This document shows, piece after piece, positions 1-64,000 of a stretch of DNA of 64,000 nt (the stretch's first letter is position 1; each line of letters begins with the position of its first letter). Under the pieces are notes generated by a model. It saw only the letters and a program-made list of their open reading frames with translations. It was not told the DNA's origin and did no database searches. Location of the stretch: positions 1 through 64,000 of the forward strand of contig JAIXMO010000072.1 of assembly GCA_025677825.1 (NCBI GenBank), read 5' to 3'. Made by a program: the position numbers and the translations under genes. Source of the DNA: Helicostylum pulchrum. Taxonomy: Eukaryota > Mucoromycota > Mucoromycetes > Mucorales > Mucoraceae.

Positions 1-138
1 TTTTTTGATGTCGTCAAAATCTCTTTTTACAATTTCTCTCTTGAGTTAATATGGAGGATTCTATTGAAAAATCTACCTCTGTAAGTGTTTTTAACAAGTT
101 TAAATATAGTATTCCACTCATTTATTTTCACAGATGAA

Positions 139-620
139 TACATTATCAACTAGCAATAATGATAATAAAAAAGTTATGGTCGTAAAGTCTTCAATTATTG
201 GAATAAAATGGAAACCTCAATATCTTTCAAATTTGAAGAAGCTCGTTCATGGTGTTCATGTTATTGTCACTCATACATATTCATTTATAAGATATATTTA
301 TTCAAGAGCCTAATCTTAATTTGGAAGAATATGCAGTTCAAAGTTTTTATAAAGAAGTATTCTTATCACTTTTGGATGTACAAATCTCAAATGTTTAAAA
401 CCACAAACAATTACTGAAGATGTTCAAGAATTTAACAACTATAGATTATGGAATAGGGACCTTGCTGCCGTTCTTAATTTTAGAAATATTTTTTTTAGCT
501 TACGAGCCACATCGCAAAAACCAACAAGTTTTTCCAGAAGCCAAATCGTTAAAGATTGGAAAAAAACCCCGTCTTCAATAATTTTCCTCCAAAGTTATCG
601 CTTTGGATAATCAAGATACA
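139..620 (+). pseudogene. Decayed ORF with a RuvC-III-like 'RLWNRDLAAVLNFRNI' motif (possible Fanzor-type relic)
   Basis: A start codon at 50 and a short intron (donor near 81, acceptor at 138) lead into an open stretch beginning MNTLSTSNN and containing 'IIGIKWKPQYLSNLKKLVHG', then stops and frame changes break it. Further down another frame reads 'FNNYRLWNRDLAAVLNFRNI' followed by a basic tail before a stop near 607. The W-N/D-R-D-x-x-A-x-x-N pattern matches the last RuvC motif of TnpB/Fanzor-like nucleases, but no zinc ribbon or other RuvC motif is visible here, so assignment to that family is an inference. It could instead be another repeated mucoralean gene of unknown function. No intact protein is possible. 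Confidence 0.4.
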
Positions 621-780
621 GGTAAAACCTTAAAATGTCTTTAAGAGTCGCATTATTAATTAACTTCATTTTATTAATATTTAAACTTTGCTCCATTAAC
701 TTTCCATTAATTTTTAAACTTCGTTCCATTAACTTTCAACTTTTATCCCATTAATTTACACATTTATTCCCAAAAATAGT
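601..780. repeat. Short imperfect direct repeats, 'TTTAAACTTyGyTCCATTAACTTT'-like units
   Basis: Several degenerate units with TTTAAACTT(T/C)G(C/T)TCCATTAAC and close variants (CCATTAATTT, CCATTAACTTT, CCCATTAATTT) follow one another right after the decayed ORF. The array is AT-rich and has no open frame. It resembles a decayed minisatellite or tail of a mobile element. Confidence 0.5.
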
Positions 781-978
781 GGGAAACCCTGTAGGAACCA
801 CTAATTATTATTTATAATTTTATAAAAAATTGGTTCATTCAAAAAGTTTAAATTTCGTTTGTTGATGTAAAGTTTTATAAGGATAAAAGGGGTATAAGTG
901 TGGGTGGTGAGAAGTAAAGGAACCAACGTATTATTTTGTCCCAAAATATTAGCTAATCGTGACTGTTAATACTTCAAA

Positions 979-1260
979 TGCGTTACGAAAATTACTCGTA
1001 TGTTGGACTTTTTATCTACAGTCCTTGGTCTTGTTGACCTCTTGAGAGTTAGAGTTGGGGCAGGTCTGGATTCGAGACTGAAGCCCTGTCTAATATAATT
1101 TACCAGAATACTCGTAATATTTGCAGCAGCATTAACGTCTCTATCCCAGTAAGTACCACTTGAATCTGGATATGTAAGTAAAGGCCGTCACTTCAGTTCT
1201 ATCCCGCAATCAAACAAAGCATTTGATTGGAGAAAAACTATACTTTTGGCAGCTCCTTAA
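979..1260 (-). pseudogene. C-terminal fragment of a Fanzor/TnpB-like RuvC nuclease
   Basis: Read on the minus strand, one frame gives 'LFDCGIELK', a stop, 'RPLLTYPDSSG', then 'TYWDRDVNAAANI' and a basic tail rich in R, P and T ending in a stop near 979. The Y-W-D-R-D-V-N-A-A-A-N-I run is the hallmark RuvC-III motif of TnpB and Fanzor proteins; the second Asp is the catalytic residue. An in-frame TGA a few codons upstream and the absence of the rest of the protein show it is a relic. The fragment lies about 200 bases upstream of the NCE101-like gene and opposite in direction. Family assignment rests on one strong motif. Confidence 0.65.
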
Positions 1261-1455
1261 AATATCATGATGAACTAAATGATGGAAGAGCCGTTTATTA
1301 GTGATAATAATGGCTACGCCATTACGGAATATCATCATTTTTATGCCTTTATTAAATTGAAAGAGGCTGTTAAAACACCGACTTTTTTTTTTTTTTTTTT
1401 TTTTTTACTGACCCTGGAATCGAAGCTTTTTTTTTATTACTTTTTAAAAAATAAC

Positions 1456-1709
1456 ATGTCGGCACCAATGCGTTTCGAATACCTTATTTCAAGGTAATAT
1501 ATATGTATATATATAGATATATAGAGAGAGACTTATGTATCGAATATAGGTCCGGTGATATTGTTTTTTCTTTAGCAGTCGGTACGATGGCATACTTTTT
1601 AAATGAAAGAGACAACCCAAGAGCACAAAACGGAAAGACTTTACTCGAATTAGTTTCTAGAGCCAAAGAAAAGAAGATTAGAGAAAGAGAAGCAAGAAGA
1701 GCAGTGTAA
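1456..1709 (+). CDS. Small membrane protein of the NCE101 (non-classical export protein 1) type
   Basis: Two exons, 1456-1493 and 1550-1709, join at phase 2 to give 65 aa starting MSAPMRFEYLISRSGDIVF. A hydrophobic segment 'IVFSLAVGTMAYFLNE' (about residues 16-31) is followed by 'NPRAQNGKTLLELVSR' and a charged helical tail. The order short N-terminus, one membrane helix, then R/P-x-G-x-T/H-L-x-E-L matches the fungal NCE101 family, small single-pass proteins named for a role in export of leaderless proteins in yeast; the biochemical role is poorly known. The first exon is only 38 nt, ending at a GTAATA donor. The intron is rich in TATATG. Family call by pattern, not by search. Confidence 0.65.
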
Positions 1710-1890
1710 ATTGGAACCGTATTCTTCTCTCCTATTTTTTTTTTACATGTATAACAAATAAAAGAAATTGGTGATAATCGGCATGATGACAAAATTAATG
1801 CCTATTACTATTCCCGCATATTTTTATATAAATAGAAGATAGAAAAAAAGGAGCGAATTAACGTTTCTTTTTTGAAGTGAAGAATTAATC

Positions 1891-3624
1891 ATGTTGATAT
1901 CAATCGTATCTACTCTTTTATTTACTGCATCTGTTGTATCATCAACGACTTTTTTTGATTTAAGTTCAAATCAATTATCTTACAATGCTGTACCCAAAAG
2001 CGTCTTTATTGCTACTTCTATTGGTGGTTCTTCCGTAAGTTACCTTTTTTTTTTTTTTACAAGTTAAAATATTCAACTAATATGTGTTAAAGCATACAAA
2101 ATGGGTATTAGAAATTGGAAGATTATTAGCCGATCGCGGACACAATGTTACCTATGTTACGCGCGACGATCAACTAGCTTTAGCAGATCCTTTCCCTAAA
2201 ATCAAAGCAGTTTCAACTGGTCCACCGGTTTACTCTAATGTATTGGGTAAAGTAGAAACTCTAAACTTTTATCAAATTGCCAAAGTAGTTCGAAAATTCT
2301 TAAATAATGCTTACACCAACGATATGGAATACTACCAACAATTATTTACTACACAACAAGTACCTGATTTATTTATTTGTGATGCATTTAATGATCCATG
2401 TATTGATACTGCAGTCGCATTAAATATACCTTTCGTTATTACATGTACAGGCATTCTTCATCAAGATATGTCGGTACCTTATATCAATAGCTTAGGTACA
2501 ACACCTCATGCAACCTCTCAAAGTATGACCATATGGGAAAGGTTTCACCACAAGTACATTGACTTAATTAAAACTGTCTATCATTTATACCCGGAAATGA
2601 TGGAATTGGATCAACTTCGGGTACAATTTGGTATACCAGGTTTAGGCTTGAATAGATTTAAAAAATGGGATAATGCACTCAAATTGATCAATTCTTATTT
2701 CGGTTTTCAACCCTCTCAAATATTGAGCCCGTTAACACACATGATTGGTCCCGTCTTGAGTGAACGGCAAAAGGAATTAGATCCAGAAGAAAAACGTTAT
2801 TTGGATACTCATAAACGGGTTGCTTACGTTGCATTTGGTCAAATTGCTGTACCAAACAAGAGAGAAATTCAGATTTTATTAAGTGCTCTTTTAGATCAAG
2901 TCAACAGAAATCAATTGGATGGTATTATTTGGGTTGGTTTAAAGAAACATGTTGCATTGATTCAAAAGAAAGATCTCAGTAACTGGAGACTTTTGGGTAA
3001 AGTAGTTCAATCTCCTTTAGACTTTGATCATATCTTTATGCCTACTTGGGCTGCTCAATTTGCCATCTTGTCACACCCTTCTACTGTCCTGTTTGTGAGT
3101 CATGGTGGAGCAGAAAGTGCAAACGAAGCTACCTTTAATGGTGTTCCTTTATTGATCAACCCTTACTTTGGAGATCAAAGATTGGTTGGGCGAGCTTTAA
3201 CCATTGCTGGTGTAGCTAGAGTTTATGATAGAGATACCAGTACATTTGATTTGGTAAAGCATAAATTAGATGAATTACTTTTGGATCCTCAAGGTCATGT
3301 AGCACATAATGTATCGCGTATGCAAGTTTTAGCACAAATTGGTACAAAAAGAAAGACATTTGCAGCCGATTTAGTGGGTATGTAAACATATACACATTTA
3401 CACATATATATATGCTTACTCGGTTTCCTTGATTACTGATTACTTTTTTTATTTTAGAGGAGCATATGTTTGCTTCTCATAAAGGTATTGCTCATCATCG
3501 TTTCGAAGTGTCTAGACATATATCTACGCTGAAAGCAATGGATATTGATTTACATGCTACTGTTTTGACGTTTATTGCTTTAACTGGTTTTACGTTTCAT
3601 AAGATCATCAATGCGTTGTTTTAG
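1891..3624 (+). CDS. UDP-glycosyltransferase (GT1/UGT family), ER-type with C-terminal anchor
   Basis: Three exons (1891-2034, 2093-3377, 3458-3624) give 531 aa. The N-terminus is a hydrophobic signal peptide (about residues 1-20), followed by 'SIGGSSHTKWVLEIGRLLAD', the usual acceptor-domain start of UGTs. Near residues 383-410 it has 'SHGGAESANEATFNGVPLL' and then 'PYFGDQ', the UDP-sugar binding signature with the H-G-G and the final D-Q. The third exon adds a hydrophobic segment near residues 505-528 ('TVLTFIALTGFTF') ending in a basic tail, as in ER-anchored UGTs. It should transfer a sugar from a UDP donor to a lipophilic acceptor; the acceptor cannot be told. Length and domain order are normal for the family. 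Confidence 0.9.
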
Positions 3625-3732
3625 GGTTTTGAATGACTGTTTAAATTTTCTGAGACAAAAAGCCAACTTTTTTTAAATAAAAAAATATATTTACCACCAA
3701 GTTTTTTTTTTCCCGACGTAAACATATATAAT

Positions 3733-3889
3733 ATGCACCAGCAACAGAGAACGCTTGGTAGTAGAAGAGAAGATGAGGATGAATTAAATGCACCTCTTTT
3801 AACAGGAAGAAGTATTCCAACAGGTAATACCCCACTTGTTAAACCTACTGCTTCTCGTTCAGTTCCTCATTATAACACGTTTGCTGAGC

Positions 3890-3932
<43 letters not shown>

Positions 3933-4926
3933 GCAGCAACAAAAGAGAGCAAACAAACCAAAACTTCCTATGCGAACAACAAAAATTTCTCAAAAGTTAA
4001 AGTTGTTTCCGGAAGATCAACCATGGTTAGAAGAAGAAGAACCTGAAGCTGATGTGTATACTCAGATTGCTAAAATTCCTCACGGCATGGCTAGACAAGA
4101 AGCTGAAATGTTGAATAAAATGGATAGAAGTGAATTATCTAGAATGACAGCATATTGTACCGCTTCGTAAGTTTTTATTTATTTATTCGTATAACGTATA
4201 CATGTGCTAATTGTTGTTACAGGGCTTATCGTATGGACGCATTGATTAAATATCTTCAGTCTAAGAAAAGGACAAATGGAACAGCTCCAAAAAGATTTGA
4301 TGAGTGTTTATACACACCTTATGCATTTACTTATCCACTTGCTCCACCTCAGCAACCGTCTGAAACAACACATGCGTCTAGTGTACAAGTATTACCTGAA
4401 ATTTTCTTGTTTGATTATGGTGTTTGTGTATTTTGGGGTATGACTATAAGAGAAGAACAGAGAATATTAAAATTACTCGAACCATTTGAAGAAGAAAAAC
4501 TAGGTAGACAACATCATCTTTAATGTATTCTATTTCATAATTTACTGACCCTGTATTATTGTTATAGAACCCGATGATGTTGAAACAGAAGAATTCCATT
4601 ACTATTATAATGAAGCTTATCAACCTCGGTAATAATAATAACAAGTTGTAACATACATTATACATATTTTCTAACTGTTCATTTATTTATACAGTATTTA
4701 TAATGATATTATTACATTAAGACACCCTTCAAATTATCTTATCAAACTAACAATTGCACATGCCATCGCACAAAGTGTCAAAATGACGTTATTTGAAAGA
4801 TTAATCGATGACACTATTAATGAAACCAAATATATTCCTCAAGTAATGGCAGAAAGCGGAAATATCCCCATGTCAAGGTGCTTTTATTTTTTTACATGTC
4901 ATAGTATTAACTGAACACGAACTTAC

Positions 4927-4959
<33 letters not shown>

Positions 4960-5367
4960 GTGCTTGTAGAACTGCTATTACTAAAAAGATTGGTCAATTA
5001 TTTATTATGCGTATTAACGTGAATTTGGTTTCAAATATTTTAGATACACCAGAGATCTTTTGGTCAGAACCTACTTTAGAACCACTATATAGTGCCATCA
5101 GAGGTTATTTAGAAATATCACAACGTGTACAACTTTTAAATCAAAGAGTAGAAGTTATTAGTGATCTTTTAGAAATGTTGAAAGATCATTTAAATAGTTC
5201 TCATGGTAAGTTTATTATGTAATAATTAATACGCGTATATTAATCATATATCAATAGGTGAACATTTGGAATGGATCGTTATTTGGTTAATTGGAATGGA
5301 AATTTTGGTTGCAGTTATTACGACTTCTTTAGATGCTTTTAGTTTGTATTATGACAAGGATGGATAA
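3733..5367 (+). CDS. Rmd1/Sif2-Sif3 family protein (DUF155)
   Basis: Six exons (3733-4166, 4223-4503, 4568-4628, 4695-4877, 4970-5205, 5258-5367) splice to 434 aa. After a low-complexity head with about 20 glutamines in a row, the DUF155 core is clear: 'FLFDYGVCVFWGMTIREEQ', 'TLRHPSNYLIKLTIAHAIAQ', 'MRINVNLVSNILDTPEIFW' and a C-terminal hydrophobic segment 'WIVIWLIGMEILVAVITTSL'. Relatives are yeast Rmd1/Rmd8, fission-yeast Sif2/Sif3 and animal RMND1; the mitochondrial members support mitochondrial translation, others are of unclear role. The poly-Q stretch and the cytosolic-looking N-terminus make it closer to the Rmd8/Sif type than to RMND1. Intron 4 holds an uninterrupted run of about 29 T just before its acceptor. 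Confidence 0.88.
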
Positions 5368-5473
5368 TAAATGTTAAATAAAGTTTATTGTCGTAACTTT
5401 GCTTCGTTTTCCCAATAAATCTCTTCTTCAGTTCCTATTTTATTTTTTATTTTTATCCAGTCAGCATAATAAC

Positions 5474-6598
5474 TTACACGTAAATACTTTCTTTTTTACC
5501 TTTTAATAATCGAAGTTTTAAACAGTCAAATGTTTTGGTATCATGCTCTTTGCCGATTACGTCTTTCGCACTTCCTTGTACTAAATGGTTCTTACCAAAG
5601 TACTGGCATATTTTCTTAGAATCCTCTGGAGTCTTTAAACGAATATGTGTAGAAGCCAATCCTTTCTTCTTATTGTGCATAAATGCAATATCGACACCCG
5701 AAGTCTGTAGTAAAGTAGATGCAGCTGTTTTGGCACATTGAGGATGAAGTCCATCAACAAACACAACTAACCCTTCTTCAAACATCTTTTTCGCCTTCTT
5801 TTCTGGAAAAAATTCACCCTCTGGGTATTTCTCATAGAAATCATCCCATAATTGCTTTATTTCGCGTTTACGTGTTGATAGTAAATTGACATATTCATCC
5901 TTGTATTTATTCAAGTACAACCTACACAACTATTTCTTTAGTACATACATATTCAGATTATATATTGTACACCTTACTTTGACATAACACGTAAATTAAG
6001 TTCATCTGCTATTTCTAAATCTGAAGTCGCACCATCGTATCGGTTCAGTAACTTTACTGCTTTATCAACGTTTTCGCGATTATCAAATTCAATAAAACAG
6101 TAACTTAAAAATGGTGTCTTGTTTTGTTGGTTGGGTGGTATACGAAAAAATGAAACGTGTCCAATAATCGAATTAAATAAAGCAGTAATAGTGTGCTCAT
6201 TGTCATAGGGTTTTACTAGTCCTTCAACGTAAATGGACCAATCGTCTAGCTCTTCCTTTTTATTTGCAATGTAAGGCTTGATTCTTGCAATCTTGTTTTG
6301 ATCTGAATCAAGTTTTAAGCGGGATAAAGAGTGTCCAAGCGCATTAGTTTTGATCTCGTCTGGTGTTGCGTTTAGTGATTTAAACTTTGATAACTTGGAA
6401 AGGGATTCAAACGATACCACTATTTTTTATTTTTTTGGTTAGTTATACCATTATTATGCGCTTTGAATTTAACTTACTTCCTTCTGGATCGGAAACTACT
6501 TTATTTAACATGACTTTATCCCATAGTAAGCAAGCATCACTAAAGTAAGTCTCTAACACATTGGCAATTTTACGATTTCTCTCTTCGTTTGCTTGCAT
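5474..6598 (-). CDS. La-related RNA-binding protein, LARP7-like (La motif, RRM, xRRM)
   Basis: Three exons (6598-6478, 6419-5978, 5921-5474) give 336 aa. Residues about 5-95 form a La motif ('VLETYFSDACLLWDKVMLNK'), residues about 118-190 an RRM ('WSIYVEGLVKPYD' and 'LSYCFIEFDNRENVDKAVKL'), then a charged helix starting 'YLNKYKDEYVNLL', and a C-terminal RRM-like fold ('GLVVFVDGLHPQC', 'STHIRLKTPEDSKKICQYFG'). La, RRM, K-Y-K-x-E-Y helix and xRRM is the order of LARP7 and of fission-yeast Pof8, which bind and stabilise 7SK RNA or telomerase RNA by its 3' U-rich end. A genuine La protein is the alternative. Acceptor and donor sites are canonical; exon 3 starts after TGTGTAG. The start ATG is followed upstream by a poly-A tract. 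Confidence 0.75.
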
Positions 6599-6734
6599 TT
6601 TTTTTTTTTTTTTGGGTCGCGAGAAAAAAGAGAGAGCTAAAATTCGGGTTACCAACCACCATTTGCCCTTGTGTTCTGCGCCCAATATATCAAAATTCTC
6701 CCTCTGTTGTACAAGTGTGGTTCCACTGCCAATT

Positions 6735-6905
6735 TGAACCTAAAATTGCTTTTAAATATTATGAGCAACGAAGGTCTTTAACATTTATCCGCGATAAATG
6801 TTAAAAGCCAAGAACAAACTAGATACCGTTTACGATATTCCTGCCAAGCATCTTCTGGGGTCGGATAAAATGAAACTGGCAACAATGCAGCATCTCCTTT
6901 TTTAT
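6735..6905. repeat. Partial copy of a dispersed inverted-repeat element family
   Basis: The stretch 'CTAAAATTGCTTTTAAATAT', then 'GATAAATGTTAAAAGCC', 'AAACTAGATACC', 'GCCAAGCATCTTCTGGGGTC' and 'ATGAAACTGGCAA' also occurs, in the same order, in the elements at 14048-14294 and (inverted) at 59236-59685. The terminal inverted repeat TTTAAGGATTTAGTG seen in those copies is missing here, so this is a truncated or diverged member. Confidence 0.75.
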
Positions 6906-8168
6906 GTTTATAAAGAACTACGTGCACTGTTTGCTTTTAAAAAGCACGATACCCTTAGCTTTTTTTTTTTTGCAAAAGGTTTACTCGCTTTATTAAAGTA
7001 CATAATGTTTTATAGATCTAATATTTTGTAGATCCAGTTCTTCGCATATCTAACAAGACACTTGCCAAGTGCCATTCTGCACACAAAAAAAGGTATATAA
7101 GGCACAAAATATAAAAAACTAGTTACGCACACGGTAAAAGGTATATTTCAAGAAGAAAAAGAACCAACAAAGCGCATTACGTAATGGAATGAGAGTAACG
7201 AAGCACGTAACTAATAAAATAAAGACTAATGGTAGTAACATACATTACACTTTACACTGTACATATTAAAGTTTACATTTATATGCGCACAGCATTAGTT
7301 TTTAGGTCATTCCGAGATAAGATTGCGTGCTTTGTTGATTTGCGGTATACAAAGAAAAAATATAATCCAATCAAACAAGTTACTTGAAAACTTTTTTTTT
7401 TTTTTTTTTTTCATGTGGTTTAAACAAGAAAAAATGGTCATGTAAAAAGTGAGAGGTCTTTCAAGTCAAAACCCCAGATATAGCAGCATCTAAAATTCAA
7501 TCTACGTTTTTAATCTATTATTATTAATACTGTAATAAACTTTCTCTGCTTTTTTATACGCACGTGCGTCAGACCAAAAAAATAAACCAAAAAATTGCAT
7601 AATTTCGTTGTCATTCTGTTGGTGCAAGCAATCGGTAAACCCAAGATGATCTATTTTTTTTTTTTTTTTTTTTTTTTTTTTGCGGAACCCATCAAATTTG
7701 TCAGCTGTAAACTATACTGCAAAAAAAAAATACACGTAGTCTTTATTTATTGATAACACTAAACTATTTTAAATAACTCTTTCAAAAAAGTACTAATTAA
7801 TAATTCATAGGTATAATCGTACTTAAAAAAGTAGGGGAGAAGGTGAAACAGAGAGTATGTTTATATATAATAATAGTTTGAGAGTGCATATAAATAATAA
7901 GAATAGAGAGAGAGAGAGAGAGAGACAAAAGTGTTGCAACTAAATGTAAAAAAAAAAGATCAACACACTAATATGTATAAAAAAAGAAACAATTGTTTCT
8001 AGTTTTATCAAAATTGAAAAAAAAGAAGGGCGTATTTCACAGTAAGAGAAAAAAAAGGATAGCTACAAATAAAAGAATAGATACACCGAAAGAAAAAAAA
8101 AGATATTTAGCGATTATACGTACATAAAAAAAGTACATAAATGTATAAAACAAGTTTAATTTTCTGCG
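6906..8168. other. Intergenic region, no gene recognised
   Basis: About 1.25 kb between two minus-strand genes. It holds long T runs (about 7391-7411 and 7653-7681), a short (GA)n tract near 7910-7925, many A7-A9 runs and scattered AT-rich sequence. The last few hundred bases should be the 3' UTR and terminator of the bZIP gene. No open frame of convincing composition was found. Confidence 0.6.
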
Positions 8169-9518
8169 TTAAATATGTTGTTGGTGCCGTATTTTAACAC
8201 GGCCTTGTGCTATATAATTGTTATCCATAGTTGGTACAGAAGATCGATGATAATTGACAGGTCCAGAACCATACTGCCGGCGCTCAACATCAGATTGTTG
8301 CTGATGATGATGCTGCTGTTGCTGCATTAGCATCTGTTCCAAGGGGCTATCTTTCTTTTCGACTATGAGAGCCTTTAACCATTTTACTTCGCGTTCAAGT
8401 TCATGAACTCTATTTTCAAATGCTTTAGCTTTTTCTGTCATTTCGTCAGCAGTCTGTTGAAGAGCTTGCTCGCGCATCTTCTTTTTGACTCTGAAACGAG
8501 CACTGGCGGCAGTATTACGACGACGTTTATCTTCTTTTGTTAAAGGAGGAAAGTGTTTTTTTTCATCATCACCTTCATGAGATTCATCGTCTTCGTCTTC
8601 ACTATCAATCATGAAAAGTTCTTTAGGAGCAGTAGGATTAGGAGGAGAAGGTCTTCGAATAGTCGAACTAATACTATTGTTACGTTTCTTTTTGATAGCA
8701 GTAGTAGGTTTCTTATTTTCCAAAATTGATGAATGTTTGTCCATGGGGTCGTACGATGGAAGTTCATTGTAACTACTGGTAGTTAATATTCTCATTGTTT
8801 TCATAAATTGATCTTCGTCGTAACCCATGATAGTATCTTCACCATAAAAAGTAATGGGAGGGTTAACTATGCCTTGAATGCCATTAAATACGGTAGGCGA
8901 GTTTGCATGATAACCGTTAGGCGGAGTAGGATTAGGTGAATGAAATCCGTTGGGTGGAGAAGGGTTAGGTGAATGATAACCATTTGGCGGTGAGCAGTCA
9001 GGCGACTGGTCATAATAACTTTCTATAGCATCTACGAAACAGAAAGAGAGAGAGAAAAAACGTGCGAATAAATAAATACAGAAAATATTAGTAATGAAAC
9101 AGTAAACGATAAGTAAAACATACCAGGTGTCATGGTAGTATGATAATTATTATCCACAAGTGAGGCTAATTTAACGTTTAAAAGAGAGTGCATATTGGGC
9201 TGCTTTGAGTCTCTTCTAAAAGGCTTTTTTTGAGATGTTGTTGCTAGTTCATTTTTATCAAAATCGATGGCTGCGCCTGGAGCTATATCATATGTGAATT
9301 GTGCATTTGCAAAGATTGAAAGCTCCTTTTGGAGCTCGGCGTCTGAAAGAACTGATACGGAATCCATCACTTGGTTAAGTGAATCTAAGCTACTATGGGT
9401 TGGTAGCCATGAAGTTGCGGAAGAAGCTAATACGAAAATGTTTATTAATCATTTGGCGGCGATGATGATAAACCAGAAAGGAAAAAAGAAAAAGATACAT
9501 ACAAAGTTTATTTATCAT
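8169..9518 (-). CDS. bZIP transcription factor of the CYS3/METR/Met4 (sulfur regulator) type
   Basis: Three exons (9518-9503, 9426-9124, 9031-8169) give 393 aa. The basic region 'KRRRNTAASARFRVKKKMRE' (about residues 275-294) followed by a leucine zipper with 'NRVHELEREVKWLKALIVE' is typical of fungal sulfur-control bZIPs, whose N-T-A-A-S-A-R-F-R basic region is distinctive. Upstream are three 11-residue repeats of PPNG(Y/F)HSPNP type, an acidic stretch, and after the zipper a Q/H-rich tail. It probably activates genes for sulfur uptake and methionine/cysteine synthesis (inference from family). The neighbouring gene is the MET30/sconB ubiquitin-ligase receptor. The 16-nt first exon is my best reading of the 5' end; a later ATG at 9368 is the fallback start. 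Confidence 0.85.
8892..8990 (-). repeat. Three tandem 33-bp units inside the bZIP coding region
   Basis: On the coding strand the units translate as PPNGYHSPNPS, PPNGFHSPNPT and PPNGYHANSPT. The DNA units are near-identical in the first part and diverge in the third, so this is a small coding minisatellite expanding a proline-rich linker. Confidence 0.85.
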
Positions 9519-10206
9519 ATAATGACTTCCAAGTTTTTTTTTTAAGGGTTGACTAACAAGCGAAAAATAAAATAAAAAATAGAGGAAAGAAAGACGAAAA
9601 GAAAAGAAAAAGTACGCAAGAGCACGCAAGAAACATTATAGATAAGCAAATGTAGTACAGAAAAAAAAAGAGGGCATGCAGGGCCAATTTAAGTTTCCGA
9701 GTAAAGTTGAACCTGATATTAATTATATATGTAAAGCGTGTTACTAAATTCATTTTAAAATACACATTACAATCGATTGTTACATCCAATCATTATAATT
9801 TTCGTACTATTGCGTACATAATACGATCGACTGAACCAATCACTCAATTTGACGATATAAAAACAAAAACTATGCCGTGTAAACGAGCCTTATTTTACTT
9901 CCTTTTTATTCGTTTAAGGTTATTTATTTTTTGTCATGGCTTTACAAGTATTTCCATGAAGGAGAGTTTTTACTTCATTATTGGTACATCTCTTTCCAAG
10001 AAACTTTTCTTAGACTATACTTACGGATATAATATGCATGTATATATAATGTATTCGCAATACATACGGTAGTGTTCTTTAAATCACGCCATCGACCCTG
10101 CTGATTTAAATGGAAAGTTTTGTAAGATTCGGTGTTTTAAAGAATCACACTACTTTTTATTTTTATTTTTATTTTTATTGTCAACACTAAATTAGCAGGC
10201 ACTTTC
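9519..10206. other. Intergenic region between MET30-like 3' end and bZIP 5' end
   Basis: About 690 bases. The part next to 9518 is purine-rich on the plus strand and must hold the bZIP promoter and 5' UTR. A 121-codon plus-strand ORF at 9707-10072 is AT-driven, lacks any recognisable motif and was not accepted. (TTTTTA)n-like sequence lies at 10153-10178, probably in the 3' UTR of the MET30-like gene. Confidence 0.55.
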
Positions 10207-11955
10207 TTAATGTGATACGCCATAGTCCCAAATCCTTATATCACCATCGTCAGATGTAGAGATGATCTTTGTATCACTAAGTCCGACAGCAGTGACAGGT
10301 CCACTATGGCCTTCCAGAGCGTACATACATTTACCGCTGCCTAAATCCCATACACGGACGGTTTTATCATGGGATCCAGATATAATTCGTAGCGTATCAA
10401 AAGCAAGACTCCAAACACCTTCTACATGCCCAAACAATGTACGAATACAATTTCCGGTATGCATATCCCATAACTTGATTGTATTATCCAATGAACCAGA
10501 TATAATAATAGGGTTTTCAGAAAGTTCAGCGGGTACCACTGGAGAAGATACTTTTTCAAGATTAAATCCGTTACTGCGTCTGTTATCGGTGGCACAACCA
10601 GGTTGGAACTCAGGCATTCGATTTCCATTACTGGAGGCGGCCATATTGATAGAAGACAGATCGGCATATTCATCCTCCGTATTAATTAATCGATGCGAAA
10701 AGCCTTTAGGGCTAGGCACAGCAATTTGAACTTGACCTACGTGACCATTAAACACACGAACACAAGTACGTGTTCGGATATCCCATAAACGAATTGTAGA
10801 ATCATCACCAGCCGATACTAACATTGTGTCATCTAGACAGAATCGAACAGAATTTACCCATTCCGTATGCCCAGTAAAAGTACAACATTCACCAGCTACA
10901 AAATCCCATACACGAATAGTATGATCTGTAGAACCACTTGCTAATAATTTTGAATTGAAGTGTAGACTTAATACACCACCAGTGTGACCTTCCAAAGTAC
11001 GTATACACTTTCCGGTTTGCCAGTTCCAGATCTTCAGGGTTTGATCCATGGAGGCTGTGACCAATTTAGCTTCATCAAATTGTAAAGCACGGATACAACG
11101 TGTGTGGCCAGTTAAAGTACGAATGAGATCACCTGTTTCTAAATTCCATATACGAACAGTTTTGTCATAAGACCCAGTCATCAATATATTACTACCATCA
11201 CAAAACTGTAAGCACATTACACCATCTGTGTGACCGCTCAAGATACGTAAATTGTACTTGTTATTTCTCCAATTTCGTTCCACTCTTAACCTTTCTGAAT
11301 AAACATCTTTCCAGGGTCTACGAGCGGCAGGAACCAATGTTGTTGTGGCACAATCTGAAGCTGAATTTCCTTGCGTACTAAAATTGATCTCTGCCAATGC
11401 TTCATTATCGTTATTTCTAATTTTTAATCTTTTATTCTCATTGATTGTATTTGTAGAATTTAATGCACTGGAGATTGGTCCGCATGCTGTTCGAAGTGGC
11501 TCTTCGCTTGGTTCAATTAAAGGTCGCTTTGGTAAAATAGTACGCTTCTTTTTGTTTAATAAAGGTAAACCCCAACCACATTTTGTACATTTCTTATCAA
11601 TATGTTGTTCACACATTCGGTGCCAAAGTGCGTCATCGTCTGCCAATGCCTTCCAGTTATGAGAGACTTGAGCTGCATTACAAAGTGACTTTGCATCAAG
11701 GTAAAAAAATATCTGTAAAGAGACTTCACAGGGTAAAATAGATAGAAAGTCAATTCGCAATAAAGGTTTAATTGCGTCATGAAGGAAAGATAGTTGAGGC
11801 ATACAGCAGGTAGATAAAAGACCTCTTAATATTAATGTACGTTGATCGGCTGGTGCTGCTGAAAATAACGACCAAATGTGTGTAATGGCTGCCTTATCTT
11901 CTCTAGGTAGCGATTCCATTTGCTAAAATAAGTGGTTAATATCCTCTTCTAGTGT

Positions 11956-11997
<42 letters not shown>

Positions 11998-12167
11998 ATA
12001 TATTTGTTTACTCTTTGTGCATTTTCAATGTCAAGTTCATCAGGTTGTCTTCGTTTGATCAGATCAGGTCGATGCCTATAACATAATTTTCGGGAATGTG
12101 CGACCTGATTAGGAACATGACGTGATAAAAAATCTTTAACTGGTAGTTTATCTTTCTGTTCGTTCAT
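10207..12167 (-). CDS. MET30: F-box/WD40 protein, MET30/sconB/SCON2 orthologue, SCF substrate receptor
   Basis: Two exons (12167-12012 and 11922-10207) give 623 aa. The N-terminus has 'CYRHRPDLIKRRQPDE', shared with fungal sconB. An F-box lies near residues 109-155 ('LPCEVSLQIFFYLDAKSL'), followed by 'KCTKCGWGLPLL', the diagnostic cysteine motif of MET30/sconB. Seven WD40 blades follow (GH...WD units from about residue 280 to the end), with an insertion of about 55 residues in blade five. In ascomycetes this protein recruits the sulfur bZIP activator to the SCF ubiquitin ligase and also responds to cadmium. The intron contains a (GT)n microsatellite. The bZIP likely to be its target is the next gene downstream on the same strand. 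Confidence 0.95.
11951..11994. repeat. (GT)n microsatellite in the MET30-like intron
   Basis: An almost pure GT dinucleotide run of about 44 nt with a single TATG interruption lies in the only intron of the gene. Confidence 0.95.
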
Positions 12168-12262
12168 TTTATTTACAACAACAAAAAAAGTAGTCGATAA
12201 AAAAAAAAGAAAAAAGGTTTATTTATTATCAGAAAAACAAATGTCACGTGACCCAGAATCTA

Positions 12263-14017
12263 TTATGATAAATCGATACAGGTATCAGTGGATAAGGCAC
12301 TTATTCTAAACTTTTTGATTCCCCTGCAATTGATACCAATAGAGATGCAACATTGATAACCAAGGTATTCTTGTTTTATTTCAGACAACAATGCAGTCAT
12401 TCCGTCAATTTTAAAGTGTCTCTTTTGATGACTTGTATTAATCATAATGATCCAACCTGGGTTATCGTGACCACCACCTAGTGTTGATATCCACGGAAAC
12501 TGTATTTCGCCTAATAGAGATAATAAATCCAAATCTGTATGTGGAATATCAATATAAACAGCATATTCACTTGTTCTACTATGGAAATTACGATGTAATG
12601 TTAAGTTCTTTAAGTTAGGGCAACTAAATGATAAAGTTGGAAAGAAATCAATTGATATTTGTGAGTTGGAAATAGCAAAATCAGTAATGGTTTCATTAAC
12701 ACTGTTGGTTGTAATATCTAGATCTGAATAATTGACATTGACTGATCGAAGTGTAGTACATTGTTCAATAATGCTATCAAGAAAGTGACTACATCCACGA
12801 GTATAAATAGGTGTTCCTTCATAAGTAATAAATATTTCGTTAACAAATGGTGAGAATTGTGAAATATAACTGGCATGAATTAACTGATCATCTGTTTCAA
12901 ATTGAGGTAGCTGTATATCAATATCTCGCTGCATACAATATTCGTTGATAGACATTGTAGAAAATACGAGAAATGTAATATTATTAGTATGATTGGTATT
13001 ATGTATATTTAACGTGGTATCATATTCCATATTTTGTGCTTGGGTCTTAAATATACCAGATAGGTATGTACTGGCCACTTGAGGAACCATATTGTAATCG
13101 TATCCTCTTAATATTAACTCTGCACTCTTTAACGAATTTATCCATTGAATCAACCCTGTATATTCTTCTTCATCTTTTAGCGAGATATCTAATAAGTTCA
13201 TACCATACGCCTCTAATGATACCAGCCTATTGAATTTATACATGATGTACCGTAAAAACAAGTATTCAAATTGATCATCTTCAGTTTTTAACTTTAGTAA
13301 TTTTAATGACGAATAGACTTGTCGAGATAATTGTCGAGCTTCAGAATTACAGCCTTTTAGAGTTAAAACAAGTTGTTCAAGTTGGGTGCACGTACTTAAA
13401 ATGTACTCTAATTCATCAATACATGTAATAGGACAATTCGTCATATCCAAAACACAAAGACTGGGGAACTGACTTAAATAAAAAACTGGTTCTGCATCAA
13501 AATAAAGTGTTGTTAAAGAACTTCTGAACTTGTAAGCACATTCTTTATACAACTCTAAACCGATACGATTACCATCCGGAAACGATTCCAGTTTGTTCCA
13601 TTTCGCATCTTCAGTTAACGAAAGCAACGCGGTAACAACCACATTATTTAAGTTTTGTGTACAGTCCACTGTAGTTACATTAGGACAATGAGTTGCTAAA
13701 GCCTGAAAGTGTTGTGAAGATAAGGTTGAGCCTACACCCAAACTTTGCATGACAGCTGTTTTGGGTGAGTGATTAAAGAAGAGTCTCTTTACAAAAATTC
13801 CAGGTGAGGGAATACCAAGTGCCTTGTTTTGATCATTTATACAAGTGAGAAATAGATTGATACCAAATGAGGTCTTAAATTCGACATCTTTATAAAAGTT
13901 TCGTTTTGCTGCAAGGTGCCAAGAGTGACAAACGAACTGACAATTGAATAAATCATTGGTAGATACTTGCTCAAATATGTGTTGCAATATTTCTGCTGGT
14001 AAAATCTTTTGCTGCAT
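12263..14017 (-). CDS. F-box protein with leucine-rich-repeat-like body
   Basis: A single exon of 584 aa. The first 45 residues form an F-box: 'LPAEILQHIFEQVSTNDLF' then 'CQFVCHSWHLAAKRNFYKDV'. The rest has repeated L-x-x-L-x-L and 'LKNLTLHRN'-type segments, as in the many fungal F-box proteins with irregular leucine-rich repeats. It presumably joins an SCF ubiquitin ligase through Skp1; its target is unknown. The start is ATG at 14017; an in-frame TTG just upstream is ignored. Its 5' side abuts the inverted-repeat element at 14048-14294, which leaves only about 30 bases of unique upstream sequence. Confidence 0.85.
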   Translation of the reverse strand: MQQKILPAEILQHIFEQVSTNDLFNCQFVCHSWHLAAKRNFYKDVEFKTSFGINLFLTCINDQNKALGIPSPGIFVKRLFFNHSPKTAVMQSLGVGSTLSSQHFQALATHCPNVTTVDCTQNLNNVVVTALLSLTEDAKWNKLESFPDGNRIGLELYKECAYKFRSSLTTLYFDAEPVFYLSQFPSLCVLDMTNCPITCIDELEYILSTCTQLEQLVLTLKGCNSEARQLSRQVYSSLKLLKLKTEDDQFEYLFLRYIMYKFNRLVSLEAYGMNLLDISLKDEEEYTGLIQWINSLKSAELILRGYDYNMVPQVASTYLSGIFKTQAQNMEYDTTLNIHNTNHTNNITFLVFSTMSINEYCMQRDIDIQLPQFETDDQLIHASYISQFSPFVNEIFITYEGTPIYTRGCSHFLDSIIEQCTTLRSVNVNYSDLDITTNSVNETITDFAISNSQISIDFFPTLSFSCPNLKNLTLHRNFHSRTSEYAVYIDIPHTDLDLLSLLGEIQFPWISTLGGGHDNPGWIIMINTSHQKRHFKIDGMTALLSEIKQEYLGYQCCISIGINCRGIKKFRISALSTDTCIDLS

Positions 14018-14047
14018 CAAAGAAAAAGTAAATTTGTTACAGTCGTT

Positions 14048-14066
14048 CCAATTTAAGGATTTAGTG

Positions 14067-14107
<41 letters not shown>

Positions 14108-14294
14108 AGGAACATAGAGCTTGAAATTCGAACTTAAATTCGTAGATAAATGTTAAAAGCCTGGACCAAACTAGATACCTACCGCATACGATATTCCCGG
14201 CCAAGCATCTTCTGGGGTCGGATACAATGAAACTGAAAAATGTTGTAACAAGTTCCTAAATAGAGAAAAAGCTTACGCTAAATCCTTAAATTGG
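14048..14294. mobile_element. Non-autonomous element with 17-19 bp terminal inverted repeats (MITE-like)
   Basis: The left end CCAATTTAAGGATTTAG is an exact inverted match of the right end CTAAATCCTTAAATTGG. Just inside the left end is an uninterrupted run of about 39 A. The interior contains the same block ('GATAAATGTTAAAAGCC', 'CCAAGCATCTTCTGGGGTC', 'AACAAGTTCCT') found at 6735-6905 and 59236-59685. No coding capacity. Target-site duplication is not clear. It sits in the promoter of the F-box gene ending at 14017. Confidence 0.85.
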
Positions 14295-14407
14295 TAGACT
14301 GTCGTCTTGAAAAAATTAAAATTAAAGCCGTGATGGTATGTAATTAATATTTATCAAGGTCTAAAACTATTATTAAAAAGGAGAGAGAGAGATAAAAGAG
14401 GGGACTT

Positions 14408-16104
14408 TTACATGGATCTTCTTGTTTCTGATGTTGTAACAGGATGAGCAGCAGTAGATACAGTTCTTTTAGGCACAGGTGGTTTCTTAACGCCTACGAC
14501 ACCACCGCCCATTGATACGCTTTGTATATTATTCGGTGTCGTTTTACGTCGCATAATATTTGAAAATGCACTGTTCGTCTTCTTTTTAGATACCATGGCT
14601 GGAGTACCATCTTTATTGTGAACGTGTAACCGTTGAGCATGCCCAACAATACAACTAATCAAATCATTATACGTTTCTGCGTCCATCTTTAACTGTTCAC
14701 GTTGATCTAATAAATTGTCTAGATAATCTACAGCCTGTCTTTGTAATCTACTTAATTCTATCACCATGGCATTTAATTTTACATCAGGGAATACACGAAT
14801 TGTTTCTGTGGTAACACAAAATAAATATTTACACAATAAGATTTTTTTTTTATATATATATTTACCTTCTGTTAATTCACAGTAAGCTCTAGCAATATCA
14901 ATATCCAATTCCATTTCTTGATCTGCTTCTTTTTTAGCTTCTTTTGTAGTTTCATCCATTTTATTAGTCATTACTCTTAATCCTCCTGTAGCCGAAGCGG
15001 ATCTTAGGTGTGTTTGTGATCCATCGGGTGAAGAAGGTAAAGACGTACTCGATGCGTTTGCAGTACATGGTCCATTTACTGTTTGTCTTTTCTTGGTTGT
15101 ATTAATATGGCTAGGTGATGCAGGTGAAGAGTGCGATTTCTATTTTATATCTTTTTTTTAATTTCCTTCTCTTTATTCCTAATATGTACAAATAAATAAA
15201 TACCTCTTCTGAACTAAAAGTGACACCTAATGCATTTAAGTAAGATTTGTTTGTTTCTGATCTTGTCCATTGGAACTGACCAACTGCACCTGTCACTGGA
15301 TTGTAGAACACTGTATCGCGCGAAAGTTTCGTCCATAAATCACGACTAATGTAATATACACATGTAACCATTGTTAACTACACACCCATTTCATTCTGTT
15401 ATACTAGCCCTTTACCTGCACGGTGTATTCAAAATATCTTTATCGTAGTAATTTTGTTCTATAGGTGATAATATCATTTTGCTTTCTTCTCCCCACATTG
15501 TGTTCAGATAATTTTCAATAAATACAGTTAAATCCTCTGGCTTATTTTCTAGCACATTTACCTATATTTTTTTTTTATCAGCAACTATGCATTATTTACA
15601 CATATATAAAAAAGTATTTAAATTTACATAAAGTTCAGCTTCTGTTGGTATCACCAACTGTGTTTCTTCTTCTTTTACTGGTTCTTCAAAGTCATCAAAG
15701 TCTCCAAAGTCGTCGTCATTAGCTGCGTCCACAAAGTCATTATCGAATTCACCAAACTCATCAAAATCTTGATCATCTTGAGCCGGAGATTCCTCACCAA
15801 AGTCTTCGAATTCTTCTTCATCTTGAACTTGCAATTCCTGACTAAATTCTTCAAAGCCATTTTGTGCGTTTAATTCCTGTCCAAAGTCAAGGTTGTTTGA
15901 AGACAATGGTTTATCATTAGACGCTTCTACTGAATCGGCTATACGCTCTATTGTTGTTTGCTCTATTTCTGGTTTATCTTGTTCTGTGTCTGTCAAAGTA
16001 TTAGTGGTGGGATTTAAAGTTAGAGATGTCTCCACAGTTAACGATTTAACATCATCCTTTACGGATTCAATGGCAGATTCGCCCAATTTTAGCTCCAGAG
16101 ACAT
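14408..16104 (-). CDS. Aftiphilin/Laa2-like clathrin-vesicle accessory protein
   Basis: Five exons (16104-15628, 15561-15416, 15345-15204, 15139-14866, 14805-14408) give 478 aa. The N-terminal third is acidic with many F-G-D-F, E-F-G-E-F and D-F-D-D-F motifs, the short peptides that bind AP-1/GGA appendage (ear) domains. The middle has 'SRDLWTKLSRDTVFYNPV' and 'FQWTRSETNKSYLNALGV', resembling the W-x-x-L...W...S-x-x-N-x-x-x-L-x-A-L-G box of aftiphilin clathrin-binding regions. The C-terminus has a coiled-coil-like segment and a basic tail. In animals and yeast these proteins work with AP-1 at the trans-Golgi and endosomes. The upstream side is directly bordered by the RuvC pseudogene relic. 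Confidence 0.7.
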
Positions 16105-16164
16105 GATATAATTTAAAAACAAAACAAAAGGCGAAAATGCAACACCAGGAAAACCTAAAAAGAA

Positions 16165-18640
16165 AAAAGAAAACTGAGCTTTAATTTTGCTAATTTCATT
16201 GATTTGTGGGACTATACACTTCAACCGACAGACTTTCATCCTGGATCAATAAAACGTGGCCTATAAACATCTTCAACCTCTTTGAAAGTTAAATCTTGTA
16301 AATGTAGGTCACGATTTGGTATAGAGACCGTACCATCTTGTTTAGGTTCTATACATCTGTAGAAAAGAAAGTCCATACAAAATACATCAGACCTGATAAT
16401 GTTACCAAATAATATGTCGTTTTCTCCATTTGGCATCAGCTTCTCAATTCTATTATTATTATGGTATGGTAAATTTGTTTGTTTAAATTTGTATATATGT
16501 ATTGTGTATGAATATATTTATCTTTACCTATAATATCAATAATTTAAAATTGAAAACACGATAAATCATTTGAAGTTGTTTCTCGTATCCGCTAAGTAAA
16601 GTGATTCTGAGAAGGAGGACTTAAGGAATTGGCGCTAATAACGACGAATCTCCAAAGAATGGACGGTTTTGATAGAAGAAAAAAACGACGTGGAAGAGGT
16701 AGACGACGTATATCATATGCGTAACGACACGAATGCTCTTCTTCGTACTGATGTAAAATGTACTTGATACACTACCTGTAAGCTTTTTCAGAAGCTGCAG
16801 ATAAACTGAGCAGGGTAACCTTTCGATTAACCAGATTTTTTAATGGTTCGCATACCTGGTCGATACAATTTTTCACCGCGTCCTCGGACAAGTAACCTTG
16901 CTGTACAATAATATTGTTGGGTCATTTGGGATTCCCCTTGCAAATCAATTGGTAACAATAATCATAAACAATGTTCTTGATACACTACGAAAAAAAATCG
17001 GTGTTTTTAAGTGTTTTAAACACCTAAAAAAAAGGTACTTTTTACCGTGCACAAAGTGACATGGAAACCATCAAAGGCCACCTAAAGTCACTTCAAAATC
17101 ACTTTCTTCTGCTTACTTTAAAACCACTTTAAATCACTTTAAACCACTCTAATCGCTTTATTTTGTGTTATAATAAACTCTCACTTTTATTATTGCCGTT
17201 TATACTGTTAAGCACAGTGAATATACGCAAATGTATAATATCTCCTTTGAAAATGGTTATATTTCGATTGAACTTACCTTTTTTCTAAACAAACATGAGC
17301 CTTGGAGTTAACGACTTTCCTAATTAGCAGTTGTGTTGTAAATTTTATTAGTAAAGATCACAGTACGTTTATACGGTTTACTTACTTTAATTTGGGCGTC
17401 TATTACATTAAGATGTCATTTTGGTAGTATAGTAGCATTCTCTAATATAATATCGTGATTAGTACCGTAATAGCCACAGTCCGAATCATAAACAAACTTA
17501 ACAAATCTACCATTAATTTTAAAGGTTTTGAGAAAAACTGACAGTTTGCAATATACAAGCTATTCCAAAAGGATTAATTGACTGATTGGTAACTAGAAAT
17601 AAAAAGCATAATAGTCAAAAAAAAGCGCAGGTTAATAGTGCATTTACCTTTTTAGCATTAATTGCTAAGCTCAATCCCTGAAAGTAAGTGTTTTTTTTTA
17701 AAAAAAAAAGGTTGACAAAATAAGCATGATTTATTAGCAACATGTTGGAAGACAGTGCTGTATAAGAGTAGCTCTCGGGTAAATACTCATTCTTTTTGAC
17801 TAAGCTTCTGATTTTTTTTTATTAAACAAGAGATTAAAAAGAAAGAAAAAGAAAATTTTAAATAACCTCTTTTTCACTTTCAACACTTTAAACCACTTTT
17901 AAGAAATTTATTTTGACACTTTAAAACACTTTAAAACACTTTCTTGTTAGGTCGCTAAAAATAACACCTAAAAGTACCTTTATATCACTTTCTCGGCAGG
18001 TGTTTACAAAAAACATCTGAAAAAACACTTTTAAATCACCTCAAACCACTAAAAACACCGATTTTTTTCCGTGGTGATAGTAGCATAATCCATATTCTGT
18101 TGAGCTTTAAATGAGCCCCATCATACAGATACAGCATGCCAGATGGTGAATTGTTACTTTGTGTAACTCGTTTTTCGTTAACCATTTGACAGATAGAGTG
18201 CCAGAATTGTTGTCTAAATATACAACGAGGTAAACCGTTATTTTCTTTTTGGTTAGAACGATGCGCAATATAATAATTGACAAATAACTGGACCCGGAAT
18301 ACTATTTCCCTGATATCTCGACTGGATGAAATAACAAATGCATTCAGACGAATTATTTCGTACCTGTGTCGAAAGTCGCTACAGATGTGCTGTTACTGGC
18401 CTTACCTTTACTTCCACTCTGTATAATATGATCGCATCCCATATTGGGCTTCAAGCCTGGATCATATAAACCCCCTTCACCACAGTGAGCATAATCTTTA
18501 TGACTGATCAAAATAGAATACTCAGCTTTTATCTGCTCTATTAAATTATATTAAAGATGACGTAGCTAATGATGATGAACGCCCTTATTTAGATGATAAA
18601 CTTATTCGATGGCATGTCGACTTTATATGCTCAAAATTTT
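16165..18640 (-). pseudogene. Fanzor-like RuvC nuclease pseudogene, split by an inserted element
   Basis: Minus-strand pieces in order: 18390-18080 reads 'IIRLNAFVISSSRDIREIVF' and 'VQLFVNYYIAHRSNQK'; 16980-16590 reads 'NIIVQQGYLSEDAVKNCIDQ', 'VNRKVTLLSLSAASEKAYR', a stop, then 'RRLPLPRRFFLLSKPSILWR'; 16440-16170 reads 'NGENDILFGNIIRSDVFCMD', 'VYRPRFIDPG', a stop and 'KSV'. The F-I-D-P-G-x-K segment fits the first RuvC motif of TnpB/Fanzor proteins, where the Asp is catalytic. At least three stops and several frame changes are present, and the C-terminal half is absent where the aftiphilin-like gene's 5' end begins. Family assignment is by motif pattern and is less certain than for the copies at 26.5 and 57 kb. 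Confidence 0.55.
16984..18075. mobile_element. 1.1 kb element with about 26-bp terminal inverted repeats, inserted in the RuvC pseudogene
   Basis: Left end ACTACGAAAAAAAATCGGTG (continuing TTTTTA) and the inverted right end ACCACGGAAAAAAATCGGTG (continuing TTTTTA) match at 24 of 26 positions. Both subterminal regions carry clusters of CACTTTAAA/CACTTTAAAACACTTT repeats in inverted orientation (about 17080-17165 and 17870-17995), which look like transposase binding sites. No transposase ORF is visible, so the element is non-autonomous. The flanks GATAC and GATAG may be a target-site duplication. The host pseudogene continues on both sides, so the insertion is later than the gene. Confidence 0.75.
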
Positions 18641-19074
18641 AATCATGTTATAAAAATATGAAGAATAAAAAACTGGGTATACTCTTCCCCCTTATGACTT
18701 GTAACCCGCAGTCGCTAAATGGTTTGAATATTGATATTACGATATAATTAAATTGAGCATACTGCTCTCATCATCTATTTATCCTTATCGCTGTAAGTAT
18801 CTTGATGAGTGTAAATTAAACAAAGGTTATTTTTTTTTTTTTTTTTTTCGTATGCTTGTATTTTAGTGGTGATAGGACTTTTATTTATTTATTTATTTTA
18901 AAAAAAGGGAATCTACATGTAAGAAAAAAAAATAGCATATTTAGAGGGCATATATATGAGTTATACTACTACTGACTAATTACTACTGTTTGCTTGCGGA
19001 TAAATATAATAGCATAGTAGTGTTAACATTTGATTAGATTCTGCAGTACTATATTTAACAAAATGACGCCGCTG

Positions 19075-19123
<49 letters not shown>

Positions 19124-19917
19124 TATATTTATTCTCTTGCGAACTGATTCAATCGTGTATTAGGTATGAGACACACATATACATGCAATCTTGGATATAT
19201 AGAAAAATAGAGTATTTTAAACGTGTGTATCACCGTGTACAAGGCTCGTTACACGAAGCTGCTACATAACCTTTAAATGGTCTGTGTGAAACATTCGTAT
19301 CATGAACAACTAAATTTTACTCCCCAACTAATAAAAATAGACTGACCGAGAAACTATGCAATGCGAACTTTTTAGTTGGAATATAACATACCTAAATTTT
19401 ATCTACTGTATGTAATAAATTGATATACACATAAGTATCGATAGAAAGTATATTCACAATAGTTATCTTGGTATTGTATGAATGACTGATATTTCTAACC
19501 TTTTTTTTTTTTTTTTTTTTTTTTTTTCTGTTAGATTAACAGTACACGGCCGGCATTTTTATTATAACACTAAATAACAACAAAAACATTTAACTGTGAA
19601 ATTAGTTCTGACTGTGATGTTTAGCAGAGCCGTCTCGTGATGTAGATCTATTTACCACAATAAATACGCTGGTCGACGATTTTGTTTATGTATAAAATTA
19701 TAATAGGGGCTATCAACTGTAAAGTAATCTTTCATTTTGTTTGGTTAGGCGAGTAAATATGTATTATCTGCATATTATGCATTTATATATGCTGTCTATA
19801 AGAAAGGGTTTTTTTTCTTTTTCTCTCTCTCTTTTACTTTTTTATTCCCTTATTTATTTATACATAATTGGCTAAATAGCAAAAAATAAAATAAAAAAGG
19901 ATAATAAGGAATACTAA
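18641..19917. other. Intergenic region, no gene recognised
   Basis: About 1.3 kb. It has two long homopolymers (A39 near 19081-19119 and T27 near 19501-19527), a (TTTA)n tract near 18883-18898 and otherwise AT-rich sequence. The plus-strand ORF at 19030-19269 is mainly created by the A39 run and was not accepted. The last few hundred bases, with TC-rich sequence before 19850, should be the promoter of the membrane protein gene that follows. Confidence 0.6.
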
Positions 19918-21018
19918 ATGTCCAATAATCAACTTGATAGCTTAAAGGAATCGCATCATCCAATTCACGCTTTTTATGCTCCACCACCCACTGGATTTAT
20001 TTTGAGTGACGATACTGATATTAAAGATTCTAAACCTGTTATTGCCACTACTTTATCGATAAAACCTATCGGTACTAGTGTCCCAAAACCAAAAGCATCC
20101 GTGGTATCTATTAATAGTAATCGGTTTGTTACCACAGTATCCGTTATATCTACTGTACCATCTGTCACACCAGTGAATAGAAAACCACCACCTTTTATCA
20201 ACAATGTAAATGATCCATCTTTCAATAGTAAAACGCCAATGAATCGAGAAAATAAAGATGATTTACCCTGGCTCGCTCCTTTATTGGGCGTTTTAGGTAC
20301 ATTGGGGGTAGTTGCTATATGTATAATTTACTTGGTTGGACGCAATAGAAAGAAAAAAGCCAATGCAACTTTTAGTGATGAAACCAATGATCAATACATG
20401 GCACGCCACTTTCCACAACAACAACAACATTTACAAGTCATACCAAATAGTTATCAAAGTTGGGCTAGCCTTAGTACAATCAATACATCTGCAGAAAATA
20501 ACCAAGAGAAAAAGAATATTATTATCCACCAGCAAGAACATGTCCCTCCTCCTCCTGCCTATACATCTATTAGACAAAAGAGAATGACTGCAGATACTTT
20601 AGTGGATGAAAATAATATTTCCATGTTGCTCAAAAATCAATATGCTCCACAACTTGCATTTAGTCCCAGTCTTGTTGCAGGCGAGTTCCAGCAACAGCAG
20701 CAATTGGAAGAAAGACCTCCCTTGCCGACTATTTCTCCTTCAAACACATTAATTGATAATGCTGGTGTATTGTCAGGTACAAGTCAACCAAAAGTACAAG
20801 TCTATCATTATTCATTCGATCAACGTCCAAAAAAAATTGAAATTTACGAACCTCAAGTAAACTTACATGATGGAGAAAATCCCTTTATCCCTTATTCCTA
20901 CTCTAACGATGAAGACAAGGAGAATACCGAGACAAAAAAAAAGGAAGACCATCATGATGTTGTGAATGTGAATGTGAAAAATAATTATAATAGTAATAAT
21001 AATAATGATACAGTATAA
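19918..21018 (+). CDS. Single-pass membrane protein with S/T-rich ectodomain and PPxY motif
   Basis: A single exon of 366 aa. Residues about 1-115 are rich in S, T, V and P ('VTTVSVISTVPSVTPVNRK') with no signal peptide. One membrane helix follows near residues 121-142 ('WLAPLLGVLGTLGVVAICII') with a basic stop-transfer 'GRNRKKK'. The cytoplasmic side is low complexity, with Q runs, a 'PPPPAY' sequence (a PPxY ligand for WW domains of Rsp5/Nedd4 ubiquitin ligases) and an N-rich end. The layout resembles Mid2/Wsc-like or mucin-type surface sensors, but no Wsc cysteine domain is present. I do not recognise the exact family; a surface or vacuolar trafficking role is only an inference. Confidence 0.7.
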   Translation: MSNNQLDSLKESHHPIHAFYAPPPTGFILSDDTDIKDSKPVIATTLSIKPIGTSVPKPKASVVSINSNRFVTTVSVISTVPSVTPVNRKPPPFINNVNDPSFNSKTPMNRENKDDLPWLAPLLGVLGTLGVVAICIIYLVGRNRKKKANATFSDETNDQYMARHFPQQQQHLQVIPNSYQSWASLSTINTSAENNQEKKNIIIHQQEHVPPPPAYTSIRQKRMTADTLVDENNISMLLKNQYAPQLAFSPSLVAGEFQQQQQLEERPPLPTISPSNTLIDNAGVLSGTSQPKVQVYHYSFDQRPKKIEIYEPQVNLHDGENPFIPYSYSNDEDKENTETKKKEDHHDVVNVNVKNNYNSNNNNDTV

Positions 21019-22708
21019 CTCATTTTACTTACCATCTCTTTCTCTTTCTCTTTCCTTTTTCTTTTTTACTTATATACTGTATTACACTTTTTCTTCTTCT
21101 TCGTTATATATAATAATAAACACATATATACTAGCACATGTAATGCAAGGGACTTTTTTTTAGTAGAGTGGAAGAGGGGATGGGGGTTTATATAGAGAAT
21201 ACTAGAATCGTTTTATTGTTACTACTTTTACATCCTTCCTAATTTGCGTCTATACATAATATGTACATACAAATTGTATGTGCTTGTATATGCAGATATC
21301 AGACTCAAGACAGGTCGAGAACAATATATTACAAGAAGAGAAAAAATAAAATAACTGGATTTATCCCGTGAATTATATTTTAAATGAAACGAGTACCTGT
21401 TTTTTTTTGTTCCTTATATTACAACATAGTAATTAACGTTGCTCCTTATATGATATTAGTCATTATACAGAATTGATCACTTGCCGTATTATGTTTAAAT
21501 TGTGAGAACTTTTTTTTCTTCTATTGGACAAATAGACTTTCTCTTGTACTTATGTCACGTTTATAACGGAGAAACGTTTTTATGGTGCGCTAGCTTGTTC
21601 CTCGTGGTACATTTAACCCGTTTGATGACAAGTAAAATTGTGGCTCTGCTTGTGTCTTTTTATTGTTGTTGTTGTTGTTGTTGTTACAAAGATGTTATAG
21701 TTAGCGCAATGGAAGGCTTTAGAAAAATAAATAATACTTGTACTATAAAACAACTAGTATTAAAACTGAGGAATAACTGATTTTTTTCTTCCGTAATAGT
21801 GTATATACTGCGATGCTATGTATCACTCGTCAAAGCACTAGATAATGTGCTCTGCTTACTTATATGAGTCAAACTTTATCTGTTGAAATAATCATCCAAC
21901 TCTCTACTAATCAACTATTACCAATATATCCGGAATTTGCCTTTTATGAAACTAACTCAGCAATCAACTAAAAGTGGTACAAGTTATTCTGTTCCGGCTT
22001 TCTACCACATTTGTATCAAGTATTAATACTTTCTTTATAAGACTGTTTTTAGTAACGTTTTTTTTTTTGTTTTTTTTTTCCTTCTTGATATGCTTTTCTT
22101 ATACAATAATACTTGTATGATACGAGCTTAGGTTTGCTAGAAAATTAAAAGATTCTCAAGTATAATTGACAATTATATAAACACCTCGTGCAACATAAAT
22201 ATCAGATCATCGATTTCATCAATATATAAAAAGTGTATGCATATGTATTGAATATATTAATGTGAGAAAATAGAGTGTCTTTTTAAGAAAAGTGTGGAGA
22301 AAAAAGAAAAAACTAGCAAGTGAAAAGATGATCTTTTTTATGTATCATCTGATAATTCTGAGTGTTAATAACCAGTAAAAGTTGTCACTCTTTAATGGCG
22401 TGAGTTTTTTTTAAGGTACCTGACTTCAAGCTCAAAAAATTGACAGAAAAAAATATGAAAAAGATGAGGTGAGAATGTATTGTCCAATGAAATCCATTTA
22501 TTACATAAATACATCTAAACAAAAAAGCAAAATAAAAGTGGCCTGTTGTGTGTATTACCCCAGCTCCCCGAAGCACATGAACCATTTTTTTTTTTTTTTT
22601 TACATTTAAAAAACATAGATTTTTTTATTACCTTCTTCTTTCCTTGTATATACATTTTTATATTATTTTCAAACCATTTACTTTATTCTTTAATTATAAA
22701 AAAAGAAT
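21019..22708. other. Intergenic region, probable SREBP promoter
   Basis: About 1.7 kb without a convincing gene. The first 150 bases are T/C-rich (likely 3' UTR of the membrane protein gene). A (TTG)n run lies at 21665-21683. The region has several T9-T18 runs; the SREBP gene begins directly after a T18 run and an AT-rich leader. I saw no clear sterol regulatory element. Confidence 0.55.
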
Positions 22709-25700
22709 ATGCTCCAAGAATTAACCGATTTAGATTTTGACACATATTTCGATGTCGCTTCAAATCAACAGCAACAAAACCGTGATATATTATATCATGA
22801 TGACTCACAACAACAACAACAACAACAAAATAACAGTAGTAACTCACTAAGTTCATTATTAAACAGCAACAATAGACAAGCATACCAATATACATCACAG
22901 CAACAAAATTTCAATCTCTTTGAGTGGGATTTAAACCCTCCATCACATCAACAATCCTCTCCAATGCAAATATCTCCTCTAAGTTCTCCTCAATCATCCT
23001 CCGATGGTTATACATCTCATACATTATCTCCACAAATAATCAATAGTCCACCTTTATACACTGCATATAAAAATCAACACATTAAAGAGGAAGCAAATAA
23101 AGCATTAGAAAGTTTCTTTGCTAAACGATCAATATATTCTTCATTGAATCATTTACATAATGTACCTGGTATTAACATACCAACAACCCCAATTAACGAA
23201 CATCCCCCTATCACAGCAGCAAATTTACCTTCTCCTCCACTTGATAACCCATTATCTGGTGCATTCTCTGCCATTGATCAATGGTGTCAATTAAAGGGTA
23301 AGCCAAAAAAAAAAATAGTTATAAAAAAAAATTAACATCAAAAACTTTTTTATAGAGCAAGATGTTGTTATTCATCCACTTGATATCAAATGTGAAGAAC
23401 ATGAAACTAGACATTGGAGAAAAACATCAACTAGACACCAACAATTACAGCAACCTCAATCAAACATTTTAGATCGTCCTGAGCCCGGAAAGCAATTAAA
23501 AAAAGTAGCCCATAACGCTATTGAAAGACGTTACCGTAACAACATTAATGATCGTATTCGCGAATTAAAGAACGTTGTGCCAGCCCTTTACAAGGCTCGT
23601 ATTAGAGAAAAGGGAGAAGCTGATGATGATTCCAGTGCTGGTGACTCTGGTGATGAACAAGAAGAAGCAGTAATTGTCGAAGGTGTTGAAGTAGCCAAGA
23701 AATTAAATAAGGCCACCATCTTGAGAAAGGCAACTGAATACATTCAATTCTTAAAAAACAGCAATGATACAACTGAACAAGAAAACCAAATCCTTCAACA
23801 AATTATTGCTCAAATGCCTGGTGGTAATGATGTCTTGACTCGTTTTCTCTGTCAAAAAAGAGACTTTGAAAAATCTGAGCAAGATAGATTAACTCAAGAA
23901 CGTCGTGACGCACAAGAACGTGAAAGAACTGAAAGACAACGTATTCTTCGTGAAAGAGCTGCTCAAAGAGCTGCTTTAGCTCAGTTATTACCAAAGCCTG
24001 AAAGAAGACCTTATCGTCGTAGGCAATCTTCTAAAAACAATGCCAAGCCAACAAAGAAAACCTCTGTATCATCTGACGATGGCAACAACAAGATGTTTAT
24101 GGCCGCTTTTATGTGTATCGCCTTCTTTTCTGCTTCTCCCACCACAACTACCCTTGGGAACAATTTACCCCATTCATTTGGTTCTCATGATAATCAAACA
24201 ACTAATACACGCTCATTCAATCATCCAATTTCTGCCCCTTCCATTGACTTATGGTACGTTAAATATTTAACTTTACATATAACTTAATTTTTACTAATTT
24301 TATTTTATTTATCTTTAGGCATATTTTTCGTTATACCCTTTATACAGTCGGCATCTTATATATTTGTTTCATCCCACTCCTCCTTCGTTGGCTTCGTCCT
24401 CGCGCTGTCAATAGACCCAACAAATGTGTTGATCATCACCACTATGCTAATGAAGTTCCTACAGCTTGGAGTCGCCTCTACACCAATCTTATTTCTATCG
24501 TTAACAAATCTACTAGTACAGTTAAATCAAACAACAATACTAGCTCTATCTCCATCTTATCTACCATCTATGATATTATCCGTTACACTCTTTCTCTTTT
24601 CATTCCTAGCTTCTTATTGGCTTTCTTTCACAAGAATGCTAAACCTGTTGGCTGCCCCGAAGAACTTTCTTATATCGGCGCATGGATCCGTCTTAATGAA
24701 GTAGAATGTTTAGGAGGTAAAAATAAAAAAAAATCATAAAATAATAAAAAAACATCTTTTTTTTTCTGCCTACTTTTTCATTTTTAACATATTGAATTTG
24801 TTGTAACTAAAAATATTATTATTATCATTGGTACACTTTAGGTAATCCTGATATTACTCGTCTTGGTATGTTACACTCTTGTGTTGGCATGTTGGCTCAA
24901 TTAAAAAAGATGAAACGTGATGAAAAGCATATTATGTACTGCGAAGAAAACACCATGGCTCGAGTTTATGCAACTACTGCTATTCAACTTGAGCTTTGTT
25001 TACCCGCTTCTCTGTCATCTGTTATTGTTCCTTATTGTTGGAAACGCGTTATTAATGCCATGGACAAATCTACTGAAGAAAAGAAACACGACCAACAATT
25101 AATGTCTAATCAATGGCTCAGTTCTAATTGTCATAACCAGGTGTTACAGATTCTTTCTATTCGAAACGGATTTACAAACAACGACGACGGAAGTTGTTGT
25201 CGAAATGTTTTTTACTCATTTGTGCTTCCTTATGTTACATCTCCGTTGGATTTGGTACTTTATTGGCATCAATTAAGCAACTTGCAAGACTGTTGGTACT
25301 CGTATTTAAATGGTACGAGACCTGTTTTTAGCCAAAAACAATTAAATCATGTGCTCTCTGTTTCTGCTACCACTACAGCTCCCGGTCATATGTTACAGTG
25401 GTGGGTTCGTGTTGGTTTAACTCTTCAATCGCTTAGCAACAATACCGGTACTGAACACGAAGATAATTTAGATGCTCTTGCCGAATATACTCGTACTAAA
25501 GTGCCTCAAGTCAACAACCACCCTTCTTCTAACCTGTTACGTCGTCATCAAACCATGATATATCACATGTTAGAAGCCGCTACCGCTTTGCAAACCAACG
25601 TTAACTCGGACCAAGTTCCATATTATCTTAAAAAAGCCGCTAAAGATAGAGCCGCTTCAATTGAATGTATCCAACAAATTGCATCATCTACTCAAAACTA

Positions 25701-25977
25701 CGAAGCCAGTGTGCTTGTGATTTCAACCCTCGCCGTTCATTTGCGTACATTAAAAGCACTTATTATTCATCAACAAAAGACTTCTTCTCCCGCAAAAAGA
25801 TTATCTGCTGGCGGTCCAAAAATTTTACTTGCCCATCATGCCTCGGTCTATATTGCTGAATTAAGAGATCAAGTCATGCAAGATATGAAATCTTCCTATA
25901 CAAAGACATTATCTGCTAAATGCCGAAACCATATTCAATCTTATATCTATCAAGCAGATGATACTCTCAGTCTTTAA
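22709..25977 (+). CDS. SRE1: Sterol regulatory element-binding protein (SREBP), bHLH-zipper with membrane anchor and DUF2014 tail
   Basis: Four exons (22709-23297, 23356-24253, 24319-24716, 24842-25977) give 1006 aa. The N-terminus is Q/N/S-rich. The bHLH starts near residue 246 with 'AHNAIERRYRNNINDRIREL'; the Tyr in E-R-R-Y-R is specific to SREBPs and allows binding to sterol elements. The loop is long and acidic. Two hydrophobic segments follow, near residue 442 ('FMAAFMCIAFFSASP') and residues 497-520 ('LYTVGILYICFIPLLLR'), and the remainder is the long C-terminal region (DUF2014) that holds the factor in the ER and binds Scap. It should be released by proteolysis when sterols or oxygen fall. 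All splice junctions keep frame. Confidence 0.93.
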
Positions 25978-26539
25978 AAATACTATTATTACCCTCATTT
26001 TTTTTTTATAATAACATATATACCTAACCCCCATTACATTTATTATCCCTCATACTATTTTTTTATCAAGTATCTGTTTTGTAACATATTCTTTTACCCC
26101 TTATAATACGTTTCCTTCCTTTTTTTTTTAACTATATATAGTTATTACACACAATCTCATTCTTGACAAAAAAAAATATCTAAAAAAGTAAAGCTTTTAA
26201 ATCATACGATTTTTTTTTTTCAAGCTACTTCTTTTTTTGGGCACTTCGATTAGATTTATTCCCCCGCACACTATTTTCCTATACGAACAATAAAAAGTTT
26301 TTTTCAAAAATAGATAAATAAAAAAGTAATGTTACATTTAACTTTTTTTAGAACCCTGCGATGGTAAATCGAGGTACTTTTAAGCGAATTTTAATGTGAG
26401 GTTTTTTTTAGGGTAAATACGGGTCTTATTTGTAGGAAGGAATAAATCCAAATACTAGATAAATTGAAAGTCACAAGATTAGAAATTTGATTGGGTCTTG
26501 ACGTTACCTAATTATTCCTTAGTTGCATTGCAACTGGCT
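25978..26539. other. Intergenic region, 3' side of SREBP
   Basis: About 560 bases, T-rich with several T8-T10 runs and possible poly-A signals (AATAAA at 26289). No coding potential seen. Confidence 0.55.
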
Positions 26540-29500
26540 GTTCTTCTCTTCTTCACAGAAGGAAGATGCGATTGTTTTGAATTTCTCAGTATCAAATTGA
26601 CTGATTTTGGTAGGAGAAAAACAAAGAATTGGAGCACCAAGTATAACGGAGGAAAGCCCCGATAAACCTATGGCCAAAGATGACAGGGCATCTCGGGACT
26701 TTGTAGCCCTTCCGTTTCACAGAGACGCATCCGGGGTTGATACACATCAAACTGCCTTTAGTATATCTTCTTGTTATCTTGCCATCTTTTTTTTCAATAA
26801 GTAATAGGTGCTCCAAATGTTGGAAACAATAGACACAAGTCTGCGATTTCATGTGTTCGTTGGTGATACAGACATTCCCTCTATTTCCACGCATTATTTC
26901 CAGCCACTTTCCAACTCCTGTTCCTCTGTCTCCAACAAATTGTACAACCTTTTTCCAATCTATTAGACCATCAAAATTAGTTGATTTTCCAAAAAAATAT
27001 AATTATGCCAAGTTATATTGTATTATGTTACCTCCTCCTGATACTATCTTTCTCCTTTCACTGTCAACCAGTTTATCCAGAAACCTACTTTTTTTAATCT
27101 CGTTTGCTCTCAACAAGCTTGCTCTTTTTTTAGAAGAATAAAACTTTTGCAACCGATCAGATTTGCTAGCATGCAAGTTAAAGGCATTTTGATATTGTGA
27201 CAAGGCGGTGTTGTTTACCGTCACGGGTGACTTTGACAATACATCTTCTACCTTAGACACTTCTTTTCCTTCTTCGGTATGCTTTTTCGCTCTCTCTAGT
27301 TTCTTCCTGGCCTTACGGTGGGAGCAACCAACATCAATATCTGCAGAATTAATTACCTGGTTTTGTTGAGGTAAGTCCAGATAATTTATGTGGTCTTGAA
27401 TATCGATGTCTAGTTCTTCCAAGACTTGGTAACGGTTATATAGTTCCGAATGAAACTTGAATCTATCTAATGTAAACTGTGTCGTAGTCGACATGTTTAT
27501 AATTCCATTGTTGGTACCGGAAAAGGAAAAAGATTTATCAACCTCTGACAAACGACATTCTTCCGCCTTATACACACCGCGTGTCTCGCCCGTAAGTATA
27601 CAAACTGATTCTTCTTCTTTGGCAGACCCAGCAGACTTTTCCTCTAGTTTCTTATCAAGCTAGCTTTTATAACGAATGACATTCCTTTTGTAGTAAAGTT
27701 CTTCATTCAATGTAGCTTTACTAGATTGACATACTTGAATAGCTTGATACGCCTCTTGTCTTTTTTTCTTGGTATTTTTGAGTCTGGTTATCAGATCATT
27801 ATTGCTATTGTCATCCTTCAATTTAGCCTTGCCTGTCTTTATATCTACAGTCAGCTGCATCACCAGAACAGACTTATACAAGTTGCATAACTCTTCCTTC
27901 AAGTTGTTGTTTTTATTCTGAAGAGTATCAACCGCTTGTTTCAAATCAGGAAGATCCTTTTTATTTTCTTCTATGACTACATTATTATTCAAAATACGAG
28001 ATATATAACTAGTAGGTTCTTTTTCAGCAGTAGCACCGACTTTTTGACTGGTTTGGAGCCCAATACTTTATAGACTTTCATACCTGGTAATATCTTGATG
28101 ATTTGAGAAAAGGTAAGCTTGTATGACTCACAATTTTTCTTGATTTGTACCATATCGATACTGAACAAAACACAGTATCCTTATTTGATCGCGCGTATTC
28201 GATAGAATCAATCTTTTTTATTAAAATCGGCAATACTAAGAGCATTAGGCTCTGATGTTAACAACTGATATAATGATGGGGTATTGATTTCCAGTGCTTG
28301 AAGCTTTATTGGTTGTGGTGTAGGGAAAAGTGAGCGGGTAAATTTTGTATAGCCTGTGTTATGTAATATACCGTTTGCTAGTAAACAGGAAGGTAGCTGA
28401 TAACCGATTACAAAACGTTTTTTCTTATCAGGTATATACGGCTTCAACGTTTAAATCAACAGGTTTACAGTTGTCACCTCCTTTTCGGTTGCATCCGGGA
28501 TCTCCTTTTGTACATCTTCTACAGTAGTAGGCTCTTCAGGAGAGAATAAGAGATGCTTAGTCACTGACTTTAGACACTTTATACGTGAGCGAAAATATTC
28601 ATTGTCAGGCTTATTTACGTCGGAGAGATCCTACAAAGCATGCTTGTTAATTATTTTTTGGTTAAGTGAGTAGAAGCTATATCTTACCAACTAAATACCT
28701 GCTTCCTTATCTGTAACTGTACTGGTGGGAGGCTACAAGATATGATTATTAACACAATATATATAATTTAAAAAAAAAAAATTTCATCTTACCGAAATGT
28801 TCTTATGCGTCTTGAGACTTCTGAAAAAGTCAATCCTCTGTTCATTTTTGCTGATTTGACTTTTGTATCTTTCCTGCTTTTCTTTTTCATTTTCATTTTC
28901 CATCTGCAACTTCTGCTACCACTTTCTTTTTTTTTTTTTTGTACTCTCTACTGATCAAACTTCTACGGCGATCAGAGCTGACCGCTGATGTATCAATCTT
29001 AGTCTCGTTCTTTTTTTCCCCAGAAATATATGAATTGCAGCTATTAGTTCTATTTCCAGCCAGGTGCAGTTTTAGCAATACGTTAAGCAAGAGATCAAAG
29101 AGCTTTGAAAAGGTCTTGGTGTCGCTCCACGTATTCTTGACATTCGTGACGATTTGATTCAGAATACTGGCTTTTTCTTCTTGTCTCAGTACTGTACTGT
29201 AAGAATGTTTTGTAATTCCACTCAAAGCTAATTGGTCAAACAAGAAAAATTTCCAAAGGATGCCTTTCCAGGTTTTTTTGTTGGGCACCTGAGCCAAATA
29301 AATGAGAGTTGATCAGAGACAAGTGTTGATCAGTGAACAAAACTTCTAGCTCTCTTTGATACTCGCCCGGAATATTATGGGGGAGTGGTAATGATGAGAA
29401 TACAGGTTTTATATCATTCTTTCGGATAATTCATCAGGAAGCAATTGCAATACATTGTACCCGCGAGATGTTTCAAGACTTAAATCACCATTGTTATCAA

Positions 29501-30000
29501 CAAAAGTCAAGGTCATCAAGACTATAGCCATATAATTTACCATGAATAAAAAGTGGGCGTGATGATCACTTGCATTCTTAAGAGATGCTTCCAATTTAGT
29601 TTTGACTACGTTCTCTATTTCCTCAGGAAAATCTTTTCGCAAACCTTTCTTTGTTGAAATAAAAATTGTCCTGTACTGTTCTTCAACATGAGCAGTACCT
29701 GGGCCTGGTTGAACTGAAGAGGAAGGGGGTTCTTCTTTCCTGAATGAAATATTTCTTTCTTTGAGCTCTCTGGCAATCGAGTCGAAGTACTCATTGACAT
29801 AATCTTTCCACAAATTTATAGGTAGTTTTGTAGCATTGTTTTCTACAAAATTTCTCATTACGGGAAGCCCCAAACCAGCAAAAATCGCAGCGTTTGACAT
29901 TATTCCGTTTGGAAGCCTTGCTTTACTTGATAAGTCTTCCTTCGCTTTCAATAAATCAGCTTTAAGATTCTTGCTGTTTTTATCTTACTTAAGATCGCAG
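26540..30000 (-). pseudogene. Long decayed Fanzor-like (TnpB superfamily) nuclease gene, copy A
   Basis: Minus-strand fragments in order. N-terminal part 29951-29405 ('GIMSNAAIFAGLGLPVMRN', 'HHAHFLFMVNYMAIVLMTL'), then a frame change into 'VFSSLPLPHNIPGEYQRELE'. Next 29297-28893, and 28447-28208 ('IKLQALEINTPSLYQLL'). A spacer 'LTFSQIIKILPGMKVYKVLG' lies near 28120. A coiled coil occupies 27992-27590. The nuclease core: RuvC-I-like 'FSFSGTNNGIINMSTTTQFT' (about 27520), RuvC-II-like 'VVQFVGDRGTGVGKW' (about 26940), a zinc ribbon with 'TCVYC' and 'MCINPGC' (26850-26740), and in a shifted frame RuvC-III-like 'SRDALSSLAIGLSGLSSVIL'. Frameshifts and stops make it non-functional; the expected RuvC-I Asp is Asn. 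The same motif order is seen at 57-58.6 kb. Confidence 0.75.
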
Positions 30001-31143
30001 TAGTTAGATATAAAATTTCGCATTGAATTGTCAAAGCACGTAAGATAAGCAGGATCATTGTTATGCTGATGTTTGGTTCTTTTTGCAAAGTCTTATTGTG
30101 ATGATTCTCCAGCACTGAGCCTTCGCTTATTTGATAGTATCGGTACTAGTGTCTGCTTATCTTCAGCAAACATACTCGTTTGCCTTTTCTTCTTTGAATT
30201 ACGCATTCTACACTTATAGAGTTAAGTTTATTGAGCGTACAAATGTACATCTCTGTATAAAATCTTACCTTTACCAAAAACTATAAGTGGTCAAGTGAAT
30301 GTATAAAATAAGAGGAAATAGATAATTTTTAAAAAATAATATTGATGAAAAATATATTTAACATACAGCACTAAAGCAAAGCTGATCGATTATTATATAT
30401 ATAAACTTTTTTTTTTTAAAAATGACCGAGCAATTGACGATATATTAAAAACTGACTTGTATCAATCTTTAACAGGAGGAGTCGAAAAATAGTTTCAAAG
30501 GCATTGTAAATTGTATATGTATGTTTTTATTACAAGAGGACTTCTAGTTGATATTATGCTTTATGAATAAAGTATATAGAACGTCAACGCAGTGATATTT
30601 TTTTGTACGTATATTTATCAAAAAATGATATGTTGACTATGCCCACGGAAATATTTCCTTACTTTTCATCGAAAAAAAAACATTGGTTATGTGCACAATA
30701 AAAGGGTCTCTCAATGGTCTAATAGAAAAACCAAAAACGTCTTAGCTATATTACTTAGTTTAAACAAACTGATGTTGTTCCTTTTTTTTTTCCTCTGCGT
30801 ATGTTACATGATAAAAAACATCTTCCAAATACAGGCACCACTCCGAAATTCACGATTCGTTACTAAAAAAAATTAACTAATTTTTTGCCAAGCCTTTTTA
30901 CAAGTACGAAACAATTCATGTAAAGCTTAAATGTTTTTATTGTGCATAGTCATACTTTTTTACACACTATATTACGTTCTTAAACTATCATATATATTAT
31001 AAAGACTTACCTATTATTTTCAAATAAACTCGCACGGAAGGCTAGGATTTCTAAAATTAGTTGCTTATATTTATTAAAAAAAAAAGCCTACGTTTGTCTT
31101 GCTGGACGAGCAAGCGAATCTCTCAATGATTGAAGTTGGTTAT
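30001..31143. other. Intergenic region, no gene recognised
   Basis: About 1.1 kb of AT-rich sequence between the nuclease relic and the SWIM fragment. The first 250 bases may still be relic N-terminus (minus strand, 'S-x-x-R-x-T-S-M-F-A-E-D-K' near 30190-30150). Nothing else could be supported. Confidence 0.5.
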
Positions 31144-31745
31144 CTATATCCGCAACAAGGACTTAATCCTGGTTGGTATTTCTACTGGTAACTCTCTGGA
31201 CACTTTTTTGAGCAAAACACAGTATTCTTCCACGTTTTCGGCATAAGCTGAAATATAACTAGATTTATCGTCAATACCGTTGTTGACGATAGGTGCCTGG
31301 GCAATGCTTACTATCTTCCGAACGGAGAAGGGGATCGCCATAATTCTCGAAACAAGGAACATATGCTTGCAAATACCGATGGAATCAGGGCATGAGCAGG
31401 AGCGAACATGGTTATTTTCAACCGAGATTTGATAAATGTTATCACGAGTGGCGTTAGGATCGTGATTTTCGTGTTTCCAAAAGTACTTAAAAAAACAGAG
31501 CCAATAATTCTCTTTACAATACTTAATTTTGCAGGACAACCAACTTTGATAGAAGGCTTAACCTGTCTTTTTTTTTCTTCTTCAGACGTATTGTATATTT
31601 TTTTAGGCTTGCTAGAATGATCACAAGAATAATATGAAACGACTTCTTTGTCTGTATTTTTTTCTGTCTTCGTGCAGACCCAGACAGCATGCTTAGAGCT
31701 ATTGTTTTCTAACCATTCTTTAAAAACATTTTCATTTTCAAACAA
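31144..31745 (-). pseudogene. SWIM zinc-finger fragment, Mutator-like (MULE) transposase relic or domesticated piece
   Basis: Two overlapping minus-strand frames. The first (31745 onward) reads 'FKEWLENNSSKHAVWVCTKT', then 'SIKVGCPAKLSIVK'. The second (31539-31144) reads 'KYFWKHENHDPN', 'YQISVENNHVRSCSCPDSIG' and 'ICKHMFLVSRI'. The C-S-C-x(6)-C-K-H pattern is a SWIM zinc finger, and an N-terminal zinc DNA-binding module with H-x-N-H-D-P is common in MULE-type transposases. The DDE catalytic domain that normally separates them is absent, and a frame change lies near 31530. It could be a deleted transposase or a small host protein broken by one frameshift. Confidence 0.6.
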
Positions 31746-32874
31746 TTGAATCTAAGGATGTTCGTTATAAGTGGATACTTCGCGAACGAGTGGCATATGT
31801 ATTTTTTGTAAATGAAGGTTGGTGTGCCCCAGGTGCCAGGTATTTTGTGACAGGGAAAAAGTATAAGATATAGTGTCATAGTGTATGGAAAGGGGCGGGA
31901 AATTAACTCTAATGCGCGGTTATTTTTTCTATGAACTTACTTTGGCCCTACTACCGAAAACTTTGTTTTACCATATACGTTCTCCATACAGAAAGCGAGA
32001 CAAATGTTTGTATAAATAAATTAAAACTAAACATATCTAATAAGAGTTCTAATTTGTGTTTATAGCCAGTATGAGAAGTTTTTTAGTAGTTCCCTCTCCC
32101 CTTTTCTCTTTAAAGAAAAGAAAACAGAGGTAGAGTTTCCCCACTCAAAAAAAAAAAAAAAAAAATCACAACTGATTGGTTTAGAGTGTCAGGGAAAGCC
32201 ATGATCGCTGTCAGGTGCGAAAGAAAACTGCAGCTGCAGCCTTAGCCAAAAGAAGAGTGAGTAGCACAACAAGCTATTACAATACCCGCCACCAAACTGA
32301 ATGTCGAGTTTCAAAATATCGTCTTGAGCAATATTAGGCAATGTCGACCAGTCGAATTGCAGAGAAAACAGCAATGTGTATTACAAATGTTGTAGAGATT
32401 AGAAGACATGAGGTGAAAGAAGGTTAATTGGCACTGTTAAAAAAAATTAATCGGGTACCACCATGCCACGTTTGAATCTCCGAATAGAGACCTCGTTAAT
32501 GGTAACATATAGTAGCAAATACAGCCGTATTTTGCGTTCTGCAGATAACCAAGACCTACAAATGTAATCCTAATCATAATCTCTAACGCGTTATTTATTC
32601 TATTGTGTTTAAAGTTGGGGCACAATCAATAGCGTTTAAAAAAGTTGGGACAAGTTGCAATAAAAAAGTAATTCACTTTTTACTAACTTTGAAACTCTAA
32701 TAAATAATGTTATTGCTTGGTGTAAGTACTGATAATAGATAGCCCTGTTAAATAACTACTCATAAAATAAACGGACAAGTATAAAAAGTCGTAGAAAATG
32801 TAACCAAACATAAAATAGTTTTTTATTATTATTAAAGAGTCTAAATTTTTATTACTCCACGAAATGTTAACCAG
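31746..32874. other. Intergenic region, no gene recognised
   Basis: About 1.1 kb. It holds an A22 run near 32144-32165, and two minus-strand ORFs of about 60 codons (32189-32374, 32437-32625) with no motif. Some GC-richer sequence at 32190-32350 stands out from the surroundings and could be an old coding remnant. Confidence 0.5.
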
Positions 32875-34260
32875 TTACATGAAACCTTTTATAAAACAAA
32901 CTTGATCTGATTCATCAAAACAGTGATAACCCATTTGTTTTGCCTGATCAAATGTATATAAATTGTCTCTAGTATTCCAATCTAGTATATTATACGAAAT
33001 AGATTGCGATTCTTTTAAATAAGTATTACGTATTTCGTCTTCATCTTGATGTTCAATGATTGGCTGGACGGTTGTTGTCACGAGAGCGATATTGTGAATG
33101 ATGATATTTGATAGAGTTTTACTTGTATTTAATAGAGTTGAAATGAAATCCTTATTGACTAATAGTCTTGTAGTTGAGATGTATAGTAACTTTAACAGAG
33201 GTAATTTTTCTGCGAATAGCGACCATGTGTAAGTGGGTACATGACAAGGTAATCTTTCGTATTCTTTTGATAAAGGATAGTATCTTCTGAAGGCTAAAGA
33301 GAGTGTAGTTAAGTTTGATAGTTGACTGATGGATTGTATGGATTGATTTACATGGAATGGATCTAGTTCATGTAATACGACTGCTAATTTTTCTAGATTT
33401 GGAGAATATTGAACGATAAGTTGTAATAGAGAAGAAGATATTGAATCAGTTAATGCTAAATTCGATAAGTTTCTTTTAACAAGTGATTGATATAATAAAG
33501 TTGGTATAGCAGTTGAATTAATATTTTGGTAGTGAAATGGATGAATAAATTGATTTGTATCTATTAAATGGGTATTTGATTTTGAAGCTGTAAAAGGTTC
33601 AATTAATACTTGTTGAATTAATAAATTCTTTAATGAGACAAGTTGAGTGGCAATTTTTTCTAAAGTAACTTGTTTTATGGTACATTCTATCAAAGTAAGT
33701 GAAGTTAAAGGTGGATTAAATTCATAAATGAACTTGAAATCATCGAATGTGTCGCGACAATTATTTAAATACAGTTCATTTAAATTTGGACAGTATTCAA
33801 TAAAGTAACGTAAACCATACTGTTCGGTTCTTGCCTTTGGATGAAAATCTATCTTTAAAGCACGAAGGTTATTGACTAACTGAGCCATTAATTTGGAATT
33901 GTTTAAATCATAGTGTGGTCCATTCGTTAAATCTCTACTAAGTGAACGTACGTATTCGCCTAAATAATGTTCTTGCTGAAATAATGCCTTTTTTGATAAT
34001 ATATCAGTTGCCATTTGAATCATTGCATTTTCACTCTTTTCATCATCTTCACGGGGTAAAATAAATTCTTTATGTCTCCACAAAAAGGGTGCAACTACAA
34101 TATAAAGATGTTTACAACATAGTGCCATTGATTTTAAATCCACATAATTATGCTCCGGATAACGCCAACCATGAAATTGGTTATTATTCTCTTTATCAAT
34201 CATACAAGATAAGTGAATAATATATTCAATTATTTCACCTGGTAAACATAATAGTTTCAT
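32875..34260 (-). CDS. F-box-like protein with leucine-rich-repeat body
   Basis: A single exon of 461 aa. The N-terminus 'LCLPGEIIEYIIHLSCM' and, after an insert, 'DLKSMALCCKHLYIVVAPFL' with 'LWRHKEFILP' follow the F-box pattern (L-P-x-E-I...S...C-x-x-L-x...P-x-L-W). The body has many 'NLxELYLNNC', 'LTSLTLIECT' and 'LPLLKLLYIST'-type repeats. It is probably an SCF adaptor whose target is unknown; fungal genomes of this group hold many such single-exon genes. A long A run (about 34291-34311) lies just 5' of the start. Confidence 0.78.
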   Translation of the reverse strand: MKLLCLPGEIIEYIIHLSCMIDKENNNQFHGWRYPEHNYVDLKSMALCCKHLYIVVAPFLWRHKEFILPREDDEKSENAMIQMATDILSKKALFQQEHYLGEYVRSLSRDLTNGPHYDLNNSKLMAQLVNNLRALKIDFHPKARTEQYGLRYFIEYCPNLNELYLNNCRDTFDDFKFIYEFNPPLTSLTLIECTIKQVTLEKIATQLVSLKNLLIQQVLIEPFTASKSNTHLIDTNQFIHPFHYQNINSTAIPTLLYQSLVKRNLSNLALTDSISSSLLQLIVQYSPNLEKLAVVLHELDPFHVNQSIQSISQLSNLTTLSLAFRRYYPLSKEYERLPCHVPTYTWSLFAEKLPLLKLLYISTTRLLVNKDFISTLLNTSKTLSNIIIHNIALVTTTVQPIIEHQDEDEIRNTYLKESQSISYNILDWNTRDNLYTFDQAKQMGYHCFDESDQVCFIKGFM

Positions 34261-34411
34261 TCTTATTAGTACTAGTAAGTAAGAAAGAAAAAAAAAAAAA
34301 AAAAAAAAAAGAGAAAGAGAAAGAGGAAAAGAAATTCTTTTTTTCGTGAGAATAAGATAGCTGGAAGAGGAGAAGGGTCCTGTAGATCACATGATTTTTG
34401 TTTTTGTTTAT

Positions 34412-35314
34412 TTATATAAATAACATGAGTGTACCAGTCTTTGCTTTATAATCCAACCATTCTTGACCAAAGAAACGATGTAATGTATGTTCTTCATACT
34501 CAATACGCTCAGAAAAGAATCTTTGAAGCCAGTAAAGAAATAAAAAGAAACAGATTGGATTCATCAATAACACTTGCACGCCGAGAGCCCACCAGTAAAA
34601 TCCAAAATAAGATGGGTGACGCATAATGCTATAAATACCATGTTTAACAAGTACATGATCACTCTCTTTATAATCTACAATATGGTGAGAGAAATTATGT
34701 CTTGCTGAAAACATGGCAACTGTACGACAAGCTTGACCCATAACTAACAATAAAAGGCCTAATATACATGTCAGTTTTGTTGTAAATATTTATACGGTAT
34801 TAAACATCATTACCAATATAGTTAATCCATCCAAACTTTTTCCAGTTTGGAAAGAAATAATATTCTATTAAAAATTCTACTAGTGCAGCTGAGTGTGCAG
34901 CATGATAATGAAGACTGTGATTAATCAAGTAAGCTACAGTAAAAAAATAATGTCATCAGTACCTTAATTTTATACACAAAAAAAATACTTACAGTCAAGT
35001 GATAATTTATCACTGTTAAATAATGCCGTCGCAATATATTCCAAAAAATGAAATAACGTTAAACCTGCCAAAAAAATACCAAAATGAGGCATATCTGAAT
35101 TACCCAATATAGCAAACATAATACCACCACTACATAACATGCCTAGTAAAAATCCATAGACTGAAATATTTTGTGGTGTGTTTCTACCATCGAATATACG
35201 AATCTGGTCCTTGTTTTGTTTCTTTATTTTAGGTTTTTGAAGTAATTGAATATTCGGATCAGACTCATCTTCGTCTTGAAGCATGCGACGAATGTTTAAC
35301 CCTGAACTTGTCAT
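34412..35314 (-). CDS. STE14: Protein-S-isoprenylcysteine O-methyltransferase (Ste14/ICMT)
   Basis: Three exons (35314-34993, 34933-34814, 34758-34412) give 262 aa. It is polytopic with about six membrane segments. The C-terminal catalytic signature is complete: 'GIYSIMRHPSYFGFYWWALG' (the R-H-P-x-Y-x-G motif) and 'RIEYEEHTLHRFFGQEWLDY' (E-E-x-x-L...F-G-x-x-W-x-x-Y). The enzyme methylates the prenylated C-terminal cysteine of CaaX proteins such as Ras and mating pheromones, at the ER. Length matches the family. It is divergent from IST1, with about 117 bases between the two start codons. Confidence 0.93.
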
Positions 35315-35431
35315 TTGTCAAAAAACAAGATGTAAAAAAAAAAAAAAAAAAAAGTAGTTTATAAAATAAAATAAATAAAAAATCACGTGTTGTACTCTTT
35401 TTCTCTTTTATCATTATACTTTTTTTCCATC
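35315..35431. promoter_or_regulatory. Compact bidirectional promoter between STE14 and IST1
   Basis: Only 117 bases separate the two divergent start codons. The interval has an A19 run near 35335-35353, a (AAATA)n stretch and 'ATCACGTG', an E-box-like palindrome (CACGTG) near 35384, then a pyrimidine-rich leader before the IST1 ATG. Function as a shared promoter is inferred from position. Confidence 0.6.
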
Positions 35432-36395
35432 ATGTTTAATCCAACTCGACTTAAAGTACAATTAAAGCTTGCCATTAACAGGCTAAAGATGTTGCAAGCT
35501 AAAAAGACTTCACTCAACCAACAAAACCGGAAAGAGATTGGCAACTTGTTAGAAAGAGGAAAAGAAGAAAGTGCTCGCATAAGAGTAGAGCATATTATAC
35601 GTGACGACTTATTTATTGAAGCTATGGAGAACCTTGAACTTTACTGTGATTTATTATTAGCTCGATTTGGTTTATTAGAAACTTACAAGTAAGTTTTTTT
35701 TTTTTTTTTAATTTTTAATTTTATTTAACGAAAAAAAAAAGAATATGTGAGGAAAGTATTGCAGAAGCAGTCAATACAATTATTTGGGCTGCTCCTCGTG
35801 TAGGTGAAGCAAAGGAATTAGGTCTTGTTAGAGACCAATTGGCTTCCAAGTTTGGAAAGGAATTTATGATGCAAGCATTAGAAAATGAAGACGAGCGTGT
35901 CAATCCAAGAGTAATGAAACGGCATTTTTTTTTTTCGTGTTGTACATTCTGACTGTAATTTTTTTTTTGGACCAATAGATTGTGATGAAACTTCAAGTAA
36001 ATGCACCTGATCCATTTTTAGTCGAACGTTATTTGGAAGAAATTGCAAGGGCATATGATATACGTTGGAGATCAAATAGATTAGAACAGGAAGAGGAAGA
36101 AGAGGAAGAGGGAGAGGAATATACTATCGAAGACGACGATGATGATGACATAGGAGGTGGACAAGCAGAGGTAAAAATATATATACATATATATACATGT
36201 AATGGCAATGTTTTTTTACTAAGTGGAATTTAAAAATAGCTATTACCTCCTCTTCAAAACGAAGATGATACTCGGTTCAATTTACCCGAAATTCCTACCA
36301 GTTTACCTTTAAAGAAACCTACTACACCTACTGTAGATGATCCTAATGACTTTGATGCTTTAGCAAGGCGTTTAGATGCTTTAAAAAGGAAATAA
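35432..36395 (+). CDS. IST1: IST1, ESCRT-III-like regulator of Vps4
   Basis: Four exons (35432-35688, 35742-35910, 35979-36170, 36240-36395) give 257 aa. The IST1 domain fills residues 1-165: 'FNPTRLKVQLKLAINRLKML', 'RKEIGNLLERGKEESARIRV', 'IIWAAPRVGEAKELGLVRDQ'. An acidic linker follows. The C-terminus 'DFDALARRLDALKRK' is a textbook MIM1-type helix for binding the Vps4 MIT domain, and 'NLPEIPTSLPLKKP' resembles a MIM2 peptide. The protein acts in multivesicular-body sorting and membrane scission. The start at MFNPTR is the conserved family start; an upstream in-frame ATG at 35387 would add 15 unlikely residues. Confidence 0.93.
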
Positions 36396-36532
36396 AATGG
36401 ACTGCTTTTTTTTCTAAAAAAAAAAATATCATGAGCTTTTTTTTTGTGTGTTTATGTGTGAGTGTGTGTGAGTGAGTTGAATTTATTTTTTCCTATCTTT
36501 TTATTCCTTTTTCGTCATTTTATTTTAATGAA

Positions 36533-38814
36533 ATGACAGATAACTCCATGAATAATGTAACGATAAAAGAACAAGAAGGCGTGGTTGAAGTATTACCGGA
36601 GGTAGCAGAGACAAAGCAAGCTTCTGCAGCAGTAGTGACAGATGCTACTTTTAAGTCAACATCTGTTTCACTTATAGAAAAACTACTTCAATTTTCTACA
36701 CCTAGATTAGATGTCAAGATTGTTAATGTTTTATTTCTCGAAGGTAAAAAAAAATAAAATAAAAAAAAACATAATTGTAAAAGTAATGGGTGCACAAGAA
36801 AAAGTAGAGTAATCAAGTATTTTTATGTTGTAGGCATGATGGACATTTTTATGACACATGTATCTCGACTTGATACCAGTAAACCAGCTGTTGATTTGGA
36901 TAGATGTAGCTTCGAAGAAAAAATAAGATACAGTAATCACAAGAGAGATTTGGATGATATAGATGCTTTAAAAAGGTCATATCATGCTATGGAATTTTTA
37001 TCTGGTACAACAGCCAATCATCTTTGGGTACAGAATGCGAAATTTTATGATATTGTAAACCATTTATTTGAAGTATTTTTACCCAATTCAAACGGTAATT
37101 TCAATCACTTTTTCAAGATATTTCAACACTTGATAAGAAGACATCCGTGCGATATGTTGGATGTAGTTATTATGCGAAACAATGCTTCGATTTTATTTAA
37201 TTATTTATTACCTTATTTAACCGAAAGTTCAATTATGGATGCTATACTGGGATTAATATTCGTAAGAGACATTAATCCGGAAACAAAAGAAGATCGTGAA
37301 AAGTGTCATACTAAATTACAAGAATTGGGGTTTTTGGAGTGGATTGTGGATGCAACTAAATTGAAAGAGTTTCCTGAATATGTTGAAGCTGCACAAGAGT
37401 TCTTTTTACGTGTTATTGAAGAAGCATCACAAGTAGATAATGGTGATTTATTATTCAAAGGACTAAGAACCGAAAAAGGAGTATACATTATGGAAACACT
37501 CGTCAAGGTAACTAATATCTCTATATACTCCTCTTTTAAATATATATATGTATACATATACTTATCTATATATCTGTTATAGCAAGTAATCGATAGTCCT
37601 CCTTCGGAAAAAAGAGAGCGTACAATCAATATTATTAAATTACTGGTTAAAAGTGGCATGTTAACAACAAGAGCTTCGTCCATGTCTCAACCAGTGCAAG
37701 GTCCTTTGTATTATATTTCATTAAGATCTCAAGATTTACTTGTCAAGCATATTCCTGAATTCTGTTTATTGTTTGCCAAAGACCGACAATCATCCAACAC
37801 TAGAATGTGAGTTAGTTACTAGAGTTAAAAATATATATATACATAACAACTTTGACTAACAACCATTAAAACAATAGTAAACCTTTAACTACTTCGGATA
37901 TGGATTTGTTAGATATTATATATCAAACATTATATAATGCAAATGAAAAAACTCAGATGCTGGCATCTACACCTTCTGCTTTTTGGAAAATTTTGGTCAA
38001 TTCCTTTTTTGAAAAGTCATCTAGTAATATTTATCACACATTATTTTATAGACTGGTTTGCTTAACATTAGCAATCAATTATGAGCCTACGCTCATTGTA
38101 CTTGTACGTAAGCAAAGTTTAATTACACGATTAATAGAAGCATATCAAGACCGAGAGCGTGTTACTGGTAATATACATGTACTCATTAATTTTCTAAATG
38201 TATTATTAACTCTTTTTATCGCTAGAAACAAGAGGCTTCATCTTGTTAATATTGAATCAACTGAGATTAATGGCTGATGCTCGTCACTCTGATTTAATAT
38301 GTCGTATTATTGCTGGCCACCCTCATTTTCAAGAATTCTTACCTACTCTAAGATCAAATACCCTTGCTCAACTAGAACCAATCTATACTTGGAAATTAGA
38401 AGCTTGTCCTAGACCACCTGCTCATCTTGGTCCCACTCCACCTATTCAAGCTGTTCATTTCTCTCCTTATGCTGGTACTTTAACTTTAATGACAAATGCT
38501 AACGATCATGATGAAGCTTCTGGTATTGATCTAGGAAGTGACTGTAAGTATTTCGTAGTAACAACAAAGATATATGTGTATTAACACCATTGTTGTCAGT
38601 TGCTTATTGTTTAGGATTTAAAGAAGGTCCCAAAGGTACTGAAACACCTTATGAATACTTGTCTCGAAGAAATTCTGATTATTCTTCACAATCAAATACT
38701 GATACTGGGTTTCCAATGGACATTATTTGGGGTGAAAGCTTAACTGCTTCTGATGATGAAGCTTTACCAAACAAGAATAATAATAAAAAGAAAAAGAAGA
38801 AGAGACACAATTAG
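36533..38814 (+). CDS. SAPS-domain protein, Sit4/PP6 phosphatase regulatory subunit
   Basis: Six exons (36533-36743, 36834-37507, 37583-37806, 37878-38167, 38226-38543, 38600-38814) give 643 aa. The core has the helical SAPS pattern: 'HLIRRHPCDMLDVVIMRNNA', 'LLPYLTESSIMDAILGLI', 'VIDSPPSEKRERTINIIKLL', 'RLVCLTLAINYEPTLIVLV'. SAPS proteins (yeast Sap155/185/190, animal PPP6R) target the Sit4/PP6 catalytic subunit and affect cell-cycle entry and nutrient signalling. The C-terminus is short, with a run of N/K before the stop, and lacks the long tail of animal members. The N-terminal 50 residues are low complexity. Confidence 0.82.
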
Positions 38815-38900
38815 CGGCTATTTAAAAATATATACAATAACCCATATTCAACAACGTTTTTTTTTTGTTTTTTTTTCTCTCTCTCATTAAAAATTAAAAA

Positions 38901-40945
38901 ATGTATAGTAGCTCTGATGACGAAGGATACGATTGTCCTCTTTGTATGGAGGAATTAGATATCGCAGACAAAAACTTTAGACCTTGTCCTTGCGGCTACA
39001 AAGTAAATAATAAAAAACTTGTACATTTCTTTTCTTGTTATCTTATGTAAACTCGTTCTTTTTTTTCAGATCTGTCGTTTCTGTTGGCATCATATTCGTG
39101 AAAATTTGAACGGTCGTTGTCCAGCTTGGTATTGATAACGGTATCTTGTATTTAATTTATTACTAAAAAAAAAGCTATTAGTCGTAGAGAATACTCTGAT
39201 CAAAATGCTGAATTCGAACCCATTAGCGCGGATGAGTAAATAATTGCTATAACTACTACTACTAAAAAAATAATAAAAATGCTAACAAGCTATTGTTATT
39301 ATAGAATTCAACGTATTAGAAGAGAAAAGAAAGAAAAGGAACGACAACAAAAAGATATGGAAACTGCAAATAGACGGCATTTAGCTAATATGAGAGTAGT
39401 TCAAAAGAACCTCGTTTATATTATTGGTCTTCATCCTAAATTAGCAACAGAGGAAGTAAGTCATGTGTTTTTATATATAAAAAAGAAAACAATGCTCATT
39501 CTTTTCAAGACAATTAGATCACCTGATTATTTTGGTCAATTTGGTAAAATTTCAAAGATTGTAATTAACAAACGACAAATTGCACCTACTTCCCTTGCTA
39601 ATGGGGCTACTTCCATGCAACCAAGTGCAGCAGTCTATGTTACATATCAAAAAAAAGAAGATGCCGGTAAAGCTATTCACGCTGTGGATGGTAGTGTTAT
39701 GGCAGGTAGAATATTAAGGTAATAAATATTTTACACAAGTAAAAATATACAAATATTAAATCTATTTTAGAGCATCTTATGGTACAACCAAGTATTGTAC
39801 ATACTATCTTCGTAATATGACTTGCCCTAATCCAAGCTGTTTATATTTACATGAACCTGGAGAGGATGCAGATACAATATCTAAAGAAGAATTAGCAACA
39901 GGGTAAAAATAGATGTATACATTATAAAAAAATATATATTAGAAATTAACGAGTAAACAGAAAACATCGTATGAGAGATCAAATGGCACATGATGATTCA
40001 GAAGAAGAAGATGACGATGAAGAATATTCATATCATCATCATAATCATCATAGTCATAATCATAGTCATAGTCATAGTCATAGTCATAGTCATAGTCATA
40101 GTCATAGTCATAGTCATTCACCTTCATTATCGAATTCAGATTTCCCGGCTGCAGCATCATCATCCAATAAAAAATCTATAGAAGATGAGCGTTCTGCATT
40201 GCCACCTACTGCATCTTGGGGAAAAACAAGTACACCGGGTACACCAGTAAATAAAAATACCGGATTACCAGAAAGAGCATTAACACCTGATACGTTTGGT
40301 CCACCATTGGCTGTAGCTGTTGCTCAGCAGCAGCAACAAAGTCAACAACAACAAAGACCACAATTATCTCCTTCTGCATTAAAACGTAAATTAGAGAAAA
40401 AGAAGCGCAAAGAATTACTCCAAAAGCAAAGAAGAGAAGAAGAATCACAAACGACTTCTAATACTGCAACTACGTCTACCACCACTACCACTATCACTAC
40501 CACTACTACTACTAATAGAGAAGAACAAGAAGAAGATGATGATGATGATGAAATATTAAAATATGATGGATTAGTTAACTTTGTATTAGGTGATGCATTT
40601 GAAGAAGTTTGTTCACCAACAAGGACTAGAATACAAGAAGAGAAACCGGTAGGTGTAACTGGATTATATGAAGGCTCTTCAGATGAAGATACACCTACTA
40701 CTCCACCTACTTTAATCGAATTCAATATGTCTACTTTAAATTTAAGTCAATCGATCTCACCACTTGAATACTTGACTCAAACGATACCTATACCTTCTTA
40801 TACTGGTTCTTTTAATCCGTTCTCTCATCAATTATTAAGATCTGTTACGACTGCTACAAGTCCAAATAACAACAATAATAATAACAGTGCCTTATTTGAT
40901 TCGCCTGTTCGTAAACACTCTAGATTTGGCTTTGCTCAAGTTTAA
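38901..40945 (+). CDS. NOT4: NOT4/CNOT4, RING E3 ligase of the CCR4-NOT complex
   Basis: Seven exons (38901-39002, 39070-39128, 39182-39235, 39305-39455, 39510-39718, 39771-39902, 39961-40945) give 563 aa. A C4C4 RING occupies residues about 12-55 ('CPLCMEELDIADKNFRPCPC' and 'ICRFCWHHI'). It is followed by a charged helix, an RRM ('NLVYIIGLHPKLATEE', 'AAVYVTYQKKEDAGKAIHAV') and a C3H finger 'CTYYLRNMTCPNPSCLYLH'. This order is unique to NOT4. It ubiquitinates stalled-ribosome and other substrates within CCR4-NOT. The long last exon codes for low-complexity sequence: (HS)n, Q, T, and N runs. The first exons are small, so the gene is easy to miss by ORF length. Confidence 0.95.
40052..40117 (+). 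repeat. (CATAGT)n hexanucleotide repeat coding for His-Ser repeats in NOT4
   Basis: About ten tandem copies of CATAGT (first units CATAAT) run in frame and code for H-N-H-S-H-S repeats. The unit is a multiple of three, so length changes would keep frame. Confidence 0.95.
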
Positions 40946-42592
40946 AAAAATAAATAATAAAAAAAAAAACTTTATATTTTACCCCCACAGTCACATCCGT
41001 GCCTTTTTTTTTTTATGTGCACTTAACACAAGACCTAATTCACTCACTACGGTTGACATATCTGAGCAAAACAAGTAATTCTTTTATACTGGATGCACTC
41101 TACGATATTAAACACGATAATACGGAAGTGCTTACTGCTGCTGAGTTTCATCCCTATTCAATACAATTTTGTATAAGAATGATTGTACCTTGATAAGTTT
41201 GAGTGTATGTTTAGTGATGATGTGAAGTAAGCTATGTACATGGTAGCGAAAATATCAGGAATGTGTTCTTTTCTCGTATCTTGACGATATTTTTCAATAA
41301 AAAGAGTAGGTACGTAGGTCTATTCCTTGATAAAAAGCGAATGTAGGTCTATAGCCACAGCTTGAAAACTACCAGTTATTTTAAAGGAATGATATACTTA
41401 ATCAGTGATAAACCTATATGTATGCTTATTTTAAGAGAATTTTATATTCAAAAGAAAAGGGACGATATAGTTTAGACAGATATAGCATGTAAAATTGGAC
41501 AGACGTTAGCTGTTCTCTTTTCTTTTCTTTTTTTACTTCAAAAAAAAAAAAAAAAAAAAGACCGTTTTTCGAACACAACCAACGTGGAGGCCTCTATCCT
41601 TGTATGCTCTTCGCTTTGAATTCACAGCGGAAAAAGGTCACCAGCATGTTCCTTGGGTCAAGAGTAATGTAAGAATAATAAAAACTGCAATTTTCGCACG
41701 GCAAAAGGAAAGGTTAAAAAAAAAGACGTCACATATTCTTAATTTTTGCACAGTTGGTGTTTTTCAAATAAAGAGTTACACCAGTAAAGGGGAAAAAAGG
41801 TGTCCAAATCGAACTAATCCATGTGTATTTGGGGTACCAATAAAAGGAAAAGAAACCTACCTTTTCAAAAAGGGGATTTTATTGTTTCACAGATAACAAA
41901 TAACAAATAACAAAGAGCAATTTGTTTTTATAATTACTTGAACCCTAGATTATGCAGTCTGCATTGACTAATAATAAATGAATCATTTGTTCCTGGTAAA
42001 CTAATATCTTTGGTACCTTTTTATACCAACCATCCTTTTAATCTATAAATGGATATTTAATACAATGGTTTACACGAAATCGTATAAAACAAATGTATGA
42101 TTCCAGTAGAAATTAGTTTTTTTTTTCGCTTAAGAACCAAGAAAAAAAAACACACACACAACCTCAATTAACAACAATAAATATAATGATTACAAGCAGT
42201 AGAAATTCAATAATATCTGATATATATACGCTATATATTCACACCGTTCGATTACTATTTAAAGTCTGTTCTACTGGCTTTATTTGACAAGTACATGCAT
42301 ATTTATTACAGATAAATCTATACCTCGAGACGGGTAAAAACTGTTGTTTTAAGATATGCTAGTTTTTAGACTTATAACTTTAGAGTTGGAGCCAGACAAG
42401 ATACATCGTATTGATACAGCCCCATATTACTACTGTTAGATCAGTTTATTTCGTTGTTTATTTTATTTGAGTCAGATACCTGTAACCTCCATTAGTTTTA
42501 CATAGTGCACATCTGTATATCTTTTATTTATTATTTAAAAAGATTGATTTATTGATTCAAATATTAGTTACGTCGCACATAAGTGTATATAT
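40946..42592. other. Intergenic region, no gene recognised
   Basis: About 1.65 kb between the NOT4 and YbaK-domain 3' ends. It contains an A19 run near 41541-41559 and the dispersed repeat at 42361-42520. The plus-strand ORF at 41600-41896 is open for 98 codons but has no recognisable motif and no intron signals, so I did not call it. Confidence 0.5.
42361..42520. repeat. Dispersed repeat shared with 56450-56610
   Basis: Both places read 'TTTTTAGA..TTATAAC.TTTAGA.TTGGA.CCAG.CAA.ATACA..TATTGATA' followed by a matching TTTATT.TATTTGA and GATA.CTATAACC.CC block, in the same orientation and with similar spacing. Neither copy has an open frame longer than about 25 codons. The element class is unknown. 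Confidence 0.65.
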
Positions 42593-43740
42593 TTAATCCA
42601 AGTCTACAACAAAACATTTGGTTGATTCGATAAGTTCCTTTACTGGGACACCCAACTTCCAATCAATGTGACCCGCACCAAGATAAATAACACCAGGCTA
42701 TAATGATAATTATATGTAAATAAAATTGTCTATTTAAAAGGTCGCACTTAAATACTTGCCTCTAATTTCGTAATAGATTCTGCAAGAATGATAGGGATGG
42801 GTTCCTTCATACCTATTTTAATACGATAAAATAGTTTTTTTTAGAAGAGTGTTATAATATTCCGTTCGGTATAACTTACCGACAGGACAAACACCGCCCT
42901 TCTTATAACCCGTAAGCTTGTGGGAAACCTAAATAGTATGTAATAAGTACCGTTTTGGAAGTCTATATGTTCTTTTTTTAAAAAAAAATAGTAGCTTACA
43001 TTAGGATCAGCGAGACGATAATTGTAAAACTTTTTACTGATTTCTTTGTTCTTTAAAGAGCGACAAAAGTTTAATAATTTTTGAGTGTTTACAGGAGTTA
43101 CGTACTGAGTAATAACACAATAGTATCTTGAATACAGTGGGTCTATTTGTGATTTTATGTATTAGCTCGTAAAAAGAAAGTTAGGACCCTTTTTTCTTTT
43201 TTTTTGGTGTCGTACCTGAGATGTCATTATGTGTACAACGAGTGTTTTCAAGAATGACGCTTTTGCACATGTGTTCTTTAGAAGGAGCATTTACTCTGAA
43301 ACTATTTTAAAAGAGTAAGCTGTTACATATTCTAATGGGCAAGATGAAGAAATACTTACGCTCTTTGTTGAAGTTCCCAATCATAGTAATCAGATTCAAC
43401 AGGGATAATTTGACACTTGTCACGAATACCTAACGCTTCGGCACCCTTCTCGACCTTTTTTTAAAAAGATTTAATTGTTGTTAATACATATTATAACAAA
43501 ATCATTTTGTATATGGTTCTACCTGCTTAACAACGTCGGGATATTCAATGTAAGTTTGTTTTTGACATTCCAAGTTCCATTCGTTCTTGTATTCTTCAGA
43601 AATAATGGCATAAAGAGAACTAATATCCTTTTGGAGAGCCTACAAGAAGAATAATTAGTGCATTAATTCAATCGATTAATTCATACTTAACATACTCTAA
43701 TAGCTTCCTGTTGTTCTTCGGGTAAATTACTGACAATCAT
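42593..43740 (-). CDS. YbaK/aminoacyl-tRNA deacylase-domain protein, eight small exons
   Basis: Exons 43740-43696, 43639-43523, 43454-43360, 43301-43216, 43142-43000, 42928-42880, 42812-42760 and 42697-42593 splice to 230 aa. The second half is a YbaK/ProX editing domain: 'HMCKSVILENTRC' (with the conserved catalytic Lys), 'KLTGYKKGGVCPVGMKEPI' (the G-G-V-x-P-x-G loop) and 'PGVIYLGAGH'. Such proteins hydrolyse mischarged aminoacyl-tRNA or act as free-standing trans-editing factors; the specificity here is unknown. The N-terminal 100 residues are helical. Exon 7 ends in a GC donor (GAG followed by GCAAGT). No single exon exceeds 143 nt, so the gene is invisible to ORF length. Every splice junction keeps the frame. 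Confidence 0.88.
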
Positions 43741-45047
43741 TTATCGGGGTAAAGAAGAGGGGTGGGCATTCAAAATGCGTGACTTATCAGAAATACGAAA
43801 AAGTTACACATGATCCGTTTAAAAGTATATCCTGGATGTGTTTTTAAGTAGGCATGTATTTTTTACTTGGGAGAAGAAAACGTCAAGGTTAACTAGAAGA
43901 ATTTTTTTTTTTTCGGTTTTAAAAAGTGGTTTACTTCAATATGCGTGATATTCATAGCTGTGAAACAACCACAAAAAGTACGATTGGCATTTTATTGTGT
44001 AATCAGAAATTTAGTTTAAAAGGGATACGATAGTTACGATAAATACATTATTTGGTTTATAATCATAAAGTATACTTACTCCTCTTCGTTCATAAAGTAA
44101 TAGTATTTTGTTACTAACAGAACAAACAACTATGAGAAGACGAGAGTACTTTGAGAGAGAGAGAGAGAGAGAGACAGAAAAAAGGGGGAGAAACGTTTTT
44201 TAATGCCATTACATTATTAGGACTATCTACTAATTTTATTTAAAGTAGATATCACATCTATAAAATTCATGTAAAAGATATTATTTTATGTATAAATATA
44301 ACAATAGATTTGTCGTTGAGAATACTTTATACGTGTGCATACAAATGAATTCTATCAAGTGTGGTATTTTTGCAAACGTTTTTCGTTCAGATTAAAAGTT
44401 ACACGACCCAGAAATCATTGAGTAAAATGATAACCATACTATTTTCTAACTAGGTACGTATCAAATAGCCGTATCAATTAGCGGCCATTCCTTGACTGAG
44501 TGTCGCGAAATAAACTTACAGTAAAAAAAAACAAAGGTAAGCAGTTCCTTTGATGATTATTCGTAAGGAGGTGCCCGAAATCCGAATGTGTATCAAAATC
44601 CCCCCTAATATTTACAAATACTTTATCTTGCGAATACCATGACTAGTCTTATGATAAATACTTCTACCAGTTTTTATTCCTGATCATACAGTTAATAGAG
44701 GTAATCCAACAAACAAGAAAGAAAGGAAAAGACACGCAGTACAAGCTTAACTTTCTTACCATAATATTTCAAAAAGTAAAAGTTTTGAATACCCATGTTT
44801 GATGTACGCTAAACAAAAAAAGGTGCTTACAAAACTTGCCAAACAAATGAAAAGCCGTTTTTTAAATGTCACATTTTTTCCTCGATTGTGACTTGATTTA
44901 ATAAGGAGCAAAATTCTTGAGGTGGGAAATCCAGCAAAAAAAAAATATAAATAGCGGCTTTTTTACAATTTTTTCTTTTTCGTTTTGTCTTTCTTTTTTT
45001 ATAAAAAATATAAAAAAAATACTAAAAAAAAAGGATAATTTACTGTT
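43741..45047. other. Intergenic region, divergent promoters of the YbaK and NELF-A-like genes
   Basis: About 1.3 kb. A (GA)n tract of about 20 nt lies at 44154-44174. Otherwise AT-rich with T/A runs near the NELF-A-like start. No ORF of interest. Confidence 0.55.
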
Positions 45048-45623
45048 ATGGCATATGAAAGAAATACTACCGAAGGTATTCGTACTTGGTTAACAACAGA
45101 ATTAAGCTCACCAGGGTGGAATAGTTCGTCGATTGCAAAAGGATTGACTGAAGACGTAATGATGATTATTGTTGATGATTTTAACTTGTTTGAAACTAAA
45201 ATAAGACAAGCCATTATTTTATCTGCAATGTACATGAGAAAAGGTGATCTTTTGTCGTTGGGTGATGGTTTGAACAAGGTAACGTGTCTTTTTTTTTTTT
45301 ACTTCTTGTACATTTTACTATGAGAAATAGTACTGGGATGATGTTTTTTTTTCTGCTGTGTATGTGTGTCTGTATATACCTATATGTAGCCCGTTTATTA
45401 TTCTATATATTCCTGTTTTTATCATTAAATTTCCGTGACACCATCTTTTTTTTTTTAAAAAAAAAATGTCTTTAATATGAATATAAACTACCCTGTTCTT
45501 TTTTATATGTATAAATTACCTTTTTTTTTTTTTGTCGTAATTATCAGTTTTATCTATCCATCAGTATGAACTTTTTTATGGAGGTTTTTAAGGAGGGACA
45601 ATGACATAAAAAAAGGAAATATA

Positions 45624-45659
<36 letters not shown>

Positions 45660-47054
45660 GATATACTTGCATTATACATATACGCACACACACACACACA
45701 CACACACAAGGGGAGAGAGGGAGAGACAGAAAAATGGCCGTAGTGTACTAACCAATTCGAACTTTTTTAGGTGTTACAATTAGCCTTAAATGATAAGGAT
45801 GATTTTGTTAAAACGACAGCCAATGTACTCAAGGATTATCCAGACACTCAGTTACTAGATTTAAATATTGATACCTGGTCAGAGGACTTTAGATCGTTAT
45901 TGAGTAATATTGGGTCATCTAGTAAGTGTCATTTTACTTTTCTTAAAAAAACATTGCCTAATATCTATTTTTATAGTCGAACAAAATGGTTTCAACTTTC
46001 ACCCTTTGGAAGATATGATCTTGCAACCCTGTGCACGTACTACGCCCCCTTTTGTTTCATCAAACTATACCTCTTTAAAGTCAACACACACAAAGCACTT
46101 TAGTTTGACGACGAATGACGACACTATTATCTCCTCTGAGTCCAGACATTTACGTTTTAAAGAACTTGTTGAAACTGAAGAGAGGTCAGAACAAGCAGAG
46201 GCACAAGCAGCACAAGCAGTAGCACAAAAGAGAGCGGGTGCTGAATTGCAAAGTAAATCAAAACGTATCGCGTCACCTACCAACAACCTTCAAAATCCTT
46301 TCCCTTTCCCTCCTGCCAATGCTCCCCCTAGAAGTCATTCATTTGGTTCCATTCCTTCTGCCGCTTCTTCTTCCTTATATACAAAGAGACCCGCAAGACC
46401 TGCTCCTTCCGGTGGTGGCGGTCTTTTTATTAAACAACAAAAACCTATTCAAAGGCCTGTACAAAGACAGGCACCTGGTATTCAAAGACCTGCTCCTACT
46501 GCACCTCTTCCAAGAGGTTTGCAAAGAGTTCAGAAAACACAAATGCTTGATTTTAGCGCTGCTACTGAATTTGAGCAAAATACTGCTAATGCTTTAAAAC
46601 AAGCTCAAGATGGTAAGCACAGATTAATCATTCTATTCTATTTATTTATTTTGGGTCCGAAACTAACTATTTTTATTTCATTTTTTTGAAAATAGAAATC
46701 AAAGCAAAGGCTGAAGCAAAGAAAACAGAGGCTTTGGAAAGAAAGCAAAGACTTGCAAATGAAAAAAGAGAAAGAGAAGAAATAAGAAAGGCTCAACGGG
46801 AGAAACAAGCTGCCGATCGTGCCGCTGCTGCCGAGCGTGCTGCTGCTGCAGAACGAGCTGAGAGAGCTGCTGCTGATGCTGAATGTACCTTACCGAAATC
46901 TCCCACCTCTGCACCCAATTCTCCTAAAACCCCAAAGTCTCCTCTCAAATCCCCCAAAGTCAAGTCTGAGCATGTTTTCGCTGTTCCTGCCTTACCTGGA
47001 CATTTCCAACCCAAGGAAAAGACTCCACCTACTGAAAAGCTTACTACCTTCTAG
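45048..47054 (+). CDS. NELF-A-like protein (negative elongation factor subunit A, HDAg-domain family)
   Basis: Four exons (45048-45278, 45771-45921, 45977-46612, 46696-47054) give 458 aa. Residues about 1-130 match the order of animal NELF-A: 'IRTWLTTELSSPGWNSSSIA' then 'LFETKIRQAIILSAMYMRKG', 'VLQLALNDKDDFVKTTANVL' and 'YPDTQLLDLN', the helical domain of NELF-A/WHSC2. Next come 'CARTTPPFVSSNYTSLKSTH' with 'HFSLTT', resembling the conserved T-P-P-V-K-H-F-x-L segment, and 'LQRVQKTQMLDFSAATEF', resembling R-G-V-K-L-L-D-I-S-E-L. The C-terminus is a charged A/E/R helix and S-P-K repeats. NELF causes promoter-proximal pausing of RNA polymerase II with DSIF in animals. The call depends on segment order, not on a search. 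Confidence 0.7.
45620..45735. repeat. A31, (AC)n and (GA)n tracts in intron 1 of the NELF-A-like gene
   Basis: An A31 run (about 45627-45657), a (CA)n run of about 26 nt (45684-45709) and a GA-rich stretch lie in the 492-nt first intron, by far the longest intron in the window. Confidence 0.9.
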
Positions 47055-47498
47055 GAAAAATCCTATCATTTTATTTTTTTATTTGTACATATAATTATTC
47101 CATATTGTTATCTCCTTTCTCTTTCAACCTCTCTTATCCTTCCTATTTTCTTTTTTCTCACCAGCGCGAACTTCGTTTGTTCCGTGTATACAATACTCTT
47201 TTTTTTTTATTGAATATATACCTATTAATAACAACAACAAAAAAAGGCGTATAACTTCTGTTCTATATAACGATCGAATACAAATAAATAAAAAAAAAAT
47301 ATTTTAGCAACACAGTAATCAAAATTTAACGTGTAAAAAAAAAATTAAGTGAATCAAATATTACAAATTTTAATATATAAAAAAAATAGTCTATGTGCGT
47401 GTTTGGGGGGGGGGGGTGTATAATAAAAAGTAAATGCTAAAAAAAAGTAGAGGAAGAGGGGTTATAAGGAATATATAAAAATGAATGGTAAAATTATT
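47055..47498. other. Intergenic region between convergent genes, with a G13 run
   Basis: About 440 bases holding the 3' ends of the NELF-A-like and PDR genes. A run of 13 G near 47404-47416 is striking in such AT-rich DNA. No gene. Confidence 0.6.
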
Positions 47499-50400
47499 TT
47501 AACGCTTTGCCTTTCTAAATAAGTAGACAAAGAACATGAATGCAAACACGTTAAAAATGTAGTAGGCACAGAGAATACCGAAATCTCTCCATCTGTTTTC
47601 GTAACTCCAGCCAATTCTTGTTTCATAAAAGTCATTACCAAGACGGTAGGGACAATAATCACACATGTCAGTTGCATTAGTGTTGCCAATATAACCTGGT
47701 CCACCAGAAGTGAAGAAATCGGACATATATTCACTGCATGTAACACCAGGAGGGGCAGGAATTTGAATATAACCTTCTTTTTCACAGCTAACTTCGACAC
47801 TATCCATAACGTTCACAACTAGACCTTCTATCACATAATGGTACGGATCTAGCCAGTACATCCAGGAGCTCCAGAACTTGGGCATGGAATCAGGAGGTTG
47901 CATAATACCAGCAAACAGAATCAAGATGGAAGTAAAGAAGGGGTTAATGACAGCAGCCATAGGAGGGGTAGCAGAGAAAGCGGCAATCATGAAACCAAGA
48001 GAGACAGAGTAAAGTAAGAAGACGGCAAAATGAATATAGAAGAAACCGATACGTTCAGAACTTTCTTGAAGACCAGCAGTCCAGTAGAAACAAACCAAGA
48101 AAATAGCAGAAAAGAAAATCAAGTAAGGGATTTCAACTAGAACACACGAAAGCGCAAACGGAGCCCAGCCATAGTATCTCGAAGCGTACTCACGACGGAA
48201 CCAAGTTCTTTCTTCCATGAAACGAGGTTGAGCAAGAATAATCAAAGCGTTACTCATCAACAGCGTAGTAAAGACAGAGAACATACGATTTTGCATATCT
48301 GCAGGTGTATTACCGAGCTTCCAGAAAGAGAAACCAGAGATAAGACCAATGAAACAAACATTGAAAAGACGACCCATGTTATAGGTAGGACAACGCCACC
48401 AAGAGACATTCATACGCTTATAAACGAGCCAGAATTGTTGAGCAAAAGTAAGAGAATAAGGACTAGTAGTGTTCTTGTTGTTAGGGTTAATACCAGTGTG
48501 AATTTCTTCGAGTTCAGCATCAAGAGCCTTGGCTTGAGAAGATCCGGTCCAAACATCAGCCCAATCTTTAGTAGCCTTACCAGCAGTACCAGCACCAACA
48601 CATTCAAGAATATATTCAGCAGGGTTAGCACTAGGAGAGCACTTGGGTCCACCATTGGATTCAAAGTAATCAATCATAGTAGCAGCACCTTCACCAATTT
48701 CACCACAGTAAGCAGTACGACCTCCACGAACTAACAAGACAAGATGATCAAAGTGCTCAAAGAGAGTAGCAGAAGGTTGATGAATAGTACAAAGTACGGG
48801 CCAACCAGCATCGGCAAGCTTACGAATGAAACGGACAATATTATAAGAGCTTTGAGCATCAAGACCAGAAGTAGGTTCATCCAAGAAAAGAAGCTTGGGC
48901 TTACCAACTAATTCAGTAGCAATAGTAAGACGTTTACGTTCTTCAACAGAGATACCAACACCAGCTTCGAGGTTACCAATAAGAGCATCAGCAATCTTTT
49001 CCATTTCCATAAGACGGATAATTTGTTCAACATAGGTATCCTTTTCTTCCTTGGATACTTCGCTACCTTGACGAAGGTAAGCAGAGAACTTGAGCGCTTC
49101 ACGAACAGTAGCGTTAGGATTATGGACATCCATTTGTTCACAGTAACCAGTAGTACGTTCAAAATCAGGACCAAGAGGTTCACCATTCATATAAATACGA
49201 CCTTCGATTTTACCAATAGTCTTTCTCTTGGCCAAGACATCCAACAAGGTTGTCTTACCAGCACCAGAAGACCCCATTAAAGCAGTAAGATGACCAGGAC
49301 GAACGATACCACCGATATCATTTAAGAGTTTAAGAGATCCACCCTTAATAGGTACAGTGTAGTCCATATGATGCCAAGAGAATGTAGTACCTTCAGAAAC
49401 AGCCTCCATCTTTTCATCATCTTCACGAACGGTTTGTTGAAGAGCCAAAGATTCATCAACAGGCTTAGGAGCTTTACCGGCCTTATAAACCTTGGTGACA
49501 GAGCCTTCCTTTTGAAGATCAACAAATTCCATACCAAGAGCAGTAATAGCAGTGAAGAAAATAAAGAAGAGAATGACAGCAACAAAGTTAATCCAACGTT
49601 GCCAGATTTCATAACCGTAAGCAGTATGAAGGTAAGCCTCACCAGAAACAGAGTTGGCACCAGGAACTGCACCAGCAAGGATACAGGTTCTGTAAGCATC
49701 GTCAGTGTAAGAGGGACCAAAAGGTACTGAATTAGCACCGGCACAAGAAAATTCCATACCGTTTAATTCGTTGGAAATCAAAGCCTTGTAACCGTAGGCA
49801 AGAGGGTTAATCCAGTAGATCCACATGAGCCAAGGATGCATTTGAGTATAAGGAATTTGGTAACCACAATAAACAAGACAGGCAATCAGCAAGACAGATG
49901 AGAGTTGAGAAGCAGTAAAGAAATTAGGTGAAACAGCACCCCAGAAACGGAAGAAACCATTCATACATAAATTAGTGACAACAAGAATAATAAAGAATGT
50001 GAAGAACTATTACAAAAAAATAAATATTAGTAAAAAAAAATAACTAAATTATTACAATTTTTTTTTTTACCTTTCCAGCTTCAAGAACAAGACCCATCAT
50101 AAAGTAAACACAAAGTTCAAAAACGAGAACTTGAATAATAGCCAAAGGGATATCAGCGATAACAGTAGCAATATAAAAAGCAGAAGGACGATACAAAGCA
50201 AAATGCTTGTGCTTTTCGAGAACACGACGACCTTGCATGAAAGCAGAAAGTTCAGCTTGAGCAATCAAAGCATTGAATAAAAGGGAGAACAAGAAAGCAC
50301 CACCACGAGAGAAAGCGCCCGAGGCATCCACAGGCATCATATAAAAGACAGAAGCCATAATAAGACCCTTGATGACTACACCACCATAACGAGAGATTAA

Positions 50401-51948
50401 AGCGCCGGTATCGCCAGAGATAAGTTGAAATTGACGAATAGTAAGAGCTTTGACTTGTTGATAATAAGAAGCAACCAAAGGAGAGTGTTTAGGGGCTCTC
50501 TTTTGATGAGCTTCCAAAAAGGCTTGACGGAACTTTTCATCAGGACGGTCTTCATTGATCTTGTTTTCATACTCATCACGTTCTTGCATCATATCTCTGT
50601 AAAGACCAGATTCTTTATAAGTCTTTTCGAATTGAATAGCATTGACAGGGACACGATCCTTGAAACCGTCACGGAATTCACGTTCGTTAGCATTACAGAG
50701 ACCAGTCAAGAAATCAGGAGTAGATTTACGATCAGGACAATAGAAACCCATATCTTCAAAGTAACCTTTAGCCTTAGCGGTAGGACCGAAATAAATGCAA
50801 CGGCCTTCATCAAGGACCATAACCTTATCAAAGAGATGGAAAATGTTATCGGAAGCTTGATAGAGAGTAGAAATGGTAGTCTTGTGCATAATATCAGTCA
50901 TGATACGAAGAGAACGGACATAATCAAGAGCGGATGAAGCATCTAAACCACGAGTAGAACAATCCCAACAATTGATAGAACTACGAGTAGTCATTTGTTC
51001 AGCAATAGAAAGACGCTTACGTTCACCACCAGAAAGACCACGGACAAAAGCATTACCAACCATGGTGTTCATTTGTTTTGTTAAACCAAGCATGTTACCG
51101 AGCATATAAAGAATCTTGTTGATGAATTCACCCTTAGTTTCATTTTCTAAACGTTTACCGGGGGTCTTGTTCTTTAAAGCAAAGCTTAAGGTTTGTTTAC
51201 AGGTCAAAGTAGGATAATGGAGATCTTCTTCTTCGTTGTAACAAACTTCACCACGGAAATGCTTTGAGAATTCTTGAGCTTCAATACCACCATAATGAAC
51301 AGTACCTTCGATATTTGTATAAGAAGAACGCATATTGGCAATAACACGAAGTAAAGAGGTACAACCAGCACCAGGACGACCAAGAACAAGAAGCATTTCT
51401 CCGTCTTTACAGAAACCGTCATTGCCTTTAAGAATGGTGAAATCCGAACCAGTTGTCTTACCCCACTTCCAGAATTGAACTGTATCACGCATCCAAGTCC
51501 AGTTAGTAGAAATAGTTTTAGCATCAGCACCAAGACCATGAACGACTAAATCTTTCCAGACAACACCCATATGCTTGGGATGGAAACCAGCATCTTCGCC
51601 TTGGTTTCTTTGGTCGCTTAAAAAGTCAGTTAAATCGAAATCTTTGAGGTCGCCCTTTTCAGCTTCACCAGCAGACATGGATTTACGACGAGAGATGCGA
51701 GATTGTTGAGTTAATTCTCTGCGGATCTCTTCATAGTTGCTCATTGCTTCCTCGATATTGACAGCATTGCCTTCGGTTTCACCAAATGCACCATGTTCTC
51801 TATTGGGATAATCGTCAGATTGGCTGTTTATTTCCTCTTTATCATGAACACCTTCAATAGTGGAGTCATCTGAAAAGTGTTTATTTTGATAATCTTCGTC
51901 ACGGTTGTGTCGAGTGTGTTGCCCATTTGGCAACGCTTGCATATCCAT
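47499..51948 (-). CDS. Full-length PDR-type (ABCG) multidrug transporter
   Basis: Two exons (51948-50071 and 50006-47499) give 1461 aa, the usual size. Order: N-terminal NBD1, six-helix TMD1, NBD2, TMD2. NBD1 has the Walker A 'GRPGAGCTSLL' with the Cys typical of fungal PDR (about residue 190), 'VRGLSGGERKRLSIAE' and 'CWDCSTRGLDA'. NBD2 (about residue 870) has a normal Walker A 'GSSGAGKTTLLDVL', the degenerate signature 'GVGISVEERKRLTIA' and Walker B 'LLFLDEPTSGLDAQS'. PDR pumps export azoles and other hydrophobic toxins from the plasma membrane. Codon use is more biased (GCC/AAG/GGT rich) than in neighbouring genes, suggesting strong expression. The single intron lies between NBD1 and the end of TMD1. 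Confidence 0.96.
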
Positions 51949-53483
51949 GTTGGATCAAGAAATTAAAAAAAAATGAGTTGAAAGTGTATAAAGAAGTTTT
52001 TTTTTTTTCTTGAAAGAGTTTTAGAGAAAGCAAAAAAAAAAAAAAAAAAAAAAAGAGAAATACGTATATATATTTTGATGAAAAAAACGGAAAGTGTCAT
52101 TCTTTTGACCCACTTTTATATGTTTTTTTTTAGCTTAAAATTTTCGTATAACCGGATAAATCTGGCCTGAACAATTCTACCATGTCGTTTCAAGATCCGA
52201 ATTAAGAAAATACGATACTTGAGCGGTAAAACCATTGATGGTTGTACAATATTACATCACCGACTTTGCTGCAAATCAATGTGTTTAATGTATATAAAAA
52301 TAAATGGTGGTGACAGTTTTTTTGATGTAGCAGAGTATAAACCAAAAAGTAGAATTACACGGATCTATCAAATAACCTCAACTATTTTGTATATAAAAAA
52401 AAGACTTTATGTAACTCGTACGTAATAGTGCACTAAGATTTTTTTATGCCATCAATCATCATGTTATGTGGAGCAATTTTTATTGTCCAAAACGGCATGT
52501 CTCCGCTTAAATATTTTATACTCTTCACAGGATCATATCTTTCTTGCAAAAACGGTTGAATTATTCTTCAGATACACCCGTATTATTGAGTGCCCGGCTT
52601 GAAACTGTAATCCTTCTTTTTCATTTGCATCGGACATCCGGACAAATATACTACTTACTAACAGTAAACTATTCTTCCAATTCTATTTCATACGTATCTT
52701 GCATTCCATATAGAAGTTTTCAAAATGTGTGTAACTTTCCAAGTAAACTGTCGGCTTGAACGGATCCAAATAACGAAGATTCCGACCTAATCCTTTTTTT
52801 TTTCAATTGATGGCAAACAAAGTAATCATGTGGCCTTTTTTTTCTGCTCATTATACCGAAAAAGAGGGATTAAATAGTCAAATGAAAATGGCTTCAGCGC
52901 CACTTTGTAAATATTGATTGCGTTATCTACTTTTGGAATGAATGTGGTGACACACAGCTACAAACGCACGACATCGTTTCCCGTGAATGCAGATATTTAT
53001 ACGCGCGTAAAAGTATTTCTCTATTTCTCTTGGAGCTCCAGTACATCTAAACAGAGTAAGATAAGGTGTACCGGCTATAAATTCTACCTATCATACTTTT
53101 AGACGTAATAATAAAACCAGGCTATATATACCAATCACCACGGATAATAAAGACTTTTGACATAAAAAGAGGACTTTTTGTAGCTGTGTAAATGGGAATC
53201 CAAAATCCTATTTACGCTTATGAAATTTTACAGCTGATTGACTTTGAAATTAACTGATAAAGAAAAAACACGAGCTTTTTTGTTAAAAACTGAAGATCCA
53301 AACTGTCTAAATTATTCTTCCAGCACATCAATATTTTATAACGCCAAGGCGATTCGCAGCACAAAAACTCCGTTTCAATAACAAGTTTTTTTTTTTTTTA
53401 CTGTTTTTGTGTGTGCGATTTTTTCAGGTTAAATGTTTACCGGGTTAAAGAATCCCCTTTTATTTATTTTTATTTGCAACAAA
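51949..53483. other. Intergenic region, promoter of the PDR gene
   Basis: About 1.5 kb between the PDR start and the ABCF gene's 3' end. The first 100 bases are A/T-run rich (leader). No long ORF and no repeat shared with other parts of the window was noticed. I did not find a clear pleiotropic-drug-response element. Confidence 0.5.
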
Positions 53484-56093
53484 TCAAGCTTGATTCTTAT
53501 TCTTTTTCATAGTACGCAATACGAAAGAAACATATGCATCTATGCCTTTTTTCCATCTGCAGACATTTCCGTTATCAATAGTATATACTTCGTTTTGAGT
53601 AGATATTATGTCACTATCTGATCCATCACTATTATATCCTTCACTTGATTCGGGTTCCAAGATCTGCTTCAAAAACCAAACATCGTGACTAACAGTAATT
53701 AATGCTCCCGAATAACCTGCTAAAGCATTAACAAGCATTTCCACAGTTCCTATATCCAAATGGTTGGTAATTTCATCAAGCACTAAAACGTGCGGTCGAT
53801 CAAATAAAATCAAAGCAAAAGAAATACGATTACGCTGACCACCACTTAGGGACCGGATCTTTTGAAGCACCAGTTTACCAGAGATACCCATCGTACCAAA
53901 ATGAGCGCGACATTCATGTTCAGTAACTGTAGGGTGTTTACTAATCATATATTCTACTGGAGACATATCCAAGTCAAGTTGATCCACCATGTGTTGAGAG
54001 AAATAGCCAATACGAAGTAATGTATGTCGATAGACTTCACCACTAGTAGGTTCCGTTTTACCTGTCAACATGTTAAGTAAAGTAGATTTACCACATCCGT
54101 TAGGACCAATAAAAGCGATACGAGCATTAGGTTCAATGTTGATAGAAAATGGTTCGATTGAATTCTTTTTAGTTTTGGGGTATCTAAAGGATGCTTCACT
54201 CATACGGAATACTGGTCCATTGTAACGTAACTGAGATGGTTCCGGGATTTTCATAGTAGCTGTCTTTACACCTTGCTCTACAACAATTGAAACACGGGCA
54301 TCTAAATGGTAACCGTAACGGTAACTCTGCTTGAATCTTTTACCATCTTCCGTCTTTTCCATACCAAGTCTATCCAGCTTCTTTCGTCTTGAATTAACCA
54401 TACCATGACGTTTATCATCACCTGTTGATTTTGCTTGCTGAAGATTATGTTGAATACTGGACAAAATTTGTTTTCTACGTTTTTCAGTATTCTATCATAA
54501 AAGAAGTAATCAGCTAAACCATTTTTTAAAACAGCCAAACCCCCCCCCCCCCTTACATCTAAAAGAGTTTGTTTACGAATACGTTGTTCCTCAGTATTGG
54601 ATTCCCAATCTTGATAATTTCCAAGATGATACTTTAACTGTTTATCTTTCATGATGATTGTTTCTTCCGTTACATTATTCAAGAACTCACGATCATGGGA
54701 AACTACGACAACAATCATATCACCGGTATCTTTTATAATATATTCTTGAAACCAAAGGATGGCAGGCAGGTCCAAATGGTTAGTAGGTTCATCCAACAAG
54801 AGAATATCAGGTTTTATAAACAAACTCTTGGCTAAAGCAATTCGCATACGCCAGCCACCGGAAAATGTCGAAATAAAAGATGTGGATTGTTCTTGACTAA
54901 AGCCTAAACCCTTCAATAATTTTTTGGCTCGATTCAATCGTTCTTCTTGATCTACCAACTCCATCTTTTCAAACACTTGAGCAATAATATCGTTTACCAT
55001 ATCAGGAGTGACATAGTGTTGAGGATCGTTAGCGCAAAAGTCAGCATATTCTTTTTCGAGTCGAACAAGTTCTTTACGAGCCTCACGACCACGTAAACCG
55101 GATCTTTTAATAGCGAGACGGTTTGCTTCGTCTAGCCTGTCTTTTACACGAGATTGAATAATTGAAAATACAACTTTGTTTAATTTTTCATTTGCTTTCC
55201 TTTGATGGCCCGAAGTAGGAGCATGATCACCAATAACGGCACGAAGAACTAATAAAATGTTAAAGCTTGATCCTTTTATACATGTATAACTATCAAATTA
55301 CCTTCATATTCTCTAATTGCGATTGTAGCTTCTTTATCGGCACTTAATACTTCTTGAACGACAGTGGTAGACTCATCAAAGTCCTCCAATTGGGATATAT
55401 GAAGAATATTCAAGTTTTGAGGTAAACCCACCAGAATATTATCCGCCATGCATTTCATCAGGATGGATTTTCCAACGCCATTTTGTCCGACCAAACCATA
55501 TCTAACCAAAGGTTTTAATTTCAAATGAGCATCGACCAACAAATCATTTTGTCCGATGGATATTTGAATGCCTTGAAGATCGATTTCTTTATTACTGGTT
55601 TCAAGCGTTTCGGTGTGAAATCGACTCTGTTGAGATATTGCTACTAATTCGGGCTCTACTGAAGGTGCAGTAACTTGTTTTCCTTTACCACTCTTTCTTG
55701 CTGCTCTTCTTTCTGCAAGTGGCATACGTTTTTCTTTTACATGTAGTGTTTCAGAGTTGCTCGGCTGCTTTTTAAAAATAATTTAGAAACACACTCAAAT
55801 AAGGGCCCTTTTGTGCGATTTACCTTTTTATCTTGCTTTAATAAAACAGGAGCTGTATCAATTGCTGATTTATCAACTTTAAATTCGTTATTGGCTAACA
55901 AGGATCTATAAAAACCGCTCCGAGTCTTATCATTGGTATTAGCATCGATTAAAAAAGGTTCGGTGGTTTCGCGTACTTGGTCGTGGTCGCTGAGGTTCAT
56001 ATCACCCAGTATACTTCCAATGTAATTTACTGTGTCTTCATCCAAATTGATTTTAAAACTAGATAATTGTGTTTTGAATAATTCTACAACCAT
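53484..56093 (-). CDS. ABCF ATPase, ABCF3/Gcn20-like
   Basis: Four exons (56093-55824, 55767-55302, 55248-54557, 54491-53484) give 811 aa. A small N-terminal helical domain ('LDEDTVNYIGSILGDMN') is followed by two ABC domains with no membrane helices. ABC1: 'GLVGQNGVGKSILMKCMAD', 'STFSGGWRMRIALAKSLFI', 'ILLLDEPTNHLD'. ABC2: 'FIGPNGCGKSTLLNMLTG', 'SLSGGQRNRISFALILF', 'VLVLDEITNHLD'. The N-terminal domain plus twin ABC fits ABCF3/Gcn20, which works with Gcn1 on ribosomes in amino-acid-starvation signalling. ABC2 has Ile where most members have Pro in D-E-P-T-N-H-L-D. Intron 3 holds a run of 12 C (plus strand, 54540-54552). Confidence 0.9.
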
Positions 56094-56186
56094 ATAGCGA
56101 TTTGGTAATAGAGGTTCTTTTTTTTTTTTTTTTTTTTGAGTTGGACGGTTTTTTATATGTTGTATTGTTTTTTTTTGCTGCGGTCT

Positions 56187-56311
56187 ACGCCGCAGTATTT
56201 TTTTCGGGCCACAGGTAGTGTACTTGGCTTTGTATGATCACATGTTACCCGATCCAAATACAGACCATATACACTACCTGTGGCCCGAAAAATTTAGGCT
56301 GTGGTGTGGTG
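56187..56311. mobile_element. Very short inverted-repeat element or strong hairpin
   Basis: Left arm TTTTTCGGGCCACAGGTAGT (ending GTA) at 56200-56222 is an exact inverted copy of TACACTACCTGTGGCCCGAA (ending AAA) at 56270-56292. Weaker matching continues outward (CGCCGCAG versus CACCACAG). The 47-base spacer has no code. Just outside on the left is a second small hairpin CTGCGG-TCTAC-GCCGCAG (56179-56196). It could be a MITE, or a transcribed hairpin or terminator near the ABCF 5' end. Confidence 0.75.
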
Positions 56312-56449
56312 AAGCTTGGAGTTCTCTGTCGAGAATACAATTATTCCGCTATATATTGAAATCTTTAACATGTCTGAAATAAAACAACTTTCTTTTCCTT
56401 TCTGTAAATTTCATATTATCTATTTTGTGAAGCTTTAGCTTTAAGTTAT

Positions 56450-56610
56450 CCCATTTTTTAGATTCTTATAACATTTAGAATTGGAACCAGTCAAAATACA
56501 ATTTATTGATATAACTATCGATTACAACATTTAGGCCTGAATTATTTATTATTTGAATCATTGTAGCAAGATATCTATAACCCCCCATATTATCTATATC
56601 TGCTCTACCT
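56450..56610. repeat. Dispersed repeat shared with 42361-42520
   Basis: Second copy of the repeat described at 42361-42520, same orientation, diverged by point changes and short gaps. It lies between the hairpin element and the TTA-flanked element. Confidence 0.65.
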
Positions 56611-56784
56611 TTTAAACCCGATCTCAGCCCAACATTACAGTGGCCCCTAAGAAAAACGTATTTTTTTCCTGCGTTCTCATTTAATCACATCAAATCTCAA
56701 AAAAAATCTTCGAAATTTCAATTTTTTCTAGTAAAGTTCCATTTTTCCATTTTTCCACTTTACGAAGAGGTTTTTGACTTGTTA

Positions 56785-56979
56785 AGGCTGCTCCCAAGTA
56801 GCCTGTACAGGCTGTAACCCTTTTTATTTTTTTTTGATGAATCACAAACTAGTAGCTTTGTATAATGGATGTGTGACGATTGCGTTACTGTTTTGTAACG
56901 TTACAAATCTTCCATTTTTATTATTATTCCGTATTAGTGATTAATTTTACAGCCTGTACAGGCTACTTGCGAGCGGCCT
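56785..56979. mobile_element. 195-bp MITE with 34-bp terminal inverted repeats and TTA target duplication (PIF/Harbinger-like)
   Basis: Left terminus AGGCTGCTCCCAAGTAGCCT (continuing GTACAGGCTGTAA) and inverted right terminus AGGCCGCTCGCAAGTAGCCT (continuing the same way) differ at only two positions over about 33 nt. TTA flanks the element on both sides (56782-56784 and 56980-56982), the 3-bp TWA target duplication typical of PIF/Harbinger transposons. Each terminus itself contains the palindrome AGCCTGTACAGGCT. No coding capacity. It sits immediately upstream of the nuclease relic at 57 kb. Confidence 0.85.
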
Positions 56980-57009
56980 TTAGCATGACCGTTGGGGACG
57001 CTCTTACAG

Positions 57010-58596
57010 AAGCTCAAAAAAGTATGCGGCGGTTAAAAGATGACATTTGCACATAGTATGAGATTACTTCCGGGTTTGAGAATAGTGCGAGTATCTGGCT
57101 ACAAGCTCAACACTCAGGATGAAGAACGTGAACAGAAAAAGCCAAGTAAAACACGGGTTGCAAAAAAAGATAATAAAAAGGCAGACATAACTGAATATAA
57201 ACAGAAACTTAATGATCTGGTTGTTAAAGTGCGGGAATTGTCCAAAGAAAGAAGAGACCTTTATCAGAAGTCTCATAAGAAAAATCAAATGAGGATGGAT
57301 AAAGACAGCTGTGACAGAAGAAGACAAAGAAAATAACCAAGTAATCTACCACAAGGTGAACTACTGAAAGCTGAACAGTCTAAAACTGAACTAAAGTTAA
57401 TCCAAGCCAAAGAGGATCTTCAACAAGCAAAGAGGCAACTGCAGTTACTCAGGAGCACCAACATTGAAACGGAAGACCCTGTCAGCAAAAAGCGTATTAT
57501 TGAATACCGAATATGTTGGTATTGATAAGGCTGAAAATTTCACACTTGATAAAGGGTTTTTTAATTCTGGGGACGTTATGTTTTCCGGAACAGATAACGG
57601 TCTGGTCTCCATGACAGAAACTGTCAATTCTACACCCGAAAGGTTCAGATTCCATTTGAGACTGTATAATCTTTTTTCTGTTCTGGCTGAAGGTAAGATT
57701 GAGGTTTCTGTATTTGATATATTATGTGAATCTAATCCATTAAAACAGATGAACAACCTCAACATGTGTCCCTTTCGGAAGAAAAGAAGAAATTAGTAAT
57801 GTTACCTACATCTTTCAAAATATCTGGAAAGGAAATCCAGTTTGGCTCTGGCACTATAAAACGGAGAAAACAGTTGGAAAAAAGCAAGAACTTGCCAGGT
57901 GAACGTATAAATCATATTGAGAAGAATATGGGGGATAACAGTCTGCATGATGCCAGGTCATTAGATGATATAGAGGCACGCTATAGCAACGCCATTCAAG
58001 ACCAAGAGTACTTTCGTAAATTTTACTACACACCACGAAAGTGTAAACAAAAATATGCACAGGAGCTGGCGAAGCTTTGTTCATCGGGACGAAAATTTAT
58101 CAAAAGCCAGCAAGAAATCATGCCTATTTTTTTTTATTGGTGATCAAGGTCTGGGGATTGGGTCCCGAATTAAAGGAGATGTGAAGTACGGTGGAATGTG
58201 GAAATCAGTTTCTCATAGTAGATACAATCCGGTGGCAATTACCAATGAGTATAATACCTCGCAAAATTGAATTTTCTGTTTTAAAAAGCTACTACATCCT
58301 CTTGCTCCAGAAAAACCAACCCCTCTGCAATTACTAGTATTAGAGGAGCGTTCAATTGTGTGAATCCCTTCTGTCCTTCTGTAACTGTTGGCAAGTCTCA
58401 TCACGAACGCGACTGTGTAATTGCCGCATCAATTGCGTTCTCTGGCCTATCCACTGTTCTTTTTGGTGTAGCCCCACAAAAATTTAAAGAAAAAATCCAT
58501 TCCTGTAATACTGATACCTCATTCGTTATCACTGCTACTGACTTTCTGAAAGTGAAACGCAGTTCAAGCAAGTTCGTTATGCGAGACATTACTTGA
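57010..58596 (+). pseudogene. Decayed Fanzor-like (TnpB superfamily) nuclease gene, copy B, 5'-truncated
   Basis: Plus-strand pieces: 'MTFAHSMRLLPGLRIVRVSG' (57037-57100), a long coiled coil with a stop at 57334, a frame change near 57470, RuvC-I-like 'VMFSGTDNGLVSMTETVNST' (57577-57630), an intron with normal GT...AG (57696-57750), 'FKISGKEIQFGSGTIKRRKQ', then after a slip at a T10 run (58123-58132) RuvC-II-like 'FFIGDQGLGIGSRIKGDVKY'. Next comes a decayed first zinc-ribbon pair with a stop ('NTSQN', stop, 'IFCFKKLLHP'), a second pair 'CVNPFCPSV', and RuvC-III-like 'HERDCVIAASIAFSGLSTVL'. Motif order is the same as copy A at 26.5-30 kb. Copy B keeps the RuvC-I Asp that copy A has lost. The N-terminal half seen in copy A is missing. 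Confidence 0.75.
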
Positions 58597-59235
58597 GGTT
58601 TACCCTCACAGTAAAATGCTACAACATACTTACTTTTTTTTTTTGTGGTTAGAGCGAGTATGTTTGTACATATGAGGCTGATAAATCGTGTATGGTTTGA
58701 TTCAATATATCCCAATATTTACAATTTTATATAAAGCACCTTTTTCGTTAAAAAGAAAGATATCCATACTATCATTCCAAAATCATGCGAAGAAGAAATA
58801 AAAAAAACTAAATTATAGTAGCACAATCGCGTTAGTAACACTTTAAATCTGTATTAGTAGCTGAATAGGCAATAAGATAATACCCCTATATGGTTTATAG
58901 TAAACTTAATAACACGTGTACTTAATATGTATGTATGTTTGCTTTTGTAAGCTCGCCATTTATATTAACGTATAGAGTATATTAGATTAACCAACTGTCC
59001 GACTGGTTACTTTTTCAAAAGTTACGATTTTATCACAGATTAGTGAAATATACTGATATTACGGAGTAGTCGGTATGTATCTATCGAGTCTTTTTTTTTT
59101 TTTTTGGGAGATTTTTAATAAACTTTAAAGTTTAGCGAGATAAACATTTAAGTATGTAAAACTGCCTTTTTTTTATTGTACACTTTATTTAGAGCAACAT
59201 AATAAGAAAGGTCCTTATACAGCCGTTCCACTACT
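58597..59235. other. Intergenic region, no gene recognised
   Basis: About 640 bases of AT-rich sequence after the nuclease relic, with a T15 run near 59091-59105. Nothing coding was seen. Confidence 0.55.
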
Positions 59236-59685
59236 AATTTAAGGATTTAGTGAGTTCTCGACGTACCTTTTTCGTAAAGACTAATGAGAATAGACTTTTT
59301 TTTTCTTACCTGTAAAAATCTAAATCTATACTTGAGAGGGGAAACCGTGTCCGCTACGGCGATTAAAGAATTGCGGTTCGCATACCGGAATAACTTTCCC
59401 AGCTGTAATTCGGTAGCTTTAAAGGTAGTAAAACCCAAAGCAATAGAAGGAAGCCCATAGCAGGAACTTGTTGCAACATTTTTTTTTCCAGTTTATTTAT
59501 ATTGCCAGTTTCATTGTATCAGACCCAGAAGATGCTCGGCAGGAATACATCGTATGCGGTATCTCGTTTGTTCTAGGCTTTTAACATTTATCCGTGATAA
59601 AAATAAAGCCCTTTGAGATTCTCGTACTTGTTCATAATATTTAAAAGCAATTTTAGTTTTTTATGCTCCTCACTAAATCCTTAAA
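59236..59685 (-). mobile_element. 450-bp inverted-repeat element, longer relative of the 14 kb MITE, with a coding remnant
   Basis: Ends are ATTTAAGGATTTAGTGAG and, inverted, ATTTAAGGATTTAGTGAG (18 nt exact). The half near 59685 matches, in inverted orientation, the repeat blocks at 6735-6905 and 14140-14270. The other half is unique in this window and has a minus-strand open stretch 'CYGLPSIALGFTTFKATELQ', 'LGKLFRYANRNSLIAVADTV', 'SPLKYRFRFLQ' ending at a GTAAGA donor (about 59306), which looks like a real exon rather than chance. The protein family is not recognised. This may be the less-deleted parent type of the small element at 14 kb. Confidence 0.8.
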
Positions 59686-59978
59686 TGACAAAAAATGACA
59701 AAAAGAGATTGGATGAATGAGAAAAGGATGTAATTTACAGTTATATGGACCGCATTTAGATATTACAACGTCTTTTGAGGCGTGAATCGGGGAGTATCTC
59801 TACCTTAATACAAGTTTTGTACTAGAGTAAAATGTGATATGTACGCTTTGATCCGAAAACTGGACTTTAAGCACTATTTGGATCTCCTTTGAGGCCCAAA
59901 AAAACACACATTAAACAGCCACAGGGATTTTTTGGTGAATTTTTATATTTTTTATATTCGTAATCTCACTTTGCACTA

Positions 59979-60305
59979 ATGTCGGATGAACAACCACTCG
60001 AGTTCGAACCAGGACTTGCAGGTGATATAGCCAAGTCCATCATGACACCTGGTTATACCGCAAGCGGAGTGATTCAAATAATGTATTATACGTTTTACGC
60101 ACTATTTGCAACCCTTATATTTATGATTGTTATGACTCGTGGTAATCCTCATGTGATTGCTTTGTTTTTAATAGCATTGTGCCTATTTGTTACTATTCGA
60201 TGGTTAGTGTTTATTGTATTATATTTTTACGTATTGGTTATATTGACTGAAAATAGGTTTATCGCCGAGTTGGAATATTCAAAACGACAAGATAAAAAAG
60301 AATAG
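59979..60305 (+). CDS. PKR1: PKR1-like V-ATPase assembly factor
   Basis: Two exons (59979-60202 and 60257-60305) give 90 aa. 'SIMTPGYTASGVIQIMYYTF' is followed by two membrane helices ('ALFATLIFMIVMT' and 'VIALFLIALCLFVTIRW') and 'FIAELEYSK'. The T-P-G start, the two helices and W-F-I/A-A-E-L at the second helix end match PKR1, an ER protein needed for assembly of the V-ATPase membrane sector. Without removing the intron (donor GTTAGT) the frame reads on into a false third hydrophobic segment. Size matches the fungal family. Confidence 0.85.
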   Translation: MSDEQPLEFEPGLAGDIAKSIMTPGYTASGVIQIMYYTFYALFATLIFMIVMTRGNPHVIALFLIALCLFVTIRWLVFIVLYFYVLVILTENRFIAELEYSKRQDKKE

Positions 60306-60392
60306 ATTGTTATTATTAAAATATACTCGGGAAGAATAAAAAAAAAAGTTTTTATTATATACAGCAAAAAAAAAAAAAAACCTCGGTTTTTA

Positions 60393-62197
60393 TTACAGTG
60401 ACATTCGAACACTAGGTAATAAATAAGTGTACAATGAACCAAAGGCTCGTAAATTGTAGTCAGCAATCGCAGTTAGTTTTTTACCAAGTTTGGCGATTTC
60501 TTTTTCAAGGCCAACAGTTGCGTGTGTGTAATTACAAGAGAGATTTTCAGTTTCACCTTGAGCCATAAAAGTTAAGATGATGGTTCGTACGCGATCATAC
60601 ATGATTTTATAAACAGGAGAAGTATTCCGAAGGTTTTGGTTCATCCAATTCGACCAATATTTTGCTTGTTGAATCACATCTTCTTTTGATAACGAAGTTT
60701 GGTTGGCCATATTACACGCATGCAGAGCCAAATGAAAGCAAGACACTCTACCACTGGCAATGGATGCATCCTTTAATAGTTTTGAATACATGGACTTTAA
60801 CTGGTTTAAATCTTCTTGCTTTGCTTGCTTTCCAGCCATTAATCGATAAGGCATCAATAATAAGGCAATAACAATAATATTTTGAAATTCATGTCTTAAT
60901 TGATGCTTTAAACGTTTTTCATCATAACAAAAGGTAATTGGAAAAGTGCAGGATGGTAAATTCAATGCTGTGATAGTATCATTATCATCTGTAACCAAGT
61001 TTATAATACCTGTGCGAAATATATTTATAAACTGGGTTTCATGGCCTAGTCTTTGGTAGGTACATTTCATCCATTGAGATACAGACGATGTGTTTACTTC
61101 ACCGTTATCGAGTTGGGCAAGGAAAATTTTCCATTCTAAACTGGTGCCATTTTCTATCAAGTAAGGACGATAATAATGCAAGGCCTTATTAGCACAATCC
61201 TATTATAAAGTGTTAGAACAAGATACTATACATACAAAAAATATATAATGTGTGTACTTACTAATTTTATAGTTTCCAGTGTTAAAAAGCATATTTCTAG
61301 AGCTCTTGCGTATTCATTATCATCTACTAACTTTTGAACTTTAATTGCTTGCTCTGGACAAAGAGGGTGTAAAACGGAATAAAGAAAGCCGAATTTGAAA
61401 TCGACATTTAAACAGCCTTGAATTAATTGTTGATGAATTAAATCAGGATCCAAAACTGATAGTATGTAATTTTCAGTGATTTGTTGTGGCCAATTCCAAA
61501 TAAATGAAGTGGTAGGATGAGCAGGAAAAGGAGATATTAAAGAAATCAAGATTAAAGATAATTCAGTTAATAAGTTTCTAACCAAAAAGATGAGTTGATA
61601 GCGATCATCGTTTTCTTCTGTATTTGTTGAGCAAAACTTGATTAAATAATCCAATCTAGTCCAATAGGTCTCTGATTCTTGTCTTTTTTCCATAGTCAAG
61701 TTGGGTCGAAAGGTCAAGTTGGGATCGATTAGTAGGTCATGCCTAATTTGAAGACTTTTAAACAGTTGAGAAACAGATAGTTCAGAAAGTGCCTCGGCAG
61801 TAATAGGTGGAAAATCAAGTTTATTTTTTACAATGCTGATATCACTGTTGGTAGAAATTTTTTTGTTTAAATGAAATTTTCTTTTTCCTCGTTTAATTTG
61901 AAGTGACCATGCCATCTTGACTGCATTAATAAAAGCAAGTCGGTTTTGTGGTGGTGATTGTACATTCCTGTTTCGCTTATTATTGTTGTTCTGACGTCGT
62001 TTGTTGATACTGGTGGCATGGTATGATTTCTTGTTACAGTTGACTGTCGATACAATTACTCCAGTTGGCTTTGGTGAACTTGGATAATTAAATGTTTCGC
62101 TACCTTCAAACTCTGCATTGTTATGCATCAAGACTGGTTCAGGTGATGATTCTTGACTGTTACTATTATGAGTTTGAACAAAATCTTCATTCAACAT
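60393..62197 (-). CDS. TCP11/SOK1 family protein
   Basis: Two exons (62197-61262 and 61199-60393) give 580 aa. After a low-complexity, N- and K-rich head, the TCP11 domain begins near residue 120: 'LDFPPITAEALSELSVSQLF' and 'LQIRHDLLIDPNLTFRPN', both diagnostic. It runs to the C-terminus with 'KVQKLVDDNEYARALEICFL' and 'YDEKRLKHQLRHEFQNIIVI'. Yeast Sok1 suppresses loss of protein kinase A and animal TCP11 affects cAMP signalling; the molecular function is unclear. The start is ATG at 62197; an in-frame GTG upstream is ignored. A long A run lies in the 5' leader. Confidence 0.88.
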
Positions 62198-62468
62198 TTT
62201 TTGCTGCACAAAACAAAAGAAAAAGAGAAAAAAAAAAAAAAAAAAAAAAAAAGAAAGGAAATAATAAAAATATATACCTTACTCAATGTACATTAATTGG
62301 GCGAAACATTGAAACAAGCGTAAATCCCCCCACCTCACCCCCTCCAAAAATTCCTTTGATATTGGTTATTATTTGTTGTATGAAAATCTGATTATGGCTT
62401 ATTGTTATTATTTTAGCTTAATAACGTTTATTATAGCTTTATTGTTTTATTTATAAAATGTGTCTTTG

Positions 62469-62502
<34 letters not shown>

Positions 62503-62636
62503 GTACTGATAACTAATATATTTTAACTAACTCATATACATATAAATACAGTCTTTTTTTTTTTCCTCGTAACTTTTTATTTGTTTAATTTTCGATCAAA
62601 ATAAAAATTAGCCGATCAATTTGTTAAAAAAAAAAT
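62198..62636. promoter_or_regulatory. Divergent promoter region between TCP11-like and PRM1-like genes
   Basis: About 440 bases between divergent starts, with an A22 run near 62230-62252 and a T30 run near 62471-62500. No ORF. Confidence 0.55.
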
Positions 62637-64000
62637 ATGCGTGCAACTTTAAATGAAAAATATTCACTTGCTTGGTTACAAATGAGTACGATAGTGATAT
62701 TTACACTGGTTGGTAGCTTACTTTATATTCTCTCACATCTTACGGAATATATGCAAGCATCAAGATCCAGACTAGAAACCGTGTGTGATTCTATCAATAC
62801 AACGTCCGAGCAGATATTCAATACACCGTCCATTTTATTGAACGCCACCATGAAATCAATGCTAACATCAAAGGAAAATATACACCGTAATCTTTTAGCA
62901 GTCGTTAGTATACTAGAGTCATGTATTGCCTGGTTAGTTCAAACCTATAAATCAACCTATCGTTGTTTGCTTGGATTAGCCCTTCACACAGTTCTATCGC
63001 TTGTTACACAAATTGCTGACCCGCTGCAAAAGGCAGCACAAGGTATCACTTCTTTTATTACAGGTGGTAATTTTGTCAGTGGTGACTGGACTCAATCACT
63101 TACCAACACGCAAATTAAAATTGATGATTGGTTTAAAAACGATCATGATATTATACAAGAAATAATTAATAAACCCTTTCAGCTATTACAAACACAGATA
63201 AATGATACACTTAGTGAATGGCAACCACCAACCTATCAGTTAACCAACTTACAACTGCAAGAACAAACTTGTAATACAGTTAGTTTACTCGAATCACTTA
63301 ATAATGTTGAAAATGAATTATCAAACTATATAATAGTTTTGATTGGCATATTATTGGGATCATTATTGGTTTGTATCTTGCTCAATATATGGATGATTCG
63401 TTTCCGCCAAAAACAAGTAGCACAAATGCGCGCACTCATATTACGATTATTCCGAACTTTACCTATTGATGAAGAAGAGGGTTCCGTAGTATTGGATAAT
63501 TATACATTAACCACAAAAACAAAAACAACAACAACGACAACAGAGTTATTTCCATACCGTCTATTTTACTTTATAAGTCGACCAATTGCTGTCTATTGTT
63601 TTTTTGTTGGTACAATAGGCTTAATTACCACTTTTAGTTTAGTACACATATTAGAAACAAAGAGCCAAGAACTTTATCAGCAATTTACTGTCGAAACTCA
63701 ACAATGGACTTTGGATGCATCTTCACAATGGACTAATTATGCTATGAATGAGTACCAAAATATCAATTATTGGATAGCTGAAACAGAATTAAATTTAAAT
63801 CAGCATGCTTTTGGTGTAATAAAAAACACGGCAATTACTATAAATGATACCTTGGGAAACGTGGTAGACCAAGTACAAAATTTAATTCATACCGTTTTAG
63901 GTGGTACACTATTAGAGGAACCTGCAAAAGACTTGACACACTGTTTACTGTTGACTAAAATTGAAAATATAGAAAAGGGTTTAACATGGATAGTAAGTAA
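62637..64000 (+). CDS. PRM1: PRM1-like plasma-membrane fusion protein (partial, cut by window end)
   Basis: Open from ATG at 62637 to about 63992, 452 codons, where GTAAGT marks a probable splice donor. The first membrane helix is 'IVIFTLVGSLLYILSHL'; then 'ETVCDSINTTSEQIFNTPSI' and 'CIAWLVQTYKSTYRCLLGLA', the pattern of PRM1 (helix, short Cys-containing loop, helix pair). Later helices are 'YIIVLIGILLGSLLVCILLN' and 'PIAVYCFFVGTIGLITTFSL', separated by predicted extracellular loops rich in N-x-S/T sites. PRM1 acts at the plasma membrane during mating-cell fusion in ascomycetes. The C-terminal part lies outside the window. It is divergent to the TCP11-like gene. Confidence 0.78.
   Translation, partial: MRATLNEKYSLAWLQMSTIVIFTLVGSLLYILSHLTEYMQASRSRLETVCDSINTTSEQIFNTPSILLNATMKSMLTSKENIHRNLLAVVSILESCIAWLVQTYKSTYRCLLGLALHTVLSLVTQIADPLQKAAQGITSFITGGNFVSGDWTQSLTNTQIKIDDWFKNDHDIIQEIINKPFQLLQTQINDTLSEWQPPTYQLTNLQLQEQTCNTVSLLESLNNVENELSNYIIVLIGILLGSLLVCILLNIWMIRFRQKQVAQMRALILRLFRTLPIDEEEGSVVLDNYTLTTKTKTTTTTTELFPYRLFYFISRPIAVYCFFVGTIGLITTFSLVHILETKSQELYQQFTVETQQWTLDASSQWTNYAMNEYQNINYWIAETELNLNQHAFGVIKNTAITINDTLGNVVDQVQNLIHTVLGGTLLEEPAKDLTHCLLLTKIENIEKGLTWIVS

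Follow-up and report, generated by a model that had tools for sequence, protein, structure and literature searches.

A decayed Fanzor-like gene within a mobile element

We analysed a 64,000-nucleotide stretch of Helicostylum pulchrum contig JAIXMO010000072.1 (the window), which carries on its minus strand a Fanzor-like pseudogene at 26519..30218, as delimited by tblastn with the family member L013 and with P0009, an intact-looking relative of 1129 aa from Mucor hiemalis that contains all the motifs discussed below. By comparison with P0009 the pseudogene amounts to about 1,130 codons plus short introns, and the tblastn alignment of this protein passes through frames -3, -1, -3 and -1 with 4, 8, 2 and 3 stops, respectively, some of them inside introns. 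The N-terminal region (28941..30218, minus strand) is 66% and 44% identical to frames of L013 and is followed by an open reading frame for a coiled-coil region (27660..28067, minus strand), whose counterpart in P0009, residues 680-794, forms long helices of high pLDDT in the structure model. Further downstream lies the RuvC-I-like motif SGTNNGII (27498..27521, minus strand), where the Asp codon (27512-27510) reads Asn, and then a putative GT...AG intron (26960..27031, minus strand), placed by eye and without counterpart in the P0009 and P0001 models. Alignment A1 locates a strand block, VVQFVGDRGTGVG, at 26913..26948 of the minus strand; the GSRIKGHRRYGG-like stretch that comes next in the relatives is absent from the window copy. 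The remaining motifs, all on the minus strand, are the alternative RuvC-II Glu of TNEHMKSQTC (26856..26858), six residues ahead of the first zinc Cys, the zinc ribbon CVYC ... CINPGC (26727..26837, from the Cys columns of alignment A3) and the RuvC-III motif SRDAL (26684..26698, Asp codon 26692-26690), which is read in a different frame from the zinc ribbon.

The initial annotation had reported four fragments of a RuvC nuclease on the minus strand, and these are real and stand in the order given: FSFSGTNNGII belongs to ORF 27003-27659, VVQFVGDRGTGVG and TCVYC...MCINPGC both to ORF 26592-27002, and SRDALSSLAIGL to ORF 26519-26716, all on the minus strand. It had the locus right in placing the relic at 26540..30000 but drew it somewhat short, as N-terminal homology starts at 30218 and the element reaches about 31880. 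By the Fanzor rule, however, its fragment VVQFVGDRGTGVG does not provide the catalytic RuvC-II acid, a role that falls to the Glu in TNEHMKSQTC (codon 26858-26856). Because the RuvC-I Asp has become Asn and the gene is broken by frame shifts and interrupting stops, the window copy is dead and unable to act; it is ordinary transposon debris.

The limits of DNA homology to L014, L016, L017, L038, L039, L040 and L041 define the whole mobile-element copy, at approximately 26440..31880 of the minus strand. Its 5' end near 31880 begins ATGACACTATATC and its 3' end near 26440 closes with AGTATTTGGATTTATT; by eye, no target-site duplication, terminal inverted repeat or 9-bp duplication was recognised at these ends. 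Comparison of copy flanks shows that, from the stop codon to where the element ends, the copies share a non-coding 3' tail (26440..26521, minus strand). Open frames upstream of the pseudogene (31144..31751, minus strand) preserve a gene remnant with the SWIM-type CxC..CxH motif CSCPDSIGICKH, the label "SWIM-type" being the name that the database source gives to P0002. This remnant has 16 matches in its own genome, self included, accompanies the Fanzor-like gene both in the window and in L014, L015, L016, L038, L039 and L040, and gave no Pfam domain above cut-off. The SWIM domain is part of MULE transposases, and the remnant appears to be the only link of the window element to MuDR/MULE.

The window contains a further decayed member of this family, more diverged than the first, which tblastn located on the plus strand at 57004..58593; its RuvC-I reads MFSGTDNGLVSM, and a right-end motif search placed its motif ACCCTCACAGTA at 58602..58613 of the same strand. 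This motif characterises sister subfamilies ending in ACCCTC[A/T]CAGTA, a sequence with 51 genome matches versus 1 for the reversed control, which in 18 of the 51 cases lies 302-406 bp beyond a same-strand domain match; the ends of the window's subfamily are different. In the group formed by L023, L024, L026 and L027, the Fanzor-like gene is preceded by a relic that looks Crypton-like, and Pfam returned nothing above cut-off for it.

A repeated family under purifying selection

Searching the H. pulchrum genome with the 136-aa RuvC-II/zinc piece gave 84 matches at E<=0.001, self included, some of these rows being pieces of a single copy. The 218-aa RuvC-I piece matched 6 proteins at the same threshold: three from H. 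pulchrum (best 7e-75), two from Rhizopus microsporus (6.6e-38 and 1.3e-4) and one further protein (3e-43). Together with P0009 and its complete motif set, these matches show that the fragments are not products of chance. The genome matches are dispersed, number dozens and in many cases contain stops, L022 and L032 are internally deleted copies, and the repeated copies with shared ends associate the family with transposable elements. Comparison of L013 with the window copy, L014, L015 and L016 gave dN/dS values of 0.11-0.29, and the family's protein has evolved under purifying selection; the value of 1.58 for L030/L031 is based on very few changes. On viral contigs, a degenerate motif scan returned nothing, and a search with the classical Fanzor L043 of the H. 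pulchrum genome as query gave 7 stretches fitting a peptide pattern and 0 confirmed relatives.

Catalytic residues and the Fanzor signature

Conservation was counted over those rows of alignment A3 that have a letter at the position concerned. The RuvC-I Asp is D in 25 of 26 rows, the exception being the window copy, or in 24 of 25 once L015 is removed, where fused SWIM sequence has probably been aligned by chance. The alternative Glu is kept in 24 of 25 rows (Lys in L018), the four zinc Cys in 26/26, 23/24, 25/29 and 25/28, and the RuvC-III Asp in 20 of 24 (His in L030 and L033).

The signature described for TnpB and Fanzor proteins, D-X(125,275)-[TS][TS]XX-C4 zinc finger-X(5,50)-RD (PMC3627910), is present in P0009, where Asp833 is followed by 191 residues, TSQTC and four Cys, with 11 residues from the last Cys (1065) to RD (1077-1078). 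According to PMC10711439, the alternative RuvC-II Glu of Fanzors stands exactly six residues ahead of the first zinc Cys, and this gap is 6 both in P0009 (Glu1022) and in P0010. Two further features depart from the same description. Fanzor RuvC-I is given there as DPG, nearly exclusively, whereas the family reads GTDNG; the residue next to the Asp is N, never P, in all 26 rows, or in all 25 if the doubtful L015 is set aside. The zinc ribbon spacing taken from that source is CxxC-x(12,18)-CxxC-x(4,8)-D, but P0009, read from its sequence, has a longer CxxC-x27-CxxxxC-x12-D.

Domain libraries and structure databases

Neither PF07282 nor TnpB models were found in P0009 or P0010 at E<=10, PF07282 matched one of 20 C-terminal pieces (E=1.1), and none of four family proteins matched NCBIfam TnpB models at E<=1; the classical Fanzor L043 was recognised by Pfam and NCBIfam (NCBIfam TnpB model, 8e-7). 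Other weak Pfam matches were PyrI_C in 6 of 20 members (best 0.0041) and ATPgrasp_YheCD in 3 of 20 (best 5.7e-4), and the strand block is faintly like SRP54 (E=0.013 in one search, 0.11 in another). Coiled-coil families, DUF2594 and others also appeared among weak Pfam and NCBIfam matches. The HMM searches suggested earlier as a check gave no end-to-end match to another family in the libraries searched. That the gene belongs to a little-described branch, as the initial annotation had ventured, is plausible insofar as the relatives found carry no functional name for this protein and escape the PF07282 and NCBIfam TnpB models.

PDB profile searches with alignments A1 and A4 yielded no Fanzor at E<=10, and single-sequence searches of the PDB yielded none either. 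Such searches are weak for Fanzors in general, since the classical L043 itself retrieved nothing at E<=0.01 and reached Guillardia Fanzor1 at no better than E=0.07. An alternative is that the family is a known, ordinary kind of Fanzor1 whose length is incidental, and that MCi-2 of Mucor circinelloides may belong to it. We consider this unlikely: the layout of the L023/L024/L026/L027 group does resemble that of the Mucorales Fanzor elements described in PMC3627910, but the 1129 aa of P0009 stand against proteins of mostly 600-700 aa (PMC11423790) that reach about 800 aa (PMC10711439), and the PDB profile searches did not retrieve Guillardia Fanzor1, which is among the sequences there, a point of little weight given the result for L043.

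Profile comparison with classical Fanzors

When the family was aligned by hhalign to the classical Fanzors of the same genome, the match scored 34.2 (probability 73.6, P 2.9e-5), as against maxima of 23.2 in 200 family column shuffles and 19.0 in 200 Fanzor-profile shuffles, and 13.8 for the reversed family. The Glu-zinc-RuvC-III block alone scored 31.8, and the best of 200 shuffles 17.5; with Cys masked in both profiles the scores were 20.6 and 15.1, with 0 of 200 shuffles reaching the real score. For the RuvC-I block the aligned ranges set the family Asp opposite the Asp of DPG, and 3 of 200 shuffles scored as high. The strand block (strand-KGxR) and the C3C4-RuvC-III block, each taken alone, were equalled by 104 and 36 of 200 shuffles, respectively, and their by-eye likeness was not counted because the shuffles were not beaten. 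The profile likeness to classical Fanzors is carried by the Glu-zinc block, the only strongly significant one.

This concentration in one block would suit an unrelated zinc-ribbon transposon protein, the Fanzor likeness of the C-terminal half being convergence around E-x-x-TS-x-x-CxxC, and the PyrI_C zinc domain, weakly matched in more members than PF07282 (6/20 versus 1/20), points the same way. We nevertheless regard convergence as quite improbable, as the match holds with all Cys masked, the RuvC-I Asp, Glu and RD are ordered and spaced as in Fanzors, and most rows retain the three acids in a family on which purifying selection acts. Kinship of the C-terminal half with Fanzors, which the initial annotation had read from the motif order, is favoured because the spacing signature, the placement of the alternative Glu and a profile match around Glu and zinc ribbon that exceeds 200 shuffles agree.

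Predicted structure

AlphaFold2 modelled P0009 from 51 alignment rows with a mean pLDDT of 61.7 and a pTM of 0.34; confidence resides mainly in helices, and the RuvC part is mostly low, with low-confidence strands around the motifs. For the nuclease half of L013 (418 aa, 57 rows) the model was likewise of low confidence (mean pLDDT 59.2, pTM 0.32), and no RuvC strands were formed in it. Foldseek searches of the PDB with both weak models gave no match at E<=0.001. The fold comparison on an intact relative proposed earlier was therefore made with low-confidence models only, while the long N-terminal part and coiled coil attributed to this decayed member of a large family are borne out by the sequence and model of P0009. 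A second look with VIA-align concerned mainly the coiled coil (residues 680-794) and listed neighbours that include no RuvC protein; as the comparison was confined to the ranks given by Foldseek itself, this is no evidence against the fold. That the coiled coil is the model's most confident part and the place where the listed structural neighbours align would suit a host gene, or a protein with a structural coiled-coil role, rather than a nuclease, but the dispersal of the matches, dozens in number and often with stops, the deleted copies L022 and L032 and the shared element ends make this highly improbable.

Proposed mode of action and significance

We conclude that the window holds a dead transposable-element copy with a Fanzor-like protein of about 1,130 aa, intact members of which probably work like TnpB and Fanzor. 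In such members the RuvC-like half, through the Asp of GTDNG, the alternative Glu and the Asp of RD, would adopt a RuvC fold and cut DNA, guided by an RNA that would start in the element's 3' end and read out into flanking host DNA. The 3' tail at 26440..26521 would offer a place for the scaffold of this guide RNA. Cutting of the empty donor site would then lead to the element being copied back. For the sister subfamilies ending in ...ACCCTC[A/T]CAGTA, and for these only, the constant right end suggests both a mode of insertion and a start for the guide, which is predicted to begin directly after CAGTA, with CAGTA or its last bases as the predicted recognition motif beside the target; thanks to this constant end, both predictions can be put to a direct test.

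A bolder proposal, which we hold to be possible but doubtful, is a third, hitherto unrecognised clade of eukaryotic RNA-guided nucleases: giant Mucorales Fanzors whose active site reads DNG and whose N-terminal half has a coiled coil built in. Several unrelated transposons would carry them, one being a recombinase-type element specific for CAGTA, in which this target core would also license empty-site cutting. No description of this family was found in the part of the Fanzor literature searched, which included PMC3627910, PMC10711439, PMC11423790 and PMC10432273. If the reading given here is right, Fanzor surveys using OrfB/TNB and TnpB models would overlook a high-copy clade, and the range of sizes and active sites of eukaryotic RNA-guided nucleases would be wider than described.

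Comparison with known systems

With Fanzor1 proteins such as SpuFz1, GtFz1 and PpFz1 the family shares the order Asp, alternative Glu, zinc ribbon and RD, the Glu six residues ahead of the first zinc Cys and its nature as a eukaryotic mobile-element gene. It differs in the size of P0009 (1129 aa versus the usual 600-700), in DNG instead of DPG, in the CxxC-x27-CxxxxC ribbon, in the long coiled coil and the 832 residues that precede the RuvC-I Asp, and in going undetected by PF07282 and TnpB models.

Fanzor elements of Mucorales in which the 3' region is constant and the 5' regions differ have been described (PMC3627910), including MCi-2 of Mucor circinelloides, reported in 2013, with a Fanzor in its 6-kb 3' region and a partial Crypton gene upstream. 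The family resembles MCi-2 in its constant 3' Fanzor region, its varying 5' region and, in one subfamily, an upstream relic that may be a partial recombinase gene. Compared by description only, MCi-2 has 11-12 bp duplications of the pattern ATAATTNNNN(N) (PMC3627910), whereas the sister subfamilies appear bounded by a constant CAGTA and the window subfamily carries a SWIM gene instead. The occurrence in Mucorales is shared with the MuDR-type Fanzor1 elements ROr-4, PBl-3 and MCi-4 (PMC3627910). The SWIM gene of the window subfamily is a further likeness insofar as SWIM domains occur in MULE transposases. From these elements the window copy differs in showing, by eye, neither terminal inverted repeats nor 9-bp duplications.

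A decayed gene of a repeated family

All the protein fragments quoted in the initial annotation for a Fanzor-like RuvC nuclease relic were present in the window sequence and its ORFs, on the minus strand and in the order reported there, and related frames elsewhere in the genome showed that they form one gene, reaching from near 30218 to 26519. As it stands in the window, the gene is dead. Its description as decayed was borne out by comparison with P0009, an intact-looking Mucor hiemalis relative of 1129 aa found in protein searches: the window copy aligns to P0009 in four stretches of changing frame (-3, -1, -3 and -1) with 4, 8, 2 and 3 stops, part of which lie in introns. The zinc ribbon and RuvC-III are in different frames, the aligned stretch following VVQFVGDRGTGVG is shortened, and the codon of the first catalytic acid (27512-27510) encodes Asn, the residue being Asp in 25 of 26 aligned rows (24 of 25 without the row of copy L015, which is probably a chance alignment). 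Elsewhere in the window, an open frame at 23325-24287 on the plus strand resembles, by eye, a helix-loop-helix leucine-zipper (SREBP-like) transcription factor.

Among the copies in this genome, L013 (contig C85) retains open frames of 153, 387 and 722 aa, and further relatives come from Rhizopus microsporus, Helicostylum and Thamnidium. The P0009 gene model is about 15 residues short compared with its sister P0010, whose own model is garbled at the end. A protein search with an alignment query, in which scoring was limited to the 7,995 candidates with the most words in common, returned 19 proteins at E<=0.01, none of which had a Pfam domain listed. In the 32-Mb genome from which the window comes, the 136-aa RuvC-II/zinc piece of the window copy finds 84 matches, a count that includes itself and several pieces of single copies, and many of the more distant matches share just 30-45% identity with it.

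Substitution patterns indicate that the family protein had a function. L013 gave dN/dS ratios of 0.15-0.29 against the window copy, L014, L015 and L016 in the RuvC-I block, and of 0.11 against L014 in the RuvC-II/III block, in comparisons where synonymous change is near saturation. Ratios were 0.39-0.58 among the closest copies (window, L014, L015 and L016) and 0.28-0.42 for pairs inside the two other groups, with the exception of L030/L031 (1.58, from very few changes); because dS was saturated, no ratio was obtained for 5 of 15 pairs in the RuvC-I block and 5 of 12 in the RuvC-II/III block.

Probable kinship to Fanzor

The family is probably a divergent relative of Fanzor, a kinship already proposed in the initial annotation that found support in signature spacing, catalytic residues and profile likeness, and met contrary evidence in domain searches, RuvC-I and the ribbon. 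PMC3627910 gives the 2013 signature as D-X(125,275)-[TS][TS]XX-C4-X(5,50)-RD, which P0009 carries with gaps of 191 and 11 residues. An alternative glutamate six residues before the zinc ribbon sets Fanzors apart from most TnpBs, according to PMC10711439; P0009 and P0010 have it at this distance, and the position reads Glu in 24 of the 25 aligned rows with a letter there, and Lys in L018. The family RuvC-II/III profile matched a small classical Fanzor profile (L043-L047 from the same genome, part of L013 and a segment of Guillardia Fanzor1) with an hhalign probability of 73.6 and a score of 34.2, compared with 23.2 for the best of 200 family column shuffles, 19.0 for the best of 200 Fanzor-profile shuffles and 13.8 for the reversed family. 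By blocks, the score of Glu-zinc-RuvC-III was reached by 0 of 200 shuffles, likewise with Cys masked, and that of RuvC-I, where the aligned ranges (the alignment itself was not printed) place Asp opposite Asp, by 3 of 200; for the strand block and the C3C4-RuvC-III block the counts were 104 and 36 of 200, and neither rose above shuffles.

Against this stand the RuvC-I motif, which is GTDNG, with Asn following the Asp position wherever a row has a letter and DPG never seen in the aligned family rows, and a differing ribbon, CxxC-x27-CxxxxC. PF07282 matched 1 of 20 C-terminal pieces (E=1.1), PyrI_C, another zinc domain, weakly matched 6 of 20, and NCBIfam TnpB models did not match the family proteins. 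The third acid is Gly in L020 and His in L030 and L033; these last two are close copies with long open frames (L030:4417-5361, L033:4306-5277) in which the Asp of RD is replaced, and L031 keeps Asp. The fold check suggested for an intact relative was run with AlphaFold2, and the models were too weak to show a RuvC fold: the first placed strands 827-832, 836-841, 983-986 and 1017-1020 around the motifs at low confidence, the second placed none of them, and Foldseek found nothing with either. Because these points stand beside the signature, the glutamate and the profile likeness, we use the name Fanzor-like.

The genome also carries classical Fanzors, from which the family is distinct. Searching it with PF07282 gave 26 matches at E<=0.01, 17 of them above cut-off, and none overlapped the 84 family matches when compared by eye; the classical L043 carries DPG and NEYLTSQICPRC, with a PF07282 score of 1e-10. 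Relics of apparently other Fanzor types lie beside two family copies, at L013:4919-5128 (plus strand; PF07282 E=0.00033, under cut-off) and at L024:5072-5830 (plus strand; GMDPG by eye, no Pfam match above cut-off).

Element organization

In the window subfamily, DNA homology extends from about 31880 to 26440, and a remnant of a SWIM-type gene (31144-31751, minus strand) lies upstream of the Fanzor-like gene in the same orientation. This pairing recurs in L014, L015, L016, L038, L039 and L040, the nuclease piece of the last belonging to a more distant subfamily, and the two genes are fused in P0001 and P0002, which are gene models from databases. L018 gave no SWIM match, and L013 starts too near its contig end to show presence or absence. 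The SWIM piece has 16 genome matches, itself and partial pieces included. We recognised no duplication or inverted repeat at the ends of the window element.

In sister subfamilies, CAGTA appears to mark both ends of the element, with one orientation at the two ends. A genome scan gave 51 sites of the motif ACCCTC[A/T]CAGTA and 1 of the reversed control, and the longer TACCCTC[A/T]CAGTAT gave 32 sites and its reverse 0; the whole-genome list has no site at the window main copy. Eighteen of the 51 sites share the strand of a match to the family domain and lie 302-406 bp beyond it, and 10, again same-strand, are on its 5' side within 5 kb; 1 is near an opposite-strand match, and the 22 with no match nearby may mark related elements without a nuclease gene. 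When the genome was searched with the 3' tail of L031, all 7 other full-length matches, and likewise 4 partial ones, end exactly at the CAGTA end. With the left end of L026, 3 of 15 matches start within the motif, two of them at CAGTA, and the remaining 12 begin further upstream, since the relic that lies there is itself repeated. In L022 the left boundary CAGTACTCTGG adjoins unrelated flank. It is from these right-end and left-end matches and the L022 boundary that we infer CAGTA at both ends, as would be expected of site-specific insertion and not of random duplication.

The window holds a second decayed copy, of another subfamily, at 57004-58593 on the plus strand (RuvC-I MFSGTDNGLVSM), with its right-end motif ACCCTCACAGTA at 58602-58613 on the same strand, shortly past the stop codon. 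In L023, L024, L026 and L027 a broken gene upstream of the nuclease gene resembles a Crypton-type recombinase; in the first three the two genes are separated by a copy of the right-end motif, which sits where the nuclease element has its left end.

Proposed mechanism and comparison with known systems

On the model of TnpB and Fanzor, an RNA transcribed from the 3' end of the element would extend into flanking DNA and direct the cutting of the site that the element has left. In members bounded by CAGTA, this empty site would consist of CAGTA followed by the guide target, and CAGTA is thus predicted to be their recognition motif. Parasitella parasitica, another mucoralean, has a Fanzor1. The motif found for that protein is ATN and its structure exists, as given in PMC11423790.

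In the literature searched we found no description of a clade of more than 1,100 aa with GTDNG and a CxxC-x27-CxxxxC ribbon. A 2013 paper (PMC3627910) had already described Fanzors in elements of Mucorales, some of which have a partial Crypton gene and 5' regions that vary. It is by this published description that we set the family beside the Fanzor elements of Mucor circinelloides (MCi-2).
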